From Roseiflexus sp. (GTDB lineage: Bacteria > Chloroflexota > Chloroflexia > Chloroflexales > Roseiflexaceae), in the NCBI GenBank assembly GCA_017743475.1, contig JAGHYV010000050.1, positions 1 through 36,502 of the forward strand: DNA of 36,502 nucleotides, read 5' to 3'. The notes under the pieces are model-generated. The model ran no database searches and was not told where the DNA came from. It saw only the letters and a program-made list of their open reading frames with translations. The position numbers and the translations under genes are program-made. This document shows, piece by piece, positions 1 to 36,502 of this stretch (the first letter of the stretch is position 1; every line of letters starts with the position of its first letter).

Positions 1-386
1 CCCTCCATTTTAGTTCTTATGAAAATAGTATACCACTAAACCTTGATGAAGTCTATTGGTTAACATACCCTTGACGGATAACCGAGTTGTTGTGTAGACT
101 CTTTCTACATTGCTCTCCGTCCCAGATTTCTATCTCAATGGCCAGCGGTGACCTGCTTTGAGGCGCATTTCTGCGCTTGTTGAGCATAGATCGTTATTCT
201 GGACTGCCAGGTGGACATACATCTTCAGCAGTTGTTTTTTCATACCGGTGTGCTCATCTTTGAGTGCCTTAATGGAAGGCGGACTGATCGTTGCGCGCTT
301 ACAGGCGGCGTATACGCATCTGGCGCCTGATCCATGCTGGCGTTGGTTCACGTTCGTGTATCCGATTGCAGAAAAGGAGTACGTGT
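1..386. other. Upstream region of the TRAP operon, no gene seen
   Basis: I see no convincing gene here; the short open frames lack a ribosome site or recognisable protein character. The stretch presumably carries the control region of the TRAP transporter downstream, including the promoter candidate listed separately. A purine-rich ribosome site (AAAAGGAGT) lies at about 372-380, just before the receptor start. Confidence 0.5.
71..100 (+). promoter_or_regulatory. Candidate sigma-70-type promoter for the TRAP operon
   Basis: TTGACG at 71-76 and TAGACT at 95-100 are separated by 18 bases. This fits a housekeeping promoter, but the start codon is nearly 290 bases downstream, so the leader would be long and other promoters may exist. 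Confidence 0.35.
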
Positions 387-1436
387 ATGTTCAAACGAAT
401 GCTGGTCACCCTCTGGTCGATCATGGCACTGGTGCTGGCGGCATGTGGACAGACGATGCCTGCGGCGCCCACAGCAGCACCCGCAGCGCCCACAGCGGCG
501 CCCGCAGCTCCTACAGCAGCGCCTGCGCCCACGCCTGTACCAACTGGCGGAAAAATCCGACTGATCATCGGCACTGGCGGAACAGGTGGCGTGTTCTTCC
601 CCTACGGTGGCGGTCTGGCACGGATTCTTACCGAAAAGATGCCCAACACTGAAGCGACGGCTCAGGAAACCGGCGGTTCGGTCGATAACATGAAACTGCT
701 TCAGAATGGCGAAGCGCAGATAGGCTTCACAACGGCTGACTCAGCATATGACGGCGTCAACGGACTGGGTGCGTACCAGGCGACCGGTCCGGTTCCAGCA
801 GCAACGATTGCTGTCCTCTACCAGAGTTTCATCCATGTGGTTGCGCGCGCCGATACGGGCATTACGAGCATTACTGATTTGAAGGGGCGTCCCGTATCGA
901 TCGGATCGGCAGGAAGCAGCACCGAGATTGCGGCTTTGCGCCTCCTCGAAGCAGCAGGGATGAAACCGGAAGATATTGTTCGCGAGAACCTGGGTGTAGC
1001 CGACTCGGTGGCAGCCATGAAGGATAAGAAGATCGATGCCTTCTTCTGGATCGGCGGACTGCCAACCGCAGCAGTGACCGATCTGGTAACGACCGAATCA
1101 GTAGTGTTTATCGATACAAGTGCTCTGTTGAAACCGCTGGTCGATAAGTACGGTCCCATCTATTCGGCAACCGTGCTACCGGGGGGAACGTACAAGGGAA
1201 CTGATAAGGACGTGCCTGGTATCGGTGTGACAAACCTGCTCGTTGTGCGCCAGGATATGCCTGCCGATCAGGTGAAGGGCATTCTGACGACCATTTTTGA
1301 CAACCTTGAGGAAGTGCATAAAATCCACCCGGCAGCGCGCACTCTGTCGCTAGAGTCGGCAGTTGAGGGCTCATCGATACCCTTCCATCCAGCGGCTATC
1401 GAGTTCTACAAGGAACGTGGCGTCTGGAAAGAGTGA
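387..1436 (+). CDS. TAXI-family TRAP transporter solute-binding lipoprotein
   Basis: This 349-residue protein is the extracytoplasmic solute receptor of a TRAP transporter of the TAXI type, which captures a small organic acid or amino acid and delivers it to the membrane permease. The N-terminus is a lipoprotein signal peptide with a lipobox (LAAC, Cys20). It is followed by an Ala/Pro/Thr linker built from repeats of APTAAPA (about residues 25-50). The mature domain opens with the TAXI-like IIGTGGTGGVFFPYGG segment and contains ETGGSVDNMKLL and the GRPVSIGSAGSSTE region typical of the family. I chose ATG 387, not the upstream in-frame ATG at 291, because it has a ribosome site six bases upstream and begins the signal peptide. 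The permease follows 158 bases downstream on the same strand. The substrate cannot be read from sequence. Confidence 0.93.
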   Translation: MFKRMLVTLWSIMALVLAACGQTMPAAPTAAPAAPTAAPAAPTAAPAPTPVPTGGKIRLIIGTGGTGGVFFPYGGGLARILTEKMPNTEATAQETGGSVDNMKLLQNGEAQIGFTTADSAYDGVNGLGAYQATGPVPAATIAVLYQSFIHVVARADTGITSITDLKGRPVSIGSAGSSTEIAALRLLEAAGMKPEDIVRENLGVADSVAAMKDKKIDAFFWIGGLPTAAVTDLVTTESVVFIDTSALLKPLVDKYGPIYSATVLPGGTYKGTDKDVPGIGVTNLLVVRQDMPADQVKGILTTIFDNLEEVHKIHPAARTLSLESAVEGSSIPFHPAAIEFYKERGVWKE

Positions 1437-1453
1437 CTCTGATGGGGGCATGC

Positions 1454-1484
1454 GAGGCGGCGATCATATTGTCGCCTCGTTTCT
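1454..1484 (+). terminator. Hairpin between receptor and permease genes
   Basis: GAGGCG at 1454-1459 pairs with CGCCTC at 1473-1478 and is followed by GTTTCT. It may be a partial terminator or mRNA-stabilising stem that makes the receptor more abundant than the permease. That role is inferred from position. Confidence 0.5.
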
Positions 1485-1594
1485 AAACAGGGAGAAAGCA
1501 GTATCGATGACGGTCGCTCGTTCACTACTCTGCACACACGCAGGCTGAGAGGCTCAACATCCACTCACAGAATACGCGCACAAGGGGGAGCAGC

Positions 1595-3883
1595 ATGAGC
1601 ATCGCCGCCAACGCTCAGAACAATGGGACGCCTGATAATAACGAGGTTATCAGTCAGGAGAAGGTCGAGCAACTCATCGAGGAGTTTGAGGGCGAAGCAG
1701 CAACTCGGAAACTGAGCGGCGCGTGGGCTTGGATTGCCGGGATTATTGCGGCAGCGCTCTCGATCTACGCGCTGTACTGGACGCAGGCGATCATTACCAC
1801 GCAGGTCTATCGCGCCACATTTTTGATGCTCGTTCTGGCGTTGACGTTCTTCTACTTTCCGTTGCGTAAAGCGGCGCGTGCGAAGGTTCCCTGGTATGAT
1901 GTTGTGCTGGCAGCGCTGGGCGCTGCCAGTATGATTTATCTGAGCCTCAATTTTCGCGAAGCGTTACAACGCGTGACGCAGCCCACCCCAACCGAACTGG
2001 TCATGGGCGCCATTATGCTGCTGCTGGTGCTGGAAGCCACCCGGCGCACGACCGGGATGGCGCTGACGCTAGTGGCTATCTTTTCGATCCTGTACGCTTT
2101 GTTCGGGTATGTCTTTCCCGAACCGTTCGACCACCGCGGCATTTCATTACAACGCCTGATCGGCACCAACTATCTGACCTTGCAGGGCGTGTTTGGCGTT
2201 CCGCTCGATGTCGCTGCCACCTTTATCGTATTGTTTACCATCTATGGGGCAGTGCTGGAGTACAGTGGCGCAGGGAAGTTCTTTATCGACTGGTCGTTTG
2301 CAGCGCTGGGCAAGTCGAAGAGCGGCGCTGGTCCGGGGCGAACCGTGGCAGCTGCTGGGTTCCTGCTGGGGACCGTGTCGGGCAGCGGTGTGGCGACGAC
2401 TGTGACGCTGGGGTCGCTTTCGTGGCCTCTGCTGCGCAAGGCAGGGTACGATAAGACCGTGGCAGCCGGGATGCTAGCAGCGTCGGGAATCGGTGCCACG
2501 CTTTCGCCGCCAACACTTGGTGCAGCAGCGTTCCTGATCGCTGAGTATCTTGATATTTCGTATCTCGATGTGTTGATCATGGCGATCGTGCCGACGCTGC
2601 TCTACTATCTGTCGATCATTTTGATGATCGAAGCCGACTCGCGCCGGATGAGGACGCAACCGGTCGAGTTTAAAACCGAGCCACTCTGGGAGCTAACGCG
2701 TAAATTCGGCTATCATTTCTCGTCACTTTTTGCAGTTGCGATCCTGATGGCGTTTGGCATGACGCCGTTTATGGCGGTCTACTGGTCGATTGTTGTCGCC
2801 TTCTTTCTAAGTTTCCTCCGACCTGAAACACGCCTCTCGTCACTGAAGGCGCTGGCGGTCGGCGTTGCGCTGATGATTCTGCTAATGGCGCTGGAGATGA
2901 TCGGTGTTCTGCCGCGGATGCGTCTATCGGTGGCGGTCTTCTGGGGATTGATGCTGACGGTTGTGATCGCGGCGGGTATGGCGCTCTACAAGCGGGTGCG
3001 CGCCATTCCGGGCGAAGACGAAAATATGCGCATTCTCCGCGCGCTCGAATATGGCGGGCGGAGTGTGGTTTCGATTGCTGCGACCACTGCTTGCGCCGGT
3101 ATCATCGTCTCCGCAGTGACGCTGACCGGTCTGGGGTTGAAGATTTCGGGCATGATTGTGAGCCTGGGTGGCGGTTATATCCTGGCAACGGTCTTCTTTG
3201 CGGCAGTTGCAGTCTGGATTCTGGGACTGGCGGTGCCGGTTACGGCATCGTACATCCTGGCAGCGGTGATGATCGTTCCAGCATTGCGGCAGGTGGGGGT
3301 GCCGGAGCCTGCCGCACATATGTTCATCTTCTATTACGCGGTGCTTGCCGACGTGTCGCCACCGACGGCGCTGGCGCCAATGGCGGCAGCAGCAATTACC
3401 GGCGGTCGTCCATGGCCCACGATGTTCATGGCATGGAAGTATTGTCTGCCAGGCTTCCTGGTGCCGTTCATGTTCACCATGACGATCGATGGGACGAGTT
3501 TGCTGCTTCTCTTGCAGCAGGTCGGTCAGGATACCGGCACAGTGACGCTGGCGTTCAAACCTGCCTGGTATGAGGCGCTTGCCGCTGGCGGATGGATGAC
3601 AATTACGGTCACGTTTCTGACCAGTTGCATGGCGGTTGGTGCGCTGGCAGTGACGTTTGGCGGTTGGTTGATTCGTCAGGCGAACCTTGTCGAGCGCATC
3701 ATTATGGGCATTGGCGGTCTGGCGATGCTGTACGCCGACCTGGGTGCGGATGCCGTTGGGTTTGGGCTGTTTCTGGTCGGATTCGTGATCCATGCGGTGC
3801 GGGTGCGCCAGATGCGTCAAACTGAGTCGGTCGCTGTCGCTGCAACGGAAGCGGAAACGTTGCGCGAGCGGTCGGTCGGGTGA
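1595..3883 (+). CDS. TRAP transporter fused permease (4TM/12TM)
   Basis: This 762-residue integral membrane protein is a fused TRAP permease, combining the small DctQ-like and large DctM-like subunits in one chain, as is usual for TAXI systems. It would use an ion gradient to import the solute delivered by the receptor encoded upstream. About residues 1-45 are hydrophilic and cytoplasmic. Hydrophobic segments then run almost continuously to about residue 740. The large-subunit region includes the GSVSGSGVATTVTLG-like stretch, read here as LLGTVSGSGVATTVTLGS, the conserved LSPPTLGAAAFLIAEYL segment and a second DVSPPTALAPMAAAA half-repeat, the two symmetry-related ligand and ion sites of the DctM family. 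A GGGGG-type ribosome site precedes ATG 1595. The tail ends in a short charged segment. Start and family are secure, the substrate unknown. Confidence 0.93.
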   Translation: MSIAANAQNNGTPDNNEVISQEKVEQLIEEFEGEAATRKLSGAWAWIAGIIAAALSIYALYWTQAIITTQVYRATFLMLVLALTFFYFPLRKAARAKVPWYDVVLAALGAASMIYLSLNFREALQRVTQPTPTELVMGAIMLLLVLEATRRTTGMALTLVAIFSILYALFGYVFPEPFDHRGISLQRLIGTNYLTLQGVFGVPLDVAATFIVLFTIYGAVLEYSGAGKFFIDWSFAALGKSKSGAGPGRTVAAAGFLLGTVSGSGVATTVTLGSLSWPLLRKAGYDKTVAAGMLAASGIGATLSPPTLGAAAFLIAEYLDISYLDVLIMAIVPTLLYYLSIILMIEADSRRMRTQPVEFKTEPLWELTRKFGYHFSSLFAVAILMAFGMTPFMAVYWSIVVAFFLSFLRPETRLSSLKALAVGVALMILLMALEMIGVLPRMRLSVAVFWGLMLTVVIAAGMALYKRVRAIPGEDENMRILRALEYGGRSVVSIAATTACAGIIVSAVTLTGLGLKISGMIVSLGGGYILATVFFAAVAVWILGLAVPVTASYILAAVMIVPALRQVGVPEPAAHMFIFYYAVLADVSPPTALAPMAAAAITGGRPWPTMFMAWKYCLPGFLVPFMFTMTIDGTSLLLLLQQVGQDTGTVTLAFKPAWYEALAAGGWMTITVTFLTSCMAVGALAVTFGGWLIRQANLVERIIMGIGGLAMLYADLGADAVGFGLFLVGFVIHAVRVRQMRQTESVAVAATEAETLRERSVG

Positions 3884-4072
3884 CGCCAGATATCACATCT
3901 TGATAGCATGCGTTCCTGTCGGTGCACCTCATGGTTGTTTTGGAATGTGCTTAGCGCGCTACAACCATGCTTATCCCTGCACTGCCCGGGTGCGCGGGCA
4001 CCTCGCCCACAGGTAGCGATACGATCCATCACAAGAGTGAGGACATCGCCCCCTCGGCTGTCCCATAAGGGT

Positions 4073-4140
4073 CTCTCAAGGGGAGAGTTCCTGGAAGAAA
4101 TGAGCAGTTTTCCGTATTCCCATGCACTCTTGCTCCTTAT
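4073..4140 (+). repeat. Dispersed repeat R4, copy 1
   Basis: These 68 bases match 31969-32036 without gaps at 55 of 68 positions (my manual count), and most differences are transitions. Both copies are intergenic and in the same orientation. Conserved blocks include CTCTCAAGGG, ATGAGC, GTTTTC and TTGCTCCT. Confidence 0.8.
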
Positions 4141-4191
4141 TTTCCTATCTTCACGGGTAGAGAGTTTTTCAAGGGCGAGGGGTGTTTGCTA

Positions 4192-4223
4192 CATCCTGAG
4201 GCCCTTTTTTCCCCTACAGGATG
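4192..4223. repeat. Inverted repeat, possible terminator
   Basis: CATCCTG at 4192-4198 pairs perfectly with CAGGATG at 4217-4223 around a pyrimidine-rich loop that contains a T run. It could end transcripts in either direction between converging genes, but the T run is inside the loop, so this is weak. Confidence 0.35.
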
Positions 4224-4269
4224 TGAGGCTCATAATATAAACCGGTTTCGCTTCTTGTCGTGGGGCTCA

Positions 4270-4357
4270 TATTGAGAATTTAGTCCATTATTCGCTCTTG
4301 CCGTCGGGCTAAAGCCCTCAGCTGTGGAGTGCGAAGCCTGCCTGCGCGGGTTAGACC
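4270..4357 (+). repeat. Dispersed repeat R1, copy 1
   Basis: The element begins ATATTGAGAATTTA, contains GGGCTAAAGCCCTC and ends near CCTGCGCGGGTTAG. An inverted copy lies at about 14391-14480 and shares both ends. A shorter diverged direct copy lies at about 34148-34200. It carries small internal inverted repeats and no coding capacity. Confidence 0.7.
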
Positions 4358-4489
4358 AGATTATAGCGAAAATGATTGAGCCACAGCATGCCAGGTATAT
4401 GGGCGTCCTGCCCGCGTAATGAGGTGCGTGAGATCCCGGCAGTCAACTGTTCTGCGCTTCACTGTAGTTCTTGAAACTCATCAAGGTAC

Positions 4490-7400
4490 TTACTTAAGCA
4501 TGCCCCTGGCAACGATGCCATGGTGGTACAGGATCTCGCGCAGGTATCGACCGGTGTGCGACTCTTCAATTAGCGCCACTTCTTCGGGAGTACCAGTCGC
4601 CACAACCCTGCCACCCCCGTCGCCACCTTCCGGTCCCATGTCGATGATCCAGTCTGCAGTTTTGATAACGTCGAGGTTGTGCTCGATCACAAGTACGGTA
4701 TTGCCCGCATCGACCAGGCGGTGCAGCACTGTCAACAGGCGTTGTACATCGGCGAAGTGCAGGCCGGTCGTTGGTTCATCCAGAATATACATAGTGCGAC
4801 CGGTGGCAGTACGCGCTAGTTCCTTCGCCAGTTTCACCCGCTGCGCCTCGCCGCCGGAAAGGGTCGTCGCCGACTGACCAAGTTTAATGTAGTCCAGACC
4901 GACATCGTGGAGCGTTTGCAGAATGCGCCTGATGCGTGGCACATTGTCGAAGAACTCCAGCGCCGTTTGCACATCCATGTCAAGCACGTCGGCAATTGAC
5001 TTGCCCTTGTACCTGACCTGCAATGTTTCGCGATTGTACCGTTTCCCTTTGCAGACATCGCAGCGCACCCAGACATCCGCCAGGAACTGCATGTCAATGC
5101 GCTTTTCGCCATTCCCTTCACAGGCTTCACAACGGCCTCCCTTCAGGTTGAACGAAAAGCGTCCAGCGTTGTAGCCGCGTAGTTTCGCCTCATTGGTCGA
5201 AGCGAACAGCTCACGGATCAGATCGAACAACTTGACATATGTTGCCGGGTTGGAACGCGGGGTTCGCCCAATTGGCTGCTGGTCGATATCGATCACCTTA
5301 TCGAGATGTTCCACCCCGCGCAATGCACGGAACGGTCCCGGCTTCAACTGCGCGCGGTTCAGGCGGTTTGCCAGCGCAGGGTAGAGCGTTTCAGTGATCA
5401 GCGATGATTTTCCCGATCCAGAGACGCCAGTCACGCAGATGAAGACGCCGAGCGGAAAGCGAACAGTCACGTCGCGCAGATTATTCTTGGTTGCGCCTTC
5501 AAGTTCGAGCCACGGACCATCCGCCTGGTCGGTTGCGTGATCGGTCCGGCGATGGCGACGCGGCGCGTCATGCGGCGTATCGGCAACCGGGCGCACCCGC
5601 GCGGTGCGGCGCTGCCGTGGGACCGGAATTTCCAATCGCCCGGACAGGTACGCGCCAGTCAGGGAGTCAGGGGTTGCAGCGATCAGGTCTGGTGGACCGG
5701 CTGCGACTACCTCGCCCCCCTTGACTCCTGCCCCAGGACCAAAGTCGATGATCCAGTCAGCTGCCTGCATGGTTTCCAGGTCGTGCTCGACTACGATAAC
5801 AGTATTACCTAGATCGCGCAGTTTCATCAGCGTATTGAGCAGTTTGCGATTGTCGCGCTGATGCAGCCCGATGCTTGGCTCATCAAGGATATAGGTGACG
5901 CCGACGAGACCGGAGCCGATCTGTGATGCCAGGCGAATACGCTGCGCCTCGCCACCGGAGAGAGTTGGCGCGGGGCGTTCGAGGGTGAGATAGTGCAGAC
6001 CGACATTGAGCAGAAACCCTAGTCGCTCGCGGATCTCCTTGAGCACATCACTGACAATCGCCATCTGGTAATCGCTCAGCGGTGTTACACTAAGGTGGGA
6101 TGTAGCGCCATTGCCTGCCACATGCCCGTTCAATGCCTCCAGATGCGATGAGTCTACCGGCATGCCGCTTAGGGCATGTACCCATGCCATCGCACCAGCA
6201 ATTGTCAGGCGTGTCACATCGCGCAGCGACCATCCGCCGACCCTGACCGCCAGGCTTTCGGGACGCAAACGTGCGCCATCACATGCCGGACAGGGTTGCT
6301 CGCTCATGAAACTCTGGTAATACTCGCGGGTGTAATCGCTGCCAGTCTGTTGATAGCGGCGGCGAATCTCACTCGCCAGTCCTTCCCAGGGACGCATGAA
6401 TTCACCGCGACTATCACTGGTTTCGTCGCCCCAGCGAAAGCGAATTCGTTCCTTTCCGCTGCCATAGATAATGACGTGACGTGCCTGCTCGCTGAGTTGT
6501 TCCCATGGCGTATCGAGATCGAAGCCGTAGTGATGTGCAATCGCTAGCAACGCGCGGTATCCCCACGAATCACGCTTTTTGCGCAGTTCGCCCCAGTAGG
6601 TCACAGCACCTTCGTGCAGGGTTAATGATGGGTTGGGTACGAGCAGCAGCGGGTCCACCTCCATCCGAACGCCGAGACCAGTGCATTCGGGGCAGGCACC
6701 CTGTGGACTGTTGAACGAAAACATCTGCGGCGACAGTTCAGGAAACGAAATGCCACAGTGGACACAGGTGTTGGCTTCGCTCATCAACCATTCTTCTGGG
6801 TCGCTGGATGGATTCTGGATGCTGATAATCAGCTGCCCCTCGCCAACACGCAGCGCCTGTTCGACACTGTCGGTCAGGCGGGTAACGAATGCATCCCAAT
6901 CGCTCTGTGCCCCTGCCTGCGCTTTTCCAATAGGACTATGCGGAACGTGCGACTCATCGGTTGCACCTTCGCGTGCCGGTATGGTCAAACGATCAACCAC
7001 AATCTCGATAGTATGCTTAACCTTCTTGTTGAGTTTGATCTCACTCGCCAGGTCGCGTATTTCGCCATCGACGCGCACCCGCGCGAACCCCTCAGCGCGT
7101 GCTTCGGCGAACACGTCCTTGTACTCGCCTTTACGTTGCGACACGAGCGGCGCCAGCACCATGAAGCGTGTGCCGACTGGTAACGTCAGCACGCGGTTGA
7201 CAATCTGCTCAGCGCTTTGCGAACTGACCGGTCGCCCGCACACGTGGCAGTGCTGCGTTCCAACGCGAGCGTACAGCAGGCGCAGATAGTCGTAGATCTC
7301 AGTGACGGTGCCGACGGTCGAGCGCGGATTCTTCGACGCGCTCTTCTGCTCGATGGCAATCGCCGGCGAGAGACCGCCGATATAATCGACTTTTGGCTTC

Positions 7401-7612
7401 TCCATCTGCCCGAGAAACTGACGGGCGTATGCCGAGAGCGACTCGACGTACCGGCGCTGTCCTTCGGCATACAGCGTATCGAACGCCAGCGACGACTTTC
7501 CCGAACCTGAAACGCCGGTCAGCACAACCAGTTTGTCACGTGGAATTTCGAGGTTGATGCCCTTCAGATTGTGCTCACGCGCACCCTTGATAACGATGGC
7601 GTCTTTTGCCAT
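4490..7612 (-). CDS. uvrA: Excinuclease ABC subunit A (UvrA)
   Basis: This 1040-residue ATPase is the damage-recognition subunit of nucleotide excision repair; it loads UvrB onto lesions. Two ABC ATPase modules are present. Each has a Walker A (GVSGSGKSS, near residue 33 and again in the second half), a signature ([12 protein letters not shown] and [12 protein letters not shown]) and a Walker B ([13 protein letters not shown] and [10 protein letters not shown]). Cysteine pairs form zinc sites: CVHC with CPEC in the first half and CEAC with CDVC in the second. The frame is open to 7726, but I place the start at ATG 7612 ([11 protein letters not shown]), where family similarity begins and a CGGAG site precedes. 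The protein is about 100 residues longer than typical UvrA, partly through a basic Arg/His-rich linker before the second ATPase (around residues 730-770). Confidence 0.97.
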
Positions 7613-7716
7613 ACTCCGGCGACCTTTCGCAAGACACGCAGCGTATTCGACCGAATCGGCGCAGATACTGCTCAGAGAGATGATACGCTGACAGGTGATA
7701 TGAACAGACGTGCGAT

Positions 7717-7745
7717 AGTATAGCACTGCCCTGCGCTCGAGTCAA
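7717..7745 (-). promoter_or_regulatory. Promoter of uvrA
   Basis: On the minus strand TTGACT (7745-7740) and TATACT (7722-7717) are separated by exactly 17 bases, a near-consensus sigma-70 promoter. Transcription would start near 7710, leaving a leader of about 100 bases before ATG 7612. I saw no clear LexA-type operator. Confidence 0.8.
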
Positions 7746-7958
7746 TCCGGCGCGGAGCATCCCACCCATGAGTTACGTCTCTAGGTGCATACAGGGATGT
7801 TCGAGTATAGTGGGATTCGGATAGTTTGTCCGGATGCTGCACGCACTGCTCATGATGTGCGGTTAATGTTGTCTGTTTCTTGCAGCTGGTGGTCGTCGAA
7901 ATTTTCGTAGTATTTCCAATGCGCCTGAGAGCGTTCTTGAGGACCTGTTGCTGGTAGT

Positions 7959-7980
7959 CCCACAAGGATTTTCTTGCGGG
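7959..7980. repeat. Hairpin in the uvrA / HEPN intergenic region
   Basis: CCCACAAG at 7959-7966 pairs with CTTGCGGG at 7973-7980 with one mismatch, and five A residues follow on the plus strand. Apart from this, the uvrA promoter and the palindrome at 8011-8043, I see nothing in 7746-8060. Confidence 0.4.
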
Positions 7981-8010
7981 AAAAAGAGGTCAGGTCAAAG
8001 TCCGCCCGTG

Positions 8011-8043
8011 ATGCCGGGAGGAGGTATACCTTCTACCGGGCAT
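8011..8043. repeat. Near-perfect palindrome downstream of the HEPN gene
   Basis: The arms CCGGGAGGAGGTA (8014-8026) and TACCTTCTACCGG (8027-8039) match at 11 of 13 positions with no spacer. They extend outward as ATGCC/GGCAT with one bulge. On the minus strand it follows the HEPN stop, so it may be a terminator stem. The zero-length loop also suits a dimeric protein-binding site or cruciform. Confidence 0.55.
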
Positions 8044-8060
8044 GTGCTGGAGACGGATTC

Positions 8061-8377
8061 TTATGGCAGGATATAACCCCCTTGCTGTAGTTTTTTGCGG
8101 ATGAAATCCCTTATCCGCTCCGCCAAATTCACGGCACACTGCGTTTCTTCCAAGCTGGGGAGGGCAACTGTCTGGACACAGAGACTGACTAAGAACGCGA
8201 TATTGTGGGTTCGTGGGATTTCTTTTCCGTGAACGCCTTCAGGTATTTTTCAGCGCACTGCTGCATATGGAGACAAATGGCATCTGTGGCGGAATCCTCG
8301 GTCACCAACTCGTCCCTGCCGATTTTGAGATCGCTTTCAGCCCTGCGTATCCAGAGAATGACCGCCTCTTTGTTCAT
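8061..8377 (-). pseudogene. HEPN-domain protein (HepT-like), frameshifted
   Basis: The first frame (8377 down to 8189) encodes residues starting MNKEAVILWIRRAESDLKIG and the diagnostic CLHMQQCAEKYLKAF helix of HEPN proteins, then runs into a spurious tail (KKSHEPTISRS) and stops. Another frame picks up the expected continuation, PRTHNIAFLVSLC, and stays open to a TAA at 8061-8063, giving about 105 residues in total. Compared from memory with intact relatives, about ten bases seem to be missing between KAF and PRTHN, which would explain both the shift and the lost residues. ATG 8377 overlaps the stop of the MNT gene (ATGA), the standard MNT-HEPN arrangement. The toxin half is probably inactive unless the frame is recoded. 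Confidence 0.8.
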
Positions 8378-8697
8378 ACTGGCACCCCTTCTTTCAGCAC
8401 ATAGTAGGTGAGAAAACCGGTATTGCCTTTACGGGCCTGAACGAGCGCCTCTGACTGGAAGAGAACATCCGCGTAAAAGCCAAGTTCTGCAAATCGGCAG
8501 CTGAGCCTCGATGCAATCTCTGCCTTTTCTTGCCGAGAGGGTTCCTGGTCGGTGATGACAAAGAAGTCCCAGTCGCTGTCAGGGCGGGCATCGCCGCGGG
8601 CCCGGCTACCGAAGAGCAGGATGCGAAGCACTCGATACCCTTCCTGCTCCACTTCCCCAGTGATGATCGCCCTGACTTGCGCTAACACATCTTGCAT
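8374..8697 (-). CDS. MNT-type nucleotidyltransferase (MntA-like antitoxin)
   Basis: This 107-residue protein is a minimal nucleotidyltransferase. The signature GSRARGDARPDSDWD lies at residues 30-44, with Gly30-Ser31 for the nucleotide phosphates and Asp42/Asp44 for metal. In characterised MntA/HepT pairs the enzyme adds AMP to the HEPN toxin and silences it. That is family knowledge; here it applies only by analogy. The gene leads a two-gene unit and its TGA overlaps the HEPN start. Because the partner is frameshifted, the antitoxin may be an orphan kept by chance or acting on another HEPN protein. The start ATG 8697 gives the usual family length. Confidence 0.88.
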   Translation of the reverse strand: MQDVLAQVRAIITGEVEQEGYRVLRILLFGSRARGDARPDSDWDFFVITDQEPSRQEKAEIASRLSCRFAELGFYADVLFQSEALVQARKGNTGFLTYYVLKEGVPV

Positions 8698-9053
8698 CGA
8701 TTATATAGCCGTACTTTACCATGTCTTATTGTAGCACCATCTGCTTCTAGTGCAGCAGCTCGAAGTCGCACTAGGGTGCGCAGACGACCTTCTCCTCTCC
8801 GGTGAGGTGCAGAACGGTTGACTGCGGGATCGCATGCATATGGACGGGATACCCGCGCATCCGGCATGCACCTGGTTCAATACTTCTGCGATCGCTAGTC
8901 AAGCCTGCGCCCTACCCGGAAGGCGACTTTGTGCGCAGGCATGCAGCAGTGTTGGGTGTCTGCCCCGACCAAGAGCAGCACGGCAGCCAGACGCATGCCC
9001 CGCACATCTGCGCACACTCCGCAGGAAAATTCTGGCTCAGCAACAGATACTCA
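8698..9053. other. Intergenic region without recognisable features
   Basis: About 356 bases lie between the MNT gene and the MFS gene. It presumably holds the MNT promoter on the minus strand: a TACAAT-like box sits about 35 bases before the MNT start, without a good -35 element. The open frames on the plus strand here have no ribosome site and no family character. I see no copy of the repeat families. Confidence 0.45.
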
Positions 9054-10433
9054 TCAAGAAACACGACGGTCGAAGAACTGCCACGTTGCCAGAACCGAAA
9101 GCGCATACAGCGCCGCTGTCGCGACGAACAGCGGTCCAAAACCGTACTGTTCCTGAACGAACGTGCTGATCAGGGGTGCAATGATAAACCCGGCGCTATA
9201 TGCCGCCCCCAGCAGTCCAATCATAAACGGTCGCGCGCGCTCGTCGGTTTGTTCCATCACATAAGCATCGTAGAGCGGCGCTGCCATATTGAAAGCAACG
9301 ACACGCGCAAGTGCAGCAGTTATTGCCAGCCACAGATCGGAGGCGGCGCCCAACAGAAGCAGGAGTGGAATCCCAATGGTGCGGGTTACGACCACAGTGT
9401 GGATCTTCCCCAGGCGTGCTGCCAGCGCTGGACCGGTCAGCGCTGCTAGTCCGGTCGCTACATCGAACCCGGCGAAAAGCGCACCGAGCGCGCGGTTGTC
9501 AAGACCAAACCGCTCGCGAAAGTAGAGGTTGAGATAGGGAATGAGCAGCGCTGCTCCCCATGAGATCAGGAAGGGCGGCAGCAAAAGTTTGACCGCCAGC
9601 GCCGGTTTGCGCATCAGTGTCTGCAGCGGCGCGGGCAGACGATCGAACCATAGTCGGGCAAGAGCCAGCCAGGGAGGTGCACTGTTTGGGCACGCATCCG
9701 TTTCCATTGGAGCAGTGATGCTTTCCGCCGACAGTGATGCGGGTGCGTACTCTGGTTCGCGAATCAGCAACAACGGCGGGAGTGATGCCAGTACGCCGAT
9801 CCCGGCAATGGCAAATACCGCGCGATAGGTAATGCCGCTGTCGGTCGGAACGTTGAGCAGATATGCGACTGCATCGGCAAGGAACCCGGCGCCGAGGTTG
9901 CCAATGCCATTCAAACCGATAGCGATCGCGGCGCTGGCGCTGAACAGATAATCACGGGTCGCGTCATTGCTGAGACGCATCATAAGGGGTGCTGCCGTCA
10001 CCTGCGCCAGCACTGCAGCCATTCCCATGAATGCGGCGGATATAATCAGCGACGCTGCCTGCGGCAGTGCAGCGAATAGCAGCAACCCAACGGCGTACAG
10101 CACCACCGATGCCGCAAGTGCGCGGCGCAATCCCAGGCGCTGCACACTCAACCAGAGCGGCAGACTCAGCAGTGCTGCCACACCCTGCGTCACCATCTGC
10201 AAGATGCCAAGAAAACCGCGCGAATACCCTAGCGCCACGACTGCCAGATTGTAGTACAACACTACCACCGACAGGCTAAGCGTGAGGATCGCCAGGTGCA
10301 GGAGATAGCGACGCGCGCCAGTTTCTAGCGCGCGCCAGCGATGGATGCCTGGTACATTCAATGTCTCTAATGCTGCCTGTCTCGCGTCTCTTGTCTCTTG
10401 CCTCGCACGCCCCTCGCCTCTTGCCCGCGCCAT
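9054..10433 (-). CDS. Major facilitator superfamily transporter
   Basis: The product (up to 459 residues) is an MFS permease with about twelve hydrophobic segments. It has a first half to about residue 235, a polar central loop with a Pro-Glu-rich stretch (EPEYAPASLSAESITAPMETD) and a second half. A loop 2-3-like basic motif (LSVQRLGLRRALAASVVLY) and the matching second-half loop (GPALAARLGKIHTVVVTRT) support the assignment. The substrate is unknown; a drug or sugar exporter is possible. The first 20-25 residues are unusually Arg/Ala-rich and encoded by purine-rich quasi-repeats next to a direct repeat, so the true start may be further in, for instance TTG at 10361. The decayed aldo/keto reductase lies upstream on the same strand. 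Confidence 0.85.
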   Translation of the reverse strand: MARARGEGRARQETRDARQAALETLNVPGIHRWRALETGARRYLLHLAILTLSLSVVVLYYNLAVVALGYSRGFLGILQMVTQGVAALLSLPLWLSVQRLGLRRALAASVVLYAVGLLLFAALPQAASLIISAAFMGMAAVLAQVTAAPLMMRLSNDATRDYLFSASAAIAIGLNGIGNLGAGFLADAVAYLLNVPTDSGITYRAVFAIAGIGVLASLPPLLLIREPEYAPASLSAESITAPMETDACPNSAPPWLALARLWFDRLPAPLQTLMRKPALAVKLLLPPFLISWGAALLIPYLNLYFRERFGLDNRALGALFAGFDVATGLAALTGPALAARLGKIHTVVVTRTIGIPLLLLLGAASDLWLAITAALARVVAFNMAAPLYDAYVMEQTDERARPFMIGLLGAAYSAGFIIAPLISTFVQEQYGFGPLFVATAALYALSVLATWQFFDRRVS

Positions 10434-10444
10434 GGCCGCCGCTG

Positions 10445-10526
10445 CCGGTGCGGGCGCAGCAGCGCTGCGCCCCTACGGTGCCATTACTGCTGCTGCCCGG
10501 TGCGGGCGCAGCAGCGCTGCGCCCCT
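10445..10526. repeat. 30-bp direct repeat, each unit a hairpin
   Basis: Two identical 30-base units occupy 10445-10474 and 10497-10526, with 22 bases between them. Inside each, GGGCGCAG and CTGCGCCC form an 8-bp stem with a 5-base loop. They lie between the aldo/keto reductase remnant and the MFS gene and resemble small palindromic intergenic repeats. Confidence 0.85.
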
Positions 10527-10527
10527 C

Positions 10528-11477
10528 TTACGTGAACCGATGCTCTTCCGGGTCGTTCGCATCAAATCCTACTGCATCAAGGCGCTGCCAAAGTTCGTTG
10601 GGGACGAGGATACACGCTAGTTCCAGAGTAGCTGCAATTCTTTCCGGCTTGCTAACATCCACAACGGTTGACGTCCTGTGTGAATTGCTCAGCGAGAACT
10701 GGAGCGCGGCGGCTGCCAGCGGCACACCATACTCCTGACAGATTGTTGCCAGGGTGCGCGTTCGTTCAACCAGCGTCGGTGGCGCATCCTGGTACGCATA
10801 GCGCTTATAGGCGTCCAGTCCCTTCGCCAGGAGATGCCGCTGCCATACAGCACTGCATTGACCACGGCTAACCCCGCGCCTAGCTGCGACATCGAGCAGT
10901 GGTTCCGCCGACCGGTTCAGCAACGTGTAGCGATTGTGCATCTCAACCGCCATAAATGCATCGGTTTCGATGTTGAATTGCCAGAAATGCCGATGTGTTC
11001 AATCACCCCTTCTGCCTGGAAGCGCTGCAAGACCTTAAGCGGACGCCTTTCCCCATTACATTCTCGAACGTCGTGTGCTCCGGGTCGTGGATGTATACGA
11101 ATTGCAGGCGGTCGAGTCCCAGCAATGTCAGGCCGCGCTCAACCAAGCGCCGGATCTGGTCACCGCTGAAATCGCCAGTCGTCAGATCGCGGTCGGCTTT
11201 GGTCGCCAGCATGAAGCCAGGCGGCACTCAGGTTGCGCAACACGACCCCGATCCGGCGTTCGCTTTCACCATCGCCGTATGCCGTAGCAGTGTCCGGGAA
11301 ATTGATCGGACTGCGAAACGCTTCGGTCAGGGTTGCAATCGCCTGATCTTCAGCAACACTGTAAGCAAGGGTTTCGGGTGAATTTCCGAGTAGTGTGCAC
11401 CCAATGCGGATCGGCGTTACTTGGAAGCCGGTTTGACCAGGTAGGCGGAGCGGCAGAGCGCATGATGCGTGTGTCAT
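10528..11477 (-). pseudogene. Aldo/keto reductase, multiply frameshifted
   Basis: Pieces of one NADPH-dependent oxidoreductase of the D-threo-aldose / L-fucose dehydrogenase type occur in order across the three minus-strand frames. The N-terminus (GQTGFQVTPIRIGCTLLGN, then DTATAYGDGESERRIG with the catalytic Asp and Tyr) is in one frame. PPGFMLATKADRD (catalytic Lys) and LDRLQFVYIHDPEH (catalytic His) are in a second. VLQRFQAEGVIEHIGISG is in a third, and MHNRYTLLNRSAEPLLDVAA to the C-terminus is in another shift. Breaks fall near 11235, 11030 and 10990. A compensating pair between about 10875 and 10815 converts LAVVNAVLYGSGI into an unrelated stretch. With at least five shifts no functional product is expected. 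The original length matches a family member of about 315 residues. Confidence 0.88.
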
Positions 11478-11777
11478 CGCAGAGAACCTATAGCTGATGA
11501 ACGCGATACCTGCCGACGATTATCGCAAGGTATCGGGCGGGTGTCAAACACGTAGCAGGTCTTACGAAGGCTAGACCTGTTCGGACAGGGTTGAACACGC
11601 CGCTGGAAGTGGGTACCTTAATAAGGCAGGACACGGAAAACCCTGCATTACAGTTGCGCCAGATTATAACGCGATCTGTCCAGCAGCGCCTTTTGCCAGC
11701 ATTGAGAGTCGGCAAACCCTCTCGCAGTCGGCTGCAAGAGTTGCACCCGCGCCCGTGCATAACGAAGCATGCAATCT
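11478..11777. other. Intergenic region, nothing recognised
   Basis: These 300 bases separate the aldo/keto reductase remnant (its upstream side) from the end of the acyltransferase gene. I see no gene, no strong hairpin with a T tract and no copy of the repeat families. Confidence 0.4.
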
Positions 11778-12422
11778 TCAACGTGAATCTTCCGCCTCTC
11801 TTTCCCGTAGCCGCCGCACAGGAACTCCGCCAACAAACGCTCCCGGCGGCACGTCGCGGTTCACCAGGCTCATCGCCGAGACTGTCGCGCCATCACCGAT
11901 TACCACACCTGGCAGGATTGTCGTATTTGCGCCGATTGTCACGTCCCGTCCGATCCAGACCGGTCCGCGACGCCATTCGTGGCGGGTGAATTCGTGGCAG
12001 AGAATGGTTGAATTGTAGCCGATGATGCAGTTGTCGCCGAGAGTGACGTCCTGCGGGAAAAAGATATCGAACATAACCATCAGACCGACCGAGACGTGAC
12101 TGCCGACCCGCATACCGATCAGGCGGTAGAGTGCGTTCTTGAGCGCCAGTGATGGCGTGTACCGGGCGATCTGGATGATAAGTGCATTGCGCGCGACGCG
12201 CAGGTGACCGCCGGTGACGCGTGGAAAATACCAGAGCGCATTGTGCGGTCCTGGCGATGGTGCAATGTGCAATCGCGCCTTACGCGCTGCACTGCTTCCC
12301 AATCCATCGGGACCGGGCGCCGAGAGCGGCGGCGCATTGACCCCGGCGACCGGCGCCATGTGCAGCGTGATCGTGTGTGGCAGGGCAGACGTTTGTCCGA
12401 CGATGTCGAACAGTTCGTTCAT
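11778..12422 (-). CDS. Left-handed beta-helix acyltransferase (maltose/galactoside acetyltransferase-like)
   Basis: The 214-residue protein ends in a hexapeptide-repeat domain (about residues 105-205). Repeats such as VTLGDNCIIGYNSTIL and VTIGANTTILPGVVIGDGATV, and the closing VPPGAFVGGVPVRRL, are characteristic of trimeric acyl-CoA-dependent O-acetyltransferases. A His in CHEF (about residue 144) is a plausible catalytic base. The first 70 residues are Pro/Ala-rich and unassigned. A helical segment precedes the beta-helix. Sugar or cell-envelope glycan acetylation is likely but the acceptor cannot be predicted. ATG 12422 lies six bases after the cyclophilin stop, so the genes are probably cotranscribed and translationally coupled. 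Confidence 0.85.
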   Translation of the reverse strand: MNELFDIVGQTSALPHTITLHMAPVAGVNAPPLSAPGPDGLGSSAARKARLHIAPSPGPHNALWYFPRVTGGHLRVARNALIIQIARYTPSLALKNALYRLIGMRVGSHVSVGLMVMFDIFFPQDVTLGDNCIIGYNSTILCHEFTRHEWRRGPVWIGRDVTIGANTTILPGVVIGDGATVSAMSLVNRDVPPGAFVGGVPVRRLREREAEDSR

Positions 12423-12428
12423 GCGTAG

Positions 12429-12920
12429 CTACAGAACCTCGATGGTCACGTTCAGGATCTGGTCTCCCTGGCGGATAGCGTTGACAACGTCCATCCCGCT
12501 GATGACTTTGCCAAAGACGGTGTGCTTTCCATCAAGGTGTGGTTGCGGCGAGTGGGTGATGAAAAACTGGCTGCCGTTCGTGTTCGGTCCGGCATTTGCC
12601 ATCGATAACACACCAGTCTCGTGTTTCAGTGGATTTTTCTTCGGATCGACCTCGTCCTCGAACGAATAGCCAGGTCCACCTCGCCCTGTACCGGTCGGAT
12701 CGCCCCCCTGGATGATGAAGTTGCTGATGACGCGATGGAAGACGACCCCGTTGTAGAACCCCTCGTTCGCCAGAAAGACGAAGTTGTTGACCGTCTTCGG
12801 TGCATACTGGGCAGCCAAGTTGAAGACGATTTCACCTCGGGAGGTCATCATCCGTGCACGGTACTGGCGGTTTGGGTCGATCTGCATCGGTGGAGGGGAT
12901 GCCCATCGTTTTGGTGGCAT
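12429..12920 (-). CDS. Cyclophilin-type peptidyl-prolyl cis-trans isomerase
   Basis: This 163-residue protein is a compact bacterial cyclophilin that catalyses proline isomerisation during folding. The hallmark segments occur in order: [23 protein letters not shown] with the catalytic Arg, [36 protein letters not shown] with the Gln/Phe of the active site, and [18 protein letters not shown]. No signal peptide is visible, so it is probably cytoplasmic. The first 20 residues (Pro/Arg-rich) are less conserved and a slightly internal start is possible. It sits 15 bases after the HEAT-repeat gene and 6 bases before the acyltransferase, in one minus-strand operon. Confidence 0.95.
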
Positions 12921-12935
12921 GATTCTGTTCCTTGT

Positions 12936-13508
12936 TCAATCGAAAGAGACGGCGGTCTTCTTACTGCTGATGTACGCGGTGGCAGGAAAATTATAGCACA
13001 GGTTACCGTGATCGGAATAGTATTTTGGTTCGCTGCGCAGGCGCGCAACCGCACGACGAACTGTGCGCGCTGGATGAGTGGCAAGCATGTCCAGTGCCAT
13101 ATCCTGCTCTGGCACCAACGGGATTGCATGCAGCGCCCTGACAACGGCGAGCGCCTGCACGACGTCGACGGGGTGCGCCAGCGCGCATTCGGCAAGCGGA
13201 AGCGCAGCCCGCGGGTCGCGTCGGTTACCCAGCGAAATAATCGCGCCCATGTGCACTTCTGGGTTGGGATGCCCAAGAGCATGGATGAGGCGTTCGGTAT
13301 AGTCGCGGCGTTCCCATTCCTCTATACGAGCGCCGCAGACGCGGCACGGCGTGTCGCGCTCGTCAGCCGCGACCTCGGCAAAACAGCCAGGACGGTAGAA
13401 CTGCACGGCAGGGCTCACGCTCCATACTATAGTTCGGTTTGTCAGTACCAGCGTCTCTGCTAGTGGCGGGTTATGGATCTCGACATAAGATCGACCAGGT
13501 CCCGGCAT
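12936..13508 (-). CDS. HEAT-repeat protein
   Basis: The 190-residue reading from ATG 13508 contains a short N-terminal part with one CRVCG motif (possible metal ligand) and then HEAT-like helical pairs: LIHALGHPNPEVHMGAIISLGN, RAALPLAECALAHPVDVVQALAVVRALHAIP and a third, followed by a low-complexity tail. HEAT repeats generally mediate protein-protein contacts; the partner is unknown. The frame is open to 13808, but the upstream part reads through an alpha-amylase remnant in another frame and is not protein-like. The real N-terminus may have been lost when the two sequences were joined. ATG 13508 overlaps the remnant and has no strong ribosome site, so the start is uncertain. It leads the cyclophilin/acyltransferase operon. 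Confidence 0.65.
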   Translation of the reverse strand: MPGPGRSYVEIHNPPLAETLVLTNRTIVWSVSPAVQFYRPGCFAEVAADERDTPCRVCGARIEEWERRDYTERLIHALGHPNPEVHMGAIISLGNRRDPRAALPLAECALAHPVDVVQALAVVRALHAIPLVPEQDMALDMLATHPARTVRRAVARLRSEPKYYSDHGNLCYNFPATAYISSKKTAVSFD

Positions 13509-13941
13509 GTGCCAAAATGCGGATCGACATCGTGAAAATTCTGAAAGACGTAGCTGTGATAGGTATCGAGGTGGACGCGCTGCTTGCGGACGGACTGAGC
13601 CACAGGGTAGTGATGCCGGGTCGCTGCAGATAGCTGAGTTTCGATATGACTCTACGCAACGTGCCGCCCTGGAATCGTTCACTGCCCGACGGAGCCCAGC
13701 GATCCCAGCGCCAGGGATCACCGTTGGGCAGCGCTGGTCGCGCTGCTGCCAGGTAGCGCCGGTCGAGCAACGGGCGGGTATCTTCCTGACCATCGCTAAA
13801 GCGATCAACCATCAAAAAGTAGATTACCTCGTCACGCCAGTTGACCGGTGACGGGTAGTATGCAACACGACGCGGCAACTGAACATTGTGCCTGATGCGT
13901 GGCAGCCATGGTCGGCTTAACATATCACGGACGAACGTCAT
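13460..13941 (-). pseudogene. Alpha-amylase family (GH13) N-terminal fragment
   Basis: From ATG 13941 the frame reads NWRDEVIYFLMVDRFSDG, the typical entry of a GH13 barrel, then RFQGGTLRRVISKLSYLQ and ITTLWLSP. After a shift near 13600 a second frame gives QRVHLDTYHSYVFQNFHDVD, PHFGT and DLVDLM and stops at 13460. All of this lies before the first catalytic region of GH13 enzymes, so the nucleophile Asp and acid Glu are absent. About 150 of an expected 500 or more residues remain. The fragment runs directly into the HEAT-repeat gene, suggesting a deletion junction near 13470-13500. Confidence 0.85.
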
Positions 13942-14122
13942 TGCGTGTCCTTCCCTGATGAGTCGCGCAATTTCTGGATGCAGACCAGGTAATGATGCGC
14001 ACTGCGGTTATCGTTATTCTCCTGTAGATGCGGGTTTCTCCCAATCTCTTTCTCAGGCGACATGATGCCCATTGTGATGTTCCTGCGCGCACGCATGCTT
14101 CCTGCGATGGGGAATGTATGTC

Positions 14123-14134
14123 TATGGTACCATA
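14123..14134. promoter_or_regulatory. 12-bp perfect palindrome, possible operator
   Basis: TATGGTACCATA is a perfect palindrome located 13 bases upstream of the AGGAGG-type ribosome site of the SDR fragment. It could be an operator for that former gene. There is only one copy, so this is a weak call. Confidence 0.3.
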
Positions 14135-14160
14135 CCCGGCAACTGACAGGAGGGTGTGTT

Positions 14161-14310
14161 GTGTCCGAACCGTTTCTTTGCTCACTGTTCAGCCCGGAAG
14201 GGAAAGTTACTGTAGTCACTGGCGGCAGCGGTATGCTGGGTGCGCCAATGGCGAAAGGTCTGGTGCAAGCCAGTGCGCGTGTCGCCATTCTTGCCTTCTC
14301 CCATGGGGAG
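14161..14310 (+). pseudogene. Short-chain dehydrogenase/reductase, N-terminal fragment
   Basis: A well-formed start (CAGGAGGGT at 14147-14155, six bases before GTG 14161) introduces about 48 residues of an SDR enzyme. FSPEGKVTVVTGGSGMLG carries the TGxxxGxG cofactor loop, followed by AKGLVQASARVAIL, the second beta strand. The similarity then stops abruptly and the frame continues through repeat-like sequence (TTCTCCCATGGGGA) to a stop at 14365-14367. Everything that would carry the NNAG and YxxxK motifs is missing. The break coincides with the start of a repeat-rich intergenic block, so repeat insertion or repeat-mediated deletion is plausible. Confidence 0.8.
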
Positions 14311-14390
14311 TGCGAGACCAGGAGATGCCAGAAAATCTGTGAGCATCCTCCCTCGTCACTTTTATGAATTTCGAGGATTAAGGTCCGGTA

Positions 14391-14480
14391 TAGCCCGCGC
14401 AGGCGGGCTTTGCCTTGCTTAGCCGAGGGCTTATGGTCTTTGAATCAACGTATCAGAGAACTGCTATAAATTCTCAATAT
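14391..14480 (-). repeat. Dispersed repeat R1, copy 2 (inverted)
   Basis: Read on the minus strand this begins ATATTGAGAATTTA, includes AAGCCCTCGGCTAAGC and ends CCTGCGCGGGCTATA. It thus matches 4270-4357 at both ends while the middle has diverged. Confidence 0.7.
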
Positions 14481-14641
14481 TTCTCCTACATGGGGAGAAG
14501 GGGGGAAGCGTGGCACCCTAATAATCGCAGCAGGAGATATCAAATCTGGTAGATGCACAGTTCACCGTTGACCTGGATCGTGGGCGAGACATCCTCGCAA
14601 TGCGGTCGTAGGCGTGATTCTCGCATTCCCGAGATGGGTCA

Positions 14642-14940
14642 CATTGCTGCATGCGTGCAAGACGCCCGCGCACCCAGGGGTGTAGGCAGGCGCGCTTCGC
14701 GGATCAGCGCCATGAGCGCGAGACGCCCGCGCACTCCCAGGGGTGTAGGGCGCGTCAAGACCTTGCTACGCTTGCAAGAGCCGAGATGCCCACGCACCTA
14801 GGGGTGTAGGCACCCCCGCTCGCGCGCCTCGAATTTATCTGTTGAATCGAGATGCTTGTGCGCCCAGATGGTGCAGGGGCACGCACTGTTCCAAGCACGC
14901 CAGGAACATTCTAGAACGACTATGGGGGCACCCTGGCAGG
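14642..14940 (+). repeat. Repeat block R2, copy 1, with four spaced units
   Basis: Units of about 27 bases resembling GACGCCCGCGCACCCAGGGG plus TGTAGG start at 14661, 14722, 14785 and 14851 (spacing 61, 63 and 66). The last unit continues into a tail with CACTGTTCC, AACATTCTAGAACGACTA and ACCCTGGCAGG. Related single-unit copies with the same tail occur at 32191-32278 and 34377-34481. Confidence 0.75.
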
Positions 14941-15072
14941 TTTTGATATGAGAGACGCCCTCGGGTGCCGTGTTCATTATTCGGGAAGTTGCCATTCCTC
15001 CGGAGAGGCGCAGGGTGGAAGGGGGTGGTATACTGTTTACCATGATGCGAGGCTTAATGATTCGGGGGACGT

Positions 15073-15684
15073 ATGCCGCGCCGATGCAACTGGATCGCAG
15101 GAGGGATTCTGGTCGGGTTGCTGGCTGGATGCGGACAAACCGCACCACTCAGAGTCCAGACAACGAGCACACCGTTGCCGCCAGCATATGCTACTGCTGC
15201 AGTCATGCTAACATCGGTTGCAGAAGGTGTTGAGATGCGGATCGAACCGGCAACTGCCGGACAGTCTGGTATGACTGGCGACGTGACGGCGACCCCAGAA
15301 GCGCTCGTACAGACAACGTTCGAGGGTGCTCCGGTGGCGAACATTACCGCCGCCGAGCAGACAGTGCGCGCCTACTTTACAGCGTTTGGCGGGCAACGCG
15401 CAGCAGAAGCCTGGGCGCTGCTAGCGCCCGCCATGCAGGCGACCACTACCCTCGACATGTTTGAGAGCACAACGCAGGCAGTGCAGTCACTCACCCTGAC
15501 CCGGATTGACTCGATCGTTGCTGCTGACGGGCGATTGATCTACGGTGTCACGATTGATGCTGTCCCAGTGCCCGACCTGCCGACGCGCTGGAAGCGTGGA
15601 CCTAATCAGCTCTATGTGGTGGTCATCAACACGCCGGAAGGATGGCGCATTGCTGCGATTACCGAAGAGCCGCCATCACTCTGA
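15073..15684 (+). CDS. Predicted lipoprotein of unknown function
   Basis: The 203-residue protein has a lipoprotein signal (LLAGC, Cys20) and a variable Thr/Pro/Ala linker to about residue 90. The compact C-terminal domain (about 95-203) begins AEQTVRAYFTAFGGQRAAEAWALLAP and ends in beta strands including RGPNQLYVVVINTPEGWRIAAITEE. The helix-then-sheet pattern resembles NTF2-like or DUF4878-like folds, but I cannot assign one firmly. GGGGGACGT lies immediately before ATG 15073. It converges with the next minus-strand gene, with only three bases between stops. A role as a surface-anchored binding or stress protein would be a guess. Confidence 0.8.
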   Translation: MPRRCNWIAGGILVGLLAGCGQTAPLRVQTTSTPLPPAYATAAVMLTSVAEGVEMRIEPATAGQSGMTGDVTATPEALVQTTFEGAPVANITAAEQTVRAYFTAFGGQRAAEAWALLAPAMQATTTLDMFESTTQAVQSLTLTRIDSIVAADGRLIYGVTIDAVPVPDLPTRWKRGPNQLYVVVINTPEGWRIAAITEEPPSL

Positions 15685-15687
15685 CGG

Positions 15688-16263
15688 CTATGCTACCGTT
15701 TCGTCCGGTTCGTGCTCCTCGTAGTAGCGCGCTAGCCCGCTGACAAGCATCTGCACCAGCAGCGGCGTCGCTGCATCGCTCATCACCGTCATGTAGCAGT
15801 TGTGTTCGATTGCTAGCGCTTCTTTATACTGCCCGGCGGCCACGTATTGCGGCAGAAAGCGACGCGCCTGTTCCGCCATAGTGCGTCGCACACGTGCAGA
15901 AGCGACGACTCCCAGAGCCCGCAGCAAGTAGTTGGTGAACGATGGGTCGCTGTCGTCCTCAACGACTGGCGGCTCACCGATCTCTTCCAGGATCATCTCG
16001 ATCATGTCATCGCTGAAGTGCAGCGGTGCGAAACGTTCATCACGAAAGATGTCGAGACTAAACCGGTTGAACGCATCGCGGTCGGCGCCGAGTTGCAGCG
16101 CCTGCATGCGGAAGCGGCGCAGGATTTTGCCAGCGGAGTCGATCTTCGCCTGCTCATCAGCGTCCGGCGGATGCTCGAGCCACGTCCCTTCGCAATTGCT
16201 GACTGTTGCCAGATATGTTGCACGTTCGCGGCGTTCGCGCTTGATACGTGGTTGCTTGTCCAT
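15688..16263 (-). CDS. Conserved-looking helical protein of unknown function
   Basis: The 191-residue product starts MDKQPRIKRERRERATYLATV after a GAGGAG site. The longer frame to 16344 has no such site. It is basic at the N-terminus, then rich in predicted helices (DDMIEMILEEIGEPPVVEDD, LLRALGVVASARVRRTMAEQARRFL), with no signal peptide, membrane segment or motif I recognise. The codon pattern and strong ribosome site support a real gene. It is divergently transcribed from the cyclic-nucleotide-binding gene (155 bases between starts), so the two may share a control region. Confidence 0.75.
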   Translation of the reverse strand: MDKQPRIKRERRERATYLATVSNCEGTWLEHPPDADEQAKIDSAGKILRRFRMQALQLGADRDAFNRFSLDIFRDERFAPLHFSDDMIEMILEEIGEPPVVEDDSDPSFTNYLLRALGVVASARVRRTMAEQARRFLPQYVAAGQYKEALAIEHNCYMTVMSDAATPLLVQMLVSGLARYYEEHEPDETVA

Positions 16264-16323
16264 GACGACTTGCTCCTCTTTCAAACGGTTCTGAGTCGAT
16301 TTCCCATCGGATGACGGTAGTGT

Positions 16324-16351
16324 TTGGCATGCGTCAGTATGCACCTATACC
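16324..16351 (+). promoter_or_regulatory. Candidate promoter for the cyclic-nucleotide-binding gene
   Basis: TTGGCA at 16324-16329 and TATACC at 16346-16351 are separated by 16 bases and lie 68 bases before the start at 16419. Plausible but not tested against alternatives. Confidence 0.4.
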
Positions 16352-16418
16352 GGATAACGACGTGCTATTATTGTACCTGAAACTTGATAACAGGCAGCAT
16401 GCCTGCCAGGAGATGCGA

Positions 16419-16922
16419 ATGAACCCGCGTGTGCTCGAAAATCTGCGCAAAGTCGAGATCTTTGCCGGGTTGAGCGACAATGAACTGATACAGGTTGCGG
16501 GAGTGTGCAGAGCAATTCGCACGCCTGCGAAGCAAACGATTTTCAATGAAAGCGACACTGGCGACGAGTTGTACATCGTGCACGAAGGCACAGTGCGCGT
16601 CGTGATCTCAACACGCCTGTCGGATGGGACAGTAGCACCATCAACGATCAACACCCTGTATCCGGGACAGTGTTTCGGCGAGCAGGCATTGCTTGGCGGC
16701 GCAGCGCGCACTGCAACTGTGATAACGAATGAACCGACAGTGCTGATTGTTATTCGTGCGCTGGATTTCGATGCACTGGCGGAACGCAACCCGCGGATCG
16801 GCTTCGTTGTGATGCGCAATCTAGCGCGCGACCTGGCGTACAAACTCAATGCGTCTAATCTGCTGTTGCGTGGCAATATCCGCTGGCGTGGCGATGAGTT
16901 GGGAAAGCGGATGGGCAGTTGA
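16419..16922 (+). CDS. Cyclic nucleotide-binding domain protein
   Basis: This 167-residue protein consists essentially of one cyclic-nucleotide-binding (cNMP) domain: VEIFAGLSDNELIQVAGVCR, GDELYIVHEGTVRVVI, then the phosphate-binding cassette YPGQCFGEQALLGGAARTATV with the conserved Glu and Arg that contact a cyclic nucleotide. A C-terminal helix follows, without a DNA-binding domain. It may act as a stand-alone sensor or partner protein. I chose ATG 16419 because an AGGAG site lies seven bases upstream; in-frame ATGs at 16311 and 16413 are less well placed. A Crp/Fnr-type regulator is encoded 1.8 kb away, and nothing ties them directly. Confidence 0.88.
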   Translation: MNPRVLENLRKVEIFAGLSDNELIQVAGVCRAIRTPAKQTIFNESDTGDELYIVHEGTVRVVISTRLSDGTVAPSTINTLYPGQCFGEQALLGGAARTATVITNEPTVLIVIRALDFDALAERNPRIGFVVMRNLARDLAYKLNASNLLLRGNIRWRGDELGKRMGS

Positions 16923-17027
16923 ACCCTGTATCACTATCTGCAACGCTCCCGCCTGAATGGTTCACCATAGGGTTATCCAGAAAGGTTTGCTTGGTATCTC
17001 TCTCTTTGCCCGTACAACGCGCAGCCT

Positions 17028-17759
17028 TCAGCGTGCAGCGCCCTCCGGCTCTGCAATCGTAATCAGGCGATGGGTCATTTCGAGGCTGCCCTCAGCAATG
17101 ATCTTGTCGCCGATGCACGAAATCATAGTTACCATCTCGCGTCCCTGCGGCAGCATGTAGTGAACCTCGTCCGGCGTAGCCCATACCTGGCGCGTCACTG
17201 TGTAGCGATGTTCAACACCGCGTTCGTCGATCAGAATCACAGTTGCTCCAGGACTCAACTCCTTCAGACGCGCGAATGGCGCAGGGATGTGCGGCGTCTT
17301 GCGGAACCGCAACACGTGTCCCCAAAGCACGATATTATCGCCCTGTCCTGGCATTGCACCGAGTCGGTACCATCCCACATCGTGATCGGGTACCACCGGG
17401 ACACGGTTCGCATCGAGACCTACCGGGATCAGGACGCGATCTAGGTCAATAGCGTCGATGACTAAGCGTACAGGCGGCACGGCTTCTGGGCGAGTAGTCG
17501 GGATCGGGGATGGTGCCGTCGTTGGTGGTGTCGTCGGTACAGGAGTGGCAGTTGGGATTACAGTCGGCACAGTGGTTGCGGTCAGCGCCAGATTTGGCAG
17601 GGTCGTCGCAGCTGGCAGCGCCGGCGTGCTGGGCAGCAGGGCTACTGGCAATGTGGCGCGCATATCGGAAGCGGACGACATCTGCACAGGTGGAGCGCCA
17701 CAACAAGCGATGAGCAATCCTGTCAGCATCACCAATATCCAGCTAATAACATGCGTCAT
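17028..17759 (-). CDS. Sortase-domain lipoprotein
   Basis: The 243-residue protein has a lipobox (LLIAC, Cys19), a long Thr/Pro/Ala linker (about residues 25-95) and a sortase beta-barrel. The catalytic triad is visible: His in NIVLWGHVL, Cys in VTMISCIGD and Arg in MTHRLITIA. Sortases are cysteine transpeptidases that attach proteins to the cell surface. This family resembles the short class E/F type, by motif spacing only. No LPxTG-like substrate is encoded nearby. The upstream frame to 18011 is not protein-like; ATG 17759 follows an AGGGGAGAAG site. Membrane anchoring by lipid instead of a transmembrane helix is unusual for a sortase. Confidence 0.85.
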   Translation of the reverse strand: MTHVISWILVMLTGLLIACCGAPPVQMSSASDMRATLPVALLPSTPALPAATTLPNLALTATTVPTVIPTATPVPTTPPTTAPSPIPTTRPEAVPPVRLVIDAIDLDRVLIPVGLDANRVPVVPDHDVGWYRLGAMPGQGDNIVLWGHVLRFRKTPHIPAPFARLKELSPGATVILIDERGVEHRYTVTRQVWATPDEVHYMLPQGREMVTMISCIGDKIIAEGSLEMTHRLITIAEPEGAAR

Positions 17760-17818
17760 GCAATCTTCTCCCCTTGCGTTGTTGAGTAAACGTAAGTGTT
17801 CACATTTCTCATGGGAGT

Positions 17819-17835
17819 GAGGGCATCTTGCCCTC
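17819..17835. repeat. Perfect 7-bp hairpin between sortase and GNAT genes
   Basis: GAGGGCA (17819-17825) and TGCCCTC (17829-17835) flank a 3-base loop. The surrounding sequence resembles the GC hairpin units of the 39-bp tandem array at 31865-31970, so it is probably a member of that family. Confidence 0.55.
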
Positions 17836-17896
17836 GTGGACGCGATAAGGGCGGAATACCCTTCGCTTCCGCGTGTGTTGCTCCGGGTGTGAACGG

Positions 17897-18433
17897 TTAC
17901 GAATAAACCGGTATAACCACTGTTTCGGTCGTGGTTTTGTATGGACGGAACCCGCGCGCCTGATAGTTTGCCAGCGCGTAGCGACCGTCGAGAGTGCACG
18001 TATGAACCCATACGCGCCGCGCACCATCATCGAAGGCGCGCTGCACCCCCACTGATAGCAGATGTTTCCCTAACCCGCGCCCGTGGAACATGGGCGCCAG
18101 ACCGAAGTAGGCAATCTCGACATCTGGTTCTTCCGACTCTGCGTTAAGTTCGATATACCCCGCAGGTGTGCCTTTGACGTACATTACCAGCAGAGTGACC
18201 GATGGTCGGGAAAGGTAGTCGAGCAATTGTTCGTCGCTCCAGTTGAGCCGCATTGTCCAGTGATACGTTTCGCCAACTGCCCGATAGAGAAAACGGTAGA
18301 ACGCCGGAAACGGAATGCGCGACTCGATAACGGCGACATCCGGGTCGGTTGTCCACCAGGGACGGAATGCCGTTCGGTCTGGCAATTCGAGATAGGTGGT
18401 GACGACGGAAACAGGTTTTGCGACGGTTGTCAT
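17897..18433 (-). CDS. GNAT family N-acetyltransferase
   Basis: The 178-residue protein matches the GNAT fold. The acetyl-CoA-binding segment is IAYFGLAPMFHGRGLGKHLL (about residues 128-147), with the (Q/R)xxGxG-like HGRGLG loop. It is preceded by the beta strands VTLLVMYVKGTPAGYIEL and followed by the RVWVHTCTLDG and ALANYQARGF segments common to the family. It transfers acetyl groups from acetyl-CoA to an amine of an unknown small molecule or protein. The start ATG 18433 gives a typical length. It is divergent from the Crp/Fnr regulator and upstream of the sortase gene on the same strand. Confidence 0.92.
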   Translation of the reverse strand: MTTVAKPVSVVTTYLELPDRTAFRPWWTTDPDVAVIESRIPFPAFYRFLYRAVGETYHWTMRLNWSDEQLLDYLSRPSVTLLVMYVKGTPAGYIELNAESEEPDVEIAYFGLAPMFHGRGLGKHLLSVGVQRAFDDGARRVWVHTCTLDGRYALANYQARGFRPYKTTTETVVIPVYS

Positions 18434-18588
18434 GCGTACCCTCAGTTGTGCAGACCCGGCGGAAGATGTCGATGTGGAACATTCGCTCGCCAGCGCCAGA
18501 ATGGATCAGTCGCTATTCTACCGCATGCCTCTCATGAGCATTCGCTGTAATGCGCCACCTGCAGTGCCTGATACGAAACCAGATGTGG

Positions 18589-18615
18589 TACAATACCATT
18601 GTGACACATTGCACA
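18589..18615 (+). promoter_or_regulatory. Promoter -10 box with an overlapping Crp-like palindrome
   Basis: TACAAT at 18589-18594 is followed by TGTGA-N6-GCACA at 18600-18615, which differs at one base from the TGTGA-N6-TCACA Crp consensus. Since the next gene encodes a Crp/Fnr-family protein, negative autoregulation is a reasonable inference. No strong -35 box is visible. Confidence 0.4.
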
Positions 18616-18714
18616 TGTCCTGTCGATGAGTCCACTGTTTGCCAGCGTCCCTCGCTAGCAGGTTGTCCACGGCAGCGACGATCCAGAGCGTCACCCTCAA
18701 TTGATGGAGCGACC

Positions 18715-19365
18715 ATGAGCACGACTCTCTCCTCTTATGCCGACGCCGCGTGGGCGATCCTGACCGATGGACGAGCTACTGATCGCGCGGAGCGCGGAAC
18801 GCTGATCTATGCGCCCGACCATGTCGCTGATCACCTGTATGTTCTGCTATCGGGCGCTGTCAGCCTGTACCTGCGATCCGGTGAAGGACGTGCATTGACG
18901 CTGCGCATTGTCGAAGCCGGGCAGTTGTTCGGGCATGTCAGCGCAAGCGATGGCACGCGTTACGATACATTTGCCGAAGCGACTACGCTGATACGCTATG
19001 TCCGCATTCCGCGCAGCGAACTTACCAGCCTGCTGGTGCGCACGCCAGAACTGGGCATTGCACTGATGGAAGATATGGCGCAGCACCGTGCTGTGGTCAG
19101 CCGTCGCCTTGACGAAGTGGCATTCAAGTCGGTGCCAGCGCGTCTTGCATCATTGCTGCTTGATCTTGCCCGTCGCCATGGCGGACCGCATGCTGCCAGT
19201 GTGCCGCGCCACAGTCATCGCCAGCTGGCGGAAATGATCAACGCCTACCGCGAAACCGTCACCAAGGTCATCAACCAGTTCCGCGATGCGCGGCTCCTTG
19301 AAATCGATCACTCCAGCATCACGCTGGTGAATGTGCGTCGTCTCGAAGAACTGGCGCAGGGTTGA
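18715..19365 (+). CDS. Crp/Fnr family transcriptional regulator
   Basis: The 216-residue protein has an N-terminal effector domain (DHLYVLLSGAVSLYLRSGEG, then RIVEAGQLFGH) and a C-terminal winged helix-turn-helix (RHSHRQLAEMINAYRETVTKVINQF, followed by the wing LLEIDHSSITLVNVRRLEEL). The cassette lacks the GExxLL and RxATV signature, so cyclic AMP is probably not its ligand. There is no cysteine cluster for an Fe-S centre. ATG 18715 with a TGGAGC site is preferred over the longer frame from 18550. Its last 46 bases overlap the end of the converging SDR gene. Confidence 0.92.
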   Translation: MSTTLSSYADAAWAILTDGRATDRAERGTLIYAPDHVADHLYVLLSGAVSLYLRSGEGRALTLRIVEAGQLFGHVSASDGTRYDTFAEATTLIRYVRIPRSELTSLLVRTPELGIALMEDMAQHRAVVSRRLDEVAFKSVPARLASLLLDLARRHGGPHAASVPRHSHRQLAEMINAYRETVTKVINQFRDARLLEIDHSSITLVNVRRLEELAQG

Positions 19366-20197
19366 CGATCATACGCTCGCTTATTTCCCACAAACGCGCT
19401 GCTGCTGCCATGTCTTGCGCCTGTGGCGCAGGCGAGGTCTCGCGCGATTTGACAAAATACCTGCCACTGATCGTCGCAACCTCAGATGCTGTAGCCAGGT
19501 AAATCGACGTTTGCGCACCTTCTTCCGGGGTGATAGCGAATAGGCGCTGCATCAGCGCCATCAAGCCGCCCCAGATGATGCCATTGTTATGCGCAAAACG
19601 GGTGGCCACAAATCCAGGATGGAGTGCATTCGAGGTCACGCCCGTCCCTTCCAGACGACGTGCCAGTTCATTCGAGAAGAGGATATTCGCCAGTTTCGAC
19701 TGTGCATAGGCTGCCCAGCCATTGTAGCCGCGGGTAAACTGGAGGTCGTCCCAGTGCATCGTTCCACCGCGGTGCGCATCTGATGACACGTTGACCACGC
19801 GCGCTGGTGCGCTGGCGCGCAGAATGTCGGTTAGCAGATTGGTCAGCAGAAAGTAGCTCATATGGTTCAGCGCCCATGTCAGTTCGATGCCATCGGCGCT
19901 GACCTGCCGCGAGGCGAAAACACCGCCCGCATTATTGATCAGTACATCAAGGCGTTGATGCCGTTGCAAAAACGCTTCCGCGACCGAACGGACGCCGGCC
20001 TGTGACGACAGATCGGCGATCAGTGCCTCGACCTCAACGCCAGTTGCCTGTTTGATGCGTGCAATCGTTGCAGCAACCCGCTTCGCGCTGCGCCCGACGA
20101 TGACAACATGCATCCCCCGGCGCGCCAGTTCACGCGCAGTCACTTCGCCAATGCCCGACGTTGCACCGGTAATGAGACAGATGGGTTTCTGGTTCAT
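19319..20197 (-). CDS. Short-chain dehydrogenase/reductase (retinol dehydrogenase-like)
   Basis: This 292-residue NAD(P)-dependent oxidoreductase has all classical SDR motifs: TGATSGIG (residues 10-17), NNAG (88-91), Asn111, the active-site Ser in VVNVSSDAH and YAQSK (Tyr164, Lys168). GRS after the second strand suggests NADP(H) preference. The long substrate region and the DLQFTRGYNGWAAYAQSKLAN context resemble the retinol dehydrogenase / WWOX-like subgroup. The substrate is unknown, perhaps a lipid or aldehyde. The 3' end overlaps the converging Crp/Fnr gene by about 46 bases. Confidence 0.93.
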   Translation of the reverse strand: MNQKPICLITGATSGIGEVTARELARRGMHVVIVGRSAKRVAATIARIKQATGVEVEALIADLSSQAGVRSVAEAFLQRHQRLDVLINNAGGVFASRQVSADGIELTWALNHMSYFLLTNLLTDILRASAPARVVNVSSDAHRGGTMHWDDLQFTRGYNGWAAYAQSKLANILFSNELARRLEGTGVTSNALHPGFVATRFAHNNGIIWGGLMALMQRLFAITPEEGAQTSIYLATASEVATISGRYFVKSRETSPAPQAQDMAAAARLWEISERMIVNPAPVLRDDAHSPA

Positions 20198-20429
20198 GGA
20201 TGTTCCTGTTCTGTGATGACCTTCTCTCGCCAGTCAAGAGTCGTATTCGATCTACGACTCGGATACGCTCTGGCCTGCCTTCTGGATGATACCAGGGCTT
20301 GTAGGGCGAAGATTGCCAGCAGTGTCAGCCCTCTTTCTCAATCACCTCAATTATGTCCGATGTATCGGACGCTTTTTATTATCGTATATCGAAGATATGC
20401 TGATAGAGATCCAAATTATCGAGCAGATA

Positions 20430-20458
20430 TTGACAAGAGTAGCAACCAGGTGTATACT
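20430..20458 (+). promoter_or_regulatory. Consensus promoter driving the T-box leader
   Basis: TTGACA (20430-20435), a 17-base spacer and TATACT (20453-20458) form an almost perfect housekeeping promoter. Transcription would begin near 20465, giving a leader of about 330 bases that contains the T-box riboswitch. Confidence 0.88.
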
Positions 20459-20462
20459 ATGC

Positions 20463-20531
20463 AATGCGCCTGCCTGTGTCGGGTACATTTCCCCTCTATG
20501 CAAGGGACGTTCAGGACTGGGAAGGCGCATT
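20463..20531 (+). promoter_or_regulatory. 5' extension stem of the T-box leader
   Basis: AATGCGCCT (20463-20471) and AGGCGCATT (20523-20531) are a perfect 9-bp inverted repeat spanning the predicted first bases of the transcript. It would form an additional long hairpin domain before Stem I, not a standard T-box part. It may protect the 5' end. Confidence 0.5.
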
Positions 20532-20779
20532 ATTGCAGCAAAAAGGCGTAAACGTGCAACAGCGACTTCGGGATGGTGGAAGCCAAAGGGTATCGTGCGT
20601 CTATTTCTGGCTGTGATATCTGTCAGGGAAAACCTGCATCGCAGGGCAAACTTGGCCGTTCACGCGCATTAAGCGTTTCGAGTGAGCAGAATACGAACGT
20701 GTTCTGCTAAGCGGGATGGTACCGCGGGTTGTGGTCAACCCGTCCCGGCGCGGTTTTAGCCTTGCCAGGACGGGTTCCT
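20531..20779 (+). ncRNA. T-box riboswitch upstream of a MerR-GAF regulator
   Basis: T-box RNAs sense uncharged tRNA and control the downstream gene. The conserved T-box is clear: GCGGGATGGTACCGCGG at 20711-20727. CGGGA (20712-20716) pairs with TCCCG (20743-20747); a 7-base bulge TGGTACC (20717-20723) contains TGGT to pair with a tRNA ACCA end; and a second helix is formed by GCGGGTTG and CAACCCGT. AACCCGTCC (20737-20745) also pairs perfectly with GGACGGGTT (20768-20776), giving the competing terminator-like hairpin. Stem III is AGCAGAA/TTCTGCT (20685-20691 with 20702-20708). The Stem I apex AGCGACTTCGGGATGGTGGAAGC (20561-20583) has both interlocking T-loop motifs, and lower helices can be drawn. 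The specifier is unresolved: fixed spacing points to TCT or TTC near 20605-20608, while TGGT demands A73, favouring Phe (TTC) over Ser. An ATC at 20618-20620 is another option. Confidence 0.85.
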
Positions 20780-20798
20780 TACTTGATAGGAGGATCCG

Positions 20799-22907
20799 AT
20801 GGCCACAAAACTGCTTGCTGATCGATCGGCACGCAGCGCAGGTCAGAATGATGTCGAAATCTACCGTAACGGTTCGCTTACAGTTCCAAAAATTGCCGCT
20901 CCCGATCCAGAAGTAGCTGCGTTGCTCGATCGCGTCCTTCCCACGGTGGAAGTATGGCGCGAGCATCTGACTGTCAGCATCGGACGCGCGACGGAACTGA
21001 CCGGTCTCAAGGACACTCAGATCCGCTACTTTGAAGAATTGTACGGGCAGGAGCGCGATACCTCCGTCCCTGCTGGAGCAACGCGCTCCTATTCGCTGGC
21101 AGATCTCCGTAGGCTGGCAGTGTTTGCCGAATTGTTGAAGCATGGGTATCGCCCGGCACAGGCAGCCGAGATTGTGCGTTCACTTGCGCACTTAATCGAC
21201 CGGGGGGCGACGCGCAATATTGCCGACGTACTGCGTCGGGAGGGGGATGCGATCACCGATGGTTTTCTCCTTTCGCGCCTGGCAAGTCAGGTTATTTTTG
21301 CTGCCCAACTCGAACTGCGCGAGCGAGCGCCGGATGCCAGGATTACGGCAATGTTCGTCGTCGAGCAGGTCATCGATCCCGCTTCGACCGTTGATGTGAC
21401 TCGCATCGGCAGGGAACTCGCAGCGGATGCTCGAGATATGCTCGTTGCTTTAGATCGCGCGACCATTGTCGGTGAACCGTTTGAAGGCGGTGACAGTCTA
21501 TGGTCTGACGATGAAAGCAGTATCGTGCTGTTCTACAGCCGCGAGTCGTGGAGCGTTCCTCTGCCGGACAATACAGCGTTTTGTTGCTATCGTCCGCCGT
21601 CGGCGCCTGAAACGACAGTCGTGTTTGCAGTTCAGTCGGTTGTGCCGGAGATCATTCCGCCAGTGTTCAATGTTGCACTTCCTGCGCGCGACCATTTGAT
21701 CGACTGGATGGTGCGCATGTGTTGCGTCATCTTCCCGGAATTTCGCCAGGCGACTTATGCGCACGGGTATCGTTATCGCTCCGACGGATATCGACTAGCG
21801 CACACTCGCGACACTCTGAATCGTCTAATGCAGCGCATGCGCAGCTTGATTTTTGGCGACGATGCAGAGGTGAGCATGGCATGCCTGCTGCTGCCCAACG
21901 ATCTGTACAAACCCACGCATCTTTCGATTCTAGCGCATGCTGGCTACTCCGAAGAAATTGCACGTCGTGTGCGACTCAGTCTCTCTGGCGAAGGGGAAGG
22001 GTTGAGCGGTCGGGCATTTCTGACGCGTGAGCCGTTTCTGACGCGCGATGCTGCTCATGATGAGCGCGTGTACGGCGCTCAGAATGAGCATTGCAAAGTG
22101 GCGCTGGCTGTGCCGCTCCTTTCCCACTGGGATACCCACCCGTTTGGTGTGCTTTACCTGGCATCGCAGCGTCCTGCGTCGCCTCTGCTGAGTGAAACGG
22201 CATTTGTGGCACTAGTGTTCAGCAATATTCTTAGTGAGTTACTCGGGCGCTGGTGGCTCACCCGTCTGCGTCGCAAGCACGATGCTTTGCTGCATACCTA
22301 TGTGACTGAGTACATCCGCTGGTTCAACGGGATGGATCTGCATGGTCCTGAGTTCGAAGAGGGCGTGCGGCAGATCGAGCACATCTGGGAGCGCGCTGCT
22401 GCGATGAGCGAGGCAGGCAGCGGACGTGCGGTTGTGGAACGTATGTCGCGTCAGTATGTGACCCTGGCAGTGCTTGATATTGATCGCTGCCGCGACCATC
22501 GCGGTCGGGGCGATGAACCGTTCCTGCTGGCAGCGCAGCGTCACGTGCAAAAGGCGGTTGAGCAGATTCTCCCCGGTGTGCGGGGATACTGGTTCAAAAA
22601 TGATCATACCCTGCTGGTGCTCGATGGGTGTTCGCTCGACGAAGCTGTCGTGCTGATCAGGCGGATCGCCAGTCGGGTGCAGATGGTGCCAGTTGTGATT
22701 GCTGGCAGGTCTGAACGCACTCCAGTCACAATAAGCGCTGCATTGAAGACGCTTTCGTATCAGGAACTCTACGACCTCTCGCACCACGACCGGGACGTGC
22801 TGAAGTCCAGTCTGACTTCGATCATCGAAGTGCTCTATGAGAAGACTCATAGATCGGAACGAACTATTCACGTGTTCCAGAATGGCGACTGGAAAAAAGA
22901 TCCCTAA
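20799..22907 (+). CDS. MerR-type HTH / GAF regulator with degenerate GGDEF-like C-terminus
   Basis: This 702-residue protein starts at ATG 20799 after a TAGGAGG site. Residues about 58-130 form a MerR-type DNA-binding domain (SIGRATELTGLKDTQIRYFEE, then TRSYSLADLRRLAVFAELLKHGY). Residues about 330-500 read as a GAF sensor domain (MACLLLPND, LSGEGEGLSGRAFL, VALAVPLLSHW, FGVLYLAS). The C-terminal part has a nucleotide-cyclase-like beginning (YVTLAVLDIDRCRDH) and WFKNDHTLLVL where an active enzyme would have GGDEF, so it is probably not catalytic. It is likely a cytoplasmic transcription factor responding to a small ligand. A T-box leader directly upstream implies control by the charging state of a tRNA, very unusual for a regulator. 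A strong terminator follows. Confidence 0.87.
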   Translation: MATKLLADRSARSAGQNDVEIYRNGSLTVPKIAAPDPEVAALLDRVLPTVEVWREHLTVSIGRATELTGLKDTQIRYFEELYGQERDTSVPAGATRSYSLADLRRLAVFAELLKHGYRPAQAAEIVRSLAHLIDRGATRNIADVLRREGDAITDGFLLSRLASQVIFAAQLELRERAPDARITAMFVVEQVIDPASTVDVTRIGRELAADARDMLVALDRATIVGEPFEGGDSLWSDDESSIVLFYSRESWSVPLPDNTAFCCYRPPSAPETTVVFAVQSVVPEIIPPVFNVALPARDHLIDWMVRMCCVIFPEFRQATYAHGYRYRSDGYRLAHTRDTLNRLMQRMRSLIFGDDAEVSMACLLLPNDLYKPTHLSILAHAGYSEEIARRVRLSLSGEGEGLSGRAFLTREPFLTRDAAHDERVYGAQNEHCKVALAVPLLSHWDTHPFGVLYLASQRPASPLLSETAFVALVFSNILSELLGRWWLTRLRRKHDALLHTYVTEYIRWFNGMDLHGPEFEEGVRQIEHIWERAAAMSEAGSGRAVVERMSRQYVTLAVLDIDRCRDHRGRGDEPFLLAAQRHVQKAVEQILPGVRGYWFKNDHTLLVLDGCSLDEAVVLIRRIASRVQMVPVVIAGRSERTPVTISAALKTLSYQELYDLSHHDRDVLKSSLTSIIEVLYEKTHRSERTIHVFQNGDWKKDP

Positions 22908-22977
22908 TCGTTGCTACTCGTTCTGTTCTTGCTGATCAGTGCATCGGCGTCTTTGCCGTTCCCCAGTCCTGGTACCC

Positions 22978-23027
22978 GGACAGGTGAAAGCAATGCTGTC
23001 ACCTGTCCGCTCTTTCGTTTTTGACTT
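22978..23027 (+). terminator. Intrinsic terminator after the MerR-GAF gene
   Basis: GGACAGGTGA (22978-22987) and TCACCTGTCC (22999-23008) form a perfect 10-bp stem with an 11-base loop, followed by the T-rich GCTCTTTCGTTTTT. Confidence 0.9.
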
Positions 23028-23110
23028 CGCTGCAAAAACGCACCGCAGCGAAGCCGGGTGTGCAGCGGTTTCCATCAATTGCTCCCTGCATTCTCCACGA
23101 CGCTGCGGTG
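23025..23110 (+). promoter_or_regulatory. Mutually exclusive inverted repeats, possible RNA switch
   Basis: CTTCGCTGC (23025-23033) pairs perfectly with GCAGCGAAG (23045-23053). The overlapping CACCGCAGCG (23041-23050) pairs perfectly with CGCTGCGGTG (23101-23110). Only one hairpin can form at a time, and GACTTTTTAAGGAG follows the second. No gene starts immediately after, so function is uncertain. Confidence 0.4.
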
Positions 23111-23323
23111 GAATGACTTTTTAAGGAGACTCATCGTTCCTCTGTCTTCTCCCGCTTCTATATTCGGGTATGCGCTGGTCAGGAACATCATTGTTCTACA
23201 CTGGAAGAAAGCGCTACGCACGGTTTGAAACGTCGTTGATCCTGACACCGGAGGATTACAGCAAATGTGCGAAGGCGGACGACGTCTCGCCGATCATATC
23301 CGGTTTTTTTAAAAAATATCAAC

Positions 23324-23352
23324 TTGACATTGATGTTTCCCTGTTATACCAT
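23324..23352 (+). promoter_or_regulatory. Candidate promoter of the membrane-BTAD regulator gene
   Basis: TTGACA at 23324-23329 is followed by TATACC (spacer 15) overlapping TACCAT (23347-23352, spacer 17). It sits in an AT-rich patch about 125 bases before the GTG start at 23477. Confidence 0.55.
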
Positions 23353-23476
23353 AGAAATGCGTAGATAAGCACGCACCGCTCCGGCTCAATTCCTGGTTTT
23401 CTCCGACGAGGCGATATGATACGGGTAAAGTTCGAGGTTGTCCGTATCCTCCCATTATTATGGAAGGAGCCTCATC

Positions 23477-25540
23477 GTGGACATCCCGTTATTGATCCAT
23501 GTTGGCGGAAGTGTTGTCGGTTTTTGGGCTGGTCTATTTCTAGGTAATCGCACCGCGTATCATCCCTCGACGCGGTGGCTTCGCTGGACGTTTGTCTTCA
23601 CTGGTTGCTACTTCCTCCTTAGAGCGATTGAATCCTCTCTCAAATCTCCTGTACACTATCTCACACAGGTACAACTGATACCGGCTCTGGTTGCGCTGGC
23701 ATGCTGGCGCGGATGGGTGATCGGTGTGCGCGGCATTACCCGTGCAGAGCGTCGGGCTCGCTGGATTTATGTTGCTCTGGCGGTTGGATGTGCGCTGATC
23801 TCTGCGCTCGTCCTTGTGCCATCGGTGATTATTACCGGCGGGTACCTTATCGTCACGCTGGGGAGCGTCTGGTTCAGGACTTGGCGACTGTACCAACACG
23901 AAACGATCCTGCCAGCACAGCGGGCGGCCAGGACGTTGCTCGTCGCAACCACAATCATCTGCATAAGTGTAGTGACGCTGGCGGCAGTCGCGTGGCTGCA
24001 ACCAATGCCGTCGGAGATTGCCGGAATGCTAGATCAGGCAGTCAAAGGTATGCTCTGTGGCGGCATTGCGCTGCTGGGGTACGGGGCGCTCGTCTACACG
24101 CGTCGGCACATCGGGCGCAACAGCAGTCGTGATTATCTGGTCAGCGGACTTGCCAGCCTGGGTATTGTGATGGTGTACGGGCTTATCCTGATCGCTTTTC
24201 ACAACGTAACCCAGAGCGTGTTGATGGCAGAACAGGCGCTGGTGCTGGGGATTATCCTTGTGCCGGTGCTCATTGCCACGCACTTCGGATTCGATCAACT
24301 CCGGGATGCGCTCGACTGGTTGCGCTTCGATCAATCGTCGCGCCTGATGCGCAGCATGATGCGCTCCTTTGCCAGACAGATTGGCACGGAAAAATCATGC
24401 GATCAGGTGGTACGGGAGTGCCTGCAAACGCTCGCCTGTGTTGCAGACGTATCGCGCAGCGCACTGTTCTGGTTCGAAGATCACGAAGCACGGTTGCTCG
24501 CATCACACGGGCATACACCGTCATATGCGCCCAAGAAGAGCGATCTTCTCGCTGTGCGGATGCGACGGTTCGATCAATGCGCCGATTACACCTATCTGCT
24601 GCCGCTCAGCGTGGCTCGAAAACAGCGCGGTGCGCTATTGCTTAGCAGTCCTGGTTATGGGCAATGGTCGCCCCGCGAGCGCGAGCAACTCAGTACGCTC
24701 GGCATGTTGCTGGCGGCGTATATCGAGCACTCCCGCTCCGAGCCGACGACCATCCCGCAGCGCATTCATCGCCTCGAAGAGCAGGCGCGTGATGTACAGC
24801 AACTGCACGCCGCATTGAGCGATGTGCAGCCGCCCCTGGTGGTCATAACGACGCTGGGCCGTTTCGATGTTCAGGTCAATGGAAAACCAGCGTCGTACCG
24901 GCGTATGCGCATTGGGCGGCATATGTTCCAGGGGATGTTGATGTATCTCGTCGCTCACACAGGGCGTCCCGTTCGGCGTGATGTGCTGGTCGAGGTGGCG
25001 CTGGAGCATCGTCGTGGGCGCAAACACGAAGATGATCTGCCGGACGAGTCGCACTACATTTCCGGATTGCGCACAACCTTGCAGCATTGGGGGATGGGCG
25101 ATGCGTTGGATGTGACTACCGAAACCGTCACGCTGAAACGCCATCCGTCCTGGACGACCGATACCGATCAGGTGCTGGCGTTGAGCAACAGCGCCAGACA
25201 GGATATCGTCCAGGGTCGGATTGAAGCGGCTGTAGCGGCGCTCGAAGAAGCGCTTAGTTTCTTCCACGGCGATTACCTGCCGCAGTACGACGCACCTGAC
25301 CATCGCATTGACCCCGAACAACGAAGGTGGGAGCGTGAACGGGTGCAGATCGAGAAGCTCCTACTCAAGTGTTACCTTCGCCTGCCGGACCTCTCAGCCA
25401 GGCAGCATGCTCCAAATATTGCAGACGCTATTCTGAGTCGGAATGAAGATGATCCAGAGATGGTGCGCCTGGTACTGGACGTTGCGCAGCGCCTTCAGGA
25501 CAATCACCTGCTTCAGCGCTGTCACACCATCCGGGAATGA
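23477..25540 (+). CDS. Membrane-anchored GAF / winged-helix / BTAD (SARP-like) regulator
   Basis: The 687-residue protein starts at GTG 23477, seven bases after AAGGAG. About residues 1-275 hold seven or so hydrophobic segments. A GAF-like domain follows (about 290-430). After a short coiled segment comes an OmpR/SARP-type winged helix (LVVITTLGRFDVQVNGKPAS, RDVLVEVALEH, HYISGLRTTLQHWG, then the wing strands). The C-terminus is a bacterial transcriptional activator (BTAD) helical domain (DIVQGRIEAAVAALEEALSFFHGDYLPQYD, VQIEKLLLKCYLRL). A membrane sensor fused to a SARP-like DNA-binding module is uncommon; it would bind DNA while attached to the membrane or after release. The operon downstream has SARP-style repeats in its promoter, making it the obvious candidate target. 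Confidence 0.88.
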   Translation: MDIPLLIHVGGSVVGFWAGLFLGNRTAYHPSTRWLRWTFVFTGCYFLLRAIESSLKSPVHYLTQVQLIPALVALACWRGWVIGVRGITRAERRARWIYVALAVGCALISALVLVPSVIITGGYLIVTLGSVWFRTWRLYQHETILPAQRAARTLLVATTIICISVVTLAAVAWLQPMPSEIAGMLDQAVKGMLCGGIALLGYGALVYTRRHIGRNSSRDYLVSGLASLGIVMVYGLILIAFHNVTQSVLMAEQALVLGIILVPVLIATHFGFDQLRDALDWLRFDQSSRLMRSMMRSFARQIGTEKSCDQVVRECLQTLACVADVSRSALFWFEDHEARLLASHGHTPSYAPKKSDLLAVRMRRFDQCADYTYLLPLSVARKQRGALLLSSPGYGQWSPREREQLSTLGMLLAAYIEHSRSEPTTIPQRIHRLEEQARDVQQLHAALSDVQPPLVVITTLGRFDVQVNGKPASYRRMRIGRHMFQGMLMYLVAHTGRPVRRDVLVEVALEHRRGRKHEDDLPDESHYISGLRTTLQHWGMGDALDVTTETVTLKRHPSWTTDTDQVLALSNSARQDIVQGRIEAAVAALEEALSFFHGDYLPQYDAPDHRIDPEQRRWERERVQIEKLLLKCYLRLPDLSARQHAPNIADAILSRNEDDPEMVRLVLDVAQRLQDNHLLQRCHTIRE

Positions 25541-25583
25541 TCGTTCATCTTCCTCTTTCTAGAAATATTAGAAAATCTTTGTT

Positions 25584-25650
25584 TATCTCTGAACTTTCGA
25601 GATCACCGATATTTCTCGTCCGTATCTCAGTCGTTTCTCAGCAGTATACC
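25584..25650 (+). promoter_or_regulatory. SARP-like heptamer repeats and -10 box
   Basis: Heptamers TTTCTCG (25612-25618), TATCTCA (25623-25629) and TTTCTCA (25634-25640) recur at exactly 11-bp intervals, each followed by a 4-base spacer ending in G. A -10 box TATACC (25645-25650) comes four bases after the last. Looser copies TATCTCT (25584) and TTTCGAG (25595) are also 11 bp apart. SARP activators characteristically bind 11-bp-period heptamers next to the -10 box of promoters with poor -35 elements, as here. Confidence 0.7.
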
Positions 25651-25660
25651 TAGAATGAAA

Positions 25661-25710
25661 CTGTCACCGCAGGGGGTATTGCTCGTTGAGCAACGCCGTT
25701 CCGGTGACAG
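25661..25710 (+). promoter_or_regulatory. Nested leader stem-loop before the PH-domain gene
   Basis: CTGTCACCG (25661-25669) pairs perfectly with CGGTGACAG (25702-25710), and inside the loop TTGCTC (25679-25684) pairs with GAGCAA (25688-25693). The ribosome site (GAGGGGG) begins right after the structure, so the stem could influence translation or mRNA stability. Confidence 0.6.
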
Positions 25711-25723
25711 AGAGGGGGCTGCG

Positions 25724-26179
25724 ATGACAACATCCGCACATTCCTTCGCTCGTGATCTGGTCTTTCGCCCACATCCGCACATTGTCGCCAGCAAGATTGT
25801 TGTGCTCCTGGGAATTGGCGGCGGCATGCTCGTAGCCAGCATTGTTTACTCCTCTGCACTGACGCTGCCAGTAGTGATCGTCGCGCTGGCGCTGGCGCTG
25901 CGCATCGCGTATCTGGAACTGACGACATTCCTGATCGTGCGGGGCGACACTCTGCTGTTGCAGTACGGGTGGATCTTCCGCCGGGAAGAGCGCATTGCAC
26001 TCCATCGCACCGACGTGATGACGACGCAGAGCCTGGCGGGTCGCCTGCTGGATTACGGTCACATCACGTTTACCTGCGATGATCGGGCGATTGAGGTGCG
26101 CAACATTGCTCAATTTCGACGGTTGCAGGAGGAACTCGCTCGATTACAACGTATTCCAGCCCTGTGGAGGTCCTCATGA
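25724..26179 (+). CDS. Bacterial PH-domain membrane protein (YdbS-like)
   Basis: This 151-residue protein has two hydrophobic segments (about residues 22-62: IVASKIVVLLGIGGGMLVAS and LTLPVVIVALALALRIAYLE). A bacterial pleckstrin-homology domain of the bPH2 kind follows: TTFLIVRGDTLLLQYGWIFR, RIALHRTDVMTTQSLAGRLL, YGHITFTCDDRAIEVRNI. Such proteins are membrane-associated with unknown biochemical roles. ATG 25724 has a GAGGGGG site; the longer frame from 25655 would run through the leader stem-loop. Its stop overlaps the start of the kinase gene (ATGA), so the two are translationally coupled and probably act together. The upstream heptamer repeats suggest control by the adjacent BTAD regulator. 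Confidence 0.88.
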   Translation: MTTSAHSFARDLVFRPHPHIVASKIVVLLGIGGGMLVASIVYSSALTLPVVIVALALALRIAYLELTTFLIVRGDTLLLQYGWIFRREERIALHRTDVMTTQSLAGRLLDYGHITFTCDDRAIEVRNIAQFRRLQEELARLQRIPALWRSS

Positions 26180-27252
26180 AGCGATTTGTGCAAGACCTGG
26201 CGAGACGATTTGCGTTCACGTTGATGGTGGTGGCGTTGATCGTGCTGATGCTGGGCGAGGAGGCGAGGCGCGCAGCAGATTTCGCATTTCTGCTCGCGGT
26301 CGGCCTCGGTCTGCTGGGGATCGAGTGGATCGTCGCACTGTCCGACCGCATCTGCTGCAATGTGTCGTCCTGTCTGGTGTCTGCCGTCTGTACGTACGCG
26401 TCGAGTCGCCCGACGCCTTCACCGTGCGCGTTCAGGCAGCGGGTTCGCCGCCAGGCGTCGGAGGGAGTGACCGTTCCCATCTTCCGGCGTGTGTCGCAGG
26501 CAGCGCTCCAGTATGCGTCCGTGTCACGTCGCTTCCTGGAGTACCGAGAGCTGACGCGTCTCCGCCGAACGGCGCTGCATGAGGTGCTGATTGCACGCAA
26601 TGCACATACGGGGCAGCGCGTGGTCATCAAGCGGGTGCTGCCCGGCGTCGCAGACCGTGATCTGAAACGCGAGGCGGGAATGCTCGTCTGGCTTGAACTG
26701 GAGCGAGTGCCGATCCCAGCGCCGCGCTATATCGATTACCATGAGCGCGATGGACGCAGCACCCTGGTGATGACGTACATCGAGGGACGCACGGTTGAGG
26801 AATTGTCGGCGACCGGGACGATTTCCGCTCCGGTGATCGTCCGGTTGCTGGCGAAGATATGCGTGGCGCTCGATACACTGCACCGTGCCGGGTATGTGCA
26901 CCAGGATATCAAGCCCGCCAATCTGATCCTGGAACCCGGAGGCTCGCTGGCGGTCATTGATTGGGGTTCGGCGCGGCGCATCCATATCCCTTACGATCCG
27001 GGCGCGATCACCTGCACGCCGGAGTTTGCCAGCCCGGAGCAGTTGCGCGGACTGGTGCTGCCGGGCAACGACCTGTACGCCATCGGGAAGACGCTGGCAG
27101 CCGTCATTCCGGTGCCGCCGCCAATGCTGGCGCAGGTCATCGCCCGTGCGACCGGTCCCCTGTCGCGCCGGTACGCCACCGGTGCCGATCTGGCCCATGC
27201 ACTGCTGACGGCAATGCGTATCGATGCGGCGTGGCAGGGCGGGGCGGCATAA
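26176..27252 (+). CDS. Membrane-linked Ser/Thr protein kinase (Hanks type)
   Basis: The 358-residue protein begins with two hydrophobic segments (about 12-27 and 35-56), then an unassigned linker and a kinase domain (about 125-355). Visible catalytic features are Lys152 in VVIKRV, HQDIKPANLIL with Asp244 and Asn249, the metal-binding Asp262 in IDWGSA (DWG for DFG) and SPEQL in place of APE. The glycine-rich loop is atypical, with no GxGxxG before Lys152. Residues about 58-95 are Cys/Ser-rich and poorly protein-like. A second frame there (26345-26470) reads LYVRVESPDAFTVRVQA, which looks more natural, so a compensating frameshift pair is possible. ATG 26176 overlaps the PH-gene stop and has GGAGG nearby. 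A hairpin terminator follows. Confidence 0.85.
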   Translation: MKRFVQDLARRFAFTLMVVALIVLMLGEEARRAADFAFLLAVGLGLLGIEWIVALSDRICCNVSSCLVSAVCTYASSRPTPSPCAFRQRVRRQASEGVTVPIFRRVSQAALQYASVSRRFLEYRELTRLRRTALHEVLIARNAHTGQRVVIKRVLPGVADRDLKREAGMLVWLELERVPIPAPRYIDYHERDGRSTLVMTYIEGRTVEELSATGTISAPVIVRLLAKICVALDTLHRAGYVHQDIKPANLILEPGGSLAVIDWGSARRIHIPYDPGAITCTPEFASPEQLRGLVLPGNDLYAIGKTLAAVIPVPPPMLAQVIARATGPLSRRYATGADLAHALLTAMRIDAAWQGGAA

Positions 27253-27270
27253 TCGAGGAGTACAGGGAAT

Positions 27271-27346
27271 CTGAGAGCGTGATCAGAAACTATGATCTCG
27301 GATAGAAGTTTTTGATCGCGCTCTCAGTTCTCAGTTCTTAGTTCTT
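27271..27346 (+). terminator. Terminator of the PH-domain / kinase operon
   Basis: CTGAGAGCGTGATCA (27271-27285) pairs with TGATCGCGCTCTCAG (27313-27327) at 14 of 15 positions around a 27-base loop, followed by a T-rich tail (TTCTCAGTTCTTAGTTCTTA). Confidence 0.7.
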
Positions 27347-27387
27347 ACCGTACACCACCCCCAACTTCTGATATCCTCAATATTCTG

Positions 27388-28074
27388 ATGAAAGCGCTTA
27401 TCCTTTCAGATGTTCACAGTAATGTCGTCGCATTGGAAGCGATCTGGGCGTGCGAAGGCAATGCCGACGCGATCTACTGCGCCGGTGATCTCGTGGATTA
27501 CGGGGTGTATCCGCGTGAAACGCTCGCCTGGATGCGCGCGCACGACGTCGTGTGCGTACAGGGCAACCATGATTCAGGTCGCCGAGACGTTCTACGAACT
27601 GGCACTCTGGCATATTCCAGAGAGCGCGTCGCAGTGGCGCCACCACAACGCCCAGAGATTGACTGCCACAGATGTCGATTTTCTGTGGTTGCTGCTGGAA
27701 GCGGTGACGTTTGAACTCGACGGCGTCCGCTACGGTACGCCCCACCTCTACCGCAATTACGACCTTATATCGATATTCTGCCGCACCCACTTTCCCGACC
27801 ACACGATTGATCGTCTGATCCTGGGGCATACCCATCGTCGGGCATGATGATCCTCGGCGAACGCGAGGTCTGGCTCAATCCCGGCAGCGTTTCCTACCGT
27901 CGGCAGGACGATCCGGATCGGGAAGCGCACTATATCGTCATCGAGGATGGCGTCGTTTCGCTGCGCAGCGTTCCTTACGACTACAACGCCGTCTATGCCG
28001 AGGTCATGCGGCAACAGGTGGCAGCCGATGAAATGCGCGCCGTGCAGTGGTGTTTCGGTCCACGGCATGAATAG
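27388..28074 (+). pseudogene. Metallophosphoesterase (calcineurin-like), two frameshifts
   Basis: Read across frames this is one YfcE-like phosphoesterase of about 228 residues. The first frame gives MKALILSDVHSN, GDLVDYGVYPRE and VQGNHD, the metal-binding D-x-H, GDxxD and GNHD motifs. After a shift near 27575 a second frame gives VAETFYELALWHIPES through ILGHTHR, the final metal-binding GHTH. A shift near 27840 leads to a third frame, ILGEREVWLNPGSVSYRRQD, ending at 28074. All catalytic residues are present, but no single frame carries more than about half. Either the gene is inactivated or two indel errors are present. It sits between the kinase operon and a PLP-enzyme remnant. Confidence 0.85.
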
Positions 28075-28115
28075 CGGTAGAACAGTGACATTCTACGGCT
28101 TGCAAGGAGGCATCT

Positions 28116-28394
28116 ATGATTCTGGCAACGCTCGATCAGACACAATGCCGACCTCCTGATTGGCGACGCAGAGGCGTTTCGACCACTGAACGCGCTCAAA
28201 CTGATCCGTCTGGCAGTCAGTCTGGGAGGCGCCGAGTCGCTTGCAGAGCGCCCGGCAACAATGACCCATGCTAATGTCGATCCGGAAGAGCGATTGGAAC
28301 TGGGAATCACCCGGCAATGATCCGCCTCTCGGTCGGCGTCGAGCATCCAGGCGACCTGATTGCCGACCTGGCGCAGGCGCTGGAGGCGGTGTGA
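28116..28394 (+). pseudogene. Cys/Met-metabolism PLP enzyme, C-terminal remnant
   Basis: The segment from about 28150 reads FRPLNALKLIRLAVSLGGAE, SLAERPATMTHANVDPEERL and ELGIT. After loss of one C in a CCC run near 28310 it continues as AMIRLSVGVEHPGDLIADLA to a stop at 28394. This is the C-terminus of the cystathionine gamma-synthase / methionine gamma-lyase family, including the Arg that binds substrate carboxylate (IRLSVG). The N-terminal 300 or so residues with the PLP lysine are gone. A perfect AAGGAGG site and ATG 28116 lie just upstream in another frame, so an internal deletion may have joined a start region to the tail. Confidence 0.82.
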
Positions 28395-28424
28395 AGGGTC
28401 GTGCGCACGCCGGTTATGTATTGG

Positions 28425-28433
28425 TGATACAAT
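28425..28433 (+). promoter_or_regulatory. Extended -10 promoter candidate for the hybrid kinase
   Basis: TGATACAAT contains TACAAT (28428-28433) preceded by TGn, an extended -10 element. No convincing -35 box is seen. Transcription would start just before the structured leader at 28452. Confidence 0.45.
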
Positions 28434-28451
28434 CAGGTGGAATAACAGGCG

Positions 28452-28528
28452 ACCGATCGTCGAGCCTGCGATCGGTGCGTTGACCTCGCGGTCAAGATAT
28501 TTGCCGGAACCGGCAAGTGTCTTGACCG
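28452..28528 (+). promoter_or_regulatory. Leader with mutually exclusive hairpins upstream of the hybrid kinase
   Basis: ACCGATCG/CGATCGGT (28452-28459 with 28469-28476) makes a first perfect hairpin. TTGACC (28480-28485) pairs with GGTCAA (28490-28495), but CGGTCAAG (28489-28496) also pairs perfectly with CTTGACCG (28521-28528), enclosing TTGCCGG-AA-CCGGCAA (28501-28516). The two pairings exclude each other. The ribosome site GAGGGGG follows about ten bases later. This looks like an attenuator or ligand-responsive leader, though tandem operators are an alternative. Confidence 0.6.
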
Positions 28529-28549
28529 ATTGTATTTGAGGGGGCGTCT

Positions 28550-31500
28550 ATGGTTTGGTTGCTGCCGGTTTTTGTTTCGCTGCTCATCGTCGCAGCCCTG
28601 ATCGAAACCGCAGTTGCGCTGCACGCCTGGCGTCAACGCATGACCACCGGGGCGATGCAACTGGTGACGCTGATGGCAGCGGCCATTATCTGGACGCTGG
28701 CGTATAGTCTGGAACTGGTCAGCACGTCGCTGGCGATCAAAATGGTCTGGATTGGTATTGCGTATCTCGGCGTCGCGTTTCTGCCCGTTTTCTACCTGCG
28801 CTTCATTGTCGCCTACACCCAGCGTGCAACGCGGCTTATGCGCTGGCGCGGCGCACCCTGGTACATCATTCCGATAGTCACGATTGCGCTCAACTGGACG
28901 AATGGCGCCCATGGTCTGTACTATCAGCAGGTGACACTGGTAAACGAAGGACCGTTTGTGCTCCTCAGCGTTACGCCTGGTCTGTGGCTATGGGTGTTTG
29001 CTGTCTATTGCTATACCTCGATCATACTGGGTGCAGTTCTATTCTGGCGCGCTGTGCGCGGTGTGGCGCCGTTGCAGCGCAGAGGCTCCATCATAGTTGC
29101 TGTCAGCACATTTGCGCCATGGATCGCCAATCTGCTGCAACTTTTCGAACTCCATCCCTTCATGCCGCTGGACATCACTCCGCTCGCCGTCGCAGGTTCG
29201 GGGCTGGCGATCCTGTGGGGTATGTTTCGCTATCGGCTCTTTTCGCTGGCGCCGATTGCGCGTGAGCATGTCGTTGAGATGATGAGCGATGCGGTCATTG
29301 TTGTCAATACGCGCAAACGGATCGTCGATCTGAACCCGGCAGCGCAGCGCCTCTTCGCTTCTGATGGCAGTGCACTCTTCGGTCAACGGATCGAGACGCT
29401 GCTGGCGCCATGGCCCGTGCTGATGCAGGCGTGTTGCGAGCCGGTCGAACAGGTGCTGGAAGTCGAATATGACCGATCACCACACTGGGTCTTCGAGGTC
29501 AAAATCATCCCGCTTGTCGGTAACGAGGGCAGGATCAACGGGCGGCTCCTGATCTGGCGCAATATTACCCAGAGCAAGCGCAATCAGGCGTTGCTCCGCG
29601 ATCGGTTGCGGTTCATTCAGTTGATCCAGCATGCCGCCAACGATTTCGTGCGTTGCGAAGTAACGCAGATCGACGAACACATTATCGCCGTGCTACAGAA
29701 AGTTGCTGTTTTCACCGGCGTCGAGCGCAGTTATGTTGCTCTGCTTACGCCAGAGGGCGACCGCGCAACCATTGCCTATGAGTGGCTGCATCCGGCAGTG
29801 ACATACAGCAACGAACGGATGCAACCGGTTGTCCTGTCGAAGTTTGCCCGGTGGATCGAACAGTTGCAGCGAGGCGAAGTTGTGACGATTCAATGTGCCG
29901 ATATTCCCGATATGTCTGAGTATGAGGTGCTGCGAGAGACATTCCGTGCGCTTCAACTCAAAACGACGGCGGCTATTCCACTATTCGTTGGTGCAACGTT
30001 CATCGGATGGATTGGCTTCGATACGATGAGCTACGCATATGAAATCTCTGAAGCCGTGATAGAGGCGTTTAAGTTGACCGGTCAGTTGATCGCCAGCGCC
30101 ATTCATCGCCAGCGCACCGAAATGGCACTGCGCCAGCGCGAGCAGCACTTCCGTTCGCTGTTCGACCATATGCAGGAAGGGGTGGCGCTTCACCGGCTGA
30201 TCTACGACGAGCACGGCAGGGCCATCAATTATGAGATCATCGATGTCAACAATCAGTACGAGCGCATTCTCAATCTGCGCCGCGAAGATGTCGTCCATCG
30301 CCTTGCAACCGACGTTTACGGCACGCCTGAACCGCCCTATCTGGCAGAATACAGCGCCGTGGCAATAACCGGTCAAGCGACACATTTCGAGGTCTATTTC
30401 GCGCCAATGCAGAAACACTTCTTCATCTCAGTCTCACTGCTCGGACCGGATCAGTTCGCAACGATCTTCTTCGACATGACTGCGCGCAAGCAGGAAGAAG
30501 CCGAGCGAGAGCGATTGCAGACACAGTTGATGCAGGCGCAGCGTCTCGAGTCCGTGGGGCGACTGGCGGGCGGCGTCGCCCACGATTTCAACAATATCCT
30601 GACAGTTATCAGCGGCAGCGTCGAGTTGGCGCTGGCAATGATCCCGCCCGACTCTCCGGCATACGTAGAGATGCAGACGATCCAGCAGAGTGCCAGACGC
30701 GCGGCGAGTCTGGTACGTCAATTGCTCGCCTTTGCCCGACGCCAGCCTAGTCATCCCCAGACAGTTGATGCAAACAAGGTGATTGAAGGGATGCTCCCGC
30801 TCGTACGGCGCTTGATTGGCGAGGACATTTGCTTCGTATGGGTACCGGCGCCGTATCCCTGCTCGATCATCGTCGATCCACATCAGTTCGAGCAGGTGGT
30901 GATGAACCTGATTGTCAACGCGCGCGATGCTATGCCAGACGGCGGCATGCTGACGATCACTACATCCGTAACCGAGATAACTCTCGGAGATAGGGACTCG
31001 GCAGTGACGCCGTTTGTTTGTATTACGGTCGAAGATACCGGTGTCGGCATGGATGCGGAAGTCATGGCGCATATTTTTGAGCCGTATTTTACAACGAAAG
31101 CTCCCGGTCAGGGCACCGGTCTCGGTCTGGCGACCTGCCTGGGCATTGTCCAGCAGTATGCCGGGTTCATCCGTGTTGAGAGCGAACCAGGGGAGGGCAG
31201 TCGGCTCGAGGTCTTTCTGCCCTATGCTTCTGGTCTGGCTGCACATGCGGGCGAGATCCAGAGCGACGCCCAACCGGAAGGAGGACTGGAAACGATCCTG
31301 GTTGTCGAAGATGAACCGACGGTGCGGCAACTGGCAGTACGAATGCTGCGTGATTATGGCTATACCGTATTCGAGGCAGGCAACGGACACGAGGCGCAGC
31401 AGGTTGTTACCATGCTCGCTGGCGCACCTGTTCATTTACTGTTGACCGACCTAGTCATGCCCGGCATGAGCGGCGTCGAACTGGCGACATGGTTTCAAAC

Positions 31501-31669
31501 GCGCTATCCTGGCGCGAGTATCTTGTTTATGTCGGGGTATGCACGTCAACTGCCGGATGGCGTCGGGAATCCAACCATCGCTTTCTTGCAGAAGCCGTTC
31601 AACCGTCATACCCTGCTGAACCAGGTACGCCGTATGCTCGATGCGGTGACGACACGTATCTCTGTCTGA
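28550..31669 (+). CDS. Hybrid sensor histidine kinase with receiver domain
   Basis: This 1039-residue membrane protein begins with a seven-helix N-terminal sensor region (about 1-230; LVTLMAAAIIWTLAYSLEL, IAYLGVAFLPVFYLRFIVAY). A PAS domain (about 240-345), a GAF domain (about 360-520) and a second PAS-like domain (about 530-650) follow. The kinase core has His678 in GRLAGGVAHDFNN, the N box NLIVNARDAMPDGG, VEDTGVGM, IFEPYFTTK and GQGTGLGLA. The C-terminal receiver has acidic Glu/Asp near 920-921, phosphoacceptor Asp967 in LLTDLVMPGMSG and Lys1015 in LQKPF. It should autophosphorylate and pass phosphate to its own receiver; no separate output regulator is adjacent. ATG 28550 follows a GAGGGGG site and the switch-like leader. 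Confidence 0.95.
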   Translation: MVWLLPVFVSLLIVAALIETAVALHAWRQRMTTGAMQLVTLMAAAIIWTLAYSLELVSTSLAIKMVWIGIAYLGVAFLPVFYLRFIVAYTQRATRLMRWRGAPWYIIPIVTIALNWTNGAHGLYYQQVTLVNEGPFVLLSVTPGLWLWVFAVYCYTSIILGAVLFWRAVRGVAPLQRRGSIIVAVSTFAPWIANLLQLFELHPFMPLDITPLAVAGSGLAILWGMFRYRLFSLAPIAREHVVEMMSDAVIVVNTRKRIVDLNPAAQRLFASDGSALFGQRIETLLAPWPVLMQACCEPVEQVLEVEYDRSPHWVFEVKIIPLVGNEGRINGRLLIWRNITQSKRNQALLRDRLRFIQLIQHAANDFVRCEVTQIDEHIIAVLQKVAVFTGVERSYVALLTPEGDRATIAYEWLHPAVTYSNERMQPVVLSKFARWIEQLQRGEVVTIQCADIPDMSEYEVLRETFRALQLKTTAAIPLFVGATFIGWIGFDTMSYAYEISEAVIEAFKLTGQLIASAIHRQRTEMALRQREQHFRSLFDHMQEGVALHRLIYDEHGRAINYEIIDVNNQYERILNLRREDVVHRLATDVYGTPEPPYLAEYSAVAITGQATHFEVYFAPMQKHFFISVSLLGPDQFATIFFDMTARKQEEAERERLQTQLMQAQRLESVGRLAGGVAHDFNNILTVISGSVELALAMIPPDSPAYVEMQTIQQSARRAASLVRQLLAFARRQPSHPQTVDANKVIEGMLPLVRRLIGEDICFVWVPAPYPCSIIVDPHQFEQVVMNLIVNARDAMPDGGMLTITTSVTEITLGDRDSAVTPFVCITVEDTGVGMDAEVMAHIFEPYFTTKAPGQGTGLGLATCLGIVQQYAGFIRVESEPGEGSRLEVFLPYASGLAAHAGEIQSDAQPEGGLETILVVEDEPTVRQLAVRMLRDYGYTVFEAGNGHEAQQVVTMLAGAPVHLLLTDLVMPGMSGVELATWFQTRYPGASILFMSGYARQLPDGVGNPTIAFLQKPFNRHTLLNQVRRMLDAVTTRISV

Positions 31670-31864
31670 CAGGATTTGGTTTCGCTCGGAGGATAAACCG
31701 CTCCGATGCACGGAATCGAAAGCGTCTTTCACTTCTTTTTTTGGTGTCATAACATATCTGCGTCCCTCATCCCTAATCTGCAGGATTGCGTTTTTCATAT
31801 CCAGATCCGTAGAACATCTGCATGATTCACCAGTGTTCGTTCGTCATTCGCGCTATATGCCCCG

Positions 31865-31970
31865 GAGCGCGGGCGTCTTATTCGCGTGGGGCTGTGGGCC
31901 TGGGAGCGCAGGCGTTGCGCCCGCGCGGGACTGTGGGCCCGAAAGCACGGGCGTTGTGCCCGCGTGGACT
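31865..31970 (+). repeat. Tandem GC-rich hairpin repeat, period 39 bp
   Basis: Three units begin at 31865 (GAGCGCGGGCG), 31904 (GAGCGCAGGCG) and 31943 (AAGCACGGGCG), exactly 39 bases apart. Each contains an inverted repeat such as GGCGTTGCGCC, and two carry a CTGTGGGCC spacer. The third runs into R4. A related single unit lies at 17819-17835. Confidence 0.8.
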
Positions 31971-32036
31971 CTCAAGGGTAGCGTTCTTGGAAAGGATGAG
32001 CGGTTTTCTGCATTCCCGTGCGCTTTTGCTCCTCAT
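31969..32036 (+). repeat. Dispersed repeat R4, copy 2
   Basis: Aligns without gaps to 4073-4140 at 55 of 68 positions. Here it is sandwiched between the 39-bp array and a 10-bp-stem hairpin, suggesting a composite element. Confidence 0.8.
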
Positions 32037-32045
32037 CCCCCCAAC

Positions 32046-32072
32046 CCCCTTCTCCCACACGAGGAGAAGGGG
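32046..32072. terminator. Strong hairpin, possible terminator or repeat end
   Basis: CCCCTTCTCC (32046-32055) and GGAGAAGGGG (32063-32072) form a perfect 10-bp stem with a 7-base loop, followed by ATTTTGG. A degenerate relative occurs near 14484-14508. Confidence 0.6.
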
Positions 32073-32190
32073 ATTTTGGTCGTCCTGATGCCCAAGACGA
32101 GAGAAGGAACGCAGGAGCAAAAAACCCATCCCTCTCAGCGCTCGTGGGTCGGTCGAAGGCTCAATACCCTTGCTCCCATGATGTGTCGCA

Positions 32191-32278
32191 TCGCTGCATG
32201 CAGGTGAGACGCCCGTTCACCCAGGCAGTACAGAGACGCACACTGTTCTAGCGCGACAGGAACATTTCAGAACGACTA
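32191..32278 (+). repeat. Dispersed repeat R2, copy 2
   Basis: Contains TCGCTGCATGCAGGTGAGAC, then CACCCAGG, CACTGTTCTAGCGCG and GAACGACTA, matching the order of blocks in 14642-14940. Confidence 0.7.
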
Positions 32279-32421
32279 AGCAATCATACGCATATCAGCC
32301 TGCTTCTATCGGCGAGCGTCTCACGCTCGACTATAATAGTGGCGGTCTGCTGAAACCGTTGCTAGCGCGGTCGGCAGGATACTTAGGACAGTATTTCGTC
32401 TGGTATTGAAGGAGCAAAGCA

Positions 32422-33786
32422 GTGAAGATTCCTCTCTTCTGGCGCCAGGTAGCGCTTGTGACGTTGATCGGCATGCTGACGCCACTCTTTGCCGCATGCG
32501 GTGGCGTACCTGCTACACAGGGGACCACGCTGCCGACTGCAGTTATCAGTGCACCGACTATGCCGCCTGTGGCGGCAACGGTCAATCCCATCTCTCCAGT
32601 GCCAACCGTAACCATAGACAATCCAGCGCCGACGCCTGTCGCTCCATCGCCCACGAAAGCGCCAGTTGAGCTAACATTCCCGCTCAGGTTGCAACAGCCG
32701 GAGCATGGGGTTGTTGCGCATCTCTACTACACCGACCGTGAGCGGGTGTTGACGCTCACCGAAATTGCCGGATATACCTGGGTGCGCCAGCAGATCCATT
32801 GGAAGGACATCGAAGGACCGGAACCGGGCGATTACAAGTGGGGCGAACTCGACAACATCGTTGACGACATCGCCGCGCGAAACCTTAACCTGCTAATCAG
32901 CATCGTCAAGGCGCCATCGTTCTACAATCCGACGAACGGTTTGCCGCGTGATCCGGTGACTATGGGGAACTTCGTCGAGGCAATGGTTCGACGGTACGGT
33001 ACGAAGATCAAAGCGATCGAGATCTGGAACGAACAGAACCTGGCAGTCGAAAACGGTGGTCGCGTGACCGTTGAGGATGCCGGGCATTATGTCGAAATTC
33101 TGGTCGAATGCTACAAACGGATCAAAGCGGTCGAACCGCGCATTTTTGTACTAGCGGGCGCACCTTCGTCGAGCGGCGTTGACGAACCGTCGCTGGCAGT
33201 CTCCGACGAGCGTTACTACCGGGCGATGTATGAATATAAGGGCGGGCTGATCAAGGACTATTTCGATGCCCAGGCAGTGCATCCTGGCGGCGCCGCCAAT
33301 CCGCCCGACACTCTCTGGCCCGAAAAGCCAAGCTATATTAAGGGATGCAAACCAGCGCCAGATCGCTGCTGGAACGATCATCCGACGCACTATTTCCGCC
33401 ATGTCGAGAATGTGCGCAAGTTTATGGTCGAGGAGGGAGTTGGCGATCATCAAATCTGGATTACCGAATTTGGATGGGCGACGCCGAACAGTACTCCCGG
33501 ATATGAGTTTGGCAACTATGTGTCGCTTGAGCAGCAGCGCGACTATATCATTGCTGCGATGAAGCGCATCGATGAACTCTATCGTACGCCGGACGGTAGG
33601 CCGTGGATAGGGGTCGCATTTCTGTGGAATATGAACTTCGCAGTGCTTTGGGGAGCGCAAGGCAAACCGGATCACGAGCAGGCGTCGTTCGGTATCCTAA
33701 ACCCTGACTGGAGTCCACGTCCTTCGTTCCTGGCGATCCAGGGTTATCTAGCGGAGCGCAAACGTCGGATGGAGAGTGGCAGGTAA
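32422..33786 (+). CDS. Glycoside hydrolase-like lipoprotein (clan GH-A barrel)
   Basis: The 454-residue protein starts at GTG 32422 after GAAGGAGC. It has a lipobox (LFAAC, Cys26), a Pro/Thr linker to about residue 85 and a single (beta/alpha)8-type catalytic domain. IEIWNEQN supplies the probable acid/base Glu204 at the end of strand 4. QIWITEFGW supplies the probable nucleophile Glu349 at the end of strand 7. That Asn-Glu plus late Glu layout is characteristic of clan GH-A families such as GH5 and GH39. Substrate is not predictable; extracellular polysaccharide or self-made glycan are options. A decayed glycosyltransferase lies 0.7 kb downstream, but nothing shows they are linked. Confidence 0.88.
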   Translation: MKIPLFWRQVALVTLIGMLTPLFAACGGVPATQGTTLPTAVISAPTMPPVAATVNPISPVPTVTIDNPAPTPVAPSPTKAPVELTFPLRLQQPEHGVVAHLYYTDRERVLTLTEIAGYTWVRQQIHWKDIEGPEPGDYKWGELDNIVDDIAARNLNLLISIVKAPSFYNPTNGLPRDPVTMGNFVEAMVRRYGTKIKAIEIWNEQNLAVENGGRVTVEDAGHYVEILVECYKRIKAVEPRIFVLAGAPSSSGVDEPSLAVSDERYYRAMYEYKGGLIKDYFDAQAVHPGGAANPPDTLWPEKPSYIKGCKPAPDRCWNDHPTHYFRHVENVRKFMVEEGVGDHQIWITEFGWATPNSTPGYEFGNYVSLEQQRDYIIAAMKRIDELYRTPDGRPWIGVAFLWNMNFAVLWGAQGKPDHEQASFGILNPDWSPRPSFLAIQGYLAERKRRMESGR

Positions 33787-34032
33787 GAGAATTCGGAAAC
33801 CGAGAACCAGGAACCGGGGTGAGGGGATGGAGCATGGGGATCTATTTTCCGTCTCTGCGCCCTGATGAGCCAGGCTCGGCACAGCGTAGGAGATTCGGGC
33901 AGGATGCCCAAGCACCTGGCGTGCATCAATCATGCCGCCCGTCGCTATAGGACATGGATCAGGATGCAATGGATCAGTATGAATGTTATCGACCGGCGTC
34001 CGCATCCATCCATCGTCTCGATCCGCAGTAGA

Positions 34033-34122
34033 GTTCAGCATACAGCGAAGTTCAGCCCGATGGAATTGCAATGACCGAATGCGCTGCTTGTCAGGAATCA
34101 GGCGTTCAGCATACACGAAGTT
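34033..34122 (+). repeat. Direct repeat of 19-20 bp
   Basis: GTTCAGCATACAGCGAAGTT (34033-34052) recurs as GTTCAGCATACACGAAGTT (34104-34122), lacking one G. Starts are 71 bases apart. Confidence 0.75.
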
Positions 34123-34147
34123 TAGTAGCGGATGATGTATTCAAAAG

Positions 34148-34200
34148 ACTACGAGCCTTCGGCTATGGAATGCGAAGCCCGCTTGCTCGGACGAGAGCAG
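34148..34200 (+). repeat. Dispersed repeat R1, copy 3 (diverged)
   Basis: CTACGAGCCTTCGGCTATGG then TGCGAAGCCCGCTTGCTCGG follow the block order of 4305-4357 (AAGCCCTCAGCTGTGG, TGCGAAGCCTGCCTGCGCGG). The ATATTGAG end is not evident here. Confidence 0.55.
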
Positions 34201-34343
34201 AGGAATTGTTTCAACAACTATCAGCTCACAGGAGTAGGGTCAGGCCCATCTGGCAGAGCATGCTGCGCGGCACACTAGTGTTCGTTCGCAATCTGCGCTG
34301 GTTGCCACGTTGCAAAGACGTACCACTCTCGCGGAGCAGCAGA

Positions 34344-34358
34344 AGGGCAATATGCCCT
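34344..34358. repeat. Perfect 6-bp hairpin
   Basis: AGGGCA (34344-34349) and TGCCCT (34353-34358) flank a 3-base loop, nearly the same stem as 17819-17835. Confidence 0.5.
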
Positions 34359-34376
34359 CACTCTCCGATGGATCAA

Positions 34377-34481
34377 TCGCTGCGTGCAGGTGTGGCGCCC
34401 ACACACCTGGGCCATACGAGAACGCATGTTGCTCCATTGTGTCAGGAGCTTCTCGGAACGACTATAGGTTGCCCTGGCAGG
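34377..34481 (+). repeat. Dispersed repeat R2, copy 3
   Basis: TCGCTGCGTGCAGGTG, ACACCTGGGCCATACGAGAA, GGAACGACTATAGG and GCCCTGGCAGG occur in the order seen in 14642-14940, ending in the same CCTGGCAGG. Confidence 0.65.
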
Positions 34482-34514
34482 AAATGCATCCTATCGATGA
34501 CGTGAGGTGTCACA

Positions 34515-36502
34515 TCAATCACGAGTGCGTATTGATCCGAGGACGATTGTCCCAACGTCTGGTGCTATGCGCTCCAGCGCTCTTCCGGCAGCGAGTTTCC
34601 ACGACGCCCACAGCGCCAGCCCGCTTAAGAGCGCGAAATAACCCAGCACTTTCACTGAAAATTCGAGCGGCGCTGTCGTCACAGTGTCCCAGACGAAACC
34701 ACTTCTGAGAAAATCTCCCAACTGCAAGGCCGGAAGCGCATCGCGTCCCAGGTAGAGATCAGCAGCGCTCAGCGTTTCAAGAGCGTTCGCGCTAGTATCG
34801 CCCAGATCACCTTTGCGAACAAGCAGCATTAACACAGACTCCGGCAACCACGCTGAACAGCATTGCCAGCGTGTGCCTGCGGCGGATCAGCGCTTCCGCA
34901 AGAGCTGCAAGGCCAAGTGCATACTTGGCAGCCAGACTGGTCAGGCAGCGCATGCTGAACGTGCTACTTCCATGCCAGTCGTTCCATGATCCGTTGTAAA
35001 CAGATATATACACGAGATAGCCGCCACGACGAGAGCGCTGCCTGGCATCGGGCTGCGGCGCATCAAGAGTAGTAGACCCGTCAGCCCGAGCGTCGCCAGG
35101 GGTGTCCAGTGAGCCAGTCCAAACCGCATAACAAACAAGTTGTGTCATGTCATAATGCGCCTTGAACAACAGGTGTACGACGCCGAGAATTGGTGCAATT
35201 AGCAGCAGTGCCGTCGCCCAATCGGTCATCGCTGCCAGACCGGCTGCAGCCCCGAGCGCCATCCATCGTGCGAAATCAGGTCGCTCGACAGCGCGCAACC
35301 ATGCCAGCACAGTCGGCGCACAGGCAAATGCGCTGATTGCGTTGGCAAATCCTCCCTCTCGCATACTGTAGTACCAGAGGATGCTGCCACAGGATGCGGC
35401 AAACGCTCCTGCTGCGCTCGCCGCAGGACTGTACCAGCGTCGCGCACAACGGTATGCAATGATCATTGTGCTGACGCCAGCCCATGCGCTTATCAGGCAA
35501 ACAGTAGCATAGGCACCCTCATCATAACCGTCTCCTCCGACAACCAACCGGTACAGCGCAAGCGGTCCCATCCAGAGCATTACCAGTCCTACCGACCACG
35601 GATTCGCCAGCAACCCTTTCTCTGGAGTAAGCGGAGGAGGATGAGAGAGCAGCAAATGTGTCATCCATTACAAGATCGCTGCGATAGACCAGTGAGCGAG
35701 CGTAAGCGTAGTATCCCACACCGTCCCCTATGATGCGAGGAACATAGATGATAACAAGTGTGAGCATACCGGCGCTGAGCAGCAATGCAACAGCGGCGCG
35801 ATCATCGCGCAGACGCAGCACGGGCCAGCGCATTGCAAGTCGATAAACGAACACGCTAATGACAGCCACCAAACAGAGATGCGCAACAATCCAGGCAATT
35901 TCTAATCGTCACGCTGGCCAGATCCATCCGGCTATAACTGTTGCTGCGAGTGTTAACGGCGTTATGACTGCATACCTGCGATTACCGCTCGTCGGGCTGG
36001 CCCAAAATAGACCGAGCAACGCAAGCGGGAAAAACGGCGCCATCAGGTAAGATGGCACCACAGGTGATAGTGATACACCTGTGAGTACGATACTGAATAG
36101 TGGCAATACCCAGCACGCGACTGTCACGAGGGAACACAGGCGCAAGCAGCGTGCTCAGCATGATTGGTTGATCACTGGGTGCTGTAAATGGTAGATGTTC
36201 AAACCCGGACGAACTTCAAAGCGAAACGACTGGTTGCCCGCCCTCAAAGCAACAGGCGCTACTTCAGAATGGTACATTCTAAAGCGGAGTATAGCCGGAG
36301 TGCCGGAAGGCAGCGGCCAGAAATGTATTTTGCCCCCTGGGGCAGCGCCTAACGAAAAGGAGAGCCATCAAGCAGGCTGACTTCACGATCATAGAATCCG
36401 CTAACATAGCTGCGATCATTCGGACCGCCGATCACGATGCTCTGGCGAGAAGCGGCATTAATCTGCCATATTGCTCCACAGACGACGCAGACCAGTGCGA
36501 TT
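34515..36502 (-). pseudogene. Membrane glycosyltransferase (ArnT/PMT-like), decayed and cut by the window end
   Basis: Ordered pieces of one large membrane protein run on the minus strand from beyond 36502 to 34515. First is an extracytoplasmic-looking part (IVIGGPNDRSYVSGFYDREV, SFRFEVRPGLNIYHLQHPV). Then come hydrophobic segments (SYLMAPFFPLALLGLFW, IAWIVAHLCLVAVISVFVYR, IIGDGVGYYAYARSLVY, GSILWYYSMREGGFANAI) and a tail (DALPALQLGDFLRSGFVWD). Lesions are a stop at 36349-36351 where Trp is expected, a shift near 36335, a TGA at 35909-35911 with both sides in the same frame, and shifts near 35620, 35135, 34990 and 34835. The pattern resembles multi-pass lipid-linked sugar transferases, but the family is a judgement from topology and the GDGVGYYAY segment. 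It cannot be functional as read. Confidence 0.75.

Follow-up and report, generated by a model that had tools for sequence, protein, structure and literature searches.

The stretch of DNA analysed here (36,502 nucleotides, hereafter the window) comes from a Roseiflexus genome of 4.97 Mb, in which it forms contig C40. Positions 20799 to 22907 of its plus strand encode a MerR-GAF regulator of 702 amino acids, in which Pfam recognises a MerR_1 domain (residues 60-128) and a GAF_2 domain (residues 337-460). The protein was modelled with AlphaFold2 (mean pLDDT 76), and Foldseek matched the model to diguanylate cyclases and GGDEF domains. On inspection, the C-terminal part (about residues 553-684) appears to adopt a GGDEF-like fold with FKNDH at the place of the signature; Pfam recognised no GGDEF domain in this part. 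The genes that follow on its 3' side, at 23438-27252, encode a BTAD regulator, a PH-domain protein and a Ser/Thr-type kinase, an order that is kept in relatives. Elsewhere in the window, the CRISPR-DR28 repeat model matches once, on the minus strand at 14391-14414, with 41.5 bits.

Ahead of the regulator gene lies a promoter at 20430-20458 of the plus strand, which matches the consensus at 11 of 12 positions (TTGACA at 20430-20435, TATACT at 20453-20458, spacer of 17 nt). The same hexamers, with TTGACA or TTGACT at -35, and the 17-nt spacer were present in all eight orthologous loci. About 35 bases 5' of the -35 hexamer, the alignment of Roseiflexus orthologues revealed a conserved box, TTTATTATCGTATATCGAAGAT (20375-20396, plus strand), which might be an operator. 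It occurs as a single copy in the genome even when up to three mismatches are allowed, and a regulon search with the box returned this one site and no targets. A Shine-Dalgarno sequence, AGGAGG, is located at 20788-20793 on the same strand.

The region between promoter and gene, 20464-20798, is confirmed as a T-box leader. The first-pass annotation had placed a promoter, a Stem I apex, a Stem III, a T-box and a 9-bp hairpin before the ATG at 20799, and all of them were found within a few bases. The covariance search that it had called for matched the Rfam T-box model RF00230 over its whole length (model positions 1-219) to positions 20528-20749 with 35.3 bits, at an E-value of 2.7e-6 in a 481-base stretch and 6.6e-6 in the whole genome. 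This score lies under the gathering score of 93, as do those of all orthologous leaders, and the leader was missed by an Rfam scan of the window at gathering thresholds and found at a relaxed threshold.

All elements of the leader are on the plus strand. Stem I (20532-20617), delimited by the RF00230 alignment and by covariation of its three helices, consists of a lower helix (20532-20539/20610-20617), an upper helix (20545-20549/20597-20601) and an apical helix (20566-20571/20583-20588). Its apex contains the AG bulge AGCGA (20561-20565) and the apical sequence GGUGGAA. The 3' side of the specifier loop, UAUUUCUG, was located at 20602-20609 by alignment with the orthologues. Stem III (20685-20708; arms 20685-20691/20702-20708) comes after a conserved AGUG and shows three compensatory pairs. 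It is followed by the antiterminator or antisequestrator at 20712-20747, as placed by the RF00230 alignment, in which the bulge UGGUACC (20717-20723) lies between helices A1 (20712-20715/20744-20747) and A2 (20725-20730/20737-20742). In the alternative hairpin (20737-20776), AACCCGUCC at 20737-20745 pairs with GGACGGGUU at 20768-20776 over 9 bp, and this pairing is mutually exclusive with A1/A2. Three elements go beyond the earlier description, namely the specifier, Stem II (20622-20656; outer helix 100% paired, with one compensatory pair) and an extra hairpin 5' of Stem I (20464-20530), seen in the sequence and in folds. The arms of the latter are AUGCGCC (20464-20470) and GGCGCAU (20524-20530). 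Similar arms are found in most other Roseiflexus leaders, G005 has a different hairpin, and none is evident in G008. We also considered a leader-peptide attenuator; frames open at the AUG at 20464 in the window and in its nearest relative, but their length varies in the other leaders, and this candidate was rejected. K-turn and loop-E motifs are usual, though not universal, in T-boxes with a long Stem I; a K-turn or loop-E (AGUA/GAA) was not recognisable in Stem I of any of the seven aligned leaders.

For comparison, the T-boxes of the genome and of the family were collected. The window's genome gives six RF00230 matches including the MerR-GAF leader; the genes of the other five are read as ileS (specifier AUC), thrS (ACC; a small membrane protein gene comes first), trpB-like (UGG), pheS (UUC) and glyS (GGC). 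When 91 Roseiflexaceae T-boxes were sorted by downstream gene, 7 were MerR leaders and 84 were others, with mostly synthetase and amino-acid genes downstream. Some of the family T-boxes have other neighbours as judged by eye. Those with a UCC-type specifier and a UGGC bulge precede NUDIX-like genes at seven loci (L109, L116, L122, L133, L147, L157, L179) and a uracil-DNA-glycosylase-like gene at L165; these are possibly the first genes of a serine-related operon. UGGU T-boxes with the specifier loop CUC (Leu) stand before a SAM-methyltransferase-like gene in three genera (L121, L151, L171). In genome G002, four synthetase-type T-boxes (L161, L172, L173, L174) have no U-run after the competing hairpin, which suggests that translational T-boxes occur elsewhere in the Roseiflexaceae.

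Full-length or nearly full-length orthologues of the MerR-GAF protein were found in seven other Roseiflexaceae genomes, with 91-38% identity. The nearest relative compared (G009; one contig, 5,801,598 bases) has a protein that is 91% identical. Directly upstream of the orthologue, RF00230 matched in six of the seven genomes with 42.6-60.9 bits; even the orthologues that are 65% and 38-40% identical, the latter from another genus, retain the leader. In the seventh genome, G011, the homologous leader is degenerate, with the bulge altered to UGGUGCU, and RF00230 gives no match. At this locus (L009, bases 981-1500), the bulge, A2 and the base of Stem I have decayed, and the alternative hairpin and the start-codon complement described below are retained. 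Outside the family, in relatives from the other side of the order, an RF00230 search at an E-value of 10 upstream of orthologues with 39-42% identity (L022-L026) found no T-box.

The conservation of leader and gene as a pair across the Roseiflexaceae supports the assignment of the leader to the MerR-GAF regulator gene, as had been claimed from the window sequence. The first-pass annotation had offered as an alternative that the gene originally downstream was lost by rearrangement; such a gene would be one for a synthetase or a transporter, removed by a recent local deletion. In favour of this, most T-boxes of the family stand before synthetase and amino-acid genes. However, six other genomes carry the same leader at the same gene. 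When 158 genomes of the class were searched at the DNA level with the leader's 3' half, it was found once in each of seven genomes, always at the MerR-GAF locus, and there was no convincing match before any other gene; G008 and three further genomes gave marginal matches only (E-values 0.001-0.009), the one in G008 lying at another T-box. Comparison of five long orthologous loci showed syntenic flanks, with a divergent SDR gene upstream and genes for a BTAD-type regulator, a PH-domain protein and a kinase downstream (one of the five has no called PH gene), and no synthetase gene near the locus. Because the pair is kept, the leader is unique to the locus and the synteny includes no synthetase, recent loss of an original target is unsupported, and we regard it as extremely improbable.

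A further possibility is that the leader formerly sensed tRNA, is now decaying and matters only as an untranslated region. Consistent with this, the specifier varies between close relatives, G011 shows a degenerate bulge and A2, and the window copy has the lowest T-box score among the scored orthologous leaders. It also counts against our main reading that the window copy is the only one with a C-A mismatch in the apical stem of Stem I, and that it has a changed base adjoining the T-box bulge. These observations have to be weighed against covariation, for which seven leaders were aligned, with shuffles and slid helices as controls. In Stem I (lower, upper and apical) and Stem II, 94.7% of the alignment cells were paired, compared with 31-45% in the slid controls, and 14 pairs of the aptamer helices had changed on both sides, a number reached by none of 500 shuffles. 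In the 3' part of the leader, A1 is invariant, A2 is 93.6% paired, and the alternative hairpin is paired in 100% of cells (eight sequences), with one pair changed on both sides. The seven scored leaders show no change in the tRNA elbow platform (AGCGA and GGUG..A) or in the UGGUACC bulge, and the apical stem covaries. Together with the retention of the leader by distant orthologues, this makes a decaying relict decidedly unlikely.

How the leader would control its gene had been left open, with tests of termination proposed; the evidence points rather to translation initiation. In an ordinary transcription-attenuating T-box, the alternative hairpin would serve as the terminator, with UUCCUUACUU as its weak U-rich tail, and the start-codon complement described below would be a coincidence. 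What speaks for this is the strength and complete conservation of the hairpin, its incompatibility with A1/A2 and its position, where the genome's other T-boxes have their terminators. However, a run of at least five U after the T-box was found in none of the seven MerR leaders versus 71 of the 84 other family T-boxes (Fisher p 1e-5), all five others of the window's genome having such a run, and a terminator scan made no call at the alternative hairpin. Attenuation thus seems to us rather unlikely, though it deserves to be kept in mind.

Instead, free folds paired the A2 5' strand and loop, UUGUGGUC (20729-20736), with the first codons, GRCCACRA. In the window, the complementary start-codon region is GGCCACAA (20801-20808), and folds of the full leader give the helix a probability of 0.94 (37 °C) or 0.91 (55 °C). 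In full-length leaders folded at 55 °C, the values were 0.78-0.91 for the six functional copies and 0.68 for the degenerate copy; all these folds are predictions, made on a small number of related sequences. The start region is complementary to the A2 strand over 8-9 nt in six of the seven leaders, compared with 8 nt or more in none of 65 other T-box genes, and 94% of the alignment cells of the helix are paired. Single-species shuffles gave p-values of 0.02-0.15, the species being related and not independent. Between species, nucleotide identity is 81% at +4 to +9 (codons 2-3), which is unusually high, and 45-59% in the codons that follow. The distant leader of G008 lacks the same complement and shows a comparable GGUUG/CAACC pairing slightly downstream, seen after the fact. 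When A1/A2 was forced in the fold, the predicted accessibility of the start codon rose in the window (from 0.17 to 0.59) and in G009, G010 and G005 (from about 0.2 to about 0.5), and the start region was not freed in G013 and G012, so that release was predicted in four of six leaders. Since a U-run is absent and a conserved start-codon helix with release in four of six folds is predicted, we favour translational control over termination and consider it the probable mode of action of this leader.

The Shine-Dalgarno sequence could also be the target, in an inverted sense: the antiterminator would free GGGUUCCU, which would pair with the Shine-Dalgarno region and turn the gene off in starvation. 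In most leaders, GGUUCCU can indeed pair with AGGANCC, but this helix is no better than in shuffled columns, and the accessibility of the Shine-Dalgarno sequence is nearly equal in both states, with no rise upon forcing of A1/A2 in any species folded. An inverted switch therefore appears very improbable.

In the favoured mechanism, start-codon sequestration, the antiterminator 3' half AACCCGUCC would be captured by the alternative hairpin when uncharged tRNA is lacking, and the freed A2 strand and loop would then pair with the first codons and bury the start codon. Uncharged tRNA would bind Stem I, through specifier and elbow platform, and the UGGUACC bulge, upon which A1/A2 would form; A2 would take up the loop strand, the start codon would be released and the regulator would be made. 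What the analysis shows is the T-box architecture, conserved and covarying, its constant association with the gene, the lack of a U-tract and the complement to the start region; tRNA binding, the switch and its direction, and a role of the regulator in starvation are inferred. On balance, we think that the leader is a T-box through which tRNA charging determines how much of a transcription factor is made, most likely by control of translation initiation. Its expression platform, newly described here, is unlike that of other T-boxes of the Roseiflexaceae.

The cognate tRNA was approached by comparing the specifier register with family T-boxes for ileS, thrS, trpB, pheS, glyS, proS and alaS. The candidate specifier in the window is UCU (20606-20608; Ser), or CUG if read one base later. 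In the other leaders, the corresponding loop sequences on the 3' side are UGUGUUCG, UGUAUCCG, CAGAUCCG, UGGAGCCG, UGUUUCCG and AGUCCC, and the specifier differs among species, close relatives included. With one purine before the lower helix, the seven leaders give four UCC and one each of UCU, UUC and GCC, mostly Ser; shifted by one base, they give four CCG and one each of CCC, CUG and UCG, mostly Pro. In most species, the Ser register agrees with two rules for specifiers, a C in the third position and a purine on the 3' side (PMC7583486). The Pro register suits the UGGU bulge better, because tRNA-Ser of the window's genome has G73 and tRNA-Pro has A73, and the other family T-boxes are mostly Watson-Crick at this place; UGGC is found in those whose specifier is UCC or stands for Trp or Asp. 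One tested Ser T-box carries UGGU, however (PMC8002221). Depending on the register, tRNA-Ser (UCN) or tRNA-Pro (CCG) are thus the candidates. With an elbow platform and an acceptor-end bulge but a drifting specifier, the leader might even sense starvation in general, through the charging of several tRNAs, and relay this signal via start-codon sequestration to the transcription factor and its whole regulon, an idea that we hold to be speculative and unlikely. The drift among close relatives is a natural experiment on how strictly the anticodon has to be read by a T-box.

The literature assigns to T-boxes the control of amino-acid genes and of genes for tRNA charging (PMC3766115, PMC7583486). 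Their described targets are synthetase, biosynthesis and transport genes, on which they act directly. If our reading is true, a T-box has become fixed before a DNA-binding regulator, tRNA charging sets the expression of a gene set in trans, and a mode of translation switching is added in which a strand of the antiterminator itself covers the start codon. A literature search, whose scope did not extend to the main T-box surveys of 2008-2009, found no report of the MerR-GAF T-box locus, which may be listed in TBDB or RegPrecise; within the same scope, it returned neither a T-box on a DNA-binding transcription factor nor start-codon sequestration by an A2 strand.

The leader shares with the attenuating T-boxes of RF00230, such as those of ileS, pheS, thrS, trpB and glyS in the same genome, the Stem I AG bulge, the T-loop platform, Stems II and III, the UGGN-ACC bulge and a competing hairpin. 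It differs from them in the downstream transcription factor, the missing U-run, the lack of a recognisable K-turn or loop-E, the extra 5' hairpin and the unstable specifier. Like the translational ileS T-boxes of Actinobacteria (PMC7583486, PMC10482949), it has no terminator, and in both cases competition has been proposed between the antisequestrator and a structure that prevents translation initiation. However, the actinobacterial elements control access to the Shine-Dalgarno sequence, and their short-Stem-I type shows the specifier in the apical loop, whereas the MerR-GAF leader has a long Stem I with an elbow platform and a start codon that is proposed to be blocked by the A2 strand. With the anti-TRAP T-box of Bacillus subtilis (rtpA/yczA; PMC11255114) it has in common that the target is a regulatory protein; anti-TRAP, which is under T-box antitermination, is a protein that inhibits an RNA-binding protein, whereas the product of the MerR-GAF gene is a DNA-binding protein of the MerR family.
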